From Metallosphaera sedula DSM 5348 (GTDB taxonomy: Archaea; Thermoproteota; Thermoprotei_A; Sulfolobales; Sulfolobaceae), in NCBI RefSeq assembly GCF_000016605.1, contig NC_009440.1, forward strand, positions 310,001 to 374,000: a stretch of DNA of 64,000 bases, in the 5' to 3' direction. Below, piece after piece: positions 1 through 64,000 of this stretch (positions are counted from its first letter, which is position 1; each line of letters begins with the position of its first letter). Position numbers and translations under genes: made by a program. The notes beneath the pieces are model-generated. The model worked only from the letters and a program-made list of their open reading frames with translations, was not told where the DNA came from and ran no database searches.

Positions 1-1355
1 GAAGAGAGGGCCCCACAGCTCAATTTTCCTCAGGGGTAGGATCGGTTATTGCGGACTTACTTAAGCTTTCGCCAGAGGACAGAAGGAGGGCGTTAGCTGT
101 GGGTATAGGAGCAGGAATAGGGACTATATTTAAGACGCCCATAGGTGGTGCGCTCCTAGCGTCGGAGATACTTTACAAGAGGGACTTGGAACCCGAGTTA
201 ATTTACCCTGGACTAATTGCCTCCTCGGTGGGATACACGATCTTCGGCATCATTTTTGGTTTTACTCCCGTTTTCGGGTATTATACGGGAACTTTCAATC
301 CCATGAGGTTACCCTTGTACGCCTTGCTCGGGGTAATATCAGGGCTGTTGGCCATCCTTTACGTTAAGTCCTTTTACGGAATATCGGGATTATTCAAGAG
401 ACTAAAGCTTCCCAATCACGTTAAGCCCATGATTGGGGGAGGACTTGCTGGGCTCTTGACCCTTCTTTTTCCCGAGGTTATGGGTACAGGATATGGGTGG
501 ATAAATCTGGCTGAATTCGAGAGATTCTCGTCCTTCTATTCACCTGTATTACCTGTTCTACTTCTGTTGGCACTACTTCCCCTCGTGAAGATTCTAGCTA
601 CCTCGCTCTCTATAGGATCAGGAGGAAGCGGAGGTGTCTTTGCCCCTGGCCTATTTATCGGAGCGTTCTTGGGAGCAGATGTGGGTCTGATTTTTCATTA
701 TCTATTTCCTTCCCTTGTGCCCAACATCGCTCCCTTCGTTATAATAGGCATGATGTCGTTTTTCGCTGCTGCCGGAAAGGTTCCACTATCAGTGATAGTG
801 ATGGTAACTGAAATGACCTCAAGTCTTCAACTACTTCCAGGGGCCATGATAGCCGTGGCCATCTCCTACTTGGTTTCAGGAAATTACACGATCTACAGAA
901 GTCAAGTCCCAACAAGGAGGGATTCTCCAGCCCATAAGAGCGAGTACGAGATCCCCGTCATGCAGAGGCTGAAGGTGGGACAATGCAAGAGATACGACAT
1001 ACGAGTGTCTCCCTCAACTACGGTAGAGGTGGCTCTCAAGGTCATGTTAGACAACAACTTTCTGAGCCTCCCAGTCGTGGACGAATCGAGCAGGTTCATA
1101 GGTATAGTGTATTACAGGGATATCGAAGGGAAGAATCCTTTGGATCAGGTAGGTCGCTACGTGATGAGAGGCTCTCCTCACGTTTCACCTCAATCTTCTC
1201 TGGAACAAGCTTGGGAGATAATGGCTCTAAACAGGAGCAGATGGGTAGCTGTAGTGGACAAGGGAATCTTCCAGGGCATGGTTACCATGGATTCCCTCTT
1301 GGCACTCTATGAGCATGAAGTTAGGGCCCTAACAGATACTTCGCGTGATACATGA
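1..1355 (+). CDS. ClC-family chloride channel/transporter with C-terminal CBS domains (5' truncated by window edge)
   Basis: Membrane ClC protein moving Cl- (or exchanging Cl-/H+). The frame is open from base 3, and the codons before the internal GTG at 99 encode the ClC selectivity motif GREGP followed by TAQFSSG, so the gene begins upstream of the window. A second signature, [12 protein letters not shown], lies at about 600-650. About eight hydrophobic segments follow, then a soluble tail of about 130 residues that looks like two CBS domains (regulatory nucleotide binding). The Glu of GREGP is the usual external gate. By eye the residue matching the internal proton glutamate of E. coli ClC seems to be Ile, which would favour a channel; this needs an alignment. 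Confidence 0.93.
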
Positions 1356-1522
1356 ATTTAGCCCTTGAGGGGTACATCGAGAGTTGAGGATATTTGTCTA
1401 AAGGGGCAGAGTAGTCCCAGCCCTCGCCAGCATCTTAACATCAAGAATGTCAAACTGAACAGTAGATAAAGGTTGTATTCTAAGGTATATTCTCTAGATG
1501 AATTGCCGAAACTAGCCACATA

Positions 1523-1531
1523 GTTTTTAAG
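1523..1531 (+). promoter_or_regulatory. TATA box for the glycosyltransferase gene
   Basis: GTTTTTAAG is centred about 30 nt before the ATG at 1557 and no Shine-Dalgarno motif lies in between, which suggests a leaderless or near-leaderless transcript. Confidence 0.5.
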
Positions 1532-1556
1532 CTCCCCTTTATCATGTTAAACCCGA

Positions 1557-2933
1557 ATGAATCAACTAGATGCATTTTATTTAATATTTGGATCGCTAAC
1601 CTTATTCCTTTCACTGGTTTACTTTATTCTAAATTCCTACTTCTCTATTAACGTAAGGATGCCCAGAAGAGTAGACTCGAACAAATTATCTGACGTGACC
1701 GTTCTAATCCCCGTGTATGGGGAAAAGGCGTCAGTGTTTGAGAGAGTGATCTCTGCAGTTGCGGAGCAGGACGTGAAGTTTCTAGTTGTGGGAGACGGTT
1801 GCGATGAGCCCTATAGGTCAATCACCTTTAGGTATGGTGGAAGATTTATCAAGACACCTGCCAGGTCAGGGAAGAGGAATGCCCTAGCCACTGGTATATC
1901 CCACGTGGACACGAAGTTTGTTCTCTTCCTGGATAGCGACACCGTATTGCCCAGTGACGGAGTAAGAAGGATGTTGTCCCTCATGGACGAGGGAGTAGGT
2001 GGGGTAAGCGTTAACGTGAGGAATGTAAAAACTGGAAATACCTTCTACTTAGCAGAACTGATTGAAAGACTAAAGGAGGCCACAATGAGGGCCGTAAATA
2101 GGTCGGGCTATGCAGTTCTTCTGAATGGAAAATGTTCCCTTTATAGGACCGAGTTGGTTAGGCCATTTATCCTTAGTGAAGAGTTCAGAAACCCGAGGTT
2201 CATGGGAAGAAGGGCATTAATAGGAGATGACAAACAACTTACAAACTACGTCATCTCGAGAGGTTATAAGGCATTGCTGGACTTTGAGACCACCGTGTTG
2301 ACTTATCCTCCAGAGAGTGTTAAGAAACTGTACAGACAACTAATTAGATGGTCTAGGGCAAACTACTACTTTTTCTATAGGGAACTGAGGGATGGAACCA
2401 TGTTCAAACGAGGTCCCCTTTACGTTTTCAATTTTCTATACACAACGATTCTTCCATTCCTCGTGATGGGGGTTTCAATCTTTGATATGATTTTCTTGGG
2501 CTCCACAATTGTGGATACGAATCCATCAGATTACGAAGTAGCTCTTCTTCACGGGGGCAACTTCCTCCTTCACTTACCCATCATCTTGGCAAAGAGGATA
2601 GTATTCTCCCTTCTGCTGGGAACTATGACAACTCATTACCCATTTTCCGTGACCCAGTCAGCGTTTATCACTCCGTTCCACTCTGCATTTCACTCAACCC
2701 CTACTTTCCTAGGCCTCCACTTTCCTAGGCTAGGCTTCAAGTATTCTGTTATCTTAATGCATGTGGCAAGCTACCTTACGGCAATTCCCTTCATTTACGC
2801 TCTGTGGAGACTTCTGCACGAGGAAAAGTTGAAGACGCTGGTGATTGGTTCCCTAGCCTTAGCAATTCAACTCGTTGTGAGCATTTACGCGTTACTCACG
2901 ATTTGGGATCAGGACAAGTGGCTGACTAGGTAA
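1557..2933 (+). CDS. Membrane-bound family 2 glycosyltransferase (cellulose/hyaluronan synthase-like)
   Basis: Predicted processive glycosyltransferase acting at the cytoplasmic face of the membrane. An N-terminal membrane segment (residues about 7-29) precedes a GT-A domain with VLIPVYGE, a nucleotide-sugar region VVGDGCD, the DxD metal site in FLDSDT, and the QLIRW motif (Q-x-x-RW) seen in processive GT2 synthases. Four to five C-terminal membrane segments follow. In this group such enzymes may make exopolysaccharide or glycolipids; the substrate cannot be told from the sequence. It stands alone, with its own promoter and no sugar genes nearby. Confidence 0.88.
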   Translation: MNQLDAFYLIFGSLTLFLSLVYFILNSYFSINVRMPRRVDSNKLSDVTVLIPVYGEKASVFERVISAVAEQDVKFLVVGDGCDEPYRSITFRYGGRFIKTPARSGKRNALATGISHVDTKFVLFLDSDTVLPSDGVRRMLSLMDEGVGGVSVNVRNVKTGNTFYLAELIERLKEATMRAVNRSGYAVLLNGKCSLYRTELVRPFILSEEFRNPRFMGRRALIGDDKQLTNYVISRGYKALLDFETTVLTYPPESVKKLYRQLIRWSRANYYFFYRELRDGTMFKRGPLYVFNFLYTTILPFLVMGVSIFDMIFLGSTIVDTNPSDYEVALLHGGNFLLHLPIILAKRIVFSLLLGTMTTHYPFSVTQSAFITPFHSAFHSTPTFLGLHFPRLGFKYSVILMHVASYLTAIPFIYALWRLLHEEKLKTLVIGSLALAIQLVVSIYALLTIWDQDKWLTR

Positions 2934-2993
2934 CTACACAAGTTAACTTAGAGAATTTCTAGATTTAAATAGTTCATACTTGTTGATAAATTG

Positions 2994-3004
2994 GTTTATA
3001 TATC
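2994..3004 (+). promoter_or_regulatory. TATA box for the peroxiredoxin gene
   Basis: GTTTATATATC is centred about 25 nt before the ATG at 3024. It overlaps an in-frame TTG at 2991, so that upstream TTG is promoter rather than start codon. Confidence 0.65.
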
Positions 3005-3023
3005 CATCTTCTTAATAAAGCCC

Positions 3024-3491
3024 ATGCCAGAAATAGGTCAAATTGCACCGGACGTAGAACTAGTGGATACAGACCTGAAGAAAGTAAAGATCTCCGATTT
3101 TAGGGGAAAAGTGGTAGTACTAGCTTTCTACCCAGGGGCCTTCACTTCTGTATGTACAAAGGAAATGTGCACGTTTAGGGATTCCATGGCCAAGTTCAAC
3201 GAGGTAAATGCTGTAGTTCTTGGAATTAGTGTGGATCCCCCATTCAGCAACAAGGCATTCAAGGAAGCCAACAAGCTTAACTTCACCATACTAAGCGATT
3301 ACAAGAGAGACGCTGTGAAGGCATATGGCGTCGACATGGAATTTCTACCTCTTCCTGGGTACGTTCTAGCTAAGAGGGCGGTTTTCATACTGGACAAGAA
3401 CGGCAAGATTGTGTATAAGTGGGTAGGAAAGGAGTTAGCCAACGAGCCAAACTACGCGGAAATAGAAGAGGTAGTAAGAAAATTGAAGTAA
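3024..3491 (+). CDS. bcp: Peroxiredoxin, Bcp/AhpC-TSA family (atypical 2-Cys)
   Basis: Cytosolic thiol peroxidase of 155 residues reducing H2O2 and organic hydroperoxides. The thioredoxin fold carries FYPGAFTSVCTKEMC: C44 is the likely peroxidatic Cys and C49, five residues on, the resolving Cys, the CxxxxC spacing of Bcp-type enzymes known in Sulfolobus. The upstream TTG start (2991) is rejected because a TATA box covers it; ATG 3024 is correctly spaced for a leaderless mRNA. Monocistronic, followed by T-runs. Peroxide defence is expected in an aerobic metal/sulfur oxidiser. Confidence 0.93.
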   Translation: MPEIGQIAPDVELVDTDLKKVKISDFRGKVVVLAFYPGAFTSVCTKEMCTFRDSMAKFNEVNAVVLGISVDPPFSNKAFKEANKLNFTILSDYKRDAVKAYGVDMEFLPLPGYVLAKRAVFILDKNGKIVYKWVGKELANEPNYAEIEEVVRKLK

Positions 3492-3513
3492 TTTTTCTCT
3501 CCTGATATTTTTT
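3492..3513 (+). terminator. T-rich terminator after the peroxiredoxin gene
   Basis: Runs of five T (3492-3496) and six T (3508-3513) directly follow the stop codon, as expected for an archaeal oligo-T terminator. Confidence 0.5.
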
Positions 3514-3522
3514 CCCTTTCTG

Positions 3523-3795
3523 CTAACTTGATCCAGTTCCGCAACCACAGTATCCGTACTCATCTATTTCCAGGTTGCAGACTGGGCAAACATAGCCTGT
3601 TCCTGTCGTCTCATGGCACATTTTCCCGTACTGAGAAAGGTGGGGATTCATTAGGCTCTGATACGGGTCTGAGCTACGGCTTGTGAGCCTTATTCTCCAC
3701 GATTTCCTATCCTCCTTAACGAGGGTGAACTCTATTTCCATATCGTTCCCAGTCTTACTAACCGTTGAATCATGTCTCAAGTAAACTTTTCTCAT
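3523..3795 (-). CDS. Small protein with C-terminal zinc-ribbon-like cysteine cluster
   Basis: Unrecognised 90-residue protein. The first 60 residues are polar and beta-rich with many charged residues; the end holds five Cys and one His (CH...CPVCNLEIDEYGYCGCG), which looks like a zinc knuckle or ribbon. It could be a nucleic-acid- or protein-binding adaptor, but no function can be assigned. It converges on the peroxiredoxin gene. Its promoter holds a TATA sequence enclosed by a perfect inverted repeat (3812-3831), so it may be tightly controlled. Confidence 0.7.
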   Translation of the reverse strand: MRKVYLRHDSTVSKTGNDMEIEFTLVKEDRKSWRIRLTSRSSDPYQSLMNPHLSQYGKMCHETTGTGYVCPVCNLEIDEYGYCGCGTGSS

Positions 3796-3811
3796 AAATC
3801 ATCATTTCCTC

Positions 3812-3831
3812 ACAGGTATTAATAAACCTGT
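3812..3831 (-). promoter_or_regulatory. TATA box enclosed by inverted repeat (possible operator)
   Basis: ACAGGT and ACCTGT form perfect 6-bp arms around an 8-bp AT core. Read on the minus strand the core is a TATA box about 27 nt before the ATG at 3795. A dimeric repressor bound here would block TBP. Confidence 0.5.
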
Positions 3832-4193
3832 CTGTGAATTATCTAAAAAATTTTAATCATTTAAAAGACGAGTGATTGTTTCAACAATTTAAGCAGGATA
3901 GTCAATCCAGTGAAGTATAGAGAGTTTCGTTACTATGACGTGTGAATCACTCCCGCCGTCACGACATGTAGCTTCTGGTATTTCGATTGGTATATATTGA
4001 TGTTCCGAGATAATATCTTATTAGTTATGTTTAAAATTAAAAATCATAATCAGAGAGAACATTTTAGTCATGATAAATCTTGATATACTTTAACATTATT
4101 AACTTAATATTTATAATCTAAATTTACATCGGTCTTAAATAAAAGGTCTACTATAATATAAAAATTACTTATTAATCTAAATTTCCTAGGAAG

Positions 4194-4203
4194 ACTTAAA
4201 TAA
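4194..4203 (+). promoter_or_regulatory. TATA box for the APC permease
   Basis: ACTTAAATAA is centred 26 nt before the ATG at 4225; no Shine-Dalgarno motif is present. Confidence 0.55.
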
Positions 4204-4224
4204 CATTAATGGTATGTTACCTTT

Positions 4225-5844
4225 ATGTCCGACGGTAAAGGAATGAAAAAAGAAATTGGATTAACTTCACTAATAATCATAGGCTTAGCCTCTGCCGTAG
4301 CTACTGCCATATTCTTTAGTCCATTACAAATGACGGAGGTAGCAGGGCCAGGAAGCTTAATTGCTTGGATAATAGCTATTCTATTCTACGTAACTATTTC
4401 AATAACATACATAGAATTATCACAAACCTATGCAGAGGCGGGAGGTCCATCCAGATATTCAATTTATAGTCATGGAGCTGTAACCAACTTAATTAACGCC
4501 ATGGCGGATCTTCTTTGGTACTTGTTCATTCCTCCCATAGAGGCATTCGCCACAATAGAGGGACTCGACTACATTTTCCCATCCTTACTCGATTCCCAAG
4601 GATTTCCCACCCTTGAGGGGGCCATTGTAGGAGTTATCCTTATGTTTGCTTACATTCCCTTCAACTATTACGGAGTGAAGACCTTCTCTAGAATCACGTC
4701 AGGATTTGGAACAGTAAAATACATCATTTACATCTTGCCGGCGTTTCTCCTCCTGCTAGTCTTCTTCAACGTCAAGAACTTCACAGCCTATGGCTTTCTG
4801 CCCTTTGGAGTTGCCGGAATATTTTCTTCAATGCCCTATGCCATGTTCGCCTTTGGAGGTGCCAGAGTAATACCGGATTTCGCAGAGGAAGTTAAGAAAA
4901 AGACATACTTAATTTATGCACTTATCATAACGGTGATTGGAGAAGGTCTAGTTTATCTGCTCTTTGATTTCACTTTCATAGCCAATCTAGACTGGACAAA
5001 GCTAGGACTTACACCTGGGAACTGGGCGTCCCTAAACAAGGTGGTGGGGAATCCCTTCATTGTTCTAGCTAGTACCCATCATTCCGGTCTAGGTCAGATA
5101 GCTCTTCTGCTCTTGCTTATTGGGGGTATAGTGGGGCCTTTCCTAACGGGTTACGTATACATGGGAGGCGGAGCTAGGGTTCTGTTTGCTTCGGCAAGAT
5201 CTGGGTTCCTTCACGAGAAGTTTAAGGCTCTTCATAGTAAGTACGCAATACCCTATTGGGGTCTGATACTCTTTGCCATAGTGGGGGCAGTCATAGCATT
5301 CCTTTTCGCTCCAGTGCCTAGCATTTACGGTCTTATAGATGATGCAACAGTTGCAGGGTACATTGGTTTCGCTACCAATCCGGTTGCCATGATGGTACTG
5401 AGGATGCAGGGAGTGACTAAGTGGAAGATTAAAGGAGGATCTATCATCTCCCCAATTGCCTTTGCTGCATCCTCACTTATCGTATTTTGGAGCGGATGGC
5501 CTGCGGTTCCGTATTCAGTCATCATTCTCGCCATAATTACGGCCATATTGGGGATAGTGGGAAAGGTAACTGAGGGACTAAAGGAGTCTACTTGGTATAT
5601 TGGCTATATAGCGTTCTTAACCTTCATGACCTATATAGGATCAGATGGAGCACTCTCGTTGGTACCATATTTGACCGCAACCCTAATTACTGTTATAGTG
5701 TCTCTAGTTCTTTTCTATCCACTGGGAATATATCAGGGATTGAGGGAGAGAAACTATCTCTACCACAAAGAGGCCTCTGCCCCCGAAGAGGGAGAGGCCT
5801 CTGCCCCCGAAGAGGGACTTGAAAGCGAAGAAGGTGGAAGATAA
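4225..5844 (+). CDS. APC-superfamily amino acid permease
   Basis: Cytoplasmic-membrane transporter with about 12 hydrophobic segments, probably a proton-coupled importer of amino acids or related organic cations. The N-terminus ([17 protein letters not shown], then an SRYSIY region) has the APC fold signature. Length 539 is slightly long owing to an acidic cytoplasmic tail that contains a perfect 24-bp tandem duplication (5770-5817), giving EASAPEEG twice. The start is ATG 4225, well placed for a leaderless mRNA. Stop codons of this and the convergent molybdoprotein gene are directly adjacent. Substrate unknown. Confidence 0.88.
5770..5817 (+). repeat. 24-bp perfect tandem duplication in permease tail
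   Basis: Two identical 24-bp units (5770-5793 and 5794-5817) encode EASAPEEG twice in frame. Identity at silent positions points to a recent slippage event. Confidence 0.9.
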
Positions 5845-6447
5845 CTAGATAATAGGTCTCTTTTTACTATGCCTTCCCCAGAATCCCTTGAACCTTTCCT
5901 CATCCCACACGTTGCCCCTCTCGTGATATCCCCTTTCCTCCCAATATCCGTCCACGTACTCAGGGATAAGTTCCATTGCGGTTACCCACTTTGCACTCTT
6001 CCATCCATAAAGGTGAGGAAAGAATGGCCTGGCTGGAAATCCCTCCTCCTTTGTTAGGGGTCTGCCATTCATCATTAGGACTAGGATTGAGTCCTCATTC
6101 ATTACGTCTTCAAGAGGTACCGTAGCAGTATATCCATCCAGTGAGTAGAATATCACCCACTTTGCCTCAGGCTTTGGGGAGGCCCTTTCCACGAGTCTTT
6201 TCAAGTTTATTCCTTTCCAGGACACATCCAGAACGCTCCAACCGGTGACGCAGTGGAAATCCCTCTTGTACTCCATGTCCATCATGTTCAGAAGTTCCTG
6301 GTAGGTGAAGCTTAACTCCCTCTCTACCATCCCTGTTATCTTGAACCTGTACTCCTCTACGTTAACCTCAGGGACACCAAGGGCCGCGTAGTATATGAAC
6401 CTCTTGATGGGACGTTGCCCTGGTGGCATTTGTTTTTGGTTTTCCAT
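5845..6447 (-). CDS. Sulfite oxidase-like molybdopterin-binding oxidoreductase
   Basis: Cytosolic molybdoprotein of 200 residues with the sulfite oxidase molybdopterin fold. [14 protein letters not shown] carries the Cys (C66) that should ligate Mo; [15 protein letters not shown] matches the conserved segment before the C-terminus. No heme domain, no Tat signal, no dimerisation domain, so it is close to the minimal size (YedY-like core). It is divergent from doxD-doxA, which suggests a role as sulfite:acceptor oxidoreductase in inorganic sulfur oxidation; the substrate is inferred from context, since related proteins reduce methionine sulfoxide or other S/N-oxides. Confidence 0.85.
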
Positions 6448-6507
6448 AATTACACGGTGTTAATGATCAATAAAAACATGCGTAAGAATTTCCTTCACGT
6501 ATACGCG

Positions 6508-6521
6508 AGAGTCACGACTCT
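6508..6521. promoter_or_regulatory. Inverted repeat in the molybdoprotein/doxD divergent region
   Basis: AGAGTC-AC-GACTCT, a perfect 6+2+6 palindrome between two divergent sulfur-oxidation genes, is a candidate shared operator. A TATA-like ATTATAAAG follows at about 6544-6552. Confidence 0.35.
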
Positions 6522-6668
6522 GATGTAATTTAAAACACATCGGCATTATAAAGTTCTTTCTCTCGAAATGGAAAAATGAATGATAGTTAGCTATTTAAGT
6601 TTTTATAGTTTTAACTTTATTTAAGAAAAATTTAAATTACCTCTCCCAAAGCTTGATTCAGTGATAAC

Positions 6669-7217
6669 ATGGCGGAGAAACAGGGTTTGAATCCCGGAAA
6701 TTCAACGAGGATGGAGTACTTGTTCCCTATCAGGTTCGCAGTGGGATGGATGTTTCTCGATGGAGGACTTAGGAAGGCCGTGCTAAAGCCAGCTAAGTTG
6801 GATCCGAACTCCTCCTCCTTCGTTGGAGGGAAGTTAGTAAACTTCCTGCCACATGCAGGTCCCTTCAAGCCCTTTCTTTTAATGACATTGGAGAATAGGG
6901 GACTCGACGTTACGTTCCTAACAGCATTTAGCTACATAGAGATAATTGCTGGGCTATTTCTTGTGATAGGATTCTTAACTAGGTTATCAGCTCTAGCTGC
7001 GCTCTTCATGTCAGTGGGTTTCGCACCAGCTTACTGGTTAGGATCCACTTGTGAAGATGAATGGCAAATAGGTGCTCTTCTCACAGCAGGTTCCGTAGTG
7101 CTAATGCTTACTGCTACGGGTAGGGTATTCGGGTTAGATAGCGTCCTTTACAAGAAGTTTGGCGACAGGCCTCTTTCCAAGAGGATTCCCATACTCAACA
7201 TGATAAAGCTGTGGTGA
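6669..7217 (+). CDS. doxD: Thiosulfate:quinone oxidoreductase subunit DoxD
   Basis: Integral membrane subunit of thiosulfate:quinone oxidoreductase, which oxidises thiosulfate to tetrathionate and passes electrons to caldariella quinone. About four membrane segments with the DoxD pattern: [15 protein letters not shown], the conserved ALITLF-like helices and the [12 protein letters not shown] loop. Length 182 is normal. The ATG at 6669 follows GTGAT; AT-rich TATA candidates lie at about 6613-6638. It overlaps the doxA start, so the two are translationally coupled, as in Acidianus ambivalens and Metallosphaera. Confidence 0.93.
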
Positions 7218-7723
7218 TCAAATTGGATAGAACATCCATCATAGCTCTAGTGTTTGGAATCCTTGTCATTGGATTCATTCTAGGCACAGGTCAATGGGCA
7301 TATGGTAATGTCGTGGGACCACTGGTTAATTACTCGAAGTTGCCTAAGCTAGAAATAACCTACATCACAGCTAAGGATCAGGGTAATCAGACGCTGTTGA
7401 TAATGAATATTACTGACGTGAACGGTCCAGACGCGTATCCAGCATCAGCTCCTCTCATGGAAATTTACAACTCAACGTGGCATACTTATCTGAATTCCTC
7501 GGAAATCGCCAACTACACGGTCAAGGTAATTCAAGCTCCATGGAATGAGAACAAGAAGGATTATGTTAACTGGTACACAGGGTTTGCCATAGTTCTCGGA
7601 AGTGAGGCTCAGTTCCAACTACTCCTTCCAATTCACCTCAGCCCAGGAACTTACCACGTCAAGTTGTACACACCAGCAATCAGTCAGAAGTCAATGGCAA
7701 TAGCTAATTTCACTATAAGTTAA
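7211..7723 (+). CDS. doxA: Thiosulfate:quinone oxidoreductase subunit DoxA
   Basis: Partner of DoxD. One N-terminal membrane anchor (residues about 9-28) precedes a domain of about 135 residues facing the pseudoperiplasm, with seven N-glycosylation sequons (for example NYS, NIT, NST, NFT), in line with the glycosylated subunits reported for the Acidianus enzyme. Start is GTG 7211 or GTG 7214; the latter gives a GTGA overlap with the doxD stop. T-run terminator follows at once, so the operon is doxDA only. Confidence 0.92.
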
Positions 7724-7729
7724 TTTTTT
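7724..7729 (+). terminator. T-run terminator after doxA
   Basis: Six T directly after the TAA stop. Confidence 0.5.
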
Positions 7730-7750
7730 CCTATCAGTCTTTGGCTTAAG

Positions 7751-7761
7751 ATTTTATATAA
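7751..7761 (+). promoter_or_regulatory. TATA box for the small membrane protein after doxA
   Basis: ATTTTATATAA is centred about 25 nt before ATG 7781, so that ATG rather than the upstream TTG (7766) is taken as start. Confidence 0.6.
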
Positions 7762-7780
7762 CGGATTGATAAACTATGTC

Positions 7781-8218
7781 ATGAGAAGAAACGTAGTTAT
7801 CGTGGGGGGTATAATTCTTTTAATTGGACTAGCGATAGCGATTGGGGGATTCTTTCTAGCCAAGTCTGGGATTCAGATAACCCAGGTTTCGCTATCACCG
7901 AGTCAAGGAAAGACTTTCCCCCTTAAGAGCGGGGTCAATAGCGTGAGCATAGGTTATAATACATCGTTACCACCGAAAGTGGAGATTACGGGTAATGTCA
8001 TCACTACATCATCGTCCAAAAACGTCGAGGCCCTACTCATCAACGGAACTTCCCCAAGTGTATATGTTGAAGATAACTCCACTACCCCTATGCAGGTAAC
8101 CCTTGTTATGACCCAGTTGAACTCCTCCATAGAAGCTGGAGGACTGGCGTTCATTCTGGGCGTTGTAGTATTCTTTGTGGGACTTGGCATACTAATATAT
8201 GGTCTCATAAGGAGATAG
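7781..8218 (+). CDS. Small two-helix membrane protein with exposed sequon-rich loop
   Basis: Unrecognised 145-residue protein. Membrane segments lie at residues about 5-27 and 115-140; the roughly 85 residues between are Ser/Thr/Asn-rich with several N-glycosylation sequons and should lie outside. It ends in a basic RR. It sits 57 bp after doxA but has its own TATA box. The protein at 62940-63416 has the same architecture and also lies beside a sulfur-transfer gene, so the two may form a small Sulfolobales family. Confidence 0.7.
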   Translation: MRRNVVIVGGIILLIGLAIAIGGFFLAKSGIQITQVSLSPSQGKTFPLKSGVNSVSIGYNTSLPPKVEITGNVITTSSSKNVEALLINGTSPSVYVEDNSTTPMQVTLVMTQLNSSIEAGGLAFILGVVVFFVGLGILIYGLIRR

Positions 8219-8367
8219 CTCCTAGTGAGAGACAAAAAGTATAGAAGGCAATGATTAAGTTCGTCGTAGAGGCCTTCCTGTGATGAAGATCCCAAAGTTG
8301 ATTACCGAGACTGTATGTGCAAATGTTCTAACTCTGGAGTTTACAGCAATTTAATCAAGTCTCAAGG

Positions 8368-9036
8368 TTAACTATCCTTATCACATTTGGCCCTATACAG
8401 GCAAAAATCACACTGCCACCTCATATCATCCCTTAACTTAGCCTCAGGTTCTGGAACTTTCCTTTCCTTGATAGCCCTATGAAGGAGTTCAGCTCTCTCC
8501 ATAGTTTTCAGATAGAGTTGCTCATCGAAATCGAGGATAAACTCCTCCATTTCGAAGTTGGACCTATCCACGTAAAGGAGAACTCCCTTCGACTTGGGAA
8601 AGGCCTTCATGTAGAGATTGAGTTGAGCCCTATGTTCGAGTCTTGGTAAGTACCCGTTCCTAACCTTGTGCTGAAGGTTATCCACGCTCTTAACCTCCAC
8701 AAGGTACCTCTCCTTCGTGAATTCAATCACGATGAGGTCATCAGCCCTTCCCGAGATCACTATTTCGTGGTTGGTCGGGTGAGGGATCCTCAAGGGTAGT
8801 TCACTGGTGACCTTCACGCTATCCTCCTTCTTCAGTATCTCAGCTACGAGTTCGTGAAGCGCCTCTCCCAGGACAGTAAACCTCGCTGAATCAATTCCAG
8901 AAAGAACAGGCGAAGTCCTATCATAGTACTGCTTCCTCAGGCAATTCCAGATCTTGGAAGGCCAATACTCACCTTCATACGGTTGCTTAAACTCGTCATC
9001 AACAATATGCTTGTAAATAATTTCCTTCACAACCAC
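8368..9036 (-). CDS. Cas4-like RecB-family PD-(D/E)XK nuclease with Fe-S cysteines (no CRISPR context)
   Basis: 222-residue protein with the Cas4/RecB nuclease core: GRADDLIVIE and YLVEVKSV supply Asp and E-x-K, and QLNLY the Q-x-x-x-Y motif. One Cys near the N-terminus (C32) and C209-x2-C212-x5-C218 at the end match the four [4Fe-4S] ligands of Cas4 and AddB. Expected to be a DNA exonuclease. No cas genes or repeats are near, so it is a solo Cas4 that may serve DNA repair or processing. Start GTG 9036 has a TATA box (about 9057-9066) at leaderless distance. Confidence 0.83.
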   Translation of the reverse strand: MVVKEIIYKHIVDDEFKQPYEGEYWPSKIWNCLRKQYYDRTSPVLSGIDSARFTVLGEALHELVAEILKKEDSVKVTSELPLRIPHPTNHEIVISGRADDLIVIEFTKERYLVEVKSVDNLQHKVRNGYLPRLEHRAQLNLYMKAFPKSKGVLLYVDRSNFEMEEFILDFDEQLYLKTMERAELLHRAIKERKVPEPEAKLRDDMRWQCDFCLYRAKCDKDS

Positions 9037-9140
9037 ATGATGTATTCATGATCCAGGAATAAAAGGGGATTCGTTGCTCTTCTCTAGTAGAACTCCCAAA
9101 AGGAGTTACAACTTTATTATTTTAGGGCGGATACTATAAT

Positions 9141-10709
9141 ATGCCATTTGTAAATGAGAGAACCTATCAACGCTATTTACAGGAGAATAGGGAGGAAGAG
9201 TTTCACAAGCTGGTGGACGAAGGGATAAGGAGAGTTGAGGAACAGCTAGGGCAGGAATATCCAATCCTCATAGGAGACAAGGAGTTAAGGACTCCCTCTA
9301 AGTTTAACGTTAGGTCGCCAGTAGACACTTCTCTCACCTTAGGAGTTTTCCAGAGAGATGATGGGGAGCTCTTGAGAAGCGCCATAAAGTTGGCTAGGGA
9401 ATCCTATAGGGATTGGAAGGACTCAGATTGGAGGGACAGGGTTGAGCTCACGGTCAAGGCTGCCAACGAGCTCAGGAGAATGAAGTATGAGCTGGCAGCT
9501 ACGATCACCTTTGAGAATGGTAAAAACAGATATGAGGCCGTTGCTGAGGTTGATGAAACCATAGACTACTTCAACTATTACGCTCAACTCCTTGAGGAGA
9601 ACAGGGGTTATACCCGGGAGATGGAGGGCAGGATAGTCAAGGGAGAACACGGGATCTCTGTTATGAGGCCCTACGGTCCTTGGTTGATAATCTCTCCCTT
9701 CAATTTCCCTCTGGCCATAACTGCAACCATGACCCTAGGTGCCCTGATCACTGGAAATACCGTCGTAGTTAAACCTTCCTCTGACACACCGCTCTCAGCG
9801 TATAAGCTTGTGACTACGTTGAGAAGAGCTGGCTTCTCAGCAGAGGTGGTGAACTACGTAACTTCTCCAGGCGAGGTGGTTTCCAAGGTCATGGAGGAAA
9901 ACCTTGACATAGCAGGGTTCGCCTTCACGGGTTCAAGGGAGGTGGGACATAGGCTTCTGAAGCAATTCATAAGCCTGAAGCCCAGGCCAGCCGTGTTGGA
10001 ACTCGGGGGAAAGAACGCCACAGTCATCACAGCGAAGGCAGACCTAAGGAAAGCTGTTGAGGGAACATTTAGGGGAGCCTTCGGATTTGGGGGTCAGAAG
10101 TGCAGTGCGACCTCGAGGGTTTTCGTGGAGAGCTCAATTTATCAGGAATTCTTGGCTAGGTTCAAGGCTCGTACTGAGACAGCACAGATAGGAGATCCTA
10201 GGCAGAAGTCAACGTTCCTGGGACCCCTAATTAACAAGGGAGCGGTGGACAAGTTTAGAAGGTATGTGGATCAAGCCATATCCGAGGGTGGCAGAGTCAT
10301 CACTGGCGGGAGAGTTAGGGAGGACACGCGAAGTTATCTGGTGGAGCCCACCATAATCGTGGATCTCCCCTACACCAGTTCCCTGTGGAGGACTGAACTC
10401 TTCGTCCCCATAGTCCTAGTGAAGGAAGTCCAAAACCTGAAGGAGGCCATAAGGCTTGTTAATGATGTAGATTATGGTCTTACGGCAGGCATATTCTCGC
10501 AGGACACGGAAGAGGTAGAGTACTTCTTCAAGAACGTTGAGGCAGGGGTAACTTACGCGAATAGGGAGTCCGGTTCGACCACGGGTGCCATGCCTGGAGT
10601 TCAACCCTTTGGAGGATGGAAGGATTCAGGGTGGACCGGGAGAAATGCAGGTGGACCCTATTACTTGCTATCATTCATGAGGGAACAGGCTAGAACCACT
10701 TACGATTAA
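9141..10709 (+). CDS. Aldehyde dehydrogenase, similar to 1-pyrroline-5-carboxylate dehydrogenase
   Basis: Cytosolic NAD(P)-dependent aldehyde dehydrogenase of 522 residues. Visible motifs: SPFNFPLAI, GNTVVVKPSSDTP, FTGSREVG, LELGGKN with general base E287, and FGGQKCSATSR with nucleophile C321. The SREVG and GQKCSATSR versions and the C-terminal TTGAMPGVQPFGGWKDSG are closest to 1-pyrroline-5-carboxylate dehydrogenase (RocA), which makes glutamate from proline breakdown; another semialdehyde remains possible. No proline dehydrogenase is adjacent. Its TAA stop overlaps the stop of the convergent next gene. Confidence 0.88.
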   Translation: MPFVNERTYQRYLQENREEEFHKLVDEGIRRVEEQLGQEYPILIGDKELRTPSKFNVRSPVDTSLTLGVFQRDDGELLRSAIKLARESYRDWKDSDWRDRVELTVKAANELRRMKYELAATITFENGKNRYEAVAEVDETIDYFNYYAQLLEENRGYTREMEGRIVKGEHGISVMRPYGPWLIISPFNFPLAITATMTLGALITGNTVVVKPSSDTPLSAYKLVTTLRRAGFSAEVVNYVTSPGEVVSKVMEENLDIAGFAFTGSREVGHRLLKQFISLKPRPAVLELGGKNATVITAKADLRKAVEGTFRGAFGFGGQKCSATSRVFVESSIYQEFLARFKARTETAQIGDPRQKSTFLGPLINKGAVDKFRRYVDQAISEGGRVITGGRVREDTRSYLVEPTIIVDLPYTSSLWRTELFVPIVLVKEVQNLKEAIRLVNDVDYGLTAGIFSQDTEEVEYFFKNVEAGVTYANRESGSTTGAMPGVQPFGGWKDSGWTGRNAGGPYYLLSFMREQARTTYD

Positions 10710-11110
10710 CTCATCCTCGTTCCAGTAATCAAAGGTAGTAATTTTAATGTTCTCACGTACTCGACCCATATCTTGGATAGATCCTGTTCATTAGGATCTT
10801 CCATTGAAATTTTGAAATCTAGCTTTCGAAGAAGTGCAAGATAACACCCCTCGCTTAATACCTCTATACCGGCAATCACGTTTAGAGAGGACAATCTGGT
10901 GAGATATTCCTTGATTCTATCCCTCAGTTCTAGAACCCTCTCACATCCAATTCTCCTAGCTATATATAACAGGGTGACACCGGAATCCATGATATCTACG
11001 TAGCTGTTGTCCATGAACCTTATCCTTATACCCCTTTCTATACTTTCAAAGCCTCTGGTAGGCATTCCATGCTCCACTAGAAGTCGGGTGAGCAATTCTT
11101 CTTTATCCAT
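10706..11110 (-). CDS. Hypothetical protein, 134 aa
   Basis: Not recognised. A soluble, mostly helical protein with no obvious motif; a segment FMDNSYVDIMDSGVTLLYIA suggests an alpha/beta N-terminal part and two Cys are scattered. It has its own TATA box (about 11136-11146) and ends in a 4-bp tail-to-tail overlap with the aldehyde dehydrogenase gene. It reads as a real Sulfolobales-type gene because the frame is fully open and the start is well placed. Confidence 0.6.
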   Translation of the reverse strand: MDKEELLTRLLVEHGMPTRGFESIERGIRIRFMDNSYVDIMDSGVTLLYIARRIGCERVLELRDRIKEYLTRLSSLNVIAGIEVLSEGCYLALLRKLDFKISMEDPNEQDLSKIWVEYVRTLKLLPLITGTRMS

Positions 11111-11282
11111 AGTATAAGTTCTAGTGTTATTTCTATATAACTATTACTATAATAGATCCTAATAATAGCCGTTAACTGTTAATTATCATAGTACTAAGGT
11201 AGTAGTCTATTAACGTTCATCAAGGTGTGTAGCCCTAGATAGAGGACGGGGAATAGTAATATTATATGTAGAAAAATTAATT

Positions 11283-11307
11283 GTTCACTGCAAGTTATAT
11301 AGTGAAC
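11283..11307. promoter_or_regulatory. Inverted repeat around a TATA-like core
   Basis: GTTCACT and AGTGAAC are perfect 7-bp arms separated by 11 bp that include TTATAT. It lies between two minus-strand genes, about 170 nt upstream of the hypothetical gene at 10706-11110, and has no clear downstream gene. Confidence 0.35.
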
Positions 11308-11372
11308 GTTTAAAATGTACAGCTAATGCGGTTCTAGGCCGAATAGGAAGTCGTCTTAACGACGTTCACACG

Positions 11373-11978
11373 TCACCAGTCGTCCGGACCTAGAACCCCA
11401 TTCAGGAAGGGATTGGATCTAACTTCATCCTGTAATGTGGTCCTGTCTCCGTGTCCTGGGAACACGTCCACAACGTTCATGGTTTTGATCTTTTCAAGAG
11501 TAACTCTCAGCGTATCCCTATCGCCACCAAGATCATATCTCCCGACGGTTCCCTTGAATAGGGTATCCCCAGTGAACAGGGATTGCCCCACAAGAATTGA
11601 GGTACTCCCCATGGTGTGACCCGGTGTGGATATTCCCATCAAGGTAAGATCGCCTACCCTAATCTCCGTTCCGTCCTTAAGTTCGTCATCTGGCTCTGGT
11701 GGAAGTTCTCTCCAGTCGTAGTAGAGGGGCATTAAATCCACATCCTTGAAGTTGATCAAGAACTTGGCCCCAATTCTCTTCAAGGGTTTCACGCCCAGCA
11801 CATGGTCAAAGTGACCGTGGGTTGAAACTATGTACTTGAGCCTCAGGCCACTTCCTCTCAGAAAAGCGATGACCTCGGAGGGATCTCCACCAGGGTCAAT
11901 TACTAGGGCCTCTCCCTTATCCCAAATAAGGTAACAGTTTGTGTGAAGGGGGCCCAACACGAATGTTCTAAGGTTCAC
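11373..11978 (-). CDS. Metallo-beta-lactamase-fold hydrolase (glyoxalase II / persulfide dioxygenase-like)
   Basis: 201-residue cytosolic protein with the MBL metal site THGHFDH (H-x-H-x-DH), a second ligand His in TPGHTMG, Asp in FTGDTLF and a final His in FPGHGD. The short single-domain form resembles glyoxalase II-like proteins; ETHE1/persulfide dioxygenases have the same fold. It lies 17 bp after dsrE on the same strand and starts with GTG without a clear ribosome site, so it may be the last gene of the tusA operon. In that context persulfide or thioester chemistry is plausible but unproven. Confidence 0.85.
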   Translation of the reverse strand: MNLRTFVLGPLHTNCYLIWDKGEALVIDPGGDPSEVIAFLRGSGLRLKYIVSTHGHFDHVLGVKPLKRIGAKFLINFKDVDLMPLYYDWRELPPEPDDELKDGTEIRVGDLTLMGISTPGHTMGSTSILVGQSLFTGDTLFKGTVGRYDLGGDRDTLRVTLEKIKTMNVVDVFPGHGDRTTLQDEVRSNPFLNGVLGPDDW

Positions 11979-11995
11979 GTATCAAGTTGATTGTC

Positions 11996-12358
11996 CTAAA
12001 AAATAAGCGTGGCTTTTGATTGGGAACTCTTCAGGGCGAATTCTGAAACTCCTCCAACCTTGACCTTGTACACGAACTGGTCCTCGTGTATACCCTTGAC
12101 CCTCATTCCAAACTCACAGGCCGTTATCTCGAGATCCTCCCCAGCCAGTTCCACTAGGTTATCTAGGTAATACTTTAGCGTCTTAGTACCGTTGAGGACT
12201 ATCTTCTCCGACTCTGCTGTGAGCGCCCTAAGCGCGTCCATTGTGAAGAACATGTATATCTTGTTTCCACTAGAGGCGTAACCAATAGCAGTGATCACTC
12301 CCATCATCATCTTTTCGTGCTCGCCTGAGATCATCATGAAGGAGTACATTTCAGTCAT
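11996..12358 (-). CDS. DsrE-family sulfurtransferase subunit
   Basis: 120-residue cytosolic DsrE/DsrF-like protein expected to bind and pass on sulfane sulfur. The conserved Cys is C81 in ITACEFGMRVKGI, which matches the ACxxxM...GI pattern of DsrE2-type proteins. A longer reading frame exists from 12445, but the ATG at 12358 makes an ATGA overlap with the preceding gene and gives the normal family length. Fourth gene of the tusA - yedE - small membrane protein - dsrE operon. Related DsrE proteins of M. cuprina take part in thiosulfate transfer with TusA. Confidence 0.88.
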   Translation of the reverse strand: MTEMYSFMMISGEHEKMMMGVITAIGYASSGNKIYMFFTMDALRALTAESEKIVLNGTKTLKYYLDNLVELAGEDLEITACEFGMRVKGIHEDQFVYKVKVGGVSEFALKSSQSKATLIF

Positions 12359-12654
12359 GATCCAACCTCCTTGGACTGCACATATTTCACCAGGGAAACC
12401 CAAAACATGATCAACCCAACATAAACCACGGTGTAGCAGATCCACGTCGTAGCCTCGAGGTAACCCTGCAATTGGTCTGGTGGAACGTAAACAAGGAAGT
12501 TGGCCTGGTTCAATGCAATGTTGTCAGCCCCCGTCAAGTAAATCTTGCTGAATTGATACCACGCTATTGCGAACAGTGAGAGGACTAGAGGTCCTATTAC
12601 CCTCCTCACGGGATAGGGTTTAGCTTTAGGTTTAGATTTCTCCATTTCCTCCAT
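12355..12654 (-). CDS. Small two-helix membrane protein in the tusA-yedE-dsrE operon
   Basis: 99-residue protein with a basic N-terminus and membrane segments at about 20-37 and 68-88, joined by an outside loop. No family recognised. A GGGTGAG ribosome site lies just before ATG 12654; its stop overlaps the dsrE start (ATGA). Its place between the YeeE/YedE transporter and DsrE suggests an accessory subunit that helps pass sulfur from transporter to acceptor. Confidence 0.75.
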   Translation of the reverse strand: MEEMEKSKPKAKPYPVRRVIGPLVLSLFAIAWYQFSKIYLTGADNIALNQANFLVYVPPDQLQGYLEATTWICYTVVYVGLIMFWVSLVKYVQSKEVGS

Positions 12655-12663
12655 TTTCTCACC

Positions 12664-13911
<1,248 letters not shown>

Positions 13912-13913
13912 CC

Positions 13914-14168
13914 CTATCCCACCTTTAGTATTCTAAACCTGTAAACATCGCCGTCCTTCAACACGAGATAGGGATAACCCATGTTCTTGCAAAGGGACGG
14001 CAACGTTACGTCTACTGCAGGTTGGTGGTCCGTGATGACCTCGAGGACCTGACCGGGCTTCATCTTCTTTAACTTCTTACTGGCCATCATCTCTGGCACG
14101 GGGCAGGACTCGCCGATGACATCAAGTTGATCGTCCGGTTCCTTCACCTTTAGGGGCTCGGAAGACAT
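13914..14168 (-). CDS. tusA: TusA-family sulfur carrier protein
   Basis: 84-residue sulfur carrier with the SirA/TusA fold. The active motif is SCPVPEM with C22, followed by the usual KMKPGQ and [11 protein letters not shown] segments. ATG 14168 has GGTGATG just upstream. First gene of the operon with the YeeE/YedE transporter and DsrE. TusA proteins of Metallosphaera bind thiosulfate or persulfide and deliver it to the Hdr-like oxidation complex; no hdr genes are in this window. Confidence 0.95.
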
Positions 14169-14247
14169 TACATCACCAAGATCATTTACCCTGGGATTCT
14201 TTTAAGTTATGCTCTTTTTTAAACGGTTTTTTAAATAGAGTAAAAAT

Positions 14248-14787
14248 TTAGTAAATTAGCAGATAAAGTATCACGATCACGTAAATGACCGTACCAGCTA
14301 TGGCCCACGGTGTAGGGTTCTGAAGGACCTTGAATCGGGTTGAAAGCGCCGAGTCTAACGATAATTGACCAGGCCCCCTCACGACCAGGTAGAGGTTGAG
14401 GAGCATTAGGAGAAGGTTAATTCCATACTCCTCCGTTCCTGTCCAGTAGGCTGAAAGGAAATAGATGAGGTTGGTGTAGAGGGCGACCGTGCTAGCTAGT
14501 CTAGACATGAGACCTAGAAGGGTGAGGACGCCGAAGCTTATTTCCCCTATCATCACTAGAACTCCCACGGTGTAGACGTGTGGAAATACGACTGCATATA
14601 GGAACCCCCTGATTGGGGAGCCCTCGGCCAGATACTGCACAGTGAAGCCTATGTATGACGTGGAACCTGCGTTAAGGAAACCTGGGTTCAGAAGCTTGTT
14701 GAAAACTCCAGCATCGAGCCAGATAGAGGCTACAGCAAGCCTTAGGATAAGTCTCTCGAGGCTGGACTCATTTCTGAGGGACTTCAA
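14248..14787 (-). CDS. DoxD/DoxX-family membrane protein (DoxD paralogue)
   Basis: 179 residues, about five membrane segments. It aligns by eye with DoxD of the same window ([15 protein letters not shown] versus [21 protein letters not shown] versus [11 protein letters not shown]) but lacks cysteine. No doxA follows; instead it is the last gene after the secreted beta-propeller and the vicinal-Cys membrane protein, overlapping the latter by 20 bp with a TTG start preceded by GAGGT. Probably the quinone-reducing membrane part of a second thiosulfate- or sulfur-oxidising complex; the substrate is unknown. Confidence 0.82.
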
Positions 14788-15685
14788 TACCTATCGACCT
14801 CTTAACCAGTTGAGAGGATATAACTGTTATCTGCCATATTCCCACGCCTAGAAGGATCATTCCCGCGATTGTAGGCGAGAGTAAGAGTATGGCCTGAAGA
14901 ATTCCCCCAGTCCATGCCCCAGCTATGAAAGCCCCATATTTCCAGGTAATCCCCTTGGTCAGGGCGGGATATGAGCCCGAAAGCAGGTAAAGTAGCGAGT
15001 TCATTGCTGTGGGAGAGAGGCAACATATCCCCGCAATTGTCCCGATAGACGGTATGGAAGCAGTTAGGAAACCTGCAGTGGTATTTAGAGTTCCCATGCG
15101 AAGAGACTTGGGGGCCGCCCATTTCATGGCGGAACTGGAAACGTAAAGGAGTGACATCACGTAATACGAGAAAATGAGGGATAAAGTAAGGACGACGTCG
15201 TTGAGTACTCCTAAGAGCAAGAGAGGGACATTCAGCACTAGATCTCCAAGCATGGGTATACCCTCTCCCTGGTAGGTAATTGCAGTAAGCCCCATGAAGT
15301 AGGAACTAACGTTCAGGTTAGGGATAAGGAGGAGGCCAGACACCACGAGGAAACTCAGGTAATAGGCCGGTACAAACACAGCTATCATGGCCCTACCAAC
15401 ACTATCCTTAAGTGTGGCCCTTAGAACAGCCCTCAGCCTCATGGGTCCATGAACTAGAATGAATCTTCCTCTCCTTGATTTGTATAGACTAACTCCTACA
15501 ATAACCGAGACCGCAAGATATGCAATCACGAACACGAGAAAGGGCTTAACAAAGGTAATTTGCCCCGTATCTGCAAGCGGAGAATACCATAGACTCACAA
15601 TTCTAATACCGTTTATTACAATGGGCAAAAATACAGTCGCATTAAAAAATAGAAAGACGTAGAAAAAAGGGTTGATTGGTCTCAT
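14768..15685 (-). CDS. Polytopic membrane protein with a vicinal Cys pair
   Basis: 305 residues, about eight membrane segments, not recognised. Its only cysteines are C221-C222 in [10 protein letters not shown], inside or at the edge of a helix; such a pair could be redox active or bind persulfide. ATG 15685 has an AGGTG ribosome site and begins 9 bp after the propeller gene. The stop lies inside the DoxD-paralogue gene. Operon position suggests it forms a complex with those two proteins. Confidence 0.75.
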
Positions 15686-15694
15686 GATGACACC

Positions 15695-16915
15695 TTAGCA
15701 GTGCAATCCTGTAACAGGAGGTAACATTACCTGATCCACAAGGTAGGTTCCCATGCTCTGGCTTATTGGTATTACAATCGCGGGGGCAGTTGTCAGGGGT
15801 AGAGTATAGGACACTGAAAGGGTGGACAAGGAGATCAAAACTATCATACCTCCAGCGCTAACGCTTCCGTGAATCACCACATATGCGTAACTCCCGCCAG
15901 GCGTGATCTCTATGTCCGCTAAACCTGCGGGAGAGATTTGTGGAAGAGCTATCTCCTTAACTATCTGGAAATTGGACGTAGATATGACAACCACTGTGTC
16001 GTTATTGCTTGGCGCCTCTAAGTAATACTGTCCATTTGGAGTGAAAACGCCTCTCTGAGGAGTCATTCCCTTGGGCATCTGGACCATTCCAAGTAGTTGA
16101 AGGTTGGGTAAGGAATAGAATCCCACAGAGTTATTCCCAGCAAACTCTACCGCAACCATCGTACCCTGTTCGTTGGGGCTTAACATGTAGGGTTGTGAAC
16201 CTAAGCTCGTCGGTTTCACTAGTAGAACCGAGCCGTTACTAGCGCTTATGATATCTATACTGTTATTGAACCTCATGGGTATGAGAAGTTCGCTCCCATC
16301 TGGAGTCCATCTGACGTCACAAGGATAGTACGTCTTACCTGTTGGAGAAACAAACTTTTGACTCCACACTGTCTGAAGCGTCTGCATGTTAATAACTAGA
16401 ACTTCGCCTGAGGGTCCATCAGCTATGGCCGCATAGTCACCGTTAGGGGAAATTGCAACTCCAATGAAACCTGTGGAAGATCCAACCTGTAAAGTTTTAA
16501 CTACCTTGAAGTTGGTCGTGTTTATAATGAAGACAGTGCCGTTATTCAAGGGCATAAACATGTACTTTATGGATGCTCCAACAGGTACCTCTTCCCAGTA
16601 ATATACCTGTGTGGGCACACTAGTAGATATATTCTCTACTCTCTGGAAGCCAAGAAAACTCTGACTGCTGCTGAAGGGGTTGAGAACTTGAGCTATCCCC
16701 TTTTGCGTAAGGGCCAAGAAGTAGAAGTTGTTATTTGGAGTCGAGGTCGTGGTTGAGGTACTGGTGTTGGTTGTCGTGGTGGTAGTGGTCGTTGTAGGAG
16801 ACGTGGTGGACGTGGAGGGACCGCTGGTGTTGCTTCTCATCATAATATAAGCTGCACCTATTCCCACAAGAAGTATCACGACTATTCCAGCTATTAATAA
16901 CGCCTTATAGTTCAT
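15695..16915 (-). CDS. Secreted/membrane-anchored YVTN-type beta-propeller protein
   Basis: 406 residues: an N-terminal membrane anchor (about 5-25), a Ser/Thr-rich linker (about 29-60, long Thr runs as in glycosylated archaeal surface proteins), then six or seven beta-propeller blades with repeats such as [13 protein letters not shown] and [15 protein letters not shown]. Many sequons. Only two cysteines: C199 (YYPCDVRW) and the very last residue C406 (GLHC). These could form a disulfide or carry a substrate. Faces outside. First gene of the operon with the vicinal-Cys membrane protein and DoxD paralogue. Confidence 0.8.
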
Positions 16916-16997
16916 ACTCTCTCATATAAAAGCAAGTGAAGCATCTTTTAAAAATAGCGTATTTATAACTAGTTTCTATCTTTTGCTTTATTTTTTA

Positions 16998-17327
16998 TTA
17001 AATAGTTATAACTAGGTCAACGTCGTCTATAACTGCCTTGTAAAAGTCTGGGAAACATCCTATCTTGCAGGAGGGAATCAGTTTATCGGCTATATTCCTC
17101 ATATATACGCACTGATCGCAAGCCTGAAGGTATATTCCCTTCTTTGAGAGCTCCTCAAGTCTTTGACCAAGGGGATTCTCCCTCATGGGGATGTAAACGT
17201 TATCGTGAATGAAAAACATCCCCTTAACCTCAACTCCGTGTCTACCTTCCTCGAGTTGAGGCACTATCATCTGACCGAGGATGTAGGAGCCAAGGTTGGA
17301 CTCAACTATGTACGCTACTCTTTTCAA
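16998..17327 (-). CDS. Cys-rich DsrE-related protein (SaoD-like)
   Basis: 109-residue DsrE-fold protein: VAYIVESNLGSYILGQMI opens the Rossmann-like fold and QACDQCVYMRN plus SCKIGC give four closely placed cysteines. It resembles the DsrE-related SaoD family. Starts with TTG 17327 (a GGTGATGG motif precedes it) and overlaps the upstream gene by 26 bp, so the two are coupled. Likely to handle sulfane sulfur, but its partner is unknown. Confidence 0.75.
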   Translation of the reverse strand: MKRVAYIVESNLGSYILGQMIVPQLEEGRHGVEVKGMFFIHDNVYIPMRENPLGQRLEELSKKGIYLQACDQCVYMRNIADKLIPSCKIGCFPDFYKAVIDDVDLVITI

Positions 17328-17670
17328 CTTCCATCACCTTAGCTAGCTCCTCAGCTAACTTCTCAAGGACATGGTTAATCTGCAACCCCTTTACCCTTCC
17401 TAGGACCTCCCTCCAGTTCTCAGGAGTGACTCCATCCTCCATAGCCTCTAGAAGTGCCTCCAAACCTATGATAACAAGAGGGCACTCTGAGGATTTGTAC
17501 CTTATCTCCTCTCCCCTCCTGTAAATCTCAAACCATCTCTGACCATCCAGGTTAACCCTAGTTACTAGTCTAAAGCCCCTTTCCCCGTTCAGGGCGTAAA
17601 ACCTTCTCACGAGGAAGTCTGAAGCATACTTCCTCTCTACAACGCAACCACATGAATCTTTCTTGACCAT
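17302..17670 (-). CDS. Hypothetical 122-aa protein coupled to the DsrE-like gene
   Basis: Not recognised. The N-terminus has DSCGCVV, the middle is beta-rich, and a helix of about 35 charged residues ends the protein. One more Cys lies in SSECPLV. ATG 17670 has a TATA box (about 17691-17700) at leaderless distance. The 26-bp overlap with the Cys-rich DsrE gene implies joint function, perhaps a regulatory or docking partner. Confidence 0.65.
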   Translation of the reverse strand: MVKKDSCGCVVERKYASDFLVRRFYALNGERGFRLVTRVNLDGQRWFEIYRRGEEIRYKSSECPLVIIGLEALLEAMEDGVTPENWREVLGRVKGLQINHVLEKLAEELAKVMEVEKSSVHS

Positions 17671-17827
17671 ACTTTTTATGATTATTTGCTAATTTATAAA
17701 TGTTTTGAATATCAACAGAATAAATGATAAATCATTCATACGTTCATGGAAGATGACGAGTCTTCAAGGGCTTTCCAGTGATGCAAGAAGTGCCCTGAGG
17801 CTAACCTTAAATTGAAAATAAAAAATA

Positions 17828-17837
17828 CTTATATATC
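17828..17837 (+). promoter_or_regulatory. TATA box for the TusA-fusion gene
   Basis: CTTATATATC is centred about 25 nt before GTG 17857. This supports the GTG rather than the upstream in-frame TTG at 17812. Confidence 0.6.
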
Positions 17838-17856
17838 TGAAAAACTAATTAATCAT

Positions 17857-18834
17857 GTGGAAACTTCAGTTGTGTTGAGGGTGAGGGGGTTCCAGCAACT
17901 CCTAGATGTGGAGAAGTATCATAGGCTCTACATGCTATCCGACGTTAGGAGATTGAGTTGGGGTTACTCTGCCAAGTTAAAGTTGGGCAAGATCTCATTC
18001 CCCGTTTTGGTGAAGGTTGGGAGAAACTCTCTGGAAATGTACGAGGAGCAGGGTAAATTCATGGTTCACTTGGAATTCGTTGAGGGAGACAGCGTCAAGG
18101 TAAGGATCAGGGTGGAGGCGTCGAATGAAATGGTGAAGTCTTCCCTAGAGGAGGGAATTTCCAGGAACCTTAATGAATACGCCGAATCCATCTGTAAGGC
18201 TGGGAAGGGAAGATCTCAGGAGCCCTTGGGATTAATCATGATGATGAAACCCTTTGTCAGGAGGCATCTTGACGTTAGGGGGGAGCAATGTCCTATTCCA
18301 GAAATTGCAGCAAAGAAGGAGTTAACCAAGATGAAACCAGGGGAGGAATTGGAGATATTAGTGGATCATCCTGCTGCCGTAGACGTGACGCTTCCTGAGG
18401 TTGCGAAACTCATGAACTGCAGGTATGACATCTACAACATGGGAGATTACGTTTCCTTTGTGATGCTGAAACTGGGAGATCCAATCATGAATAAAAATTA
18501 CCTTGAGGCGTTGACAAAACGCGAGAGGATACCTGAGATGATGAAGGACATGGGATTCATAGCGTTTCTGTACTCTGTCTTTGACAAGGTGATAAGGCAA
18601 TTACCCACAGATGGTCTTTACCCAGAGATCTTCAGATATGACGGCCTCACCCTCGTAACCTCTGCGTCCATAGGTCGCGGTTGGCTAGCGGTAGCATTAG
18701 TTGAAGACGACAAGATTTTGGGAATGATGCTGGACATTAAGGGAGATAGGTACTGGAATCAGGACGCGCTGAAGGTCATAAACAGGGTGAAGGGAATAGG
18801 GAACGTCTTTTACCTCAAGGCTAGTTCAACCTAA
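17857..18834 (+). CDS. TusA-domain fusion protein (N-terminal SRPBCC-like domain, central TusA, C-terminal unknown domain)
   Basis: 325 residues in three parts. Residues about 1-120 form a beta-rich domain ending in an amphipathic helix, which looks like an SRPBCC (helix-grip) domain. Residues about 135-207 are a full TusA domain with GEQCPIPE (C145), KMKPGE and DHPAAVDVTLP. The last about 115 residues form an alpha/beta domain I do not recognise. Start GTG 17857 is set by the TATA box. It is expected to carry sulfur like TusA while binding a hydrophobic ligand or partner. Its 3' end overlaps the convergent gene by 9 bp. Confidence 0.8.
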   Translation: METSVVLRVRGFQQLLDVEKYHRLYMLSDVRRLSWGYSAKLKLGKISFPVLVKVGRNSLEMYEEQGKFMVHLEFVEGDSVKVRIRVEASNEMVKSSLEEGISRNLNEYAESICKAGKGRSQEPLGLIMMMKPFVRRHLDVRGEQCPIPEIAAKKELTKMKPGEELEILVDHPAAVDVTLPEVAKLMNCRYDIYNMGDYVSFVMLKLGDPIMNKNYLEALTKRERIPEMMKDMGFIAFLYSVFDKVIRQLPTDGLYPEIFRYDGLTLVTSASIGRGWLAVALVEDDKILGMMLDIKGDRYWNQDALKVINRVKGIGNVFYLKASST

Positions 18835-19353
18835 AGCCTGCTGTTGCAATACCGCAATCTCCATGGATTCACTGGGTGTCACGGTTCCGTTCAGGACGAC
18901 CAGGATTACGTAGTTCCTGTAGTATGCGTAAAGGTACTGGTAGTGGGCCGAGCTCACGCATATACCGTTCACCTCACCAGTAACGTTCTTGATGGACCAG
19001 TTTAGGACTCTATAGATTTTCGCTATGGAGTTCACAACCTCTGGAAGGCGAGACGCTGACTGGTACTGGAATACCAGGATAGTTAGATTGGCGTTAGATG
19101 AGTGATATGACGAGTATAACGTTTCTGTGGAGCTATTGGAAAGCATCTCAATTATGGGAGATACCCCTGTGGGATCGCTTATTCTGCCTTCATTGACTAC
19201 GACCCAGTTCCCACCCAGTTTGCTATCCAGGGCTGAAGTTGAAACGAACTTTCCGCTGGCGTTAGTCAGGAAGGTTAGGAGCAACACCATTGTTGTGACA
19301 GAAACCACAATTACCACAACAAGGATGGCAAGGAGCAATAGCTTTGTTTTCAT
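18826..19353 (-). CDS. Anchored extracytoplasmic hypothetical protein
   Basis: 175 residues: one N-terminal membrane segment (about 4-30) and an outside domain with several N-glycosylation sequons and one Cys. No family recognised. TATA box at about 19374-19384, leaderless ATG 19353. Convergent with the TusA-fusion gene. Confidence 0.65.
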   Translation of the reverse strand: MKTKLLLLAILVVVIVVSVTTMVLLLTFLTNASGKFVSTSALDSKLGGNWVVVNEGRISDPTGVSPIIEMLSNSSTETLYSSYHSSNANLTILVFQYQSASRLPEVVNSIAKIYRVLNWSIKNVTGEVNGICVSSAHYQYLYAYYRNYVILVVLNGTVTPSESMEIAVLQQQALG

Positions 19354-19468
19354 TAGCTTCGTTTGAACTCGAGATTTTTATGAGTTATCATTACAACATC
19401 TTGGAAAGTAAGTGGAAAGGAGCTAGTGGGAGAGATTTTTGTAGCAACTAAGGAAGGCTAGCTCTAAG

Positions 19469-19480
19469 TTAATATTTAAT
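19469..19480 (+). promoter_or_regulatory. TATA box for the CitE-like gene
   Basis: TTAATATTTAAT is centred about 27 nt before ATG 19502. Confidence 0.55.
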
Positions 19481-19501
19481 TGTAGATTTTGATATTTGAT
19501 T

Positions 19502-20317
19502 ATGAAACGCAGATCTCAGCTCTACGTTCCTGGGATAAATGAACGCATGATAGTGAAAAGCTTGGATATACCTGCAGACTCTATCATATTCGATCTTGAG
19601 GACTCGGTTCCCCCGGATGACAAGGAGAGGGCGAGGGAACTAATCAGGAGGTCGCTTTCAGCTTACTCGTGGAAGGGGAAGGAGTTATGCGTTAGGGTCA
19701 ACCAGCTCACCACGAAAGATGGATTGAGGGATCTCCTCTTTGTCTCGGATCTTCCCGTTGACGTCATCCTAATCCCTAAGGCCGAGGGGTCTCTGGATTT
19801 CGTGCACAAGGTTACTGGGAAGATGCTGGAACCCATAGTGGAGACGCCGAGGGGTCTAGCGGAAATAGAGGATCTGGTTAGGTCAGACGGGGTCGTCGCA
19901 ATTTCCTACGGGGCAGCCGACTTAGCGCTTCACTCCCAAGGAGAGATAAAGGGATATGAGGGCAACATTTACGTTATGACGAGGGTCGCAACTTCCGCCA
20001 GGGCCTACGACGTGGAACCCGTGGATAAGGTTTACTTTGACCTAAGAAATGCAGAGGGTTTTAGGGCAGAGGCTCAGTTGGCCAAGAGCCTGGGCTTCTC
20101 AGGAAAACAGGTGATTCACCCCAGTCAGGTGGAGATAGCCAACTCGGTGTTCTCTCCCTCCAAGGAAGAATTGGAGTGGTATAGGGAAGTGGTGGACAGT
20201 TACGAGAAGGCCATGAGGGAGGGAAAGGGGGCGATCAGGTTGAGGGATCAACTCGTGGACCAGGTTCACTACAAGATAGCGAAGAGATACCTGCAGGACT
20301 ATTCTGAGATAAAGTGA
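19502..20317 (+). CDS. HpcH/HpaI-family lyase (citrate lyase beta subunit / malyl-CoA lyase-like)
   Basis: 271-residue cytosolic TIM-barrel lyase that cleaves or condenses CoA thioesters such as malyl-, citramalyl- or citryl-CoA, with Mg2+. Family motifs are clear: RSQLYVPG, FDLEDSVPP, VRVN, LIPKAEG, EPIVETPRG and SYGAADLA. Stand-alone CitE without alpha and gamma subunits usually acts as an acyl-CoA lyase rather than citrate lyase. ATG 19502 is preferred to TTG 19496 on TATA spacing. Monocistronic. Confidence 0.87.
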   Translation: MKRRSQLYVPGINERMIVKSLDIPADSIIFDLEDSVPPDDKERARELIRRSLSAYSWKGKELCVRVNQLTTKDGLRDLLFVSDLPVDVILIPKAEGSLDFVHKVTGKMLEPIVETPRGLAEIEDLVRSDGVVAISYGAADLALHSQGEIKGYEGNIYVMTRVATSARAYDVEPVDKVYFDLRNAEGFRAEAQLAKSLGFSGKQVIHPSQVEIANSVFSPSKEELEWYREVVDSYEKAMREGKGAIRLRDQLVDQVHYKIAKRYLQDYSEIK

Positions 20318-20499
20318 ACCTGTGTACTTGTCCTGAGATCCATTGACTCTTTCAGGATTCCTGTTTAACTCGTACTTTCCTTAGATCTAACAATCTATGA
20401 CTTGACTGTGCCCCAGTACTTACTTCTCAACTCTGTCTTCTCTTCGCTCAAAATCAAAAATCTCTGCAAATTAGCGTTCATATTTTCCCCGCTTAGCAG

Positions 20500-21141
20500 T
20501 TATGTCACCGTAAAGTAGCCTAGCACTGACTGGTTGAAGTAGTCCAGGAGTTGAACTGTATAGATCCCGGGTTGGAAGGTAGTGAAGCTTCCTTGAGGAA
20601 TAATGGAGGTAGAACTGTTGTTGGGTATCCAGTACCCACTCACGTTCAAGGAGAACTCGTTGGGAATTGTATCTACAACTTTCCCTTGGTAAATTAATTG
20701 CATCGAATCACTTGAAGGTAAGAGCTTATACTGTGTAGCTAAGAAGAGATTGGGGCAGTCATATACCCCAGGTGCAATTAATATTAGCGGTTCCGCCTTT
20801 GAGATGTTGGCTTCGGTATAATATCCCTTGAAAATGTTAAGGCCAATAGGACGAGATTGTGCGCAAGGATAGGGAGCGGGGAGGCTAAAATAACTAGAGT
20901 TTATTATAAGGGGCTCATTACCTCTGTAATACATCATTGCGATAATATGAATTGCCTGTCCGGGACTTATCTCAGTCGTGTTGAGATTTAGGTAAAGGGC
21001 TATCGAGCCATTAACTAGGGAGTAGGTTTTCCCCTTGAGATTCTCCAGAGGGAGACTAGAGGAGACCAGCTCCTGATGTATGGCTAACCCTGCAAAAACT
21101 GAGCCCACGACCAATATCAGAATGACATAAGCTACCTTCAT
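20500..21141 (-). CDS. Extracytoplasmic hypothetical protein
   Basis: 213 residues with an N-terminal membrane/signal segment (about 3-19) and a beta-rich outside domain holding sequons and two Cys (PYPCAQS and YDCPNL) that could form a disulfide. Not recognised. TATA box about 21163-21172. A pyrimidine-rich stretch lies beyond its 3' end. Confidence 0.65.
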   Translation of the reverse strand: MKVAYVILILVVGSVFAGLAIHQELVSSSLPLENLKGKTYSLVNGSIALYLNLNTTEISPGQAIHIIAMMYYRGNEPLIINSSYFSLPAPYPCAQSRPIGLNIFKGYYTEANISKAEPLILIAPGVYDCPNLFLATQYKLLPSSDSMQLIYQGKVVDTIPNEFSLNVSGYWIPNNSSTSIIPQGSFTTFQPGIYTVQLLDYFNQSVLGYFTVT

Positions 21142-21212
21142 GCCATTCCATTTGTTGATCGTTTTTTAAGGATTATCCAAGCATTCACTCGAATATTCAA
21201 GACCTGGCCAAG

Positions 21213-22220
21213 TTAAAAAATGGGCACGAAGTCCTCCTCCGAGACCTCAACCTCTTCCCCTGTTATCCCAAGTTCGGGGAACGAAGGCATCTTCACCCCA
21301 TACCTAGCTAGAGTCGACCCAACCCTTATCACTGCAGTCCTCCAGGCCTCCTCCTTCTCCTTGAGGTCAGGAATATGGAACCCTGCACTCCTAGCTAAGT
21401 CCTCCATCCTCTCGTTGACCTCCTCGAACCATGGGGGTAACTTCCAAAACTCCTTTGGTGGCCTATACGTGATCAGGGAGAGGAACACGAACCCTGCCCT
21501 GACCTGCTTGGTTACGAGTCTCTTTTGCTCATCGTTCATTCTTGAGGCGCCCTGAGTCATGATCAAGTGGGTGAAGGCGTAATGCCTCGTCTCATCAACT
21601 GCGGTATTACGGAAAGCCTTGGAGAACTCCTCGAGCTTCGCCCCACGCGACATCGTGGTGAACACTGTGGTTGCCGCTGCCTCCCCCATCATGAATGAGG
21701 TGAAGAGAACGTCGAGCGTGTACTTCTTGTAAGCCTCTAGGTAAGCCTTCCAGTACCTAGCTCCATTATACCACGTCCACTCCACGTTTAACATGGCCTT
21801 CCTTTCAAGGTCATCCTGAGGTTTGAACTGGAAGGGAAAACCTCTCATCATGGAGTCTATTGCCAGACCGCATACCATGTTGTGTCTGTTTTCGTCATAG
21901 GTAATTGTCGTCAGGATCCCCCTTACCGCCGTGTCCAGGTGGTGCTCAAACCCCTTGATTACCGCGTGGGCAAATACGGGAGTTGCGTTGTCGAAGTTGG
22001 ACAAGAGCGACCACCAATAAGCGATTGCCAGCCTCTGCTTCCTGTCTAGCCCTGAGGCGATTTCCCTGACCCTATCCCAGTTAATATCCTCCTCATCCCA
22101 CTGCTCCCTTTTGGCTCTCCTGTAGAGTTGCCAGGCCTTCTCATTGTCAAAGTTCCATCTGGGAGGGTAAACATTGGGTTCAGGATAAACGGGATCTAGA
22201 GAGTAATCAATCTCGGACAT
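21213..22220 (-). CDS. Ferritin-like diiron carboxylate protein (possible monooxygenase)
   Basis: 335-residue helical protein with two E-x-x-H iron motifs, in TYDENRHNM and AVDETRHYAF, and further Glu residues at expected helix positions (KGFEHHLD, MMGEAAAT). This is the pattern of R2/PaaA/AurF-type diiron oxidases. ATG 22220 is chosen over TTG 22223. It lies 150-160 bp upstream, same strand, of nothing else, but next to two crotonases that also read left. A role as oxygenase on a CoA ester or aromatic acid is a guess from the neighbourhood. Confidence 0.75.
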   Translation of the reverse strand: MSEIDYSLDPVYPEPNVYPPRWNFDNEKAWQLYRRAKREQWDEEDINWDRVREIASGLDRKQRLAIAYWWSLLSNFDNATPVFAHAVIKGFEHHLDTAVRGILTTITYDENRHNMVCGLAIDSMMRGFPFQFKPQDDLERKAMLNVEWTWYNGARYWKAYLEAYKKYTLDVLFTSFMMGEAAATTVFTTMSRGAKLEEFSKAFRNTAVDETRHYAFTHLIMTQGASRMNDEQKRLVTKQVRAGFVFLSLITYRPPKEFWKLPPWFEEVNERMEDLARSAGFHIPDLKEKEEAWRTAVIRVGSTLARYGVKMPSFPELGITGEEVEVSEEDFVPIF

Positions 22221-22301
22221 CAAATCACGTTAATATATAGAGCCCAGAAATATATAAATGTTCTTTAACCCCATTAAATGTTCAGGCTTTATGAACTGGG
22301 G

Positions 22302-23057
22302 TCAAGTCTTCCACTCCGGTTTCCTCTTCTCGAGGAAGGCCTTCATTCCCTCCCTCCCATCCTGAGAGACTAGAGTGACGTAGAAGTTCCTCCTCTCCAG
22401 GTCCAGGCCTTGCTGAAGTAGGGTATCCAATGCCCTATTCACCGCCTCCTTTCCCAGCTCAACAGCGAAACCGGATTTACCTGTTATTTCCCTTGCAAGC
22501 CTCATGGCCTCGGGAATGAGAGCTTCATCAGGTACAACCTTGGTTACAAGTCCCATCCTGTAGGCGTCCCACGCGGTGATGAGCCTTCCAGTTAGCACCA
22601 TCTCCATTGCCCTATACTTTCCCACGGTTCTGGTTAGCCTCTGCGTCCCGCCTGCCCCGGGTATTATTCCCAGGTTGATCTCAGGCTGTCCCAGTCTAGC
22701 GCTTTCCCCCGCAACTATCATGTCGCAGGCCATTGCCAGTTCCAGTCCTCCACCTGCTGCTACCCCATTGAGGGCAGCGATCACGGGTTTCCTGAACCCC
22801 CTAAGGGCGTCCCATAGGGGCATGTGACCTTCCCTCGTCACTTGTTCTATGGACATATCCAGCATCTCCTTTACGTCTGCCCCTGCAGAGAACGCCTTAC
22901 CATTTCCGGTTATGATTACTGCCCTTACCTGCGACTTGAGTTCGTTGAGCGCCTCAACCAGATCGTACACCATTTCCATGTTGATTGCGTTCAGTTTCTC
23001 TGGTCTGTTCAACCTGATTATTCCCACGTCTCCCTTCTCAACTATCACGGTTCTCAT
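22302..23057 (-). CDS. Enoyl-CoA hydratase (crotonase family)
   Basis: 251-residue crotonase hydrating 2-enoyl-CoA to 3-hydroxyacyl-CoA. Both catalytic Glu are in place (AGGGLELAMACD and GQPEINLGIIPGAGGTQRL), as is the oxyanion segment FSAGADVKEM. ATG 23057 has GGGGTGA six nt upstream and is preferred to GTG 23066. One base separates it from the stop of the upstream crotonase, so the two are one operon transcribed from about 23811. Confidence 0.92.
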   Translation of the reverse strand: MRTVIVEKGDVGIIRLNRPEKLNAINMEMVYDLVEALNELKSQVRAVIITGNGKAFSAGADVKEMLDMSIEQVTREGHMPLWDALRGFRKPVIAALNGVAAGGGLELAMACDMIVAGESARLGQPEINLGIIPGAGGTQRLTRTVGKYRAMEMVLTGRLITAWDAYRMGLVTKVVPDEALIPEAMRLAREITGKSGFAVELGKEAVNRALDTLLQQGLDLERRNFYVTLVSQDGREGMKAFLEKRKPEWKT

Positions 23058-23058
23058 G

Positions 23059-23811
23059 TCATTCACCCCTGAAACTAGGTTTCCTCTTCTCGAGGAAGGC
23101 CTTTACACCCTCCTTAAAGTCCTGCGTGGTTCCCAAGTAACCCTGCATCGCTGACTCGTATTCTAGGTATTCTTCAAGGTCGTGATATAGTGCTCTATTT
23201 ATCAGCTTCTTGGACGCTACGTATGACCTGAAGGGTCCGGAGGAAATCTCCTCGCCCAATTTCAGGGCTTCGGACAAGGGATCATCGGATATCTTCAGTA
23301 TGCCCTCCCTCTCTAGCTCTTCAGCCGTAATCTCACCTCCAAGTAGAAGCCTGTCCAGGAATCTGGTACCGCCTAACCTAGCTAGGATGAGGGTCAGCCC
23401 AGTGTCAGGTGCTAGCCCAATGTTGTGGAAGGCGGTGACAAACCTAGATCCCCGTGAGGCTATCCTTACGTCGCAGGCTAGGGCCAAACTTATCCCTGCA
23501 CCTGCCGTGACTCCGTTGACGGCTGAAATATAGATCTTGGACGAGAACCTGATTTCCCTGAGGATTGGGTAAAAGGACGACCTAAGGTCCTCTGTCAAGT
23601 CAGAGGATATGGAGCCAAGATCTGCGCCAACGGAGAAGGCCTTCCCTTCTCCCGTGAGGATTGCCACGCGCTTCCCAGGGTCTGAATTGAATCGTTTAAG
23701 GGATCCAAGGAGTTCAGACCTAAGTTCAAGGCTTAGGGCATTGAGCTTATCGGGTCTAGAGAGTGATATGACTGAGACGGGTCCGTGATCCCGAATCTGA
23801 ACTAGAGACAT
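23059..23811 (-). CDS. Crotonase-family enoyl-CoA isomerase, PaaG-like
   Basis: 250-residue crotonase whose first catalytic Glu is absent (TAGAGISLALACD) and whose second position is Asp (NIGLAPDTGLTLILARLGG). That combination is typical of PaaG-type isomerases of phenylacetate breakdown and of delta3-delta2 enoyl-CoA isomerases, not hydratases. Leaderless ATG 23811 with TATA at 23831-23841. It may isomerise an epoxide or double bond in the pathway served by its neighbours. Confidence 0.85.
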   Translation of the reverse strand: MSLVQIRDHGPVSVISLSRPDKLNALSLELRSELLGSLKRFNSDPGKRVAILTGEGKAFSVGADLGSISSDLTEDLRSSFYPILREIRFSSKIYISAVNGVTAGAGISLALACDVRIASRGSRFVTAFHNIGLAPDTGLTLILARLGGTRFLDRLLLGGEITAEELEREGILKISDDPLSEALKLGEEISSGPFRSYVASKKLINRALYHDLEEYLEYESAMQGYLGTTQDFKEGVKAFLEKRKPSFRGE

Positions 23812-23830
23812 TGAGATAGTTTTTGAATGA

Positions 23831-23841
23831 TATATATAAAA
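23831..23841 (-). promoter_or_regulatory. TATA box for the crotonase operon
   Basis: The minus strand reads TTTATATATA centred about 26 nt before ATG 23811. Confidence 0.55.
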
Positions 23842-24021
23842 CTTGGAGCAAATGCATTAAGTCGCGACAAGATATTGAGGGAGCGTAGAAGCTGAGATAC
23901 ACCTGTAATTATTCCGCGCTAAAAACGCTTTAATTTATCTGAATTGATTTTTATGTAATAAACTGAAAGAAAAACATACATTATCAACACACATGATTTT
24001 GAAGTTATAAATTATCAAGAA

Positions 24022-24032
24022 AACATATATAG
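24022..24032 (+). promoter_or_regulatory. TATA box for the thiolase-DUF35-PaaK-HAD operon
   Basis: AACATATATAG is centred 27 nt before the ATG at 24054. Confidence 0.55.
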
Positions 24033-24053
24033 TTCCAATGTAAAACTTACTCG

Positions 24054-25217
24054 ATGAGAAGGAGAGTAGGTATAGTAGGTGTGGGGATGTCCAAGTTCGG
24101 GAAGAGGGATGACGTTTCTGTTAGGGAACTCTCATGGGAGGCCATAATGGAGGCCCTTCAGGATGCTGGAATTACGCAGAAAGATGTGGACCTTGTGGTC
24201 GCAGGGAGCACAGCCTATCGGGGTGTGGAGCTCTATCCAGCTCCCCCTGTCTCAGAGTACTCTTCCCTTACGGGAAAGACGCCCATAAGGGTAGAGGCAG
24301 CTTGTGCCACCGGATCGGCTGCGGCTTTCACCGCAATCAACTCAATCGCATCAGGAATGGTGGATGTGGTCCTCGCAGTGGGTTTCGATAAGATGACAGA
24401 AGTTGATACCCAGACCTCCCTAGCCATAGGCGGGAGGGGAGGAAACTATGAGTGGGAGTTTCACATGTATGGTACAACCTTCCCTGCGTATTATGCCCTT
24501 TACGCAACAAGGCACATGGCAGTGTACGGAACCACGGAGGAGGACATGGCCCTGGCCTCCGTGAAGGCACATAAATATGCCTCAATGAACGAGAAGGCCC
24601 ACCTCAGGAACAGGGTTACCGTAGAGGACGTGTTGAAGTCGAGGGTAATATCGTGGCCCATTAAGCTACTGGACTCCTCTCCCATAAGTGATGGAGCAGC
24701 AGCCGTGATATTCGCGTCAGAGGAAAAGATAAGGGAGCTCAATGTGGATACCCCAGTCTGGGTTGAGGGAATAGGTTACGGTAGCGACACCTCGAGCATT
24801 GCGAGGAGGGGAGAGTGGACCAGTTTGAGGGCAGCTAGGGACGCCGCCAACATGGCTTATTCCCAGAGTAAGAGGTCTCCAAGGGACGTGGAGTACGCAA
24901 CAGTTCACGACTGTTTCACGATCGCCGAGATCATGGCCTATGAGGATCTTGGGTTCGCGGAAAGGGGTAGAGGGGCTACCCTTCTGAGGGAGGGACAAAC
25001 GGAGAAGGGAGGGAAAGTTGCGGTGAACCTCTTTGGAGGACTCAAGGCCAAGGGACATCCGCTAGGCGCAACGGGTCTCTCCATGATGTACGAGGTAACA
25101 AAGCAGTTGAGGGAGGAGGCAGGTCCTGTTCAACAACAGTTCAAGAATTACGTAGCCCTGACACATAACGTGGGAGGGACCGGGCACTACGCCTACGTAA
25201 GTATTCTCTCGAGGTGA
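24054..25217 (+). CDS. SCP-x-type thiolase / acetyl-CoA acetyltransferase
   Basis: 387-residue thiolase-fold enzyme, cleaving 3-ketoacyl-CoA or condensing acetyl-CoA. Nucleophile C84 lies in EAACATGS; further motifs are VHDCFTIAE, KAKGHPLGATG and HNVGGTGHYA. The last replaces the CxGGG of bacterial thiolases, as in SCP-x types. A DUF35 gene follows after 4 bp; archaeal thiolases of this type work in complex with DUF35 proteins. First gene of a four-gene operon. Confidence 0.9.
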   Translation: MRRRVGIVGVGMSKFGKRDDVSVRELSWEAIMEALQDAGITQKDVDLVVAGSTAYRGVELYPAPPVSEYSSLTGKTPIRVEAACATGSAAAFTAINSIASGMVDVVLAVGFDKMTEVDTQTSLAIGGRGGNYEWEFHMYGTTFPAYYALYATRHMAVYGTTEEDMALASVKAHKYASMNEKAHLRNRVTVEDVLKSRVISWPIKLLDSSPISDGAAAVIFASEEKIRELNVDTPVWVEGIGYGSDTSSIARRGEWTSLRAARDAANMAYSQSKRSPRDVEYATVHDCFTIAEIMAYEDLGFAERGRGATLLREGQTEKGGKVAVNLFGGLKAKGHPLGATGLSMMYEVTKQLREEAGPVQQQFKNYVALTHNVGGTGHYAYVSILSR

Positions 25218-25221
25218 TCTC

Positions 25222-25611
25222 ATGGAGGGAATTCCATTACAGTTGAGGTATACGGTCCCTGAGAAGGGATATGAGAAGTTCTGGGAGGGGCTGAGGAAAA
25301 ACGAGATCTGGGCCACGAAGTGTAGAAAGTGTGGGACACTGTATTACCCCCCGCAAAGGGATTGTACCTCGTGCTACACCTCCGAACTTGAGTGGGTGAA
25401 ACTATCCAACAGGGGAAAGCTCATGACCTATACCGTGGTGAAGGCGAAACCGCAAGGGTACGAGAGTGAAGAGGATTACGTCATTGGAATAGTTAGAACT
25501 GACGACGGAGTTGACCTGATGTGTTGGATCAAGGGAACCCCAAGGGTTAACTCCCACGTGAATCTAGTGACTGATGGAAAGAGGGTTGTGGGTGAGATCC
25601 TTGATGTATGA
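25222..25611 (+). CDS. DUF35 zinc-ribbon/OB-fold acyl-CoA-binding protein
   Basis: 129-residue partner of the thiolase. Zinc ribbon C34-x2-C37...C48-x2-C51 (CRKCGTLYYPP, DCTSC) followed by an OB-fold. DUF35 proteins hold acyl-CoA and bridge thiolases to partner enzymes. The stop codon overlaps the start of the PaaK-like gene by 8 bp. Confidence 0.9.
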   Translation: MEGIPLQLRYTVPEKGYEKFWEGLRKNEIWATKCRKCGTLYYPPQRDCTSCYTSELEWVKLSNRGKLMTYTVVKAKPQGYESEEDYVIGIVRTDDGVDLMCWIKGTPRVNSHVNLVTDGKRVVGEILDV

Positions 25612-26887
25612 TGAGACTGACCCAAGGGCCTTAACCAAGGAAGAGATCGAGAACGTGCAGGCTTTCAGGCTCAGGCGGGCGTTGAGGAGGGCCTACGAGA
25701 GAAGTCCCTTCTACAGGAGGATCTTTAAGGAGAGAAATCTGACTCCCGACGACATTCGCACGAAAGAGGACCTAAGGAAGCTACCTTTCACCACTAAGAC
25801 CGACCTGAGGGAGAAGGGCTACCCATACGGAGGCGAGTTCATGACGGTGGAACTGGAGGAAATAGTGGGCTGGCATATGACCAGCGGGACCACTGGGGTT
25901 CCCACAGTTGGGGCTTACACTTCCTCGGATGTGGAGTTGTGGGCTAACCTCGTTGCGAGAAGTCTCAGGACAGCTGGTGTCACGCGGAAGGACATAATTG
26001 CAAACGTTTACGGCTACGGTCTATTCACAGGCGGAATGGGACTTCACTTGGGGGCGCAGAAGATAGGGGCAAAGGTAATCCCTTGGAGCACTGGGAGGAC
26101 AGAGGCACTGGCCAAGACATTGAAGGACTTCAGGGCCACGGTAATCACTGGAACACCCTCATACGAGCTGGTAATAGCCGAGAAGGTAAGGGAGGCAGGG
26201 CTTGACCCGGAGAGGGACCTGACGTTAAGGCTCGCAATACCTGGTGCAGAGTCAATGACCCCGGAGATGTTGAGGAGGATAGAGAAGGAACTGGGTCTCC
26301 TGAGCAGGGGAGGAGGTGCCAGGGAGATATACGGGCTCACCGAGGCTATAGGTCCTGGGGTAGCTCAGGAATGCCCCCACGACAATCACGAGTTCATGCA
26401 TATCTGGACTGATCACTTCCTAGTGGAGATAATAGATCCAGACACGGGAGAGAACGTGGGTGAGGGCGAGGAGGGAGAGATGGTTTTCACTCACCTCACC
26501 AGGGAGGGAATGCCACTAATTAGGTATAGAACGAGGGACATTACCAGGTTGGTGGAGAGCGACGACGACATCCCCTTCCCAAAGGTCGCAATAATGAAGG
26601 GAAGGTCAGACGACGTCATTTTCTACAAGGGGGTGAAGCTTTATCCCACGGCCATTAATGAGGTACTCATGAAGATGCCCGAGGTCATGGAGTATCAGAT
26701 GGTGATAACTAAGGACCCGCAGAAGTTTCTTCTCCTGGTGGAGACTACTTCTCCCTCCGAGGATCTTAGAAGGCGGATAGTTACGGACATCAAGAACGTT
26801 ACCTTCGTCAATCCCGAGGTTGACTTCGTGTCCCCTGGAACCCTTCCCAGGTTCGAGGGCAAGTCCAAGAGGGTGGTTCTGAAGTGA
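25604..26887 (+). CDS. Phenylacetate-CoA ligase-like (PaaK family) adenylate-forming enzyme
   Basis: 427-residue AMP-forming acyl-CoA ligase. P-loop TSGTTGVPTV, EIYGLTEAIG, and the RYRTRD segment before the C-terminal hinge follow PaaK rather than long-chain synthetases; length also fits PaaK. It should activate phenylacetate or another aryl/short acid with ATP and CoA. ATG 25604 has GGTGAG seven nt upstream; an in-frame upstream start at 25574 would overlap DUF35 more deeply and is rejected. Overlaps the next gene by 4 bp. Confidence 0.88.
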   Translation: MYDETDPRALTKEEIENVQAFRLRRALRRAYERSPFYRRIFKERNLTPDDIRTKEDLRKLPFTTKTDLREKGYPYGGEFMTVELEEIVGWHMTSGTTGVPTVGAYTSSDVELWANLVARSLRTAGVTRKDIIANVYGYGLFTGGMGLHLGAQKIGAKVIPWSTGRTEALAKTLKDFRATVITGTPSYELVIAEKVREAGLDPERDLTLRLAIPGAESMTPEMLRRIEKELGLLSRGGGAREIYGLTEAIGPGVAQECPHDNHEFMHIWTDHFLVEIIDPDTGENVGEGEEGEMVFTHLTREGMPLIRYRTRDITRLVESDDDIPFPKVAIMKGRSDDVIFYKGVKLYPTAINEVLMKMPEVMEYQMVITKDPQKFLLLVETTSPSEDLRRRIVTDIKNVTFVNPEVDFVSPGTLPRFEGKSKRVVLK

Positions 26888-27888
26888 AGGTTTTCGTGAT
26901 AGGATCAGGGGTCATGGGTAGCGGTATAGGTCAGGTCTTTGCCATGGCCGGACACGAGGTGACTCTTTATGACGTTAAGGAGGAGGCACTCAAGAAGGCA
27001 ATGGAGGGTATAAGATGGTCCCTTCAGAAGCTCCAGGAGAAGGGAAGCGTGAAGGACGTGGAGTCGGTCCTGTCGAGAATATTTACCTCAAGGGATTTGA
27101 GCGAAGCAAGAGATCACCTAGTGATAGAGGCGGTGTTCGAGGACATAAAGGTGAAGAGCGATGTTTTAGGCAGGGTCTCTCCCCTTACCGACGAGATCAT
27201 TGCCAGCAACACTAGCTCCCTCCCCATCACTGAGCTATCTAGGGCTGTGAGGAACCCAGAGCGTTTCCTTGGGATGCACTTCTTCAATCCCCCAGTTCTT
27301 ATGAAACTAGTGGAGGTGATACGGGGAGATAACACGTCTGAGGAGAGGTTCAGAGAGGCCCTAGATATCGTAAAGTCTCTCGGAAAGTATCCGCTCCCCG
27401 TTAGGAAGGACGTGTTTGGGTTCGTGGTAAATAGGATACTGTTCAGGCTCTTCACCTCCGCTTGCGCTCTCCTAACGCAGTATACCCCACACGAGATCGA
27501 TTATGTGGCCATTAAGGAACTTGGTATGCCCATGGGGTTAATCATGCTCCTGGACTACACGGGTTTAGACGTGAACTACGACATTTCGAAGGAGGCTGAG
27601 AGGAGAGGTTTCCCGTTCAAATGCGATGTTCTAGAGGGGATGGTGAAGTCGGGTAAACTTGGAAGGAAATCAGGTCAAGGGTTTTACGACTGGAGCAAGG
27701 GTAAACCTGAGGTTAAGGCTACCAGTGGACCCGACCCTCGAGAGCTCTTGAGGGGGGCGGTGGAGGAGGCCAAGTGGCTAATATCACAGGGTGTGGTGAC
27801 TAGGGAGGAACTGGAGACTGGTCTGAAGCTGGGACTTGGAATGTCTCGAGGAATCCTTGAACTTGGGGAAATTCTAGGCGTGCATTGA
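26884..27888 (+). CDS. 3-hydroxyacyl-CoA dehydrogenase
   Basis: 334-residue NAD-dependent enzyme oxidising (S)-3-hydroxyacyl-CoA. Rossmann motif VIGSGVMGSGIGQ, signature MHFFNPPVLMKLVEVI with the active-site His, and a C-terminal helical domain ending near RKSGQGFYDW; a further about 60 residues look like the duplicated C-terminal half domain. GTG 26884 overlaps the ligase stop (GTGA). Last gene of the operon. Confidence 0.92.
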   Translation: MKVFVIGSGVMGSGIGQVFAMAGHEVTLYDVKEEALKKAMEGIRWSLQKLQEKGSVKDVESVLSRIFTSRDLSEARDHLVIEAVFEDIKVKSDVLGRVSPLTDEIIASNTSSLPITELSRAVRNPERFLGMHFFNPPVLMKLVEVIRGDNTSEERFREALDIVKSLGKYPLPVRKDVFGFVVNRILFRLFTSACALLTQYTPHEIDYVAIKELGMPMGLIMLLDYTGLDVNYDISKEAERRGFPFKCDVLEGMVKSGKLGRKSGQGFYDWSKGKPEVKATSGPDPRELLRGAVEEAKWLISQGVVTREELETGLKLGLGMSRGILELGEILGVH

Positions 27889-27918
27889 GGTTATCTCAAA
27901 GTTTCTCGTGTCCGGTCA

Positions 27919-27929
27919 CGTTATATAAA
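27919..27929 (+). promoter_or_regulatory. Orphan TATA box
   Basis: CGTTATATAAA stands in a region with no long downstream gene; the predicted start site falls at about 27950, on the palindrome. Confidence 0.4.
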
Positions 27930-27941
27930 GTCAGTCTGTGG

Positions 27942-28055
27942 ATGGGATTGAAACAATTGTTTCCTACACTGTCCCTAATTCTTGGGGAATTCACTCCTTA
28001 CTGCTTGGGTCTAACCTTCACTGGCCGAAGAAATAGAAGCCAGTATCATCATTAA
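27942..28055 (+). other. Possible small ORF (37 codons) after the orphan promoter
   Basis: Open frame from ATG 27942 (or TTG 27948, at leaderless distance from the TATA box) to TAA 28053-28055. The product would be about 35 residues with no recognisable motif. It may be chance; an untranslated RNA is equally possible. Confidence 0.18.
27950..27963. promoter_or_regulatory. 14-bp perfect palindrome at the predicted start of the orphan transcript
   Basis: GAAACAATTGTTTC is fully self-complementary and lies about 26 nt after the TATA box, where a repressor would block initiation. Confidence 0.4.
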
Positions 28056-28198
28056 TTTACGTTCAGAGCTCAGACTATCATTTTTCTCGTCGGATGATTT
28101 CTCTTAAAGAAAAGTTTGTCTTCACCGTTGTTTATGTAGTTGTTAAAAATTTTCACGCATAAGTTCTTTTTGTCAATATGAGGGAGCCAACGATGATT

Positions 28199-28203
28199 AA
28201 AAA
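28199..28203 (-). terminator. Short T-run after the carbonic anhydrase gene
   Basis: On the minus strand GGTTTTTAATC follows the stop by about 17 nt. Confidence 0.35.
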
Positions 28204-28219
28204 CCATAATTGCGGGCTT

Positions 28220-28783
28220 CTAGCTAATCCTCTTTACATCCCTAACCTTGAGGAACTCCTTTGCGATTAACACATCTATGTCGCCATCATTGTCAGTCTG
28301 TATTACGTATGTCCTGTACATCATGTCTGGCGAAATCACCTCTGAGTACTTCCTGGTTGAGGGAGGCATAACCAGAGCGACGTTATCGCTCGATGCAGGC
28401 GCATTCAGTTCCTCGGTCCTTATGAGCTCTGACCTGACCTTCGCCTTCACTGCTCCCTTGAGGGCACTCTCCTGGACTTCAACGTTTACCTTCTCCAGTT
28501 GAGCCTTGGTGTAGCCCAAGTACTTTCTGAAGGGAGATATCAAGGGCTCTAACTCCGCAGGGAGTTTCTCCCCCTTCAACGCCTTCTCAACCACGCCCAT
28601 GGCACCGCAATCCGTATGGGGCAATAGCAATATCTCGTCAGCTTTTTTCAGCAATGCCAAGGTATTTCTTAGGGAGTTAACGTTAGCCCCCGCATTTCGC
28701 ACGAAGATCGTGTTTCCATCGTTAAAATTTTTCTCCAGAAACTGGTTTAATCTCCTGTCCATACACGATATGACGATTCTCAT
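28220..28783 (-). CDS. Beta-class carbonic anhydrase
   Basis: 187-residue zinc enzyme interconverting CO2 and bicarbonate in the cytosol. Zinc ligands are visible: C7 and the Asp-Arg dyad in SCMDRR (C7, D9, R11), then H56 and C59 in PHTDCGAMG. Short form without extra domains. Leaderless ATG 28783 with TATA at about 28808-28818. In an organism fixing bicarbonate through acetyl-/propionyl-CoA carboxylase it would supply the substrate, which fits its place among CoA-ester genes. Confidence 0.88.
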   Translation of the reverse strand: MRIVISCMDRRLNQFLEKNFNDGNTIFVRNAGANVNSLRNTLALLKKADEILLLPHTDCGAMGVVEKALKGEKLPAELEPLISPFRKYLGYTKAQLEKVNVEVQESALKGAVKAKVRSELIRTEELNAPASSDNVALVMPPSTRKYSEVISPDMMYRTYVIQTDNDGDIDVLIAKEFLKVRDVKRIS

Positions 28784-28980
28784 AAATTAATCGACTTGTC
28801 TCAGCCTATATTTTTATTGTTTATACTTACTTTTACTTTCCTATATGGATTGTTACTTTTCTACATCTACAGGAATTTGCTTCTCTTATATTTTAAGGTT
28901 TAGTTGCAAATGTAATTTTAACGAATCAATGTTTAGTTGTAGTAAAGCTTAAAATTCAGGGTCATTGACCACTTGCAGAG

Positions 28981-30570
28981 ATGGAAGATAAAAAGACCCT
29001 TTTCCTGAGGGAGTCCTCCGGTCTCGTGAGGGAGGTCAGTCCTTGGTCTTCTATGTTTGCCACTTTCGGACTGGTGACCGGGGGAGTTCCAATTTTAATC
29101 CTAACCTGGCTTTTTACAGCGCCTGGGGCCAACTGGCCCATGGCGTTTCTCCTGACTCTGCCCCCCACCCTTGGTATGGCCTACCTCTTTTACCTAGCGG
29201 GGGTAGCCATGCCCAGAGCAGGTGGGGACTACGTATTCAACAGCAGGGCGGTTCATCCGCTCGTGGGCTTCGTGAATTACTTCGGGCTATTCATTGGGTT
29301 CGGTCTCTCACTGGGCTACTACAGTTATCTGGGGGCTCAGTGGTTTGGTTACCTGTTTTCCGGGTTAGGGCTCGCCTACAATAACCAGGAATTCCTAAAC
29401 CTAGGAAACTGGTTCTCTGGAACCCAGGGTAGCATCGTGGTGGGATTGATCATTGTGATAATCTCGGCTATCCTAGCCTCAGTCCCTAGGGCCCAGTGGA
29501 GATTCGTCACGGGAGCAGGGATTATCACGTTCCTCTCTACGATAATCATGTTCGTAGCTCTGGCTCAGATAAATCCATCTTCCTTTGCGCATGCTCTCTC
29601 AGCAACGACAGGTATCCCCAACGCGTACAACCAGGTGATAAGCGACGCCACCAGCAATGGGCTCAAGTTCGAGTCACCCCTCTACGCAACCTTCCTAGCA
29701 GCTCCCGTTATATGGTACTACTACACGTGGTATAACCTGCCCCTATCCTGGGCTGGGGAGATGAAGCAGGTAAGAAAGAACGTACTTTACGCTACCGTGG
29801 TGGCCATACTCATCATTGCCGTTTACTACACCACGTTCACTTTCCTCAACCTTCACGCCTTCGGTTCCAACTTCCTAACATCTTGGAGTTACATCAGTAA
29901 CCAAGGAGTTAACGATACGGTGTACTCGAACCTCCAGAGCATAGGTGACTTCACCCCGTTCTTCGCCTTCATTGTAACCCATAGCCTACCGCTCTTCCTT
30001 ATCATGTTCTTGGCCCTATGGTTGCCCAACTTCTACAGTAATCCTCCCCTTGTCACAGGCCTTGTGAGGTATCTCTTCTCCTGGTCCTTCGACAGGATAA
30101 TGCCAGAGTGGATGGCTGACGTTAACGAGACGTTGAGGGCACCAGTGAAGGCGACGCTCCTGGTGGGGGCAATGGGCGTCATAGGTCTGTTCCTTTACGC
30201 TTATAATACTCCAGTATCTCTCGTGGATGTCACCGTGGTGTTTGAAATAGGCTACGGTGTGTTCGCCCTTTCCACGGCATTAATGCCATATGTTAGGAAG
30301 AACGTGTACGAGGGAACCTTCCCCAATAAGACCAAGGTGGCTGGAATACCCCTTGTGACCATCGTGGGTAGCCTGGTTTTCGCCTTCACCCTGTTCCTCC
30401 TGGCCTACACATGGAATAACCCGGTCCTATTACCCATCAACTTAGAGACAATACTCTCGCTTGTTATAATATATGGTCTAGGGATAGCCATCTACATGAT
30501 ATCCTCCCTCAGGGCGAAGAAGAAGGGTCTGGACATAAACATATTATTCCAGGAAATACCGCCGGAGTGA
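28981..30570 (+). CDS. APC-superfamily permease
   Basis: 529 residues, about 12-13 membrane segments, with [13 protein letters not shown] near the third helix, typical of APC transporters. Substrate unknown, probably an amino acid or organic acid. It shares a 4-bp zone with the following Rieske gene (stop within GTGA), so transporter, Rieske ferredoxin and CAP protein are one operon. TATA-like AGCTTAAAATT about 30 nt before ATG 28981. Confidence 0.87.
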
Positions 30571-30575
30571 ACGGG

Positions 30576-30893
30576 ATGTCAAGGGAGGTTGAGTTTTTTG
30601 AGGTAAAGGGTTACCCCCTGATGATCTTCAGGGATGAGGGGAAGGAGAGAATCTGGCTTGCTGGCTGTCCTCACAAAAGAAGACCTCTCTCCAATTCCCA
30701 GGTGAGCGGAAAAGTGATAAGGTGCCCCTTTCACGGGGCAGAGTTCGATCTATCCTCGGGGAGACTTGTGAAACCGCCAGACTCGAAAACCCCCTGTCCC
30801 AACGACTGCTCCCTGGTGGAGGTGAAGTTGGTGAACGGCGAGCCCTTGTTCTCCAGGGAGCCCTTTGTACCCTCCCTTCCGAGGAAGGAGTGA
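30576..30893 (+). CDS. Rieske [2Fe-2S] ferredoxin-like protein
   Basis: 105 residues, soluble. Cluster motifs AGCPHKRRPL (C-x-H) and RCPFHGAEFD (C-x2-H) match Rieske ferredoxins of oxygenase or nitrite reductase small-subunit type. Two more Cys near the end (PCPNDC). ATG 30576 follows GGAGTGA; the GTG at 30567 is less likely. As a soluble Rieske protein it could feed electrons to an oxygenase, such as the diiron protein at 21213, but that link is only a guess. Confidence 0.88.
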   Translation: MSREVEFFEVKGYPLMIFRDEGKERIWLAGCPHKRRPLSNSQVSGKVIRCPFHGAEFDLSSGRLVKPPDSKTPCPNDCSLVEVKLVNGEPLFSREPFVPSLPRKE

Positions 30894-30894
30894 T

Positions 30895-31692
30895 TTGTTA
30901 CCTAGTGAGATCCTTAGCCTAGTTAACGAACTCAGGAGAAGACACGGAGTTCCAGAGGTCAGGTATGCCAACACTGGTGTCGCACAGTATAGGGCCAATT
31001 ACATGCTCAGGGAGAAGCTTTTCAATCACTATGATAGGCAGGGCCTCCCGCCCTTCTATTACTTCGCGATACATGGAAATTACTTCTACTCTGAGGAAGC
31101 CATAGGTTACGTTCAATTTAGGAATTATCCAGAGCACATGGTTGAGGAAGCCGTTAGGGGTATAATCATGGACATGGTTTACAGAGACGCTGATAGCGGG
31201 TGGGGACATAGGGACACCCTCCTTGATCCTTGTTTCAATTACGGCGATGTGGGTCTAGCTAGAGATCGAAATTACGTCTACGTGGATGTCACAATGGTCT
31301 CTGCGTGGATACAATGGGCGAGTCCTCCACGAGTCAAGGACAACATGTTTCATGCAAAGGGTAAGGTTTTTCACATGGTTCCTGAAAGGGTTACACTCTT
31401 CAGGGCGGAGGTAAGTGAGAGAAACCTTGAGAAGAGATCCTACGATCTAGGGGAGCCTATCGCAATGGTCCTTCCAGAGCCGTACTACGTTCGTGGGATC
31501 GAGACCATTAGGCCTAAGACCTGGAGGATGGGGCAGGAGCTCGAGTTAGAATTTCGACTGCCTAAGTTTCAGGGTCTGGTGTCGGTGGTGATCTCTGGAA
31601 AAGACTTAAGGAACGTGAGGTGGAACCCCATGACTCCGAAGCAAGTGGGGGAGTGCAACCTCCTATGTTATCCGGTACTGATGCAAGGTTAA
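30895..31692 (+). CDS. CAP/SCP-domain protein without signal peptide
   Basis: 265 residues. The first 140 follow the CAP (SCP/allergen V5) pattern: LVNELRRRHGVPEVRY, then FNHYDRQGLPPF and SEEAIGY in the place of the usual GENIA-like segment. The last about 110 residues form a beta-rich domain. CAP proteins are nearly always secreted; here no signal or membrane segment is present. TTG 30895 follows GGAAGGAG just after the Rieske stop. Function unknown; operon position suggests a redox or ligand-binding role. Confidence 0.75.
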   Translation: MLPSEILSLVNELRRRHGVPEVRYANTGVAQYRANYMLREKLFNHYDRQGLPPFYYFAIHGNYFYSEEAIGYVQFRNYPEHMVEEAVRGIIMDMVYRDADSGWGHRDTLLDPCFNYGDVGLARDRNYVYVDVTMVSAWIQWASPPRVKDNMFHAKGKVFHMVPERVTLFRAEVSERNLEKRSYDLGEPIAMVLPEPYYVRGIETIRPKTWRMGQELELEFRLPKFQGLVSVVISGKDLRNVRWNPMTPKQVGECNLLCYPVLMQG

Positions 31693-31710
31693 AGTCCAAG
31701 CCCTCTCAAC

Positions 31711-31720
31711 GTTTTTAAGC
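31711..31720 (+). promoter_or_regulatory. TATA box for the acyl-CoA synthetase gene
   Basis: GTTTTTAAGC is centred about 27 nt before ATG 31742. Confidence 0.55.
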
Positions 31721-31741
31721 CATAACCATTCTCTTTAATTG

Positions 31742-33391
31742 ATGGGCGGATTCAAAATACCCAACTACGAGGGGGTAGATCCAACAGGTTCTTGGTACTC
31801 GGTTCTAACTCCTCTCCTCTTCCTTGAGAGAGCTGGCAAATACTTCAAGGACAAGACGGCAGTTGTTTACAGGGACAGTAGATACACCTATTCCACCTTC
31901 TACGACAACGTCATGGTTCAGGCCAGTGCCCTGATGAGGAGAGGGTTCTCGAGGGAAGACAAACTTTCCTTCATTTCACGGAACAGGCCTGAGTTCCTTG
32001 AGTCGTTCTTTGGGGTTCCATACGCGGGTGGAGTTCTAGTCCCCATCAATTTCAGGCTCTCACCTAAGGAGATGGCCTACATTATCAACCATTCCGACTC
32101 CAAGTTCGTTGTGGTGGACGAGCCGTACTTGAACTCACTGCTGGAGGTAAAGGACCAGATTAAGGCTGAGATCATCCTCCTGGAGGACCCAGACAATCCC
32201 AGTGCCAGCGAGACAGCCCGGAAAGAGGTGAGGATGACCTATCGCGAGCTAGTGAAGGGAGGGTCGAGGGATCCTCTCCCTATCCCAGCGAAGGAGGAAT
32301 ACTCCATGATAACGCTTTACTACACCTCAGGGACTACGGGTCTGCCCAAGGGGGTGATGCATCATCACAGGGGTGCCTTCCTTAACGCCATGGCCGAGGT
32401 ACTGGAACACCAGATGGACCTCAACTCGGTTTACCTCTGGACCCTCCCAATGTTCCATGCTGCGTCCTGGGGTTTCTCTTGGGCCACAGTTGCTGTGGGA
32501 GCAACCAACGTGTGCCTGGACAAGGTAGATTACCCCTTGATATACAGGCTCGTGGAGAAGGAGAGGGTCACTCACATGTGCGCTGCCCCAACGGTTTATG
32601 TGAACCTAGCAGATTACATGAAACGTAACAACCTTAAGTTCAGTAACAGGGTCCACATGTTAGTGGCAGGCGCAGCTCCCGCCCCGGCTACCTTGAAGGC
32701 AATGCAGGAGATTGGCGGTTACATGTGTCACGTGTATGGGCTTACCGAGACCTACGGGCCCCACTCCATCTGTGAGTGGAGAAGGGAATGGGACTCGCTT
32801 CCCCTGGAGGAACAGGCCAAGCTCAAGGCAAGACAGGGCATACCATATGTAAGCTTTGAGATGGACGTGTTTGATGCTAACGGCAAACCTGTTCCATGGG
32901 ATGGGAAGACCATTGGCGAGGTAGTAATGAGGGGTCATAACGTAGCTCTTGGGTATTATAAGAACCCCGAGAAGACCGCGGAGTCTTTCAGGGATGGGTG
33001 GTTCCACTCAGGAGACGCTGCCGTGGTTCACCCAGACGGTTATATCGAGATAGTGGATAGGTTCAAGGACCTGATCAACACAGGAGGCGAGAAGGTTTCC
33101 AGCATTCTCGTGGAGAAAACTCTCATGGAGATCCCTGGCGTGAAGGCAGTAGCCGTGTATGGTACTCCAGACGAGAAATGGGGAGAAGTGGTAACTGCGA
33201 GGATAGAATTACAGGAAGGAGTCAAGCTCACGGAGGAGGAGGTGATAAAGTTCTGCAAGGAGAGATTAGCTCACTTCGAGTGTCCCAAGATTGTGGAGTT
33301 CGGTCCCATACCCATGACCGCCACGGGTAAGATGCAGAAGTACGTGCTCAGGAACGAGGCTAAGGCCAAGGCAAACAAGGAGAAGTCTTAG
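31742..33391 (+). CDS. AMP-forming acyl-CoA synthetase, 4-hydroxybutyrate-CoA ligase 2-like
   Basis: 549 residues after choosing ATG 31742 over TTG 31739. P-loop YYTSGTTGLPKG, YGLTETYGP, the DGWFHSGDAAV hinge segment and the C-terminal lysine in MTATGKMQK are all present. Length and context match what I recall of Msed_0394, which shows activity on 4-hydroxybutyrate and other short acids in vitro. In the cell it activates a carboxylic acid with ATP and CoA. Monocistronic and leaderless. Confidence 0.87.
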   Translation: MGGFKIPNYEGVDPTGSWYSVLTPLLFLERAGKYFKDKTAVVYRDSRYTYSTFYDNVMVQASALMRRGFSREDKLSFISRNRPEFLESFFGVPYAGGVLVPINFRLSPKEMAYIINHSDSKFVVVDEPYLNSLLEVKDQIKAEIILLEDPDNPSASETARKEVRMTYRELVKGGSRDPLPIPAKEEYSMITLYYTSGTTGLPKGVMHHHRGAFLNAMAEVLEHQMDLNSVYLWTLPMFHAASWGFSWATVAVGATNVCLDKVDYPLIYRLVEKERVTHMCAAPTVYVNLADYMKRNNLKFSNRVHMLVAGAAPAPATLKAMQEIGGYMCHVYGLTETYGPHSICEWRREWDSLPLEEQAKLKARQGIPYVSFEMDVFDANGKPVPWDGKTIGEVVMRGHNVALGYYKNPEKTAESFRDGWFHSGDAAVVHPDGYIEIVDRFKDLINTGGEKVSSILVEKTLMEIPGVKAVAVYGTPDEKWGEVVTARIELQEGVKLTEEEVIKFCKERLAHFECPKIVEFGPIPMTATGKMQKYVLRNEAKAKANKEKS

Positions 33392-33472
33392 TGGGCCTTG
33401 TCTTCACGTTATATCTAGTTCTAGTTCTTGTTATTCCCCAACAGCTTAATACCTTGAGCCCCTACTCTCCTT

Positions 33473-35224
33473 ATGGATCCCAAGGAAGCGTATTCCTTGA
33501 AAGTCATATCTGAAGTCAAACTTGAGTCCCAGGGACTCATACACGGTGAGACTTGGATAAAGGACAATGCCTACTTCACGACCATCTTCCTGAACAATAG
33601 ACCAATCCTAGAGGGCAAGGTCTCCCTCCCTAGGTTCCTGGGAGAAGATCTATATTACGTTAGGAATGATGGTTCAGCAACACTGCTGGTTCAGTCACCC
33701 TATGGGGAACCCAGAAAGCTCGCGGAGCTGGGTAAGATACTCAAGTTCGAAAAGCACGAGAAAGGCCTACTCATCCTGGGAGAAGATCTTCTGGATAAGC
33801 AAGCTCCCTCAGCACCCTTTATCACGGAAAAGAGGAAGTACAGGTTTGACGGAAGGGGGCTCCTCAGGACGAGGACCTCCCTCTACCTAGTGAAGGGCAA
33901 CGACGTGGTCAAGGTCCTGGGAGGAGATTTTGACGTCACTGACTTCTCCACTAACGGTAAGAGGGTAGTTGTATCTACTACCCAACCAAATGACGACCTA
34001 GGCTTGAATGCCCTTTACGAGCTTGATCTTGAGACCGGAGAGACCAGGAGGATAACCAAGGAGGACGGTATGATAGTCGCAGTTGCCATGAACTCTGACG
34101 GGGACGTTGCGTACCTAGGACATGATAAGGGGAAGTCTCCGTGGGCAGTGAGGGAGGTGATCTTCCCTGAAAGAGGGGAGAGATACCTGTGCGGAAACAC
34201 GTGCGGTTCCACGGTCCTCACAGACGTCTTTGATGGGGCTAAGGAAAGGCTAGTTTTCCTGAAGAACCAGGTCATCACCTTGGGCCAGATGGGAGGAGAG
34301 GTAAACCTGTACCGGATAAGCGACAGGAAGGTTGACAAGTTGACTGAAGGGAAACAGGTGGTGAGGTTATTCGACTACGACGGGAACTCCCTGGTTTACT
34401 CCTTCATGACACCTGAAAAGCCCTCCCTTCTGTTCCGTGGAGAGGTATACGATCCGGACCCAAATGTGAAAGGGCTCATGCCCGTGAGGGTTAGCTCCAA
34501 GATTGAGGGGTGGGGCATCATCACGGGAGATAAGCCCACAATCCTCTTCATTCACGGTGGGCCACATATGGCCTACGGTTACGGTTACTTCATCGAGTTT
34601 CAATTCTTCGCCTCAAACGGTTTCAACGTGATTTACGCTAACCCAACAGGAAGCCAGGGTTATGGAGAGGAGTTCGCCAAGGGATGCGTTGGGGACTGGG
34701 GAGGAAGGGACATGGCAGAACTACTGGAGTTTGTGGAGGACGCTAGGAGGCAGTTTAACCTGACTAAGAGGATGGGAGTCACGGGAGGGTCCTATGGAGG
34801 TTTCATGACAAACTGGATCATTACTCACTCTGAGATCTTTTCAGCTGCAGTGAGTGAGAGGGGTATCTCGAACCTAGTTAGCATGTGCGGTACGAGCGAC
34901 ATAGGCTTCTGGTTCAATGCCGTGGAGTCAGGGGTCGATGATCCTTGGAATCCAGAAAACATGGAGAAGTTAATGAGAATGTCCCCAATATACTACGTTG
35001 GGAAAGTAAGTACTTCCACCATGTTCATTCATGGGGAAGAGGATTACAGGTGCCCCATAGAACAGGCGGAGCAGTTTCACGTGGCCCTTAGATCTAGGGG
35101 AGTCGAGAGCAAGCTGGTGAGATATCAGGGAGACGGGCATGAACACGCAAGGAGAGGGAGACCAGACAACATGATGCACAGGTTAACAATAAAGTTACAG
35201 TGGTTCAAGGACCACCTCACGTAA
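33473..35224 (+). CDS. S9-family serine peptidase (acylaminoacyl-peptidase-like)
   Basis: 583 residues: an N-terminal beta-propeller of about 330 residues and a C-terminal alpha/beta-hydrolase domain. Catalytic Ser440 in GGSYGGF, oxyanion segment HGGPHMAYGYG, Asp in HGEEDYRCP and His in GDGHEHARRGRP. Cytosolic; removes acylated or short peptides. TATA GCTTAATACC about 26 nt before ATG 33473. No functional link to neighbours is apparent. Confidence 0.9.
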   Translation: MDPKEAYSLKVISEVKLESQGLIHGETWIKDNAYFTTIFLNNRPILEGKVSLPRFLGEDLYYVRNDGSATLLVQSPYGEPRKLAELGKILKFEKHEKGLLILGEDLLDKQAPSAPFITEKRKYRFDGRGLLRTRTSLYLVKGNDVVKVLGGDFDVTDFSTNGKRVVVSTTQPNDDLGLNALYELDLETGETRRITKEDGMIVAVAMNSDGDVAYLGHDKGKSPWAVREVIFPERGERYLCGNTCGSTVLTDVFDGAKERLVFLKNQVITLGQMGGEVNLYRISDRKVDKLTEGKQVVRLFDYDGNSLVYSFMTPEKPSLLFRGEVYDPDPNVKGLMPVRVSSKIEGWGIITGDKPTILFIHGGPHMAYGYGYFIEFQFFASNGFNVIYANPTGSQGYGEEFAKGCVGDWGGRDMAELLEFVEDARRQFNLTKRMGVTGGSYGGFMTNWIITHSEIFSAAVSERGISNLVSMCGTSDIGFWFNAVESGVDDPWNPENMEKLMRMSPIYYVGKVSTSTMFIHGEEDYRCPIEQAEQFHVALRSRGVESKLVRYQGDGHEHARRGRPDNMMHRLTIKLQWFKDHLT

Positions 35225-35360
35225 TCTTTGGGATGCTAATCTTAATGAGTGATTCTGATAAATTCAGTTTTTATGATCCTTGACCGCCATAAATAGCGTG
35301 AACTCATCCTGAACTACCAGGTCTTCAAGTATCAATGTGAACTATTCCGCCCTTAAGGAT

Positions 35361-35376
35361 GGGGATTTCTGTCCCC
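35361..35376 (+). repeat. GC-rich hairpin, possible insertion-sequence end relic
   Basis: GGGGA-TTTCTG-TCCCC forms a stem of five GC-rich pairs, extended with a bulge by TTAAGG and CCTTAA on the outside (about 35353-35380). It stands out in an AT-rich spacer and recalls subterminal hairpins of IS200/IS605 elements, but no transposase is near. Confidence 0.3.
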
Positions 35377-35422
35377 TTAAACCCCCATTTAAGTTAAAAT
35401 CTACAATTACCATTATCCTACT

Positions 35423-36613
35423 ATGACCAATGTAGCTATTATTGGAACAGGCCACTCCAAATTTGGTTCTAGGACTGACGTGAATCTTCAGGAGCTGGCC
35501 TGGGAGGCAGTTAAACAAGCCCTCGAAGAGGCTAACGTGGAACAGAAGGACATCCAATACTTCTCTGTGGGAAATGTGGGAACTTGGAGTGCTGAACCTC
35601 TCCCCGCTGTGGTTATTGGCGAATACTGTAACCTAGCGCCTAGCGGTACCATGAGGGTTGAGGCTGCATGCGCCTCTGGGAGCGCCGCCCTTAGGGACGC
35701 GTACTTGGCAGTGAAGTCAGGCGAGGCAGATATAGCTATGGCCATCGGGGTCGAGCAGATGCATCAATCCCCAAATCCCACCGTAGTCGAGATGATAGGA
35801 AGAGCTGGCAACTACTTCTGGGAGTTTGAGAACTTCGGTCTAACCTTCCCTGGATACTACGCCCTGTACGCCACAGCATACATGAACAAATACGGCCTCA
35901 AGGAGGAGGATCTAGGTAAGATTGCTATCAAGGCTCATCATTATGGAGCCCTGAATCCCTATGCCCACTTCCAGAAGGAAATAACCATGGAGGAATACCT
36001 CAAGTCTCGCCCTGTGGCATGGCCCTTAAAGTTACTCGACTCCTCCCCCATCACCGACGGGGCAGCAGCGGTCATACTAGCCTCTGAGGAGGTAGCCAAC
36101 AAGTACACTGACTCGCCTGTCTGGATTGAAGCTCAGGGGGTCGGATCGGGGACAGCTAACCTATCCAGGAGGACGGACTTCACTACTATAGATGCGGCCA
36201 GGATGGCAGCGGAACAGGCCTATAGGAGGGCAAAGATAAATCTCGACTCTCCCTGGAAGGAGATCGACGTTGCAGATGTACATGATTGCTTCACGATAGC
36301 CGAGATAGTGGCCTATGAGGACTTAAGGTTCGCGAAGAGGGGCGAAGGCCTCACCCTAGCTAGGGAGGACCAGACTTACATAGGAGGGAGAATTCCAGTT
36401 AACGTTGATGGAGGCCTCAAGGCCAAGGGACATCCAATCGGCGCCACAGGGGTGAGCATGGCAGTTTCCTTAACTAGACAATTACTGTATAGAGCCCCCA
36501 ACAAGGGAATGCAGGCCGAGATAAGGAACGGGAGAGCCTTGGCTCACAACGTGGGTGGTACAGGTCATTACGCCTACGTTACTCTCTTCTCCACAAGGAG
36601 GCCGGGACTATGA
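35423..36613 (+). CDS. SCP-x-type thiolase / acetyl-CoA acetyltransferase
   Basis: 396 residues, close paralogue of the thiolase at 24054. Nucleophile C83 in EAACASGSAAL, then VHDCFTIAE, KAKGHPIGATG and HNVGGTGHYA. Overlaps its DUF35 partner by 4 bp. In the 3HP/4HB cycle a ketothiolase must split acetoacetyl-CoA into two acetyl-CoA; this gene lies close to the enzyme that makes acetoacetyl-CoA (38255-40210) and is a candidate. TATA about 30 nt before ATG 35423. Confidence 0.9.
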   Translation: MTNVAIIGTGHSKFGSRTDVNLQELAWEAVKQALEEANVEQKDIQYFSVGNVGTWSAEPLPAVVIGEYCNLAPSGTMRVEAACASGSAALRDAYLAVKSGEADIAMAIGVEQMHQSPNPTVVEMIGRAGNYFWEFENFGLTFPGYYALYATAYMNKYGLKEEDLGKIAIKAHHYGALNPYAHFQKEITMEEYLKSRPVAWPLKLLDSSPITDGAAAVILASEEVANKYTDSPVWIEAQGVGSGTANLSRRTDFTTIDAARMAAEQAYRRAKINLDSPWKEIDVADVHDCFTIAEIVAYEDLRFAKRGEGLTLAREDQTYIGGRIPVNVDGGLKAKGHPIGATGVSMAVSLTRQLLYRAPNKGMQAEIRNGRALAHNVGGTGHYAYVTLFSTRRPGL

Positions 36614-37143
36614 TATCAGATGTAAGGGATGCAAAGCAGAAGGAAATAGCTGAGGTCCTAAAGCAACTGGACATGCTAACCAAGATGACGGGACTACCCA
36701 TTTATCCTGAGCCGAAAACAGGAAATCCCCTATGGTCAGATGTAAGGGAACTTGACCTAAGGTATCAGATTCCGGTAAAGAAAATATCGAAATTCTTTGA
36801 TGAGCTTAAGAAGGGGAAGGTCCTAGCCACAAGGTGTTCAAAATGCGGTACAGTATATTTCCCGCCTCAGGATGACTGCCCCAAGTGTAAAACTTCAAAC
36901 CTAGAGTGGAAGGAGATCCAGGGAGAAGGTGAAATCTTAACGTTCACTGTGATTTCAGTGAAGCCTCCTTCATTTGCCCACTACCCTGATTACGTTGTTG
37001 GGATAGCCAGGTTTGGGGACGTAAATGTGACCGCATGGGTGGACGGTCCTAGGGAGAAGATAAAGGTTGGCTCGAGGGTTAAGCTTGACGTCTCTAAAAG
37101 GGAGCCTGAGGGATATATTACATATAGACTAATCTTAGTTTAA
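36610..37143 (+). CDS. DUF35 zinc-ribbon/OB-fold protein, thiolase partner
   Basis: 177 residues. A helical N-terminal extension of about 55 residues, absent from the paralogue at 25222, precedes the zinc ribbon (C76-x2-C79...C90-x2-C93) and the OB-fold. Translationally coupled to the thiolase (ATGA overlap). Confidence 0.9.
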   Translation: MISDVRDAKQKEIAEVLKQLDMLTKMTGLPIYPEPKTGNPLWSDVRELDLRYQIPVKKISKFFDELKKGKVLATRCSKCGTVYFPPQDDCPKCKTSNLEWKEIQGEGEILTFTVISVKPPSFAHYPDYVVGIARFGDVNVTAWVDGPREKIKVGSRVKLDVSKREPEGYITYRLILV

Positions 37144-37146
37144 TAA

Positions 37147-37154
37147 CTTTTTTA
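37147..37154 (+). terminator. T-run terminator after the thiolase-DUF35 pair
   Basis: Six T just after the TAA stop. Confidence 0.45.
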
Positions 37155-37307
37155 AGTATTCTCCTCAAAAAGTAGAGGAAAGTTACTCACCGTCTCATCC
37201 CTTTCTCGAGATTAGATGTTGAGAAAAGATAAGTTAGACTTTTTCTTAGAAGATGATAGAAATTCTCATGAGTTTGACGTTAAATGAGGATTATGCGAAT
37301 TATCTCC

Positions 37308-38255
37308 TCATCCTGTAACTAGTACCGCCCTTCCCAACACCTTCCCTTCCATTAAGTCCTTCATCGCTGTATTAACTTCTCTCAGGTGATATTTTCTATA
37401 CACAGGCTTCACTTCTCCCTCATGTATAAGTTTGACCGCCTCTTCTACCTCAGCCCTCGTGTATGACGCCGACCCAACTATTCTATGCTCCCTCATGATG
37501 GTGAGGGCAGGTCTAGCCAGAGAAATTTCCTTTCCTGTCACGTTACCCACTAGGACTAGGGTTCCCTCCCTTCTTAGGGCTCTTAAGCTCTCATTTATGG
37601 TTTCTGAACCCACTAGCTCAATGACCACGTCAACATCCTTAACCTGTTTGGAGAAGTCCTTCTGTGTTATAACCTGGTCCGAAAATCTGGACACGATCTC
37701 GCTCTTAGAAGGAGACGTAACAGATACTACCCTAGCTCCCAATGACTTAAGGTACTGGATGGTATGTATTCCCACTCCTCCGCCTGCCCCAGTCACGAGT
37801 ACAGTGTCTCCCTTTTTGACCCCCGCAACCTTGCTGGAGTGTATGGCAGTTGCCAGTGGACATACCCCTGCAGCGTATTTCTCGTATTCCCTATCGGGCA
37901 ATGGGAATATTCCACCCTCTTTCACCGTAACCACTTCCGCGTATCCTCCAGGTCTAGCTTCTCCCAGGAATCTAGCGTTCTCACATAGGTTCTCCTTCCC
38001 GGCTCTACAGTACCTGCATTCCCCACAAGTCTCAACACCGTATACGCCCACCGGGTTTCCCTCATACTCACCGTAAATCTCATGGCCGAGAATTAGGGGA
38101 GGCGTCAGGTTCCTGAATCCTCCCCTCCATATGACCAGGTCTCTCCCACACATTCCTGAAGCCTTAACCTTGACAGGGAGGCCCTCGCCCACATCCGCCT
38201 CTCTCAAGACTAGGGGTTCTGAGAACCTCTCGAGGACTGCAGCGAAAGCTCTCAT
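37308..38255 (-). CDS. Zinc-dependent medium-chain alcohol dehydrogenase / enoyl reductase-like
   Basis: 315-residue MDR protein. Catalytic-zinc side: C36 in GMCGRD and GHEIYGEY. Structural zinc: C-x2-C-x2-C-x7-C in CGECRYCRAGKENLC. Rossmann VTGAGGGVG. Shorter than the usual 340-360. It could reduce semialdehydes or act on CoA esters such as acrylyl-CoA (an MDR enzyme does this in Sulfolobales), given the operon. Start overlaps the upstream stop by one base (TAATG). Confidence 0.87.
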   Translation of the reverse strand: MRAFAAVLERFSEPLVLREADVGEGLPVKVKASGMCGRDLVIWRGGFRNLTPPLILGHEIYGEYEGNPVGVYGVETCGECRYCRAGKENLCENARFLGEARPGGYAEVVTVKEGGIFPLPDREYEKYAAGVCPLATAIHSSKVAGVKKGDTVLVTGAGGGVGIHTIQYLKSLGARVVSVTSPSKSEIVSRFSDQVITQKDFSKQVKDVDVVIELVGSETINESLRALRREGTLVLVGNVTGKEISLARPALTIMREHRIVGSASYTRAEVEEAVKLIHEGEVKPVYRKYHLREVNTAMKDLMEGKVLGRAVLVTG

Positions 38256-40210
38256 TATTCTCCCCTAAAGTTGGGTTTCCTCTTCTCCAGGAAAGCCCTT
38301 ACCCCTTCCTCGAAGTCCTTCGTACTGAAGAGGAGACCGAAGAGGCTAGCCTCCAGGGAGGTTCCTGTCCAGATATGAGTCTCCTCCCCCAGCTTATAGG
38401 CCAGTTTCGCTGAGGCCACTGCCAAGGGAGATTTCTCGGCTATGGCATTGGCCAACTTTCTTACCTCAGACTCCAACTCCTCGGGCTCTGCCAGGAACTC
38501 TACAATCCCCAGCCGATACGCCTCCTCAGCCTTCACTCTTCTACCCGTTAACACGAGCTCTAGGCCTTTCCTTCCACTCAACCTGGACAGACGCTGAGTT
38601 CCTCCTCCACCGGGTATCAGCCCTAGGTTTATCTCCGGCTGTCCCATCTCCGCAGTCTTAGATGCCACCCTGAAATCTGCCGAAAGGGCTAGCTCCATCC
38701 CTCCTCCAAGGGCGAGACCATTGATCACTGCTATTACTGGCTTGGTTAGAAACTGAATCTTCATGAAAACTTCGTGGAACTTCCTAGATGCAATCATGGC
38801 CTTGACTGGGGTTAAGGAACCGAACTCAGTTACATCAGCCCCAGCACTAAACACTCTCCCTTGCCCAGTAATCGCAATAACCCTAACGTCCTCTCTCTCC
38901 TCTAGGGAGTCTAGGGCCTGGTTTATCTCCCTTATCATGTCCCCGTTGATTGCGTTATACCTAGTGGGCCTGTTCAGGACTATCCACGCTAGTGGTGGTT
39001 CTACCCTCACGACGATCGTGGAGTACTTTGCCTCTTCGTGGGCGTAGGTGTGAAATCCCTGCCCGCTCTTCCTTCCTAACTTGCCCTCCTTAACCATGGA
39101 GAGCAGAAGGGGATCTGGGGAATAGTGATCCATGCCACTCGTCTGCCTCATCTCCTCAAGGGTGTTCACCACAACGTCGATCCCAATCTCGTCTGCATAG
39201 GAGAGGATTCCCTTGGGTAGCCCTAGACCTAGAACGCATCCCTTTTCAGCGTCATCCTTACCAACTATGCCTTCCCTAAGAAGGTAGCTCACTTCGTTAA
39301 CTGCGGGTGATATGAGATATCTTCCCAGCTTCTTCGAGGTTGAGGGAAGTGTTGGCCTGACGAACTTTCCAGGGGATGGATACTGGTAATATCCGCTTCC
39401 TGACTTGACTCCAAGCTTACCTTGGGACACCAACTTCTCCGTGGAAGAACACGGGAAAGCCTTGAAGCCTCTCGCCGTAACGGCTTTCCAAACGCTATAA
39501 CCTATGTCTAGTCCCGTGTAATCCGCAAGAAGGAAAACGCCCATTGGGAAACCTAGTTCCTCTATGGCTGACGAATCTACCTCCTGAATCGAGGCGATCC
39601 CTTTCTCAACCAGATAACATCCAGCCTCCATTATCCTCAGAAGTACCCTGTTCACAAAGAATCCAGGGACATCCTTTACGACTATGGTCTCCTTGTTCAT
39701 TGATTTCGCCATCTCCGCCGTGGTCTTCACCACTTCGTCAGACGTGTCCTTTCCCCTCACAATCTCCACAAGGGGCATCAGGACTGGAGGATTGAAGAAA
39801 TGCATTCCAACTACCCTCTGCGGTGACTTAAGCACAGAGGCTATCTCTGAAATTGGCAAGGAACTGGTGTTAGTAGCTAACACCGCAGACGGAGATGCGT
39901 GAGCCTCAGCGTTTCGGAAAATGGTCCTCTTTAATTCAAGGTCCTCCTTTACCGCCTCTATTACAAAATCAGATCCTTTGAGGGCCTGTGCCTGATCCGT
40001 CTCAGGGTGAATCCTCGCCAGTACCTGCTCAACTCCCTCCTTGAGGGATCCAGATTCCCTTAGTTTTGAGAGGCTCCACTTTATCCTCTCCATTGCCTGT
40101 TGTAGTATTTCCGTGGAGATGTCGTTCATCCAAACCTCATTACCAGCAATGGCAGCAAGTTCAGCAATGCCGTGCCCCATTACTCCTGATCCGATTACGG
40201 TTACCTTCAA
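38255..40210 (-). CDS. Bifunctional 3-hydroxyacyl-CoA dehydrogenase/enoyl-CoA hydratase (crotonyl-CoA hydratase/3-hydroxybutyryl-CoA dehydrogenase)
   Basis: 651-residue fusion. Residues 1 to about 385 are the dehydrogenase (VIGSGVMGHGIAE, MHFFNPPVLMPLVEIV, GRKSGQGFHTY); about 395-651 are a crotonase with both Glu (GGGMELALSADF, GQPEINLGLIPGGGGTQRL). It turns crotonyl-CoA into acetoacetyl-CoA in the 4-hydroxybutyrate branch of CO2 fixation (as I recall, Msed_0399). Starts with TTG: 40210 is preferred to 40216 because GAGGT then lies 8 nt upstream. Domain order is the reverse of bacterial FadB. Middle gene of the operon with acyl-CoA dehydrogenase and MDR enzyme. Confidence 0.93.
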   Translation of the reverse strand: MKVTVIGSGVMGHGIAELAAIAGNEVWMNDISTEILQQAMERIKWSLSKLRESGSLKEGVEQVLARIHPETDQAQALKGSDFVIEAVKEDLELKRTIFRNAEAHASPSAVLATNTSSLPISEIASVLKSPQRVVGMHFFNPPVLMPLVEIVRGKDTSDEVVKTTAEMAKSMNKETIVVKDVPGFFVNRVLLRIMEAGCYLVEKGIASIQEVDSSAIEELGFPMGVFLLADYTGLDIGYSVWKAVTARGFKAFPCSSTEKLVSQGKLGVKSGSGYYQYPSPGKFVRPTLPSTSKKLGRYLISPAVNEVSYLLREGIVGKDDAEKGCVLGLGLPKGILSYADEIGIDVVVNTLEEMRQTSGMDHYSPDPLLLSMVKEGKLGRKSGQGFHTYAHEEAKYSTIVVRVEPPLAWIVLNRPTRYNAINGDMIREINQALDSLEEREDVRVIAITGQGRVFSAGADVTEFGSLTPVKAMIASRKFHEVFMKIQFLTKPVIAVINGLALGGGMELALSADFRVASKTAEMGQPEINLGLIPGGGGTQRLSRLSGRKGLELVLTGRRVKAEEAYRLGIVEFLAEPEELESEVRKLANAIAEKSPLAVASAKLAYKLGEETHIWTGTSLEASLFGLLFSTKDFEEGVRAFLEKRKPNFRGE

Positions 40211-40220
40211 GATCAAGACC

Positions 40221-41429
40221 TCAGGAAAGTTGTATGTCTATCCCCACAAGTTTTCTCACTAGATCCCTGGCTACCATTAACCTCTGTATGTCATTGGCTC
40301 CCTCGTATATGGTGGTGATCATTGCGTCCCTTAGGTAACGTTCTACTCCAGTCTGAACTTCTACTCCTGCTCCACCGTGTATCTTTATGGCCAGGGAAGA
40401 AACCTGTTCCGCTACCTCAGTAGCGATCATTTTTGCAAGCGAGGCCGCAGTTACTGCTAGGTTGTGGTTTTTCTCAGCTAGGGTTGCAGCCCAGTAGGTG
40501 AGTAACCTCGCTGACTCAAGGTGAGCCAACATGTCAGACAGCTTAAAGGCTATTCCCTCAAAGGAGATCAGGGGCCTCTCGAAGGCCTGCCTCTGCAGTG
40601 AGTAATTGAAGGCCCTCTCGAATGCTCCCTGGGCAATTCCCACGGCTTGGGCCGCTACGCCAACTCTGCCCCTATCATACGTCGTGACCGCAACCTTAAA
40701 GCCCTCATCCACCTTTCCCAGGACGTTCTCCTCTGGTACTTCCACGTTGTCCAGTATTACTTCGTTGGGTTGCTCCCCCCTAAGCCCCATAACGTTTATC
40801 TTAGATCCTATCTTAACGCCGGGCCAGTCCCTCTCCACAATGAAGAAAGTCAACCCTTTCCACCTCTCCTTCTTGCTGGGAGGTGGGCTTGTCCTGGCTG
40901 AGACCACAAGGAAGGACGCCTTATCAGACCCTGTGATGAAGTACTTCCTCCCGTTTAGTATCCACTTATTTCCTTCCTTCCTTGCAGTTGTCTTTATTCC
41001 GGCGACGTCACTACCTGCCCCGGGCTCGGTATTGGCGTGGGCGGCGAAAACTTCACCCCTAGCTACTGGTGGGATGTACTTCTTTTTCTGTTCCTCGGTT
41101 CCAAAGATTAGGACAGGGGTAGTAAAAAGATGATTAGCTCCTATCCTTACCATGAATGCTGGAGACACCCTTGAGAGTTCCTCGTTGGCTATGGTGGTCA
41201 TCATCATGTCTCCTCCCTGGCCACCGTAGGCCTCAGGAATTCCAACTCCCATTAGGCCCATCTCCCTGGCCTTCTGGTAGATTTCATCTGGGATAGAGTT
41301 CTCCCTCTCTATTCTTTGAACGTTGGGAAGAAGCTCCTTCTCTGCAAATTCCCTCACTGTTCTCCTGAACAGCTCATGATCTTCGGATATCTTTATTTCA
41401 AAATCCTGCAAGTTTTCAAAAGGAAACAA
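40221..41429 (-). CDS. Acyl-CoA dehydrogenase
   Basis: 402-residue FAD enzyme making 2-enoyl-CoA from acyl-CoA. Segments YGGQGGDMMM, ANTEPGAGSDVAG, YFITGSDKASF and the catalytic Glu in TIYEGANDIQRLM are clear. TTG 41429 follows the promoter closely; an internal TTG (41411) is possible. Electron acceptor should be ETF, not found here. First gene of the operon with the dehydrogenase/hydratase fusion, so butyryl-type CoA may enter as crotonyl-CoA. Confidence 0.92.
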   Translation of the reverse strand: MFPFENLQDFEIKISEDHELFRRTVREFAEKELLPNVQRIERENSIPDEIYQKAREMGLMGVGIPEAYGGQGGDMMMTTIANEELSRVSPAFMVRIGANHLFTTPVLIFGTEEQKKKYIPPVARGEVFAAHANTEPGAGSDVAGIKTTARKEGNKWILNGRKYFITGSDKASFLVVSARTSPPPSKKERWKGLTFFIVERDWPGVKIGSKINVMGLRGEQPNEVILDNVEVPEENVLGKVDEGFKVAVTTYDRGRVGVAAQAVGIAQGAFERAFNYSLQRQAFERPLISFEGIAFKLSDMLAHLESARLLTYWAATLAEKNHNLAVTAASLAKMIATEVAEQVSSLAIKIHGGAGVEVQTGVERYLRDAMITTIYEGANDIQRLMVARDLVRKLVGIDIQLS

Positions 41430-41451
41430 GTTAGATCGTGTATAGATATAT

Positions 41452-41476
41452 CGAGCAAAATATAAAATTTAGCTCG
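41452..41476 (-). promoter_or_regulatory. Acyl-CoA dehydrogenase promoter: TATA enclosed by inverted repeat
   Basis: CGAGC and GCTCG flank 15 bp of pure A/T that reads TTTTATATTTT on the minus strand. The TATA lies about 34 nt before TTG 41429, leaving a leader of about 8 nt. Confidence 0.4.
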
Positions 41477-41573
41477 TGAATTTTGATACAAGAGCTGGAG
41501 GTAAGATATCACCTTTCCAAGCAAGAGAATCAAGGTTTTACTACATATAGAAAAAATGTATAACTAAACTTAA

Positions 41574-43205
41574 ATGCTAAGAAAAGGTATGATATGCATG
41601 GGATATTATAACTACAATTTAACGGTGGATAAGCTCCTCGACTACGGGTCCACCGTGTACTCAAGCAAGGAGATCGTGTATAGGGATAGGAGGCGTTACA
41701 CATTTTCCAAGTTTAGGGAGAGAGTAGAAGCCTTCGCTCAATCGCTTCTTAAGATTGGCGTGAAGCCAGGTGACAAGGTGGCTGTAGTTGACTGGGACAC
41801 AGACGTTTACATGACAGCATATTACGCCGTGCCCATGATAGGGGCTGTCCTGCACACAGTTAACGTTAGATATCCCCCTGAGGTCATGCTTAAGACGGTG
41901 CTTCACGCTGAGGATAAATGGGCCATTGTCAGGGATGAGTTTACCCCGCTCCTCGAGAAGGGAAAGGCCTTTCTTGGCGGGCTGAAGGGAGTGATCACAT
42001 ATTCAGATGAGAGAGAGAAGGTTAAGACTAGTTTCCCTACCCACGATTTCTGGGAGCTCCAGGAGAGCGGTGAAAGGTTGCCTCCCCAGGAGATCAAGGA
42101 GGACATGCAGGCGACCGTTTTCTATACCTCTGGTACCACAGGTGAGCCGAAGGGTATATGGTTCACGCACAGGGACCTGGTTCTTCATTCCATGAGCGTG
42201 GCGCTCACCACATCTAAGCCTCCACTTAGGTCGTCACAGGACGACAACTTCATGATTCTCGTTCCCATGTTCCACGTTCACCAGTGGGGGTTCCCCTACG
42301 TCACGATGCTCGTGGGGGCAAATTATGTTCTGCCTGGTAGGTATGACCCAGCGATGGAGATAGAACTCATGAGAAAGGAACACGTTACATTCTCCGCCAT
42401 GGTTCCCACAATCCTTTACATGATTCTATCTCACCCCAACGCGTCCAAATATCCAGAGGTGTTTAAGGGTTGGAAGGTTATGATAGGTGGGTCGGCTTTG
42501 CCCACTGAACTGGCATATGCAGCTAGGAAGATGGGGATAAACATTGCCGTAGGATATGGGATGTCCGAGACAGCACCTGTGCTAACTGTGGCCTACTACA
42601 CACCCGAGGTGGAGAAGTTGCCAGAGGAGGATAGGTTCCTCCAACAGATAAAGACAGGAGTACCCATACCCCTGTCTCAGGTAAGGGTAGTTGATGAGAA
42701 GGGAAACGACGTTCCTAGGGACGAGAAGACTGTGGGCGAGATAGTTGCCAGGGCGCCTTGGCTAACGAGGTCGTATTATAAGGATCCCGAGAGGACCGAA
42801 AAGCTCTGGAAGGACTCATGGCTTCATACTGGAGACCTGGCGGTTGTGGACAAGTATGGATACATCAGGATCGTGGACAGGGATAAGGACGCCATAAAGA
42901 GCGGAGGCGAGTTCATCCCCTCGCTTATACTTGAGGACATCATCTCCACCCATCCTAAGGTAGGAGAGGTAGCCATTGTGGGGATGAAGGACGAGAAGTG
43001 GGGAGAGAGACCTGTGGCATTCATTGTTCCCAAGGGAGATCTAAAGGAAGAGGAGATAAGACAGTTCCTATTGACTAAGGTCGAGGAAGGGAAGTTGCAG
43101 AAGTGGTGGATTCCAGACAGGTTCGTCTTCGTAAAGGAATTCCCGAAGACTTCCACTAATAAGATAGATAAAAAGGCTCTACGTAATCAACTAAGCTCTG
43201 GTTAA
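41574..43205 (+). CDS. AMP-forming acyl-CoA synthetase (medium/long-chain fatty acid type)
   Basis: 543 residues, or 535 from ATG 41598, which also fits a TATA at about 41566-41574. P-loop FYTSGTTGEPKG, GYGMSETAPV, DSWLHTGDLAV and C-terminal KTSTNKIDK. Resembles fatty-acid and crotonobetaine-type ligases. Divergent from the acyl-CoA dehydrogenase operon through 144 bp, so both are likely co-regulated for beta-oxidation. Ends overlap the convergent pmbA-like gene by 15 bp. Confidence 0.88.
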   Translation: MLRKGMICMGYYNYNLTVDKLLDYGSTVYSSKEIVYRDRRRYTFSKFRERVEAFAQSLLKIGVKPGDKVAVVDWDTDVYMTAYYAVPMIGAVLHTVNVRYPPEVMLKTVLHAEDKWAIVRDEFTPLLEKGKAFLGGLKGVITYSDEREKVKTSFPTHDFWELQESGERLPPQEIKEDMQATVFYTSGTTGEPKGIWFTHRDLVLHSMSVALTTSKPPLRSSQDDNFMILVPMFHVHQWGFPYVTMLVGANYVLPGRYDPAMEIELMRKEHVTFSAMVPTILYMILSHPNASKYPEVFKGWKVMIGGSALPTELAYAARKMGINIAVGYGMSETAPVLTVAYYTPEVEKLPEEDRFLQQIKTGVPIPLSQVRVVDEKGNDVPRDEKTVGEIVARAPWLTRSYYKDPERTEKLWKDSWLHTGDLAVVDKYGYIRIVDRDKDAIKSGGEFIPSLILEDIISTHPKVGEVAIVGMKDEKWGERPVAFIVPKGDLKEEEIRQFLLTKVEEGKLQKWWIPDRFVFVKEFPKTSTNKIDKKALRNQLSSG

Positions 43206-44408
43206 GTTCACTCCCTCGACCAGGGCGAATGGGTAAACCCCAGGTAGGGGTGCGTCCCACCAAGCTACAGGATATCTTTCCTTGGAAAGCTCCCTTATTC
43301 CGGAGATTATTTTTCCCAGTTTGTCAGCTATCCTCACCCTTCCTGCCACTCCTGCAGGTTTACCTCCCCTTATTACCACAACTGCATCCCTCCCAACGGT
43401 CGAAAACTGTCCCTCAGCTCTGTTCTGGAACCTGGTGTACCAGTTATTGTTGAAGAGGATCACATTACCCTCCAGCAGGGAGCTCTCTGACACCTCTCCA
43501 GGAAGGACCTCCAGAGTCCACGGCCTTGGGTAGACCCAACCTGCGTTTCCTGTGGTGTCTTGATTAAGCATCTTCCCAACCTCTATGTTGAGGAGGGGAC
43601 TCGTGTAGACCCCCTTGTTCACTATGGTTGTCTTCCTAGTAGGCACCGCCTCGTCGTCGAATTCCCAGGAATTTAACTCGTCTCCCTTGGGGTTATCGAT
43701 CAACGTGAATTTCTGGCTGGCCACAACATCACCTGGCTTGTGGGTTGAGAGAAAGCTGTTTCCTGTCATTATACTGTAACCTGAGGCAGAGTAGGCCACA
43801 GTAGCCATGAGATTACCCATGACCAGAGGGGAGAGTACAACGTCATACTTTCCGTCTGAGATTTCGTATTTTCCCGTGATGGAGGCATACTCCTCAGCCC
43901 TGGAGATCGTGTCCTTCACCTTTCTCTCGTCGTAGAAGGAGGAGGCAAACGCCCATTGTCCGCTATAATCCCCATTCTTGGCCCTGAAATATCCCTGGAA
44001 CCAGGTTCTACTCTCCTCCCCCTCAAATCCGTGAATTGTGGTGAGCCTCTTGGTAATTACGGTTGCCGTGACAGTGCCGTATAGGGGGTACCTGGAGTTG
44101 AGGAGAGGTAGGAGGCGTGAGGAATCCTCAAAGAGGTTCACTACCCCCTTATCAACCTTGGAGAAGGAGTATTTACCTGACCTCTCCAACACCGTGGGAA
44201 CTATTCTGGACTCGGGAAGCTTATCCAGGGCCTTATCCAGGCTCACCTTGTCTAAGGAACTGACCTTGGTCACGGTGAACCTGTTCCCCTTTCTCAGGAG
44301 GACGTTGTAGTACTTGTCCCTCAACCTTTGAATGGTCTCAATCTTGCTCTCCACAACCTTGATGACTAGAGTCTGACTAGATATCTCCTGTACAGCGTAC
44401 GCGTTCAT
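43191..44408 (-). CDS. pmbA: PmbA/TldE-family protein (TldD partner)
   Basis: 405 residues, the non-metal half of a TldD/TldE-type peptidase complex. It lacks the HExxxH motif, and the C-terminal region with GLEPGS-like segments is diverged. Directly follows tldD with adjacent stop and start (TAA then ATG). TldD/E complexes degrade unfolded peptides or process modified peptides. Confidence 0.8.
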   Translation of the reverse strand: MNAYAVQEISSQTLVIKVVESKIETIQRLRDKYYNVLLRKGNRFTVTKVSSLDKVSLDKALDKLPESRIVPTVLERSGKYSFSKVDKGVVNLFEDSSRLLPLLNSRYPLYGTVTATVITKRLTTIHGFEGEESRTWFQGYFRAKNGDYSGQWAFASSFYDERKVKDTISRAEEYASITGKYEISDGKYDVVLSPLVMGNLMATVAYSASGYSIMTGNSFLSTHKPGDVVASQKFTLIDNPKGDELNSWEFDDEAVPTRKTTIVNKGVYTSPLLNIEVGKMLNQDTTGNAGWVYPRPWTLEVLPGEVSESSLLEGNVILFNNNWYTRFQNRAEGQFSTVGRDAVVVIRGGKPAGVAGRVRIADKLGKIISGIRELSKERYPVAWWDAPLPGVYPFALVEGVNLTRA

Positions 44409-45788
44409 TTAAATCACCTTAACCATGACGTTCCTGAGCCTGAGGTTTGGGCCACCCATGGAGACTGGTATTCCTTGGTCTGGGTCCCCCTTCCCACAAG
44501 TGCCAGGGTAAAACTCCAACGAGTCGTCTGCCCCGTCAATAGCTGAGAGGAACTCCGTGGTCTTTCCCTCAAGGACAGGGAAAAGGACCGGTTCCCCAAC
44601 CTCCCCATGTTTTATCTCGTAGGCCTCAAGCCCAATGTATCTCTGACCCATCCTCATGTCGTCTATGTTCCACTCCATATAGGTCTTGAAGAATATCCCC
44701 TCTTTCACATCCTCGACTAGTTCCCTGAAGTTCATGTCCCCTGGAACGAAAAATGTGTTAGACATCCTAATCAGCGGTTCCCTATCAAAACTAGACGCCC
44801 TAGCGGATCCGTTGTTGGGAACGTTCCCCCTTTTAGCTGTGAATCTATTCTGCAATAGCTCGTTTACCTCACCTTCCCTTATTAGGAGCTTCCTCCTGGC
44901 CTTGACTCCCTCGTCATCTACAAGGAAATAGCCCATGCTATTCTGTATTGTTGGATCGTCTGCCACATTCACCGCAGGGTTACCAATTTTCCTTGAGTTC
45001 ATAATAGCTAGGTAACTGGTTCCAGCCTGCGCAAACTCCCTTCCTAGAACACGGTCAGCCTCAAAGGGATGTCCCACTGACTCATGAGCCATAATCCCGC
45101 TTAGGATGGGGCTAAGAACCACGTCCCTCCTCCCTGTGGTTATTCCTTTCCCTCTCTGGAGAATAAGATCGAGAGACTTGACCCTCTCCACTAGATGACT
45201 TCCCACCTTGAGTTCCTTCAATCTCTCCAGCCCTCCACTCTCTCCCAACTCATGCCACGCCGTAATGGTTCTACCGTTCCCAGACATAACTAGGTTGTAT
45301 GAGACGAGGATTCTAGGGACACGGCCTACAATCCTGGAACCATTAATTAGGATCTCCTTCTCCTCTACGCTCTCGGAATAGGTCAGAACGAAGTTGTGAA
45401 GCTTTGACTCTATCCTCTGGGATAACACCTCCTTGGAGATGTCCTTCAGGAGGGCAATCTTCTCCTCCAGGGAAATTGAGGAGAGGGGAGTTTTCTCATC
45501 TACCTGATAGGTTCCATTCTCGGGTTCACTATCCAAAAAGTCACTTGACCATCCCATGACCCTTTCAGGACTTGGCTCAAATTCGTTCGGGTTCTGTGAT
45601 GAAACGAAAAAGAGGGCATCATTGAAGTATCTAACGGAGTATCCTCCCTCAATCTCATCGTAAACCCCGAGCAACTCACCGTTCATTAGGGAAATTACTC
45701 TTGACGAAATTTGATGATGCCTAACCTCGACGTATCTGAAGGGAAATCTGCGTGCAATAGATTCGAGCTCATCCTCTATCTGAGTCAT
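44409..45788 (-). CDS. tldD: TldD-family metallopeptidase subunit
   Basis: 459 residues. The metal motif HExxxH is seen in MAHESVGHPFEADRVLG, and the C-terminal CGKGDPDQGIPVSMGGP matches TldD. ATG 45788 is the conventional start; the TATA at about 45833-45842 would also fit an in-frame GTG at 45806. Operon with pmbA. Housekeeping proteolysis. Confidence 0.9.
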   Translation of the reverse strand: MTQIEDELESIARRFPFRYVEVRHHQISSRVISLMNGELLGVYDEIEGGYSVRYFNDALFFVSSQNPNEFEPSPERVMGWSSDFLDSEPENGTYQVDEKTPLSSISLEEKIALLKDISKEVLSQRIESKLHNFVLTYSESVEEKEILINGSRIVGRVPRILVSYNLVMSGNGRTITAWHELGESGGLERLKELKVGSHLVERVKSLDLILQRGKGITTGRRDVVLSPILSGIMAHESVGHPFEADRVLGREFAQAGTSYLAIMNSRKIGNPAVNVADDPTIQNSMGYFLVDDEGVKARRKLLIREGEVNELLQNRFTAKRGNVPNNGSARASSFDREPLIRMSNTFFVPGDMNFRELVEDVKEGIFFKTYMEWNIDDMRMGQRYIGLEAYEIKHGEVGEPVLFPVLEGKTTEFLSAIDGADDSLEFYPGTCGKGDPDQGIPVSMGGPNLRLRNVMVKVI

Positions 45789-45985
45789 ACAATGATTGCA
45801 CAACACGCATTAATGAACTCATCCCTAGTTACAGTATATATGCAGAGTAATATGGGGTAGACTTTCGGTAACTAAACGAACACTCCCCAGATGAGAAATC
45901 TTATATGGACTTGTTTCAGACCTGAAAGACACTAACTTCACCAATCTTACAAAATTCTTTTGTACCATCAATCTAATTTTCACAT

Positions 45986-46720
45986 ATGAGGATTGTAGTA
46001 TTGGGGGCCAAAGGAGGAGTTGGGAAGTCGATGACCACTCTCCTTCTAGTGAGGTTCCTTCTCTCCCTGGGAAAGAAAATCATAGTTGTGGACAGGGACA
46101 TGACAGGTTACATCTCATGGTTAGCAGGAATTAAGGGAAAAGGTCTCATGGCTAGTATCATAGATAATGAGGAACATGATTACTTGAAAACGTTGAACGT
46201 GGACAAGGGAGTTCTCCACATTCTCAAGTTTTATGGCGATGGGCCGAGACTTGTGGAGGACGTGAGGTTATTCTCGAGGGAGGACATAGCTACAAAGGTG
46301 AGGGAGAAGTATAGGGAAGTTATTTCCCTTCCCCACGATTATGTAGTATACGATAACAGGGGTATGATAGAGCCTAGCGAGATCGAGTTTAGCCTTGAGA
46401 TAGGGATGTACCTGAGTAAGTATCCGCACACCCACTCCTACTGGGTTTACGTGTCTGATTCACTGGAGGTAAACCTGAAAATGACCCTTGATTACGATGA
46501 TTACCTTTGGAGTAAATGGTCAAAGAACCTTAACGTGAAGGGAAGATCTTTGGTTATTAACATGGTACCTCCAAACTACAAGCTTCCCAAGCTTGATCTT
46601 ACCAGATTTAACACAGTGGTTCAAGTACCATTCATGGAGGAACTATTCGAGTATTCAGGTAAGATTGAGGATTTACCAGTGATAAATTCAATGAGTTCCA
46701 TTGTTTCATCCTTTAGTTGA
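45986..46720 (+). CDS. ParA/MinD-like P-loop ATPase
   Basis: 244 residues with deviant Walker A KGGVGKS at residues 9-15 and VVDRDMTG after it. The switch region VVYDNRGMIEP replaces the usual DxPPG, so it is a divergent member. No ParB or MinE-like partner is adjacent. It may position or partition a cargo; function not assigned. Confidence 0.8.
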   Translation: MRIVVLGAKGGVGKSMTTLLLVRFLLSLGKKIIVVDRDMTGYISWLAGIKGKGLMASIIDNEEHDYLKTLNVDKGVLHILKFYGDGPRLVEDVRLFSREDIATKVREKYREVISLPHDYVVYDNRGMIEPSEIEFSLEIGMYLSKYPHTHSYWVYVSDSLEVNLKMTLDYDDYLWSKWSKNLNVKGRSLVINMVPPNYKLPKLDLTRFNTVVQVPFMEELFEYSGKIEDLPVINSMSSIVSSFS

Positions 46721-46721
46721 T

Positions 46722-47156
46722 TTAGGTAACGTCGAAGGCTACCTCAAGAAGTCTTTTAGCTTGTCTAAATCTCCAGTAATCCAGGCGTATTACGCCTATC
46801 TCCTTAGTTGTTTGGGTGTGATCCTTGGCGCAGGCGTTTATGTTCCATCCGGGAATCTTCACGATAACCAGTTCCTTAACCTCCGGGGGGACAGGGAAGT
46901 AGTCGTAAATGTCGTTACCGTAGATTTTCTCAGCCTCGTTCCTGGGAACTACCTCCCTTAGGATAGGTAACCCTTCATTCACAATCCTATTGGCCTCACG
47001 AATGATGTTCTCCATTTCTAGGTCTGTTGGTTTCCTATCCATGATCACAGATATTCTTCCGTGACTTTCCTTAACGTAAGTTGAATAGGTAATCTTAGTG
47101 TTAAGCACGCTTTGAAGGGCACCCTTTACCACGTGAAGGGCTGTATGCGTCCTCAC
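46722..47156 (-). CDS. alaX: AlaX-type alanyl-tRNA editing protein
   Basis: 144-residue stand-alone editing domain that removes Ser or Gly from mischarged tRNA(Ala). Zinc ligands H4-x3-H8 (HTALH) and C109-x3-H113 (CAKDH). The frame is open upstream to 47273, but that part lies inside the ligase gene; GTG 47156, one base after the ligase stop, gives the exact AlaX length. Operon with the 4-hydroxybutyrate-CoA ligase, probably accidental. Confidence 0.88.
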   Translation of the reverse strand: MRTHTALHVVKGALQSVLNTKITYSTYVKESHGRISVIMDRKPTDLEMENIIREANRIVNEGLPILREVVPRNEAEKIYGNDIYDYFPVPPEVKELVIVKIPGWNINACAKDHTQTTKEIGVIRLDYWRFRQAKRLLEVAFDVT

Positions 47157-47157
47157 C

Positions 47158-48852
47158 TCAGAAGACGTACTCGTTCTGTCCCACCTCTCCCTTCTTCCTC
47201 TTTTCCTCCTCCCTCTTCCTGAGTTCAACCCTCCTGATCTTACCGCTAATGGTCTTCGGAAGTTCATCCACAAACTCGATAATCCTAGGTACCTTGTAAG
47301 GCGAGAGAAGGGTCTTCATCTTCTCCCTTATTTCCTCGGCCAGCTCCTTGCTAGGCATGTACCCCTTCTTCAGGACTATGTAGGCCTTCACCAATTGCCA
47401 CCTCACAGTATCAGGGACTCCAACGACTGCGGCCTCGGCAACTGCGGGATGTTCCAAGAGAGCACTCTCCACCTCAAATGGTCCCACCCTGTAGTCTGAG
47501 GTCTTTATTACGTCATCTCCCCTTCCCACGAAGTAAAAGTATCCCTCCTCGTCGAAATACGCCTTGTCACCCGTGTAGTAATATCCTTCCCTAAAGGACT
47601 CCATGTTCTTTTTCTCGTCACTATAACCCAGGAAAAGACCAATGGGCCTAGGGTTCAACTTCACGGTTATATGACCCACCTCATAGGGTTTCGTAATCTC
47701 CTTGCCTTCATCGTCAAGAAGCCTTATGTCGTAGAGGGGATGTGGCTTGCCCATGGACCCAGGTTTCACCTTGAGGAAGGGGAAGTTCCCCACCATTGCG
47801 GTGGTCTCAGTCTGGCCGTAAAAGTCCCTTATGGTAAGGTTGAACTTGTCCTTCCAGATCTTTATGACCTCGGGGTTGAGGGGTTCCCCTGCACTGACTA
47901 CGGACCTTAATCTCTCAAACCTGAATTGATCAAGGTCGAGGGTAATGAATTGCCTCCAGGCGGTGGGAGGGGCACAAAAGCTGGTCACTCCCAGGTTCTC
48001 GACCTCGCCTAGATACCTTCTAGTGTCCAGCTTTCCCTCATAATTTATTCCCACCACGGTTGCCCCTACTAGAAGGGGAGAGAAGAATGAGCTCCACGCG
48101 AACTTGGCCCATCCTGTGGCACTTAGGTTTAAGTGGAGATCGCTCTCCCTGACGCCGACTATGGAGGCTGTGGTGATCGATCCCACGGGGTAGGACACTG
48201 CTGTGTGGATAACCCTCTTGGGCATCCCAGTGGTCCCTGAGGTGAAGTAGTTTATTATCACGTCTTCACCCCTGGTATCCTCCGGTTCCGCGTTACTGGA
48301 TTCATCCTCCAGGGAATTCCAGGTCTCCCTCTTCCCATCGATGAGGAATTTCTCGACCTTGAGGGAACCTAGTGCCTCCTCCATCACTGAGGCCCTCAAT
48401 GAGTCAGAGATGATGGCGCTGGGCTTCAGGTCCGAGAACCTGTACTTCATCTCTGCTACAGTTAGGTTGGTTGCACTTGGAACCATCACGAAACCTCCCT
48501 TAATTACGGCCAAGAACACTGCCCAGTGCATGGGGTGAACCTTGGTCATTAGATAGACCACATCTCCCTTCTTCAGGCCGTGTTTCCTCAACGTGCTCAG
48601 CACTCTGTTGGACATCAAGGACAGCTCATGATAGCTCAGTTTTGCCTCCTCGCCTGTGTTTATGTCCCTCCAGATCAGGGCCGTCTTACTCCCCCTCTCC
48701 TTAACGTGAATGTCCTCAAAGACGTCTCTTACCCAGTTAAACCTCCTTAGGTCTAGTTGACCAACGAGTTTAACTATCTCCTGAAGGGACTTCTCATTGG
48801 GAGAGTTCTGAAATTCTATGAACTTCCGGAAAAAGTCTTGAACGGTAACCAT
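47158..48852 (-). CDS. 4-hydroxybutyrate-CoA ligase, AMP-forming
   Basis: 564-residue adenylate-forming enzyme. P-loop NYFTSGTTGMPKR, LSATGWAKF, DFYGQTETT, YYYTGDKAYFDEEG, and the catalytic Lys in KTISGKIRR. Organisation is like acyl-CoA synthetases of the medium-chain (ACSM/BucL) group. Length and sequence agree with my memory of Msed_0406, reported as the main 4-hydroxybutyrate-CoA synthetase in the M. sedula carbon cycle. TATA at about 48874-48884, leaderless ATG 48852. Confidence 0.9.
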   Translation of the reverse strand: MVTVQDFFRKFIEFQNSPNEKSLQEIVKLVGQLDLRRFNWVRDVFEDIHVKERGSKTALIWRDINTGEEAKLSYHELSLMSNRVLSTLRKHGLKKGDVVYLMTKVHPMHWAVFLAVIKGGFVMVPSATNLTVAEMKYRFSDLKPSAIISDSLRASVMEEALGSLKVEKFLIDGKRETWNSLEDESSNAEPEDTRGEDVIINYFTSGTTGMPKRVIHTAVSYPVGSITTASIVGVRESDLHLNLSATGWAKFAWSSFFSPLLVGATVVGINYEGKLDTRRYLGEVENLGVTSFCAPPTAWRQFITLDLDQFRFERLRSVVSAGEPLNPEVIKIWKDKFNLTIRDFYGQTETTAMVGNFPFLKVKPGSMGKPHPLYDIRLLDDEGKEITKPYEVGHITVKLNPRPIGLFLGYSDEKKNMESFREGYYYTGDKAYFDEEGYFYFVGRGDDVIKTSDYRVGPFEVESALLEHPAVAEAAVVGVPDTVRWQLVKAYIVLKKGYMPSKELAEEIREKMKTLLSPYKVPRIIEFVDELPKTISGKIRRVELRKREEEKRKKGEVGQNEYVF

Positions 48853-48933
48853 GTATAAATCTATACAAAAACATGATTATTAATCTTAAGAGGGAAGAGC
48901 AACTGAAAGATTATAGATCTACAGGATTTATCC

Positions 48934-48958
48934 CGTTTCCCACGAGGAGCGCGAAACG
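48934..48958. repeat. Short inverted repeat between MFS and ligase genes
   Basis: CGTTTC and GAAACG, 13 bp apart, in the 3' flank of the MFS gene; may form a weak hairpin. Confidence 0.25.
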
Positions 48959-49061
48959 ACTCTGAGGAAAAACTTGTGTCCCATGAAAGAAACAGGATTC
49001 TTACAACTACAAAAATTTATGTGTTTGTCTTCTAAAAATGGTATCTAACTTTTCTCGGATC

Positions 49062-50345
49062 TCATCTGCTCTTTCTGACTAGTAATACCACAAGCCCTGC
49101 TAGGATGTCGAAGAGGGCGAGGGAGTAAACACCTGCCGTGAAAACCCCCGTTAAGCTCTCTAGGAAGCCTACTATGATGGGACCAGCGATCCCACCCAAG
49201 TTGCCCAGTGCGTTTATTAGTCCTATGGACGCTGCAGCTGACTCCTCGCTTAGGAATTCAGTGGGTATAGTCCAGAATACTGGAATGAAACTGTAAATTC
49301 CAATAGCAGAGATTACGAAGAATAGGAACGAAATCACTGGCGTCTTGAGTGTAAATGCACTTAAGGATAGCCCAATCCCTGCAACGAGAAATATTGCCAA
49401 GGCCAGAGATTTCCTAACTCCGGCCCTGTCTGAATACCTGGAGATGAAGATGAGCGAGATTGAGGCAACGAGATATGGTATAACAGTGAGGTAACTTGCA
49501 GTTGAGGCGGAGACGCCGAAGCTCTTAATGATTGACGGCAACCAGATGGTGTAACCGTACAGTGACGTTACGCCAAGGAAATATATCAGCACCAGGAGAA
49601 GTACATCCCTATCACCTAGCGCCCTCCTCCACGAGGCGTGGGAAACTAGCTTCTGCTTCTCCTCCTTTTCAACCTTTATCTTGCTTAGAAGTTCCTCTTT
49701 CTCCCCCTCACTTAACCACTTTGCATCCTTGGGAAAGTCGGTGAGTAAAAGCCAGATAACAGCCACCGACACGAGAGCCAGTACACCCTCAGCCACGAAT
49801 AGGTATCTCCATCCGGGATCATCTCCAAACACAGAGAAGAATGAACCAGCTATGAGTCCTCCTATTATCCCTGAGACAGGGATGGCTGCATTGAACAGGC
49901 TATTTGCGAATCCCCTTTCGTCCCTCAGGAACCACACGCTGAGGTAAAAGATTACGCCCGCGTAGAAAGGAGCTTCAGCGAGTCCAAGGAGGAACCTAAG
50001 CAGGTAGACTTCAGGAACGTTCTGAACAAACCCTGTGAGAATTGTGATTATCCCCCATGCGGTGAAGGCTAACGCAAATACCTTCCTAACTCCAATTCTG
50101 CTTATGCCTAGGTTGGAGAATACCTGAGGGATAGCGTAAGCTACGAAGAATAGACTAGAGGCAATGGAGGCTATAAGATCCGCGCTACTCTTGGGAACTC
50201 CCAAATCCTTGAACATCCCCGCTGAAATTGCATAGGATATGTTAACTCTATCTAGAAAATTTACTAGATAGAGGTAAAAAAGAATGGGCAACAACCTAAC
50301 TATCCTCTTGGACGAGGATATGCTCCTCAAGGGTTGATTGCTCAT
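49062..50345 (-). CDS. MFS transporter, anion:cation symporter-like
   Basis: 427 residues, 12 membrane segments. [10 protein letters not shown] at the end of helix 1 and [11 protein letters not shown] in the central loop are typical of the ACS (phthalate/hexuronate permease) group, which imports organic anions. ATG 50345 with TATA at 50370-50377. Might import carboxylates for the CoA ligases nearby. Confidence 0.85.
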
Positions 50346-50396
50346 CAAGATAATATTTGAGAAACAATATTATAAATACTCGTGAGAACCGGGAAA

Positions 50397-51629
50397 CTAT
50401 TTTCTTAGCCTGGTCTCCCTTAGGGCCTCGTAGACTAGTATTCCAAGGAAAAGGGTCACCACTCCTATCTCAAGGGACTGAATTCCCAGTGAGATAAGGA
50501 ACACCGCAGATAGGGCTGTGGATATCAACTGAAGTATGGGATAGCCCGGCGATCTGAAAACCCCGCGAAGACCTCTGTGCCTGGAAATCATTACCTCAAG
50601 TCCTGTTAACATGTAGGAGAATACTATTCCGAAATTACTGGCTAGAGCTATGCTCTCCACGTTTCCTAGGAATAGTGAGACAACCATAATTGCCCCCACT
50701 AGAATGAGAGGATGTCTCACTGGAAGTTGAAAGTCCTTGGACAATTGATCGAGAGTCCTTTGCCCCGCCACAATTATTGAGAGTGTAACGCTTACGGTTG
50801 CAATTAAGGCCGAGGCCCCAATTACGTAATATATCACGGACGGCGCATGTATGGAACTAAGGGTGAGGGAGAGCGGCGCCGAGGATAGCCCGTAGTATGT
50901 GTAAGGTACTGCATCCACCATGGCAAAGATGACCGAAATGTAAATGAGGGATGTTATGACCAGAGACCACACGATAGCTCTAGGAATCACCTTCTCGCCG
51001 TTCTCGGTTGAGGGAGTGAGGGTCGCTATGGTGTTAAATCCAGAGTAAGCGAAAAATGCTAAGTTTGAGGCCAGAAATAACCCCGTCACGCCGTGAGGAA
51101 GAAAGGGCGTGAAGTTGTGAACTCTGACTCCTGCTATGACGAGAGTAGATACCGTAAACATGATAAGACTAAAGAGGTTCACGAGAACGAGAATCGTTTC
51201 GACGTTGGCCACGAGTCTCAATCCCAAATAATTGAGAAAAAGTAATACCACGATAAGGATCACAGCCATAGGGTAATACAAAATTGACGGAATACCAAGT
51301 TGGGTCATGTATCCCGAGAAACCCAGTGCCGTCGCAGCTCCGCTAATAGAATATGCGATTACCCTAAACCATCCCACGAGAAAACCACTCATCCCACCTA
51401 AGGTCTTTAGGGTAAAGCTGTAAACTCCACCTTCCACATCAGTGTAAATCGAGGATAGTTCGGCGCTATTGAGGCCCACGGTCATGGCATAAATTGCCGT
51501 GATGACGAAGGCTAGAATTGCCCCAGGGCCCGCAGCGGATATGGTGGCGCCCGCCATGACGAATATTCCTGCCCCAATTATGTTACCTAAGCCTATGAAG
51601 AGGGCCTGCCAGAAGGTAAGTTTCTTCAT
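50397..51629 (-). CDS. APC-superfamily amino acid permease
   Basis: 410 residues, 12 membrane segments. N-terminal IGLGNIIGAGIFVMAG is the APC helix-1 glycine signature. Closest in pattern to small cationic/neutral amino acid transporters. Own promoter; not linked to the next permease. Confidence 0.9.
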   Translation of the reverse strand: MKKLTFWQALFIGLGNIIGAGIFVMAGATISAAGPGAILAFVITAIYAMTVGLNSAELSSIYTDVEGGVYSFTLKTLGGMSGFLVGWFRVIAYSISGAATALGFSGYMTQLGIPSILYYPMAVILIVVLLFLNYLGLRLVANVETILVLVNLFSLIMFTVSTLVIAGVRVHNFTPFLPHGVTGLFLASNLAFFAYSGFNTIATLTPSTENGEKVIPRAIVWSLVITSLIYISVIFAMVDAVPYTYYGLSSAPLSLTLSSIHAPSVIYYVIGASALIATVSVTLSIIVAGQRTLDQLSKDFQLPVRHPLILVGAIMVVSLFLGNVESIALASNFGIVFSYMLTGLEVMISRHRGLRGVFRSPGYPILQLISTALSAVFLISLGIQSLEIGVVTLFLGILVYEALRETRLRK

Positions 51630-51762
51630 TCACGGAAATGTATGGACAACGGTTAATTTACCTATCGAGTAGTTAAGTGAAGGAGAAAATGCATGGCTCT
51701 AGAAGCATGTATATCTCTGAAAAATTTTTATAGTATCCGACATTTTACTTCATTTCAGCACA

Positions 51763-53343
51763 TTAATTTGGATCTTTTTCAGCTTTGCTCATCTTCTCCA
51801 ACTTCTCTTCCTCCACAATATTCACCGTGATCCCTGCGTTCTTGTAGGCCTTCGGGTTATTTCTCTTTATCCTGAGAGTGTAAAATATTGAAAATACCAA
51901 GAAGGCTACGCCCACGATTACCGCTTGCGTTACTGGAAATACTGGAGGCCATATGGACTCGTAGAGAACGAAGGCAAATATGGCTGTTGCTACTGCTGGT
52001 AAAAGGTAGTGCATCACGGGATGAAGGATCCTGTTAACCCCTGTGTGTTTCTCCTTGAGCCTGTAGAACATTACCATTACTGCAGTGTTGTTCGCAAAAT
52101 GTGCCACAATAAATCCCACAAGTGCAATGGTAGTGAGGAAATCAAAAACGTTACTTAACGCCAAAGAGACCTGTTGAGAAGTAGCACTTAACGTAAACAT
52201 TTGCAAAGGTGAAACTCCTGATAACCACCCGATCACGAAACCCGATAGCACTGCTGTAATACTCGAGGCAATCCCCACAAAGAGAAGTGCCTTACTAGGA
52301 GTTATCCATTTCTCGTGAACATAGGCAAAGAACTTGGGGAGTATTCCGTCTCTTCCCATGGCAAAGTAGACCCTTCCTGCATTGGATTGCATCGCAACGC
52401 TATCCGAGAAAGCTGAATTGAATGCGAATAGGGCAAGCATGAGTCCACCCACAATTCCCATGAAATGGGCGTACACAATTATCCCAGGTATACTACTGTT
52501 GGCAAAACTCGTCATGTTATTCACTCCCCATCCCACCGTTAAAGCGTAACTTACCTCGGTGAGCACTATTCCCACAATGCTTACCCCAAGCATCAGTGCC
52601 TTTGTAATCGCCTTACTATTCTTGACCTCATCACCTAAGGGTGCTGAGCCTCCGTATCCAATGAAGCTTGTCAACCCGAATATCATTCCAAGACCTAATC
52701 CAGCAATTGGACCCCCAAGGGGTGCGAATTGAGCTCCGTAAACCGAGTTCCAGGCAAACGGGTTGAATACGTTAAGGGTATTGTCAGGGGACATTACGAT
52801 TATGTATAACGAGGTTATAGCCAGAAACGCTATTTCCGTCATAGCAGCATATCTGATGTACTTCATTTGAGGCCTTATCCCCACAATGGCGAGCCCAATT
52901 GGAACCAGAATGAAGCCTAAGATGAAGGGGATCCAGATCCATCCGGGCAAACTGATCCCAAAGAAGTAATTCAATACCCCTGGGAGTACCACGCCTGCAA
53001 CGTAAACAGGAATAGCTGCAGTACTAGCTATTTGATATACCGGATACATGAGACCAGTTACTATTGCTGTAAAGGGACCTAAGGCAGTGGCCACGTAACC
53101 ATAGTATCCACCTGCACTTGCGTGTCTCTTTGACAGATGATATAACGTGTTTACTTCTATGAACATGGTAAGCATCGCTAGTAAAAACGCGAAGGGAGTT
53201 AGCACGAACGCAAAGGCCGCAGCTGAGGTAATGAAGGCGACAGTATCACACGCGGGCGCCATTGCAGCTATTTCCTGAGCTACAGCCTCAAGCGTGCCAA
53301 CTACTCCTCTTCTTAATCTTGGAACTGCCTTTTGATTGGACAT
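51763..53343 (-). CDS. APC-superfamily permease under a double-operator promoter
   Basis: 526 residues, 12 or more membrane segments, with SAGGYYGYVATAL in the APC helix-3 position and a charged C-terminal tail of about 35 residues. The promoter region holds two tandem inverted repeats; the first starts at the ATG itself (53343). A divergent small gene at 53408 shares the TATA box. Regulation by a DNA-binding repressor is likely. Confidence 0.87.
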   Translation of the reverse strand: MSNQKAVPRLRRGVVGTLEAVAQEIAAMAPACDTVAFITSAAAFAFVLTPFAFLLAMLTMFIEVNTLYHLSKRHASAGGYYGYVATALGPFTAIVTGLMYPVYQIASTAAIPVYVAGVVLPGVLNYFFGISLPGWIWIPFILGFILVPIGLAIVGIRPQMKYIRYAAMTEIAFLAITSLYIIVMSPDNTLNVFNPFAWNSVYGAQFAPLGGPIAGLGLGMIFGLTSFIGYGGSAPLGDEVKNSKAITKALMLGVSIVGIVLTEVSYALTVGWGVNNMTSFANSSIPGIIVYAHFMGIVGGLMLALFAFNSAFSDSVAMQSNAGRVYFAMGRDGILPKFFAYVHEKWITPSKALLFVGIASSITAVLSGFVIGWLSGVSPLQMFTLSATSQQVSLALSNVFDFLTTIALVGFIVAHFANNTAVMVMFYRLKEKHTGVNRILHPVMHYLLPAVATAIFAFVLYESIWPPVFPVTQAVIVGVAFLVFSIFYTLRIKRNNPKAYKNAGITVNIVEEEKLEKMSKAEKDPN

Positions 53344-53361
53344 TTTAGGGTCAACCTAAAA
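53343..53361. promoter_or_regulatory. Inverted repeat, operator copy 1
   Basis: TTTTAGG-GTCAA-CCTAAAA, 7-bp arms, overlapping the first base of the permease start codon. Copy 2 starts 17 bp further on when the shared 15-bp cores are compared. Confidence 0.6.
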
Positions 53362-53376
53362 TTAGGGTTAACCTAA
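53362..53376. promoter_or_regulatory. Inverted repeat, operator copy 2
   Basis: TTAGG-GTTAA-CCTAA, differing from copy 1 in one central base; its core GGTTAACC is also palindromic. It abuts the TATA box. Confidence 0.6.
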
Positions 53377-53390
53377 AGTATATAAACTTT
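53375..53390. promoter_or_regulatory. Bidirectional TATA box
   Basis: AAAG-TATATAAA-CTTT is nearly palindromic. It lies 25 nt before ATG 53408 on the plus strand and about 40 nt before ATG 53343 on the minus strand. Confidence 0.55.
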
Positions 53391-53407
53391 CCTTAGTAAT
53401 CAACACT

Positions 53408-53797
53408 ATGGAAGAGAATCTAGTGGTAAGGAGGAACATGGAGGACCTAGAGAGCGAAAGGATTCAACTGGTGAAGATCGCTGATGGGGTATTTACGAGC
53501 AGAAATCCATTTCAGGATGTCCTTCTTGAGGACGGGATTCTAGTACATTGCATGAAACATTGTATTAAGGGAGGTTGCGTCATTTACGAGGTCAAGATCA
53601 AGGAGCCTGTGTCTAATTGCGAGGTAGTGAACCTTGCTCAAAAGGTTGAAATAGTGCGTTCTATCGGGATTGCAAAGTCTTCCATATCCCTCTATGCAAT
53701 GAGAGAGATATCTAGGAAAGCGAGCATCGTCGGGCTGGAGGAGGCTGTGTCTAAAATTTTGAACAAGATGAGAGAAGGAATGCCTGAATGTGTTTAG
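53408..53797 (+). CDS. Hypothetical 129-aa protein divergent from the permease
   Basis: Not recognised. An acidic/basic N-terminus is followed by a beta-rich middle with clustered Cys (HCMKHCIKGGC) and a helical C-terminus. No helix-turn-helix is obvious, so I do not call it a regulator. Leaderless from the shared TATA box, so it should be co-regulated with the permease. Confidence 0.65.
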   Translation: MEENLVVRRNMEDLESERIQLVKIADGVFTSRNPFQDVLLEDGILVHCMKHCIKGGCVIYEVKIKEPVSNCEVVNLAQKVEIVRSIGIAKSSISLYAMREISRKASIVGLEEAVSKILNKMREGMPECV

Positions 53798-53918
53798 AAT
53801 AGTAACTCTATGTCTATATAGCTAATCCTTAAATGTATAATGCTTCAATTTAATTTTCTTGTTCTGCCTGAGACCTTGGCTGGAAGGAGTTCTCCCAAGA
53901 CATCGGTATACAACGAGA

Positions 53919-54350
53919 TCATATTACCTTATAATCCCTTATGTGTACCACAAAGCCGAGTTCCTTCACTTTCCTAAGCAACTTCTCGTCAGCCGTGTAG
54001 ACCGTTTGCCCAAGGATCTTACCAAGTGCTACATAGGATGCGTCGTAAACGGTTATCCCGTAAACGGAGGAGAGGTGCACTACATCCTTGATGAAGCTCT
54101 CGAAACCGTATAGGGTAAATTGAAAATCTTCAAGTATCTTGTTAACCTCCTCAAGCTCCCTCTCCCCTAGTCCATATGTATACCTTAAGCCGTTGAGAAC
54201 TTCGAAGGGTAGAATGCAAGGTGCAGACAAATCCTCCAATCCTCTTGCATATGCCTCCTTTAGCAGGACGGACTCATCACTATATTCTTCGTTTGCAAAC
54301 CACTTAACAACAACGGAGGCGTCAACTACTGCCAATTCCTGTCCCGCCAC
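53919..54350 (-). CDS. vapC: VapC-family PIN-domain ribonuclease toxin
   Basis: 143-residue PIN domain. Acidic metal site residues appear in VVDASVVVKWF, LPFEVLNGL, VYDASYVAL and YTADEKLL. Endoribonuclease that is held by its antitoxin. Start GTG 54350, or TTG 54335 which overlaps vapB by only 10 bp. Confidence 0.9.
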   Translation of the reverse strand: MAGQELAVVDASVVVKWFANEEYSDESVLLKEAYARGLEDLSAPCILPFEVLNGLRYTYGLGERELEEVNKILEDFQFTLYGFESFIKDVVHLSSVYGITVYDASYVALGKILGQTVYTADEKLLRKVKELGFVVHIRDYKVI

Positions 54351-54577
54351 TCCCTTATACTCTCCTCGGATCTCTTACCTCCATAAACAAGGGAAAACTC
54401 GTGGGACTTCACAGACGCCTCCTGGATTCTTCGATTATCCTTCTTCCTCCTTGTCCTGCTCTCCTCCTCCACTACCTCTTCTATCTTTCTCCTAATGATT
54501 TCGCTCCAGTTTATGTAACCAAGCTCGTCCATTTTCCTCTTGAGTTGCTCATCAACCCTTATGGTGATGGTGGGCAC
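54326..54577 (-). CDS. vapB: VapB-family ribbon-helix-helix antitoxin
   Basis: 83 residues. The first strand TITIRVDEQLKRKMDE is a ribbon-helix-helix DNA-binding start; the charged C-terminus should wrap the toxin. GTG 54577 is chosen from the TATA at about 54602-54611; the frame is open to GTG 54595. Likely autoregulated with vapC. Confidence 0.87.
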   Translation of the reverse strand: MPTITIRVDEQLKRKMDELGYINWSEIIRRKIEEVVEEESRTRRKKDNRRIQEASVKSHEFSLVYGGKRSEESIREWRDRNWQ

Positions 54578-54595
54578 ATGTAAATATTTGTTCAC

Positions 54596-54612
54596 GTATA
54601 TTATAAGGATTA
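54596..54612. promoter_or_regulatory. Divergent promoter of vapBC and the 54622 gene
   Basis: GTATATTATAAGG can serve as TATA in both directions; spacing is good for vapB (about 28 nt) and rather short for the plus-strand gene (about 20 nt). Confidence 0.4.
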
Positions 54613-54621
54613 CGCGTATTC

Positions 54622-54984
54622 GTGATATGTAATTACACAGCTATACATCCACTCAGGGATGAATATTTTATTTCCCAACGTAATGATTTCCTCATGCAGA
54701 TCATGGATAAGGTTAAGCGGATGAGGGACATAGGTGACGAGTACGAGTCCCTCCTTAACGACGTACTCAATGCTCTCTTCAAGGTCATTCCCAACTGCAT
54801 GGCCTTGAACATGGACGACTCCCTCATGCCAGTTTACGCCATCTCTGCCCTCAAAACTCAGGGTCTGCTCGCGTTTCCCTACAACTGTGGAGGCAAGCCT
54901 GGCTACGTGGTGATAAAACAGGACGGGAGCGTGGTATTTGAAGATATGGATGGAGAAATCCAGGAAATGGGCAAGTTAGCCTAG
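54622..54984 (+). CDS. Hypothetical 120-aa protein
   Basis: Not recognised. Soluble; an N-terminal helical half and a C-terminal beta part (GKPGYVVIKQDGSVVFED). Start GTG 54622 or ATG 54694-54706 region (MQIMDKV); uncertain. Ends in a 4-bp overlap with the convergent gene. Confidence 0.6.
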   Translation: MICNYTAIHPLRDEYFISQRNDFLMQIMDKVKRMRDIGDEYESLLNDVLNALFKVIPNCMALNMDDSLMPVYAISALKTQGLLAFPYNCGGKPGYVVIKQDGSVVFEDMDGEIQEMGKLA

Positions 54985-55304
54985 GCCTGGAACGCCTTGA
55001 GGAACTCGTTGTACTTCTCGTATACTGAAGGGTGCTTCTCCCTTATTCCCTCCAGTATCTCCCTAAGGCCCTTCACTATGTTGGCTGGGTTCTCTATGAC
55101 GTTCTGACCAAAGGGGGAATCAAGGTAGACTTTCCCATCCCTGAGCACAATCTGCACGTTTGACACAACTGGTCCCGTCGCTACCTCATACGTGATTTCC
55201 TCGGCTATCCTCATCTCGTTCTCCTTAAGGTAAACCATGACGGATATCTCGTTATAACAAAACTCGATCCCGCTTTTCTCCACATTCACCGACTTGACTC
55301 TCAT
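54981..55304 (-). CDS. Hypothetical 107-aa protein
   Basis: Not recognised. Beta-rich first 65 residues, helical end (IVKGLREILEGIREKH). Leaderless ATG 55304 with TATA at about 55325-55335. Confidence 0.62.
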   Translation of the reverse strand: MRVKSVNVEKSGIEFCYNEISVMVYLKENEMRIAEEITYEVATGPVVSNVQIVLRDGKVYLDSPFGQNVIENPANIVKGLREILEGIREKHPSVYEKYNEFLKAFQA

Positions 55305-55382
55305 ACTACTTTTTCTGTTTTGAAACTTATAACTTTTTTTACTATTATCATCTATATAGCTATTTTAACGTAGTTAGTTGGA

Positions 55383-57053
55383 ATGATAATCTTAAATTTT
55401 GTTGAGCCACATTCTCTGGTTATGAAGCTTTTGGAACCGTTCAATATAGGAGATGTGGAAGTCAGGAATAGGGTTGTAATGTCTCCCATGATCTCGAACC
55501 TGGGAACGCCTCAGGGTTACCCCAGTGAGGAGCACATTGCCTATCTTTCTAGGAGAGCGATATCAGCTGGACTCATCATCACGGAGTACACTTACGTTAA
55601 CAGAAGGGACGCAAGGGGATCCCCGAACCAATTGGGACTTTACGACGACGAGGTAGTCCCGAAGTTCTCCAGGTTGGTTGACGCCGTTCACGGAAGGGGG
55701 TCAAAGGTCTTCGTACAACTGGTTCACGTGGGAAGGAAAACCAGAAGAAGTTTCATCTGGGGGAACGAGCCCATAGCTCCCTCACCGATTCCCATCATGG
55801 ATCCTGTTAGGGAAATGACTGAGGACGACATCAAGAGGGTTATAGACGACTTCGCCAAGGCCTCAGAGAGGGCGGAAAGGGCAGGATTTGACGGAATTGA
55901 GTTACATGGAGCCCACGGTTACCTAATTGCCCAGTTCCTATCCCCTGCCACTAACAAGAGGACCGATAGATACTCAGACGGAGTGATCTTCCTAGAGGAA
56001 CTCATAAAGGAGGTGAGGAGTCGCGTATCCATCCCTGTGGGGCTAAGGATCAGCGTAACGGAGTTTGACGACGAGGGACTTACTCCAGAGTTGGTCTCGA
56101 AGATAGTCTCCAGGGTGGAGACCCATCTGGACTACGTTCACCTATCAGCAGGGAGGGATGGCCCCCTGGGATCGTCCATGCCCATTTACTGGAAGAGACC
56201 TGCCTTCCTCGAGTACGCCAAGGAAATGCGAAGACCTAGGATCCCTCTTCTCCTCGTGGGATCCGTCATAACCCTAAAGGACGCCGAGGAGGTGCTGGAG
56301 GTTGCAGATGCAGTGGTCCTGGGGAGGCAACTCCTTGCAGACCCTGATTGGTTACCCAAGAGTCTTAAGGGTGAACCCGTGAGGTACTGCATACGATGCA
56401 ATCAGCTGTGCAGGGGATTTGCCAGCAGGGAGGTGAGATGTGACGTCAACCCAGAACTGGGGTGGGAGCTCCTTCCCATAAAACCAGGTTCAGGTAGAGT
56501 CACAGTGGTGGGAGGAGGACTAACGGGGCTAGAGGCGTCTAGAGTCCTGGCAAAGAGGGGATTCAAGGTGACCCTTTTAGAGCAGGGGGATAGATTGGGC
56601 GGTCAGCTGAACTGGATCATGGATCCCTGGAAGAGGGAGTTCCTCTCCATCGTGGAGTACTACGAGAAGGAGTTGGCCAGACTTAACGTGGAGATACATC
56701 TCAATACCAAGGGTAGCCGGGACGAGGGATTATGGGCAGTTCCTGACAGGACACAACCGCAATTCAAGGAAATAAATAACACGGAGATTCTCATAGACTC
56801 AAACCTCTACGCCTACCAGGATTACGCTTTCAAATGGGCTGAGAACAACAGGGTCGCGATCACTGAGAAGAGCCTTCACCACCTAGACGGGACTAGGAGA
56901 TACCTTCTAGAGAAGGCGTATGCAGAGAGGGGAATCTCAGTGGTCAAGGAGGGAAAGGGAAAGGTCGAGTTCAGGGAGTTCGTTAGGCAACAGCCCACCA
57001 TAGGGCAAGCCATCTCGAGGGGGTTCTTCATGGCCCTAGATTACGAACCGTGA
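55383..57053 (+). CDS. Old Yellow Enzyme/2,4-dienoyl-CoA reductase-like oxidoreductase with shortened C-terminus
   Basis: 556 residues. Residues about 14-345 form an FMN TIM barrel ([28 protein letters not shown]). The [4Fe-4S] motif [10 protein letters not shown]...RC follows, then an FAD Rossmann motif [13 protein letters not shown]. The family is normally about 640-680 residues; here the NAD(P) subdomain and final FAD-binding segment look reduced or altered. It may reduce enoyl- or dienoyl-CoA. TATA 55351-55360; leaderless ATG 55383 (MKLLEPF at 55422 is a possible alternative). Confidence 0.83.
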
Positions 57054-57101
57054 TTAAAAAGATCTAGGAAAGCTTAAATAGTTTAAACCCTACCTACCCT
57101 T

Positions 57102-58235
57102 ATGAATTGGAAACTGGTAATACTATCACTGGGAATGTCGTTAACCTTTTGGGACATTTTTAACGTCCCATACATCATAAATTACGCTGGGACCCAGTTT
57201 CACGCGTCACCTCTCCTCGCGAGTCTACCCCTTTCCGCCGAGATGATCGGTTACGCTTTGGGTGGGGCGTTGAACGGGCTCCTCTCTAGCCTGAGGGGGA
57301 GGAAGCCTGGGCTACTTCTATCCATGGGATTGGTTGCGGTTGGCTCACTTGTGGGGTTCGTGGCACAATCCTTTTCCTGGCTAATTCCCGCTGAACTGCT
57401 GATAGGTCTAGGGATAGAGGGTGAGCTTAGCGTTGTTCCCGCTTACGTATCGGAGACAGTCACTCCTGAGAGGAGAGGGAGATCCGTGGGTCTAGTTACG
57501 GCATCGGGTTTCCTCACAACCTTGGTGGTGGGTCCAATCGCTGTCCTGTTGAATGGAGAGTGGAGGTTCCTCTTCCTGGCAGGCTTATTAGTTTCCCTGA
57601 TTGCCTTGATAACCAGGGTCAAATTACCCGAGTCCAAGATGTGGACTGAAAGGAGAGGTAAGCTCTCATTTGACCTAGGGATAGCCATAATGACCCTGGT
57701 GTGGTTTCTAAGCTACTTCACGGGTTACGCCCTCTTCGCCGATCCGGTGTTTCAGTTCATAGGTTCCCATGGCTTCACCAACACTTCGCTCTACTTCACG
57801 TACATACTTTACGGAGATCCCCTTGGCGTGGTGTTGGCCACAGTCCTAAACGACAAGTTCGAGAGGAAGTTTAGCGTGGCCTTGGTTAACATACTCGCAG
57901 GCGTTGTCATCGTAGGATGGTTCTTCTCCAGCGGTTTAACTTTCCTGCTTCTGGGCTTCGCAGAGATGTTCCTGCAGGGTTTCAAGTTCCCGGTAATGTA
58001 CACCTACACTTCGGAGATATTCGGAACTAAAATAAGGACCCTTGGCTACGGAATTGCGGATGGTTTGGGTCACCTTGGAGGTGCCGTGGGACCAATACTC
58101 TTTGCCTCTACCTACATGTCAAACCAGTTGAGCTCATTCCTCATGCTATCAGTGGTTACTGCCCTAGCTGGGGTTATAGTCTTGGCCTGGGGAGTCAAGA
58201 CGACTGGAAAACCACTGGAACAGATCAGGGGATAA
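57102..58235 (+). CDS. MFS transporter
   Basis: 377 residues, about 11-12 membrane segments; SLRGRKPGLL is the MFS loop 2-3 motif. Sugar/metabolite-type pattern (ETVTPERRGR). TATA AGCTTAAATAG about 27 nt before ATG 57102. Substrate unknown. Confidence 0.85.
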   Translation: MNWKLVILSLGMSLTFWDIFNVPYIINYAGTQFHASPLLASLPLSAEMIGYALGGALNGLLSSLRGRKPGLLLSMGLVAVGSLVGFVAQSFSWLIPAELLIGLGIEGELSVVPAYVSETVTPERRGRSVGLVTASGFLTTLVVGPIAVLLNGEWRFLFLAGLLVSLIALITRVKLPESKMWTERRGKLSFDLGIAIMTLVWFLSYFTGYALFADPVFQFIGSHGFTNTSLYFTYILYGDPLGVVLATVLNDKFERKFSVALVNILAGVVIVGWFFSSGLTFLLLGFAEMFLQGFKFPVMYTYTSEIFGTKIRTLGYGIADGLGHLGGAVGPILFASTYMSNQLSSFLMLSVVTALAGVIVLAWGVKTTGKPLEQIRG

Positions 58236-58271
58236 CTCGACTTTATTTTTCCTTGAGCTCAATCATGTAAA

Positions 58272-59366
58272 ATGAATCACGTAACGAAGCTGGCCTTTTC
58301 CGGTGGGATAAGATCCTTTACGTCGTCTCTAATCTGGCCGTATATAGGGTTTGGCCTCTATAAGTACCTTGGTTTGTCCCTGGTTCAGGTCAGCCAGTTC
58401 TATCTAACCCAGCTCTTGATCTCGTCGATAGCCTATGTCATTGGGGGATACTTGACAGATTACCTAGGGAGGAGACTCGTGATGACGCTAGCTACTTCGC
58501 TTTCCTCGCTAGTGCTCACTCTAGCCTTTTTCCTTAACACTGCGGGAGTCATAGGAATGGTTCTGCTCCAGTCAGGATTCAGTAGCATTTATGCTGTAGC
58601 TAACATGGCCAGCGTAGGGGACATGGGAGGTAACTTTAAGCAACTTGTGAGGTCGTTTAGTGTAATACGCGTTGGGATCAATGCTGGATGGGCCATAGGT
58701 CCTGCAATTGGAGGTTTACTTCTGGGGGATATAGGATTCAAACCACTGCTACTCCTGGGCGGGGTCCTGTCAGTGGTTGCCATTCCCTTTGTGTACTCCC
58801 TTCCAGATCACAAGGGGAGGGTTAGGTTCTTCCTTCCCAACAGGAAGTTCGCCATGTTTCTGATACCCACCCTTCTCACCTTTACTGTAATGGGACAGCT
58901 GGGATTTCCTCTAGTTACCTACTACAGTGGACTTGGCATTGCGGTCTGGCAGGTGGGTCTCCTCTACGCCGTCAACGGAGGACTCATTATACTCCTGCAG
59001 AGATGGATTGGGGAAAGGGTATCTGGAAATTATAGGACCTGGATATCCGTAGGAATGCTCATGTACTCTTTGAGTTACGGGCTTGTATCTCTGGTCTCTA
59101 ACGTATGGGAAGCCCTTCTAGACGTCGTGGGAATTACCTTGGCTGAGATGATTGTGTCTCCCCTATCCCAATCCATTTCCACATCCCTAGCTGAAAGTGA
59201 GACGAGGGGAACCTACTCCGGGATATATGGACTAGTAAGTTCCATGGGGAGAACCCTTGGTTCCTCCATGTCCGCCTTCCTACTCACTAGGGGAGGGGAG
59301 GTGACGTGGTCGTCAGTGGGAGGTGTTGGGGCAGTCTCAGCTATTCTTTACCTAGCATTGATTTGA
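58272..59366 (+). CDS. MFS transporter
   Basis: 364 residues, about 11 membrane segments; YLTDYLGRRLVM is the MFS loop 2-3 motif. Own TATA (about 58241-58250), so not an operon with the previous gene. Its 3' end overlaps the convergent DUF72 gene by 26 bp. Confidence 0.85.
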   Translation: MNHVTKLAFSGGIRSFTSSLIWPYIGFGLYKYLGLSLVQVSQFYLTQLLISSIAYVIGGYLTDYLGRRLVMTLATSLSSLVLTLAFFLNTAGVIGMVLLQSGFSSIYAVANMASVGDMGGNFKQLVRSFSVIRVGINAGWAIGPAIGGLLLGDIGFKPLLLLGGVLSVVAIPFVYSLPDHKGRVRFFLPNRKFAMFLIPTLLTFTVMGQLGFPLVTYYSGLGIAVWQVGLLYAVNGGLIILLQRWIGERVSGNYRTWISVGMLMYSLSYGLVSLVSNVWEALLDVVGITLAEMIVSPLSQSISTSLAESETRGTYSGIYGLVSSMGRTLGSSMSAFLLTRGGEVTWSSVGGVGAVSAILYLALI

Positions 59367-59994
59367 GGATGTCCAAAAAGCGTTTCCCGTTCTCCAACAT
59401 CCAGAGATCGTTGTTGAAGAAGACATAGGTCTCCTCAGGGTTAATCTCGACTATTTTCTTGGCCACGTCAATGAGTTCCTGATCTGTGTAATTGTGAAAG
59501 TACCATCTCTCTCTTCCATGCATTCTGAGATACACCACCTTCCCCTGGAATATGTATGTTCCCATAGGCGAATCAACTGATACCAGGGGAACTTTAGGAG
59601 GGGATTCAAACCAGGACTTATCCCTGAACTCAAATATCGCGTTGGACACCTCTTTCAACATGTCTAGGACCCTTCTCTCATTCTCCTCATTCCTCTTGAA
59701 GCTCGGAGGTAACTGAAAAAGGTAGAACCTAGGATTGAGGTCTCGAAATAGCTCCATGAAGCTCCTCATATCCACATCCTTGAGCCTCTTTACGTGGGTT
59801 ATCTCCCTGTGAACCTTTATTGACCATTTCAGGTTAAAGCCCAACCATGCCTTCACAGTCGATGGTTTAGGTAGCCTGTAAAAGCTCGAGTTTAACTCCA
59901 CAGCCTGAAAGGGGGTGTTTTCGACATACCACTCCAGAGACCTTCTCTTATTCCACGGGTAGGACCAGCCTGACGTCCCTACGTAAATTTTCAT
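59341..59994 (-). CDS. DUF72 family protein
   Basis: 217 residues with the DUF72 pattern: YVGTSGWSYPWNK, VELNSSFYRLP, WSIKVHREITH, YLRMHGRERWY and YVFFNND near the end. TIM-barrel-like fold of unknown function. Leaderless with TATA about 60017-60026. Confidence 0.92.
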   Translation of the reverse strand: MKIYVGTSGWSYPWNKRRSLEWYVENTPFQAVELNSSFYRLPKPSTVKAWLGFNLKWSIKVHREITHVKRLKDVDMRSFMELFRDLNPRFYLFQLPPSFKRNEENERRVLDMLKEVSNAIFEFRDKSWFESPPKVPLVSVDSPMGTYIFQGKVVYLRMHGRERWYFHNYTDQELIDVAKKIVEINPEETYVFFNNDLWMLENGKRFLDILKSMLGKE

Positions 59995-60146
59995 GGGATA
60001 AGTTAGAGAGAATTGATAAAAATCTTTGGAATAATCTTCACTTTCCCGCCAGGATTTAGACAGAAATACACGTCATTGAAAGAATCACGAGTATTCTATG
60101 CTCGACCTTCCAGTATGTGTGAGACCCGCTCAAGATACTACGCGTG

Positions 60147-61325
60147 TTAAATCTTCTTGGGGATCAGGGGAGTCAGAACCGTCGATATTACCGCTATCAC
60201 GAAGAGAACCGTGAACGAGAAGATGAGGTCGTAGTGTAGATCCAGTAACCATGTTACCAGAGCAGTCCCGGCAGCTCCTCCCACTGTGTTTCCAATCCCC
60301 CACACGTATGAGTTGGCTACGGTGAAGAAGTTCTTAGGAAATACCTGGCCTATGTAACCTAACAGGATTGGAAACCCTGTGAAGGCTGCGAAAGTGAACA
60401 GCGTATAAGAGCTCAAGGAAATGAAAAGGTTCCTTGGAAACACCAGGAAAAGCCCAAAGAACACAAGACTCAAAATGCTACTCAAAAGAAAGGTTGTCCT
60501 CCCCCCAAGTCTCTCGGTCAACCAGCCAAACACGGGCTGTCCGAAAACTGATCCCAAGAATCCAATGGTCAAGAATATCCCAGTGAAGGCCTTTGAAAAG
60601 TAAACTTGATAGACGAATTCCCCAAGGAAAGTGGTTGTCCCGCTTATGAACATACTTCTCATGAAAACCAGGGCCCCAAGAATTATCAGAAACCTGTAAA
60701 ACCTTCTATCTAACTTCTCCGTTGCCTTCCTTACTAGACTCATGCTCCCTCTTCTAACGTTCATGAGTCCGAAGTAAATGACCAGAGTTACCAAGACCAT
60801 GTAGACCGTAAATATTCCCAACCCCAGGACTTCCCCTAAACCTAGGATAAGGAATGTAATTATTGACGGCATTACTGCTCTTCCTAGACTACCCATGGCA
60901 CCGTTGATTCCCAAGGCTCTTCCTGAGCTCTTTCCAAAGATCCTGGCAAGTATGGCACCTCCTAGGGGATGGTAAAATGCTTGTCCCGACCCTAGGAGAA
61001 CCACTCCCAGGGTTATTAGAGGAATAGCTAGTCCCCTATCCAGAAACGAAAGTGCAAAGAGGCCCGTGGCAAGAGCCTCTAGGAATATCCCCAACGCAAT
61101 AAGTTCCGCGTCGGAATCCCTCTTGTCTGCCACATCACCTATGAGAGGTGAAAGGAGGCCCGACAAAAGCGTGTAAACTATGGCCAGCGCCCCAAGGAAA
61201 ACGACGCTTATCCTTTCGTCAGTAGTATAGTACACTATGAGGAGTGGAAAGATTAGAAAAACACCATCATTTGAGAAATGCGCCAATGATGTGAATATTA
61301 GTGCCCTTAAGCTCTTTGACTCCAT
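60147..61325 (-). CDS. MFS transporter, fosmidomycin-resistance (Fsr)-like
   Basis: 392 residues, 12 membrane segments; [12 protein letters not shown] and [10 protein letters not shown] are characteristic of the Fsr group of drug/metabolite exporters. ATG 61325 agrees with a TATA at 61351-61360; the TTG at 61337 is rejected. Confidence 0.87.
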
Positions 61326-61546
61326 GATGAGTATCAATGATACCTAATCGGCTTAAAATCTTTTGCATAAAGATACAAAATTCATGATTTCCTCAATAAC
61401 TTGAGATTAGAAATCTAAAAATAGAAGTGATCATCCTTGAAACCTGGTGTAGGAAGTTTCTCGCATGTAATGAGCTTGTTGAGGTGATCCAATACGAAAG
61501 TCCCTGACAGGATCAACGATGTCCCAATCCCTGAATCTTAAATTAA

Positions 61547-61556
61547 CTTTATAATC
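61547..61556 (+). promoter_or_regulatory. TATA box upstream of a possible leader ORF
   Basis: CTTTATAATC is centred 26 nt before GTG 61577. Confidence 0.35.
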
Positions 61557-61576
61557 ATAATTTAAATCAAGATCGA

Positions 61577-61663
61577 GTGGAAGACGAGGAAGATCATTCA
61601 GGAGTTCAGTTTACGCATTCTTACAGTTCTTTAAAAGAGGGGTTATGCGAAATTGATGAATAG
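61577..61663 (+). other. Possible 28-codon leader ORF overlapping the MFS start
   Basis: GTG 61577 to TAG 61661-61663, crossing the ATG of the MFS gene at 61656 in another frame. The TATA spacing fits leaderless translation. Could be a leader peptide or chance. Confidence 0.22.
61628..61637 (+). promoter_or_regulatory. TATA box for the MFS gene at 61656
   Basis: TCTTTAAAAG is centred about 24 nt before ATG 61656. Confidence 0.5.
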
Positions 61664-62894
61664 ATCATTAAGGTGGATGTGGTCTGCACTGGTTTTCGGG
61701 GTCTCGAGTGGACCTCTTTCAACGCTCGTTACTCTCAATATAATCGACATGGGCGGAGGTCCACTTATGGTGGCTTACGCCATCACGCTGTCTAACGTGG
61801 TTCTGATTCCAGCGTCTATGTTTTGGGGCTTCCTTGCAGATAGGTTTGACAGGAGAAAGCTCATTCTAGCTGGCTTCGGGTTCTCCACCCTCTTTTTAGT
61901 GCTAGCATCTCAGAGTAATAGCATACCTGAAATCGACCTGAATTACGCGGGATTTACGTTCTTTTCCACTGCCTATAGCACACCCATGAATTTGCTCATC
62001 ATGGAGTCGGCCGATAAGAGGAAGTGGGCCACTAGTTTCTCAATGCTCTCGATGCTCTCCTCCATAGGAAATCTGATAGGCCTTCTCTTGTCCACATTTC
62101 TAGTTTTAGTTATCAGGATCACGGTAATGTATGCTGTTCTGGCCTTGTTCTCGGCTTCAGCCTTTGTGTTGGCACTTCTCTTCACTCCAAAATCCATGAT
62201 GCTGGAAAGGACCTCAATGCTCCACAGTATAGAGTCGTTCGCGGTTAGACTCAAGATGCTACCCCTAATTTTCCTTCACAGGCCCAGGCTAACCCTTTTC
62301 AAGATGTTCAGCCTAAGCAGGCTTACGAAGAAGCCCATTAACTACGTTCCGCTTCTCTACATTGCAATAACAATCTTCTACATCTCAAGCGGGTTGTTCA
62401 ATACCCTTTATCCTGCAAGCCTTTACAACGAGGGAATAAACAAGAGCCTTGTCTTGGGCATAATCACCGTGGGAATGCTGTTCCAGATACTGACCTTTCA
62501 TTTTGTTGGCCATTACCTTGAGGACAGGGATGAAAGGGAGGCGTCCTTTAGGTCCCTGCTCTTGAGGGGGACAGGATATATCGTGATGGGTGTATCTCTC
62601 GTGACCCCTGTTACTGCAGTGGTATTGGGTTTCCTATTTTACCCGCTATCTGCCGGCGTTGCGTTCTCCTTGTTTTATGCAGCTTCCAACACACTTATCT
62701 TTAAGGTGGTTGGTGGACGAAGACAGGGAACCACGCTCGGGGTTTACAGTACATTAGTTGGCATAGCCCTCTTCTCAGGTTCCTTGATCTCAGGCTTTCT
62801 CTCAAAGGCTATTGGATACACTGGAGATTTTATTGTGGCTGGGATCCTGCTCTACCTGTCCGGGAGCATCTTCAAGTACTTGGAGGAAGGATAA
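61656..62894 (+). CDS. MFS transporter
   Basis: 412 residues, 12 membrane segments; [13 protein letters not shown] is the MFS loop 2-3 motif. A long basic central loop (about 185-225). ATG 61656 preferred to TTG 61653. Substrate unknown. Confidence 0.85.
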
Positions 62895-62939
62895 GGATAT
62901 AGGGACAAAACATTTAACACATGAGGATAGGAGAAGGTA

Positions 62940-63416
62940 ATGCAGATCTTGCTTATTGTTGGCTTAATCTTGCTGGTCTTAGGAGCTGTATTAGTGTTTG
63001 GCCTTTATCCTTACCTGGATTCGCAAGCGTCTCAACAGATACTTGAGGGGCTAAACTCAAATATGACGTCTAGGACGCTGACTCCTAACCAAAGCATATC
63101 TCTCCCCTATAACGCTAACGGAAGGGCAATCTACATATTCTTTTATAACTCCACTCCATCTCCCCTAGAGGTTAAGGGAGTTCCAGAAAACGACTCCTCC
63201 GTGACCAGCTCAGGCATTTACTACGTTATACCCAACGGCAGTGGTAACCTTATCCTCGTGAATAATTGGAGCCAAAATGCCTCCTTGAAATTCTCCTCTA
63301 CCTACTATCTTGTTAAGGGAGGTGCCTTGCTGGGAATATTAATACTTTCCGGGATTCCCATGCTCATCATTGGTGCATTCGTAACAATATTTGCGCTAGT
63401 AAGAAGAAAAAGATAG
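62940..63416 (+). CDS. Small two-helix membrane protein with exposed sequon-rich loop
   Basis: 158 residues with membrane segments at about 3-24 and 127-152 and an outside region of about 100 residues with several sequons (NMT, NQS, NST, NDS, NAS). Ends in RRKR. Same architecture as the protein at 7781. GGAGAAGGT lies just before ATG 62940. It converges on the TusA-fusion gene, 8 bp apart. Confidence 0.7.
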   Translation: MQILLIVGLILLVLGAVLVFGLYPYLDSQASQQILEGLNSNMTSRTLTPNQSISLPYNANGRAIYIFFYNSTPSPLEVKGVPENDSSVTSSGIYYVIPNGSGNLILVNNWSQNASLKFSSTYYLVKGGALLGILILSGIPMLIIGAFVTIFALVRRKR

Positions 63417-63424
63417 AGACCCCC

Positions 63425-64000
63425 TTAGGATGTGAGCACCCTAGGAAGAGTTTCCTTAGCCTTTTCTAAATGTTTCCTTATGGATTTCTTAGCTTGACCA
63501 CTAAGAGGACCCTTATACCATTCTGTTATATCTAAGGTGACCTCATTTCCAACTCTATTGGAGACGAATCTCCAACCAAAACTAATCCTGGTCATGGGTA
63601 GTTTCTGATACGCGGTATAGTAAACTATGTCCCCCTTAGGTAAGGGGTTCAAGGTAACGTACAAGGGGGTCTCCCAGCTAATAAACCATTTCATGTGAAG
63701 AATGTAACTTCCAGGGGCCACATTATCTACTGCCTTAATCTGAGGGACGAAGGACATTAAAATGGTTGGATCTGACAACTTGTCCCTCAACCTCACATCC
63801 CCTAGAGTTATTCGTTCAGTATCACTTACGCCTTCAATCTCATCTATTTTCGCCGAACCCCTCTCCTTGTAAATAATGAACTTCACATATTCGCCTTCCT
63901 TCACTGTTTCGTATCTAAGACCAAGCGACTTACATAGTGATGGTAAGGTAACATCAATTGCAGGTTCATGATCCGTTAAAACAACTAGTTTACCTGAGGG
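63425..64000 (-). CDS. TusA-SRPBCC fusion protein (5' truncated by window edge)
   Basis: The frame is open to the last base. The codons upstream of the internal GTG at 63904 encode [20 protein letters not shown], the C-terminal half of a TusA domain nearly matching the TusA at 13914. After it, about 140 residues fit an SRPBCC (helix-grip) domain: [17 protein letters not shown], an extended beta region and a final helix [12 protein letters not shown]. So TusA comes first and SRPBCC second, the reverse of the fusion at 17857. The active-site Cys lies beyond the window. Confidence 0.85.

What the first reader, a model, noticed from the sequence alone, without database searches (positions are those of the whole stretch)
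5845..18834. Sulfur island that could link external thiosulfate oxidation, uptake and cytosolic sulfur transfer
Seen: sulfite-oxidase-like gene, doxDA, tusA, YeeE/YedE transporter with all three relay cysteines, two DsrE-type genes, a DoxD paralogue, a secreted propeller and a TusA fusion within 13 kb. Known: DoxDA oxidises thiosulfate outside; TsuA-type proteins import it; TusA/DsrE pass it to Hdr-like complexes. Inference: the cell can either oxidise thiosulfate at the membrane or import it and hand it to TusA, with sulfite removed by the molybdoprotein.
Basis: partly seen in the sequence, partly recalled or inferred. Interest (0 to 1): 0.72.

Follow-up and report, generated by a model that had tools for sequence, protein, structure and literature searches.

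The report
Sulfur-import island with unknown extracellular module
In this acid-loving hot-spring archaeon, a transporter thought to import thiosulfate sits in a block of about ten genes that related species keep or lose as a set; the block includes two uncharacterised membrane or surface proteins with perfectly conserved cysteines, which suggests an unstudied way of taking sulfur from outside the cell.

Summary
The window is G000:C1:310001-374000 of a 2,191,517-bp Sulfolobaceae genome (probably Metallosphaera sedula, from genome length). Pfam/NCBIfam confirm TQO DoxDA, a sulfite-oxidase-like protein, YeeE with all three relay cysteines, TusA, two DsrE proteins, a DoxD paralogue, a propeller and a TusA fusion. 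Across 31 Sulfolobaceae genomes, yeeE, the propeller, a new 305-aa membrane family (MEM305) and the TusA fusion occur in the same 23 and are absent from the same 8. They stay within 12 kb of yeeE in 22 of 23 (contig break in the other), despite at least five gene orders. DoxDA and the sulfite-oxidase-like gene are not part: they occur independently and lie about 58-1900 kb away outside Metallosphaera. The true unit is tusA-yeeE-TM99-dsrE_a, hyp122-dsrE_b-propeller-MEM305-doxD' and the TusA fusion. MEM305 has an invariant Cys-Cys at the predicted outer face; the propeller ends in invariant -GLHC. A Nitrososphaerales contig carries tusA/yeeE/TM99, MEM305 and two propellers sharing the two cysteines between them. 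Best reading: TsuA/TsuB-like import with an undescribed extracytoplasmic cysteine-bearing partner. Substrate and direction are untested.

The parts
11996..12358 (-). dsrE_a, DsrE-family protein, 120 aa, Cys81; probably the DsrE5 group of PMC4175335 (inferred from gene numbering in M. cuprina)
   Evidence: PF13686 2.4e-7, PF02635 7.6e-6; last gene of block A in all relatives; Cys in 21/23, the other two are truncated in the fetched stretches
12355..12654 (-). TM99, small membrane protein, overlaps dsrE_a by 4 nt; no Pfam family above cut-off
   Evidence: 23 orthologues next to yeeE; Cys73 invariant in Sulfolobaceae; also next to yeeE in L072, apparently without the Cys
12664..13911 (-). yeeE (YeeE-1), TsuA/YeeE-family sulfur transporter, relay cysteines C40, C113, C378 plus a fourth invariant C334
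   Evidence: PF04143 3.3e-51; alignment to TsuA 6LEO; cysteines invariant in 23/23; in 23/31 Sulfolobaceae
13914..14168 (-). tusA, sulfur carrier with CPVP motif, 2 nt upstream of yeeE
   Evidence: PF01206 1.2e-20; Cys invariant in 23/23
14248..14787 (-). doxD' (island DoxD paralogue), no cysteine, no DoxA partner; overlaps MEM305 by 20 nt
   Evidence: PF04173 8.4e-51; 30% identical to the TQO DoxD of the same window; beside MEM305 in 22 genomes
14768..15685 (-). MEM305, unknown polytopic membrane protein, invariant vicinal C221-C222 in x(I/V/L)CCL(T/S)PT, at the predicted extracytoplasmic face
   Evidence: no Pfam match, no PDB match; CC in 22/22 and in L072; positive-inside profile; in the same 23/31 genomes as yeeE
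15695..16915 (-). secreted YVTN-type beta-propeller: N-terminal anchor, Ser/Thr stalk, propeller, flexible tail; only two cysteines, C199 and C-terminal C406 (-GLHC)
   Evidence: PF10282 3.1e-5; AF2 pLDDT 78.6, best PDB match 1l0q; both Cys invariant in 22/22; full-length in 23/31 genomes
16998..17327 (-). dsrE_b, small DsrE-family protein with invariant C70-x2-C73 and C91
   Evidence: PF02635 2.5e-5; invariant in 20/20; in 21 of the 23 yeeE genomes, a decayed copy in one of the other two
17302..17670 (-). hyp122, unknown small protein with invariant C7-x-C9 and C63; overlaps dsrE_b; TATA-like TTTATAAA about 22 nt before its ATG (read by eye)
   Evidence: no consistent Pfam match; 20 orthologues; sequence
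17857..18834 (+). TusA fusion: unknown N-terminal domain, TusA domain (CPIP), unknown C-terminal domain with GRGWL motif (longest ORF starts at 17812)
   Evidence: PF01206 2e-17; full-length only in the 23 yeeE genomes, one of them split; Cys160 (ORF numbering from 17812) invariant
11373..11978 (-). MBL-fold hydrolase (glyoxalase II/ETHE1-like); Metallosphaera neighbour, not core
   Evidence: PF00753 1.4e-31; beside dsrE_a in four of five Metallosphaera relatives, absent in L029
6669..7217 (+). doxD, TQO large subunit; adjacent but not part of the conserved unit
   Evidence: NF041179 333 bits, cut-off 300
7211..7723 (+). doxA, TQO small subunit; adjacent but not part of the conserved unit
   Evidence: NF041178 327 bits, cut-off 300; distribution independent of yeeE
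5845..6447 (-). sulfite-oxidase-like molybdoprotein, catalytic domain only; not part of the conserved unit
   Evidence: PF00174 2.4e-41; in 30/31 genomes, mostly far from yeeE

Best explanation
The real unit is a co-inherited sulfur-import island, not the whole 13 kb. Block A (tusA-yeeE-TM99-dsrE_a): YeeE-1 moves thiosulfate, or a similar sulfane-sulfur species, inward past its three cysteines and hands it to the CPxP cysteine of TusA, as TsuA and TsuB do; DsrE_a takes it on. Block B (hyp122-dsrE_b-propeller-MEM305-doxD'): the anchored extracellular propeller binds or prepares the substrate outside, with MEM305, whose Cys-Cys lies at the outer face, and DoxD', which may pass electrons to quinone as DoxD does in TQO. 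DsrE_b, hyp122 and the TusA fusion spread or sense the cargo inside. Shown: gene identities, invariant cysteines, shared presence and absence, clustering despite reshuffling. Inferred: substrate, direction, TusA as acceptor, roles of propeller, MEM305 and DoxD'. DoxDA and the sulfite-oxidase-like protein act independently.
For: Same 23 of 31 genomes for yeeE, propeller, MEM305 and TusA fusion, with whole-set absence inside three genera (g6, g7, g9). Blocks stay together through at least five arrangements. Relay cysteines match TsuA. TusA lies 2 nt upstream of yeeE in the window and directly upstream in relatives. Extracytoplasmic MEM305 CC. Invariant propeller C199 and C406, the tail predicted flexible. 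A Nitrososphaerales contig keeps tusA-yeeE-TM99, propellers and MEM305.
Against: No expression or biochemical data for these genes. YeeE-1 scores far below the NCBIfam TsuA cut-offs (76 of 400; 70 of 645) and keeps about two of four TsuB-contact residues. The nearest NCBIfam models for YeeE and TusA are the selenium-linked YedE and YedF, also below cut-off. The MEM305 model is weak (pLDDT 68.4 overall, below 50 around Cys-Cys), so its topology rests on charge bias. The role of DoxD' without DoxA is unknown.
Confidence: 0.5

Rival explanations
1. One reading: DoxDA, the sulfite-oxidase-like protein and the YeeE/TusA/DsrE genes form one pathway island offering oxidation outside or import, with sulfite removal.
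For: All genes are within 13 kb here and in three Metallosphaera relatives.
Against: doxDA and the sulfite-oxidase-like gene lie about 58-1900 kb away in other genera, and their distribution does not follow yeeE (doxA p = 0.15, SO p = 1.0). Four yeeE+ genomes lack TQO-type doxA and four yeeE- genomes have it.
Confidence: 0.1
2. Extracytoplasmic redox or disulfide system: propeller, MEM305 and DoxD' oxidise a thiol or sulfur compound outside and feed electrons to quinone; YeeE-1 imports only a by-product.
For: The Cys-Cys at the outer face beside a DoxD paralogue resembles membrane thiol oxidoreductases; the invariant propeller cysteines could be substrates.
Against: The CC is vicinal, not CxxC; no VKOR, DsbB or DsbD similarity by Pfam, PDB or fold search; DoxD' is absent from the Nitrososphaerales contig.
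Confidence: 0.2
3. Sensing or signalling module: YeeE-1 passes a little sulfur to TusA and the TusA fusion, which report sulfur supply, as proposed for SoxT1B in Hyphomicrobium (PMC11582611).
For: TusA fused to unknown domains; several small DsrE and cysteine proteins; precedent for a signalling YeeE homologue.
Against: No regulator or DNA-binding domain is conserved in the island; a large anchored propeller is unusual for a pure sensor.
Confidence: 0.12
4. Selenium or another oxyanion is the cargo, since the closest NCBIfam models are YedE/FdhT and YedF.
For: NF033796 108.7 bits for YeeE, NF008242 46.7 bits for TusA.
Against: Both are well below cut-off. Sulfolobales are not known to make selenoproteins (own knowledge, not tested). 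DsrE and DoxD neighbours point to sulfur.
Confidence: 0.03

Closest known systems
TsuA-TsuB (YeeE-YeeD) thiosulfate importer, Spirochaeta thermophila / E. coli (PMC11073785)
   Same: YeeE fold family, the three relay cysteines, an adjacent TusA-family protein with CPxP
   Different: Adds a fourth invariant Cys, TM99, two DsrE proteins and the propeller/MEM305/DoxD' block; far below TsuA model cut-offs; two of four TsuB-contact residues differ
SoxT transporters (PMC11582611)
   Same: YeeE-family import linked to sulfur oxidation and TusA-type carriers
   Different: No Sox genes nearby; archaeal, with an anchored propeller instead of periplasmic SoxYZ
TQO (DoxDA), Acidianus (PMC8551704)
   Same: Island DoxD' belongs to the DoxD family
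   Different: Only 30% identical to the local TQO DoxD, no DoxA partner; the true DoxDA is a separate locus
Hdr-linked dsrE3A-dsrE2B-tusA cluster, Metallosphaera cuprina (PMC4175335)
   Same: DsrE and TusA carriers for sulfane or thiosulfonate groups
   Different: Different locus with no Hdr genes; the Hdr-linked set is reported in every Sulfolobaceae member (PMC11323534), this island only in 23/31
Tetrathionate hydrolase TetH (PMC11818568)
   Same: Extracellular beta-propeller in sulfur oxidisers
   Different: TetH is an 8-bladed PQQ-family protein of 537 aa with one Cys; this one is a 406-aa YVTN/lactonase-type with two invariant Cys, one of them C-terminal

Membership tests
TsuA/YeeE thiosulfate transporters | Sulf_transp domain | tested here: met
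   PF04143 3.3e-51
TsuA/YeeE thiosulfate transporters | three relay cysteines (C22, C91, C293) | tested here: met
   C40, C113, C378 aligned and invariant in 23 orthologues
TsuA/YeeE thiosulfate transporters | score over the curated TsuA model | tested here: not met
   76.2 of 400 and 70.4 of 645 bits; so 'works like', not 'is TsuA'
TsuA/YeeE thiosulfate transporters | TsuB-contact residues R28, R98, E101, E261 | tested here: inconclusive
   R98 kept, E261 becomes Asp, R28 and E101 not kept, read from the alignment; residues named in PMC11073785
TsuA/YeeE thiosulfate transporters | transports thiosulfate | not testable with these tools
   needs an uptake assay
TQO (6669-7723) | DoxD and DoxA over curated cut-offs | tested here: met
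   333/300 and 327/300 bits
TQO (island DoxD', 14248-14787) | DoxA partner | tested here: not met
   no DoxA inside the island in any of the 22 genomes compared
Sulfite oxidase family | Moco domain with ligand Cys | tested here: met
   PF00174 2.4e-41, Cys66
Sulfite oxidase family | dimerisation domain or known SorA/SoxC/MsrP subfamily | tested here: not met
   200 aa; all subfamily models far below cut-off
TusA | PF01206 with CPxP cysteine | tested here: met
   TusA CPVP, fusion CPIP
Tetrathionate hydrolase (propeller) | 8-bladed PQQ-type propeller of about 537 aa with one Cys | tested here: not met
   406 aa, YVTN/lactonase-type, two Cys; no direct alignment to a TetH sequence was made
Thiocyanate dehydrogenase / L-NosZ copper propellers | histidine-rich copper site | tested here: not met
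   only H349 and H405 invariant
Hdr-linked DsrE3A | Cys-X7-Cys and hdr linkage | tested here: not met
   DsrE_a has one Cys, DsrE_b CxxC plus C91; no hdr genes in the island

The most novel reading that the evidence does not exclude
Sulfur or thiosulfate is carried across the cell envelope on protein cysteines: it is loaded outside onto the flexible C-terminal cysteine of the anchored propeller, passed to the outer-face Cys-Cys of MEM305, and delivered to the YeeE-1 relay and TusA, making a protein-bound sulfur conveyor analogous to a SoxY swinging arm but built from unrelated parts. The Nitrososphaerales contig, where the two propeller cysteines sit on separate paralogues, argues that they need not form an internal disulfide.
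Probability: 0.2. Interest if true: 0.82.

Novelty: new variant of a known kind. Interest (0 to 1): 0.55.

Why it matters
How Sulfolobales bring sulfur compounds from a hot acidic exterior into cytoplasmic oxidation is an open question (PMC11323534). This island gives a defined gene set, including two uncharacterised families tied to a YeeE transporter by shared gain and loss, that can be deleted and assayed. It also separates this set from DoxDA and the sulfite-oxidase-like gene, and suggests that published expression data on 'yeeE' refer to a different paralogue.

Tried and rejected
Rejected: DoxDA and the sulfite-oxidase-like gene as island members. Rejected: propeller as TetH or a copper enzyme. 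Rejected: an obligatory C199-C406 disulfide as the only role of the propeller cysteines, because the Nitrososphaerales paralogues split them; this is one contig from one MAG. Rejected: transferring the A. brierleyi/S. ohwakuensis yeeE induction (PMC11323534) to this gene. The phylum search found MEM305 only in Sulfolobaceae plus one 18.6-bit hit that I treat as chance.
Full report
Identity of the window. The window is G000:C1:310001-374000 of a single 2,191,517-bp contig. That length equals my recollection of Metallosphaera sedula DSM 5348; no tool named the genome. It lies in a family of 31 sampled species genomes, among them M. javensis, M. yellowstonensis and Ca. Aramenus by contig name and length, that is, Sulfolobaceae.

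Observation. DoxD and DoxA at 6669-7723 exceed the curated TQO cut-offs. The sulfite-oxidase-like protein is a 200-aa catalytic domain with its Moco cysteine. YeeE carries C40, C113 and C378, which align with the three relay cysteines of TsuA. TusA and the TusA fusion keep CPxP. By eye, a TATA-like TTATATAT lies about 20 nt before a GTG at 17857, close to where the family alignment begins, so I take that as the likely start of the fusion.

What is conserved. I fetched up to 20 kb around yeeE in 22 relatives and mapped every window protein onto it. Three pieces recur: block A tusA-yeeE-TM99-dsrE_a; block B hyp122-dsrE_b-propeller-MEM305-doxD'; and the TusA fusion. They stay close together in all relatives except one broken contig, yet their order and strand differ: A and B in tandem (Metallosphaera, G019), divergent (g11, g3), dsrE_b/hyp122 moved to block A (G012, G013), block B on the other side of A (G015, G023), and variants in the strand of the fusion. 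Genes that are reshuffled but never dispersed are unlikely to be neighbours by inheritance alone.

Shared gain and loss. yeeE, propeller, MEM305 and full-length TusA fusion are each found in the same 23 genomes and in none of the other 8. In G022 the propeller model gave only two 25-bit N-terminal scraps, and I count it as absent. In G016 the fusion is split. dsrE_b is in 21 of the 23; G015 lacks it and G011 has a decayed copy. Treated as independent species the match has p = 1.3e-7, which overstates it because species are related. A safer statement is that three genera (g6, g7, g9) each contain a species lacking the whole set beside species having it. By contrast TQO-type doxA is present in four yeeE- genomes and missing from four yeeE+ genomes, the sulfite-oxidase-like gene is in 30 of 31, and outside Metallosphaera both lie about 58-1900 kb from yeeE or on other contigs.

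The unknown parts. MEM305 has no Pfam, PDB-sequence or PDB-fold relative. All 22 Sulfolobaceae members and the Nitrososphaerales one keep a vicinal Cys-Cys. Loop charges averaged over the family alternate (loop 66-97 about +6.9, 184-200 +2.2, 237-255 +2.0, C-terminus +2.5, against -0.8, -1.2 and 0 for the others). By the positive-inside rule this puts the Cys-Cys at the outer face. The AlphaFold model is poor there (pLDDT below 50), so this is a prediction from charge, not structure. The propeller has one N-terminal hydrophobic helix, a Ser/Thr-rich stalk, a YVTN-type propeller (best PDB match 1l0q, an archaeal surface-layer protein) and a flexible tail (residues 399-406 below pLDDT 50) ending in -GLHC. 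Its only two cysteines, C199 and C406, are invariant in 22/22.

Outside Sulfolobaceae. One genome-contig scan found MEM305 in a 10,170-bp contig of a Nitrososphaerales MAG (L072, JASHPA010000054.1). Its G+C is 56.9% against 47.6% for the window and 31.8-52.4% for six Sulfolobaceae loci, and its MEM305 is 36-43% identical to the others, so it is not a stray copy of a known Sulfolobaceae genome. It carries TM99, yeeE, tusA, a thioredoxin-like protein, MEM305 and two propellers. One propeller ends in -GLHC but has Ser at the C199 position; the other has the C199 cysteine but ends in -GQQG. This splitting argues against an obligatory internal disulfide and for cysteines that can act on separate subunits. 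It is one contig from one MAG. The L072 contig has no DoxD, DsrE_b, hyp122 or TusA fusion, so the minimal core may be tusA-yeeE-TM99 plus propeller and MEM305.

Mechanism. From TsuA/TsuB (PMC11073785) the natural reading is import past the YeeE cysteines to TusA. From M. cuprina (PMC4175335), DsrE3A and TusA carry thiosulfonate from tetrathionate, and the Hdr-linked cluster is reported in all Metallosphaera (PMC7325606). I did not locate that cluster here, so delivery to Hdr is inference. Propeller, MEM305 and DoxD' most likely act on the substrate outside; what they do chemically is open.

A caution about the literature. PMC11323534 reports a YeeE-type transporter up 211-fold and 4-fold on sulfur and absent from S. 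tokodaii, S. acidocaldarius and S. solfataricus. The island yeeE is present in all four genomes of genus g11. G030 of that genus has the length I recall for S. tokodaii (2,694,756), and its SOR matches PDB 6m35, which I take to be the S. tokodaii enzyme, at 301/301; G028 matches equally. A second family member of this genome, yeeE-2 at about 1.12 Mb, is intact in G027-G029 but only a fragment in G030 and absent or fragmentary in all but one of genus g6. The published pattern therefore fits yeeE-2 better, and I do not use those fold-changes for this locus. The genome identities are inferred, so this is a likely correction rather than a proven one.

Verdict. A real, conserved, partly unexplained sulfur-import island; ordinary in its transporter and carriers, new in the extracytoplasmic module linked to them. 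I found no paper in the held library that describes this gene set, but most subscription papers are not held.

Noticed in passing
G000:C1:1121597-1122844 (L048:9598-10848): Second YeeE-family transporter (yeeE-2); its distribution fits the published sulfur-induced 'yeeE' of PMC11323534 better than the island gene does.
   Followed up: partly
L072:5200-8171: Two adjacent propeller paralogues with the two invariant cysteines split between them.
   Followed up: yes
   Followed up: no
window 63425-64000 (- strand, runs off the end): Another TusA-domain protein with an extra C-terminal domain; similar TusA-extended ORFs lie inside the island in genus g11.
   Followed up: no
G026:C1:501802-502353 and G026:C1:220062-220379: Extra partial MEM305 and a second dsrE_b copy away from the island; second dsrE_b copies also in G019 and G030.
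   Followed up: no

Follow-up and report, generated by a model that had tools for sequence, protein, structure and literature searches.

Described systems for the handling of reduced sulfur

A close described counterpart of the locus considered here is thiosulfate:quinone oxidoreductase (TQO, DoxDA) of Acidianus ambivalens. As in TQO, a DoxD-family membrane subunit is encoded, and in Metallosphaera both systems lie in the same sulfur island. Unlike in TQO, this subunit (DoxDx) is encoded in a trio with a propeller protein (PROP) and an eight-TM membrane protein with a CC pair (MEMcc), within a ten-gene unit; the trio has no DoxA, and DoxDx belongs to a separate clade that lacks the loop cysteine. 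According to the passages of PMC4175335 that describe the "sulfur island" of M. cuprina, it comprises TQO, a gene with a sulfate-transporter domain and DsrE5 (Mcup_1706), and it matches the present region; those passages make no mention of the trio.

In YeeE-YeeD (TsuAB), thiosulfate is decomposed by the YeeD-type TusA protein for uptake by YeeE (PMC11073785). The module described below likewise has an adjacent TusA and YeeE-family pair, but its YeeE falls under the TsuA cut-off (76.2 bits against NCBIfam NF052577, cut-off 400), and the trio, the SaoD-like protein and other members have no counterpart in the described E. coli system. With SoxYZ, the resemblance concerns the way of working only, PROP being an extracytoplasmic protein with a conserved cysteine on a C-terminal arm. 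PROP, however, ends in GLHC and not in GGCGG, has a propeller fold, is membrane-anchored and shows no SoxYZ homology; searches against Pfam and NCBIfam found no SoxY or SoxZ family in it and gave propeller families only. Tetrathionate hydrolase (TetH/TTH) is also an extracytoplasmic beta-propeller of acidophilic sulfur oxidisers, but it is eight-bladed and Cys-independent (PMC10859504), whereas PROP has two invariant cysteines and an anchor. Finally, the nearest folds and profile matches of PROP are the thiocyanate dehydrogenase and lactonase-type NosZ propellers. Nevertheless, PROP is far below the family cut-off, has two invariant histidines only and gives no sign of a copper centre.

Organization and distribution of the trio

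The window, a stretch of 64,000 nucleotides of Metallosphaera sedula DSM 5348 (G000:C1:310001-374000), contains PROP, MEMcc and DoxDx as three real open reading frames, all on the minus strand and located where the earlier note had placed them (Table 1). The close spacing that it had reported is borne out by the coordinates, with a gap of 9 bp between PROP (end 15695) and MEMcc (start 15685) and an overlap of 20 bp between MEMcc and DoxDx (14768-14787). Its cysteine inventory is equally correct, as PROP has just two, C199 and the C-terminal C406, and MEMcc just two, the adjacent C221-C222. The third protein is DoxD-like, as claimed, with a match to PF04173 and no adjoining DoxA.

Table 1. Positions of the trio, of the other module genes and of the genuine TQO genes in the window
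Feature	Position	Strand	Remarks
PROP, N-anchored extracytoplasmic beta-propeller	15695..16915	-	406 aa; invariant C199, C406
MEMcc, membrane protein, ~8 TM predicted	14768..15685	-	305 aa; invariant vicinal C221-C222
DoxDx, DoxD-family, separate clade, no DoxA partner	14248..14787	-	179 aa; without the loop Cys of DoxA-linked DoxD
TusA-type sulfur carrier, partner-type protein of YeeE	13914..14168	-	invariant C22
YeeE/YedE-family transporter	12664..13911	-	PF04143 Sulf_transp, 3.3e-51; four invariant Cys
Small membrane protein, 99 aa	12355..12654	-	one invariant Cys, C73
DsrE-family protein	11996..12445	-	invariant C110; listed start probably too early, orthologues ~120 aa
SaoD-like DsrE-family protein	16998..17327	-	three invariant Cys: CxxC + C91
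w122, 122-aa protein	17302..17670	-	invariant CxC + C63; no family match
TusA fusion, TusA domain within 340-aa protein	17812..18834	+	full-length form only in module genomes
DoxD of genuine TQO (comparator)	6669..7217	+	invariant loop Cys C128
DoxA of genuine TQO (comparator)	7211..7723	+	

Among the Sulfolobaceae, 23 of 31 genomes examined, from 7 of 11 genera, encode MEMcc. It was found in none of 67 genomes from other families of the order, and a search of 398 genomes across Thermoproteota returned nothing save one weak match (44 residues, E 4e-4). The proposal made in the earlier note depended on the three genes staying together and on their cysteines being conserved in orthologues, and both hold. 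The same trio recurs in 23 of the 31 genomes, where a full-length PROP gene always adjoins MEMcc and is accompanied by DoxDx after it (23/23), and neither PROP nor DoxDx was found in the eight Sulfolobaceae genomes that have no MEMcc. The C221-C222 pair is invariant in all 24 MEMcc orthologues (one truncated duplicate counted), and C199 and C406 are invariant in all 23 PROP proteins, the alignment of which has no further cysteine column and a C-terminus, (V/I)(T/S)GLHC, that is fixed through the last residue. Elsewhere in MEMcc, cysteines occur sporadically, in 1-5 of the 24 sequences per column, and the cysteine pattern is therefore more than chance.

The genomes compared include those of Stygiolobus sp. 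KN-1 (G014; PMC8483694), Stygiolobus azoricus (G022; PMC7067957), Sulfurisphaera ohwakuensis (G024) and Sulfolobus sp. A20 (G010; PMC5127849). In G016, which also has an intact copy, a second site (L047 7268-8327) holds a truncated MEMcc gene (176 aa, C-terminal half) and a full DoxDx gene with no propeller; this is a partial second copy of the trio in decay. We take G013 to be Sulfodiicoccus acidiphilus and G020 to be S. acidocaldarius.

DoxDx and the DoxD of genuine TQO

The genuine DoxDA of this genome lies 6.5 kb from the trio. A protein with a molybdopterin-binding oxidoreductase domain (PF00174, 2e-41; 5845-6447, minus strand) directly adjoins it and is possibly a sulfite-oxidising enzyme within the sulfur island. 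DoxDx belongs to PF04173 (8e-51; 172.6 bits, cut-off 22.7) and scores 46.9 bits against the NCBIfam model of TQO DoxD (NF041179), the cut-off of which is 300. When 49 DoxD proteins are placed in one tree, the 23 that are linked to MEMcc are monophyletic (support 1.0) and separate from both DoxA-linked DoxD and DoxD2; wherever the neighbour check saw no DoxA next to a DoxD2, a separate DoxA search found an adjoining match. DoxA never stands beside DoxDx in the trio loci. Trio genomes usually also carry genuine DoxDA, and two of them (G012 and G027) have no DoxA anywhere in the genome.

Eleven columns are common to DoxDx, DoxD and DoxD2 (R16, L38, P40, S42, L63, E82, G86, G92, W115, E120 and D145 in DoxDx numbering), and thus the DoxD core is kept in DoxDx. 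The sole invariant cysteine of DoxD and DoxD2 (C128 in the DoxD of this genome) lies in the loop LGSTC(E/V)DEW and is present in 26 of 26 proteins. In DoxDx it is found in 0 of 23, having been lost with two neighbours in a deletion of three residues; this cysteine is a feature observed in the present analysis and not a published criterion for TQO. DoxDx of this genome has no cysteine at all, and DoxDx proteins have an extra C-terminal TM helix. The DoxA examined also has none, which makes C128 the only invariant thiol in TQO as judged by sequence; the thiols of the trio, by contrast, are on PROP and MEMcc. The C128 loop of DoxD and DoxD2 tends to be placed outside by hydropathy, with a weak charge bias, although a cytoplasmic orientation of the TQO active site has been suggested (PMC8551704).

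The trio as part of TQO was considered and is ruled out by the clade tree, the absent DoxA and the loss of the cysteine. For the same reasons, it is not a "second TQO" by family, although it may work like one.

Structure and topology of PROP and MEMcc

In the AlphaFold model of PROP, a helix at the N-terminus (3-26) is followed by a disordered linker rich in Ser and Thr (~27-61), the propeller (~62-388) and a tail that reaches residue 406. The description of PROP in the earlier note as an exported propeller stands as far as its extracytoplasmic location is concerned, and it is better described as anchored outside by the helix and the linker. The propeller is well modelled from ~105, and the low confidence of the tail (388-406) is consistent with flexibility. 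C199 lies where a blade strand begins, within a YPCDxRWxP segment, and in YVTN-type propellers residues at such strand starts face the central funnel. In addition, the invariant residues D166, D200, R202, E257, R288, E300, H349 and H405, charged or histidine, suggest a putative binding site.

In Pfam and NCBIfam, PROP gives weak matches to generic propeller families. Its matches to L-NosZ (NCBIfam, 37.3 bits, cut-off 700) and hydrazine synthase were set aside as general propeller similarity far under the cut-off. A fold search placed thiocyanate dehydrogenase at the top, with many generic propellers at tied scores. The model resembles seven-bladed folds, a match that is not discriminating, and it has the invariant cysteines.

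Neither Pfam nor NCBIfam matched MEMcc (21 members searched), and a sequence search found no relatives in the PDB; on this basis, it is a protein family that the searched family libraries do not cover. From averaged hydropathy and charge, about eight TM helices are predicted, with both termini inside, and K+R amount to 17.9 in the inner loops versus 0.6 in the outer loops. The C221-C222 pair is predicted in the turn that joins TM5 to TM6 on the outside, beside the tethered propeller. The AlphaFold model of MEMcc (pLDDT 38, five sequences) was unusable and set aside, and the accessibility of the pair is therefore judged from hydropathy.

The ten-gene module

In the window, nine co-directional genes run from 17670 to 11996 in the order w122, SaoD-like, PROP, MEMcc, DoxDx, TusA, YeeE, the 99-aa membrane protein and DsrE, and the TusA fusion at 17812 points away from them. 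By its position, the DsrE-family protein corresponds to the DsrE5 group in the account that PMC4175335 gives of the island (Mcup_1706). The same gene set surrounds the trio, in shuffled order, at nearly all loci. For instance, YeeE is encoded in exactly those 23 of the 31 genomes that have the trio, while the other eight have either no YeeE or, in S. azoricus, a remnant of 26 residues; the SaoD-like gene adjoins the trio in 21 of 23 genomes; and no full-length TusA fusion was found in any genome without the trio. G030, one of the two trio genomes without an adjoining SaoD gene, has a decayed SaoD-like gene with internal stops (G030:C1:778884-779192). Just downstream of the module, a co-directional metallo-beta-lactamase-fold hydrolase (11373-11978, minus strand) is encoded at most Metallosphaera loci and was not found beside it in G005; it may be an enzyme of the glyoxalase type or one that resembles persulfide dioxygenase.

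The unity of the module is seen in two comparisons. Within one genus, a stretch of exactly ten genes, from DsrE to DoxDx (L045 2667-9595, G029), is missing from L097 (G028), where 286 bp stand in place of the ten genes and the sequence is colinear and continuous on both sides. In G020, no syntenic empty site can be demonstrated, as the flanks are scattered. In S. azoricus, a stretch of 5.9 kb that is present in KN-1 (L034 6234-12095) and holds the trio along with most of the unit is missing, its ends abutting at L092 8103/8107, and the scar consists of 25 residues of YeeE and 26 of the TusA fusion left next to each other (L092 7700-8800). The genes for the 99-aa membrane protein and DsrE are intact beside this scar. 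Thus, the trio is not free-standing but belongs to a unit of ten genes that genomes retain or lose together, and both the empty site and the deletion speak against a self-contained three-gene dehydrogenase.

KN-1 grows on S0 with O2, whereas S. azoricus, an obligate anaerobe, shows no such growth (PMC8483694). Loss in the latter and retention in the former fit an oxidative role of the module. Nevertheless, S. azoricus has kept DoxDA although it has lost the trio, and the link with phenotype therefore comes from one sister pair.

Proposed function and its alternatives

The trio probably acts in sulfur or thiol redox as a class of function, with PROP, MEMcc and DoxDx probably taking up and oxidising sulfur compounds at the cell surface. 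The more specific proposal, to which we give an even chance, is that they serve a ten-gene unit for the acquisition and oxidation of sulfane sulfur as its arm in the membrane and at the cell surface. It draws on the all-or-none occurrence of PROP, MEMcc, DoxDx and YeeE (23 genomes versus none in 8), on the precise ten-gene empty site and the 5.9-kb deletion that S. azoricus shows and KN-1 does not, on the invariant cysteines of PROP and MEMcc with the CC pair predicted on the outer side, and on the neighbouring TusA, YeeE, DsrE and SaoD proteins with invariant cysteines of their own. The directly supported basis is gene unity, invariant cysteines, the separate DoxDx clade, the loss of its cysteine and a sequence-based topology. 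The best reading is a surface complex for sulfane-sulfur or thiol redox that would feed YeeE and TusA; the substrate, the electron flow and the coupling to quinone are inferred.

In such a complex, the tethered propeller would capture a reduced sulfur species outside, which may be thiosulfate, polythionate, polysulfide or activated S0. The flexible C406 together with C199 would carry or activate it in thiosulfonate, persulfide or disulfide form, much as the SoxY arm does. At the outer membrane face, the CC pair of MEMcc could then swap disulfide or sulfane with the PROP arm through a presumed Cys-to-Cys contact, and DoxDx, having given up the DoxD cysteine, would most likely couple MEMcc to the quinone pool, with electrons presumably flowing towards quinone. 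Sulfur may enter via YeeE and pass to TusA and from there to the DsrE, SaoD and TusA-fusion proteins. The oxidative direction of the module is assumed. According to the passages concerned in PMC4175335, TusA and DsrE3A of M. cuprina carry Cys-S-thiosulfonate, and this chemistry, along with the decomposition of thiosulfate by YeeD, makes the cytoplasmic half plausible. For the outer half (PROP, MEMcc and DoxDx), the literature search found no biochemical precedent.

Other explanations of the trio have to be weighed against a surface arm of this kind. The earlier note suggested a possible second thiosulfate or sulfur dehydrogenase, with the substrate bound on the propeller and electrons passed via the CC pair to quinone. 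We consider such an enzyme, free-standing and independent of the neighbours, unlikely, because the trio is never found apart from the YeeE/TusA set and is absent with it as one unit, DoxDx has neither the DoxD cysteine nor a DoxA, and trio genomes usually already have a real DoxDA, even though DoxD homology, invariant cysteines and a CC pair at the predicted outer face agree with it. Somewhat more doubtful is extracytoplasmic thiol oxidation in the manner of DsbB/VKOR, by which MEMcc and DoxDx would set the redox state via quinone and leave the sulfur chemistry to YeeE and TusA; the thiols kept in the right state would be the two on the propeller, or else those of YeeE and its partner proteins. 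The two PROP cysteines and the vicinal MEMcc pair do suit disulfide exchange, and the co-occurrence with a four-Cys YeeE is strict. Yet MEMcc has an adjacent CC only, with no CxxC and no match to a DsbB/VKOR family profile, and the closeness of C199 and C406 is unsupported, as the PROP tail is of low confidence.

The handling of soft metals (Cu, Hg, As) or selenium, with the C-terminal His-Cys, the membrane CC pair, the SaoD-like protein and the CxC protein as ligands, seems very improbable. Known copper propellers need more histidines than the two that are invariant in PROP, where a search for multiple conserved copper-binding histidines found H349 and H405 only, and the genes around the trio encode sulfur carriers and a transporter of the YeeE family. 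This is set against the presence of a SaoD-like protein in the module, the linkage of Sao proteins with terminal CC/CU motifs to metals (PMC13188914) and the copper enzymes among the best fold neighbours of PROP, which are tied with many others. Invariant cysteines would also be expected from soft-metal or thiol-redox roles.

Possible significance for sulfur oxidation in Sulfolobaceae

A search of the freely available literature, by locus tag (Msed_, Mcup_) and by combinations of terms, found no description of the trio, and the earlier note knew of no described complex of such composition. The trio is a conserved and undescribed set of probable surface-redox proteins in a ten-gene sulfur module, with a detailed function that is inferred. 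G008, presumably S. tokodaii, carries the YeeE of the module. A transcriptome paper states that its own YeeE is absent from S. tokodaii, and the sulfur response reported there is therefore not simply transferable to the module YeeE.

For Sulfolobales, the gaps that are open include the entry of S0 to the cytoplasm and the S0-oxidising enzyme of organisms without SOR, such as Metallosphaera (PMC8551704). Transferred together into Sulfolobus acidocaldarius, SOR, TQO and SQR did not give prolific sulfur oxidation (PMC11323534), which indicates that the known cytoplasmic enzymes are insufficient in that organism. As a tentative suggestion, the locus may encode a new membrane complex that captures extracellular sulfane sulfur, passes electrons to quinone and sulfur to YeeE/TusA, and would supply a missing step in sulfur-oxidising Sulfolobaceae; equally tentatively, this complex would consist of a tethered propeller whose C-terminal arm bears a cysteine, a member of a new membrane protein family with vicinal cysteines, and a DoxD devoid of cysteine. 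The ten-gene unit with its probable surface redox trio occurs in sulfur oxidisers, is lacking in S. acidocaldarius and is a concrete, testable candidate for the missing part.
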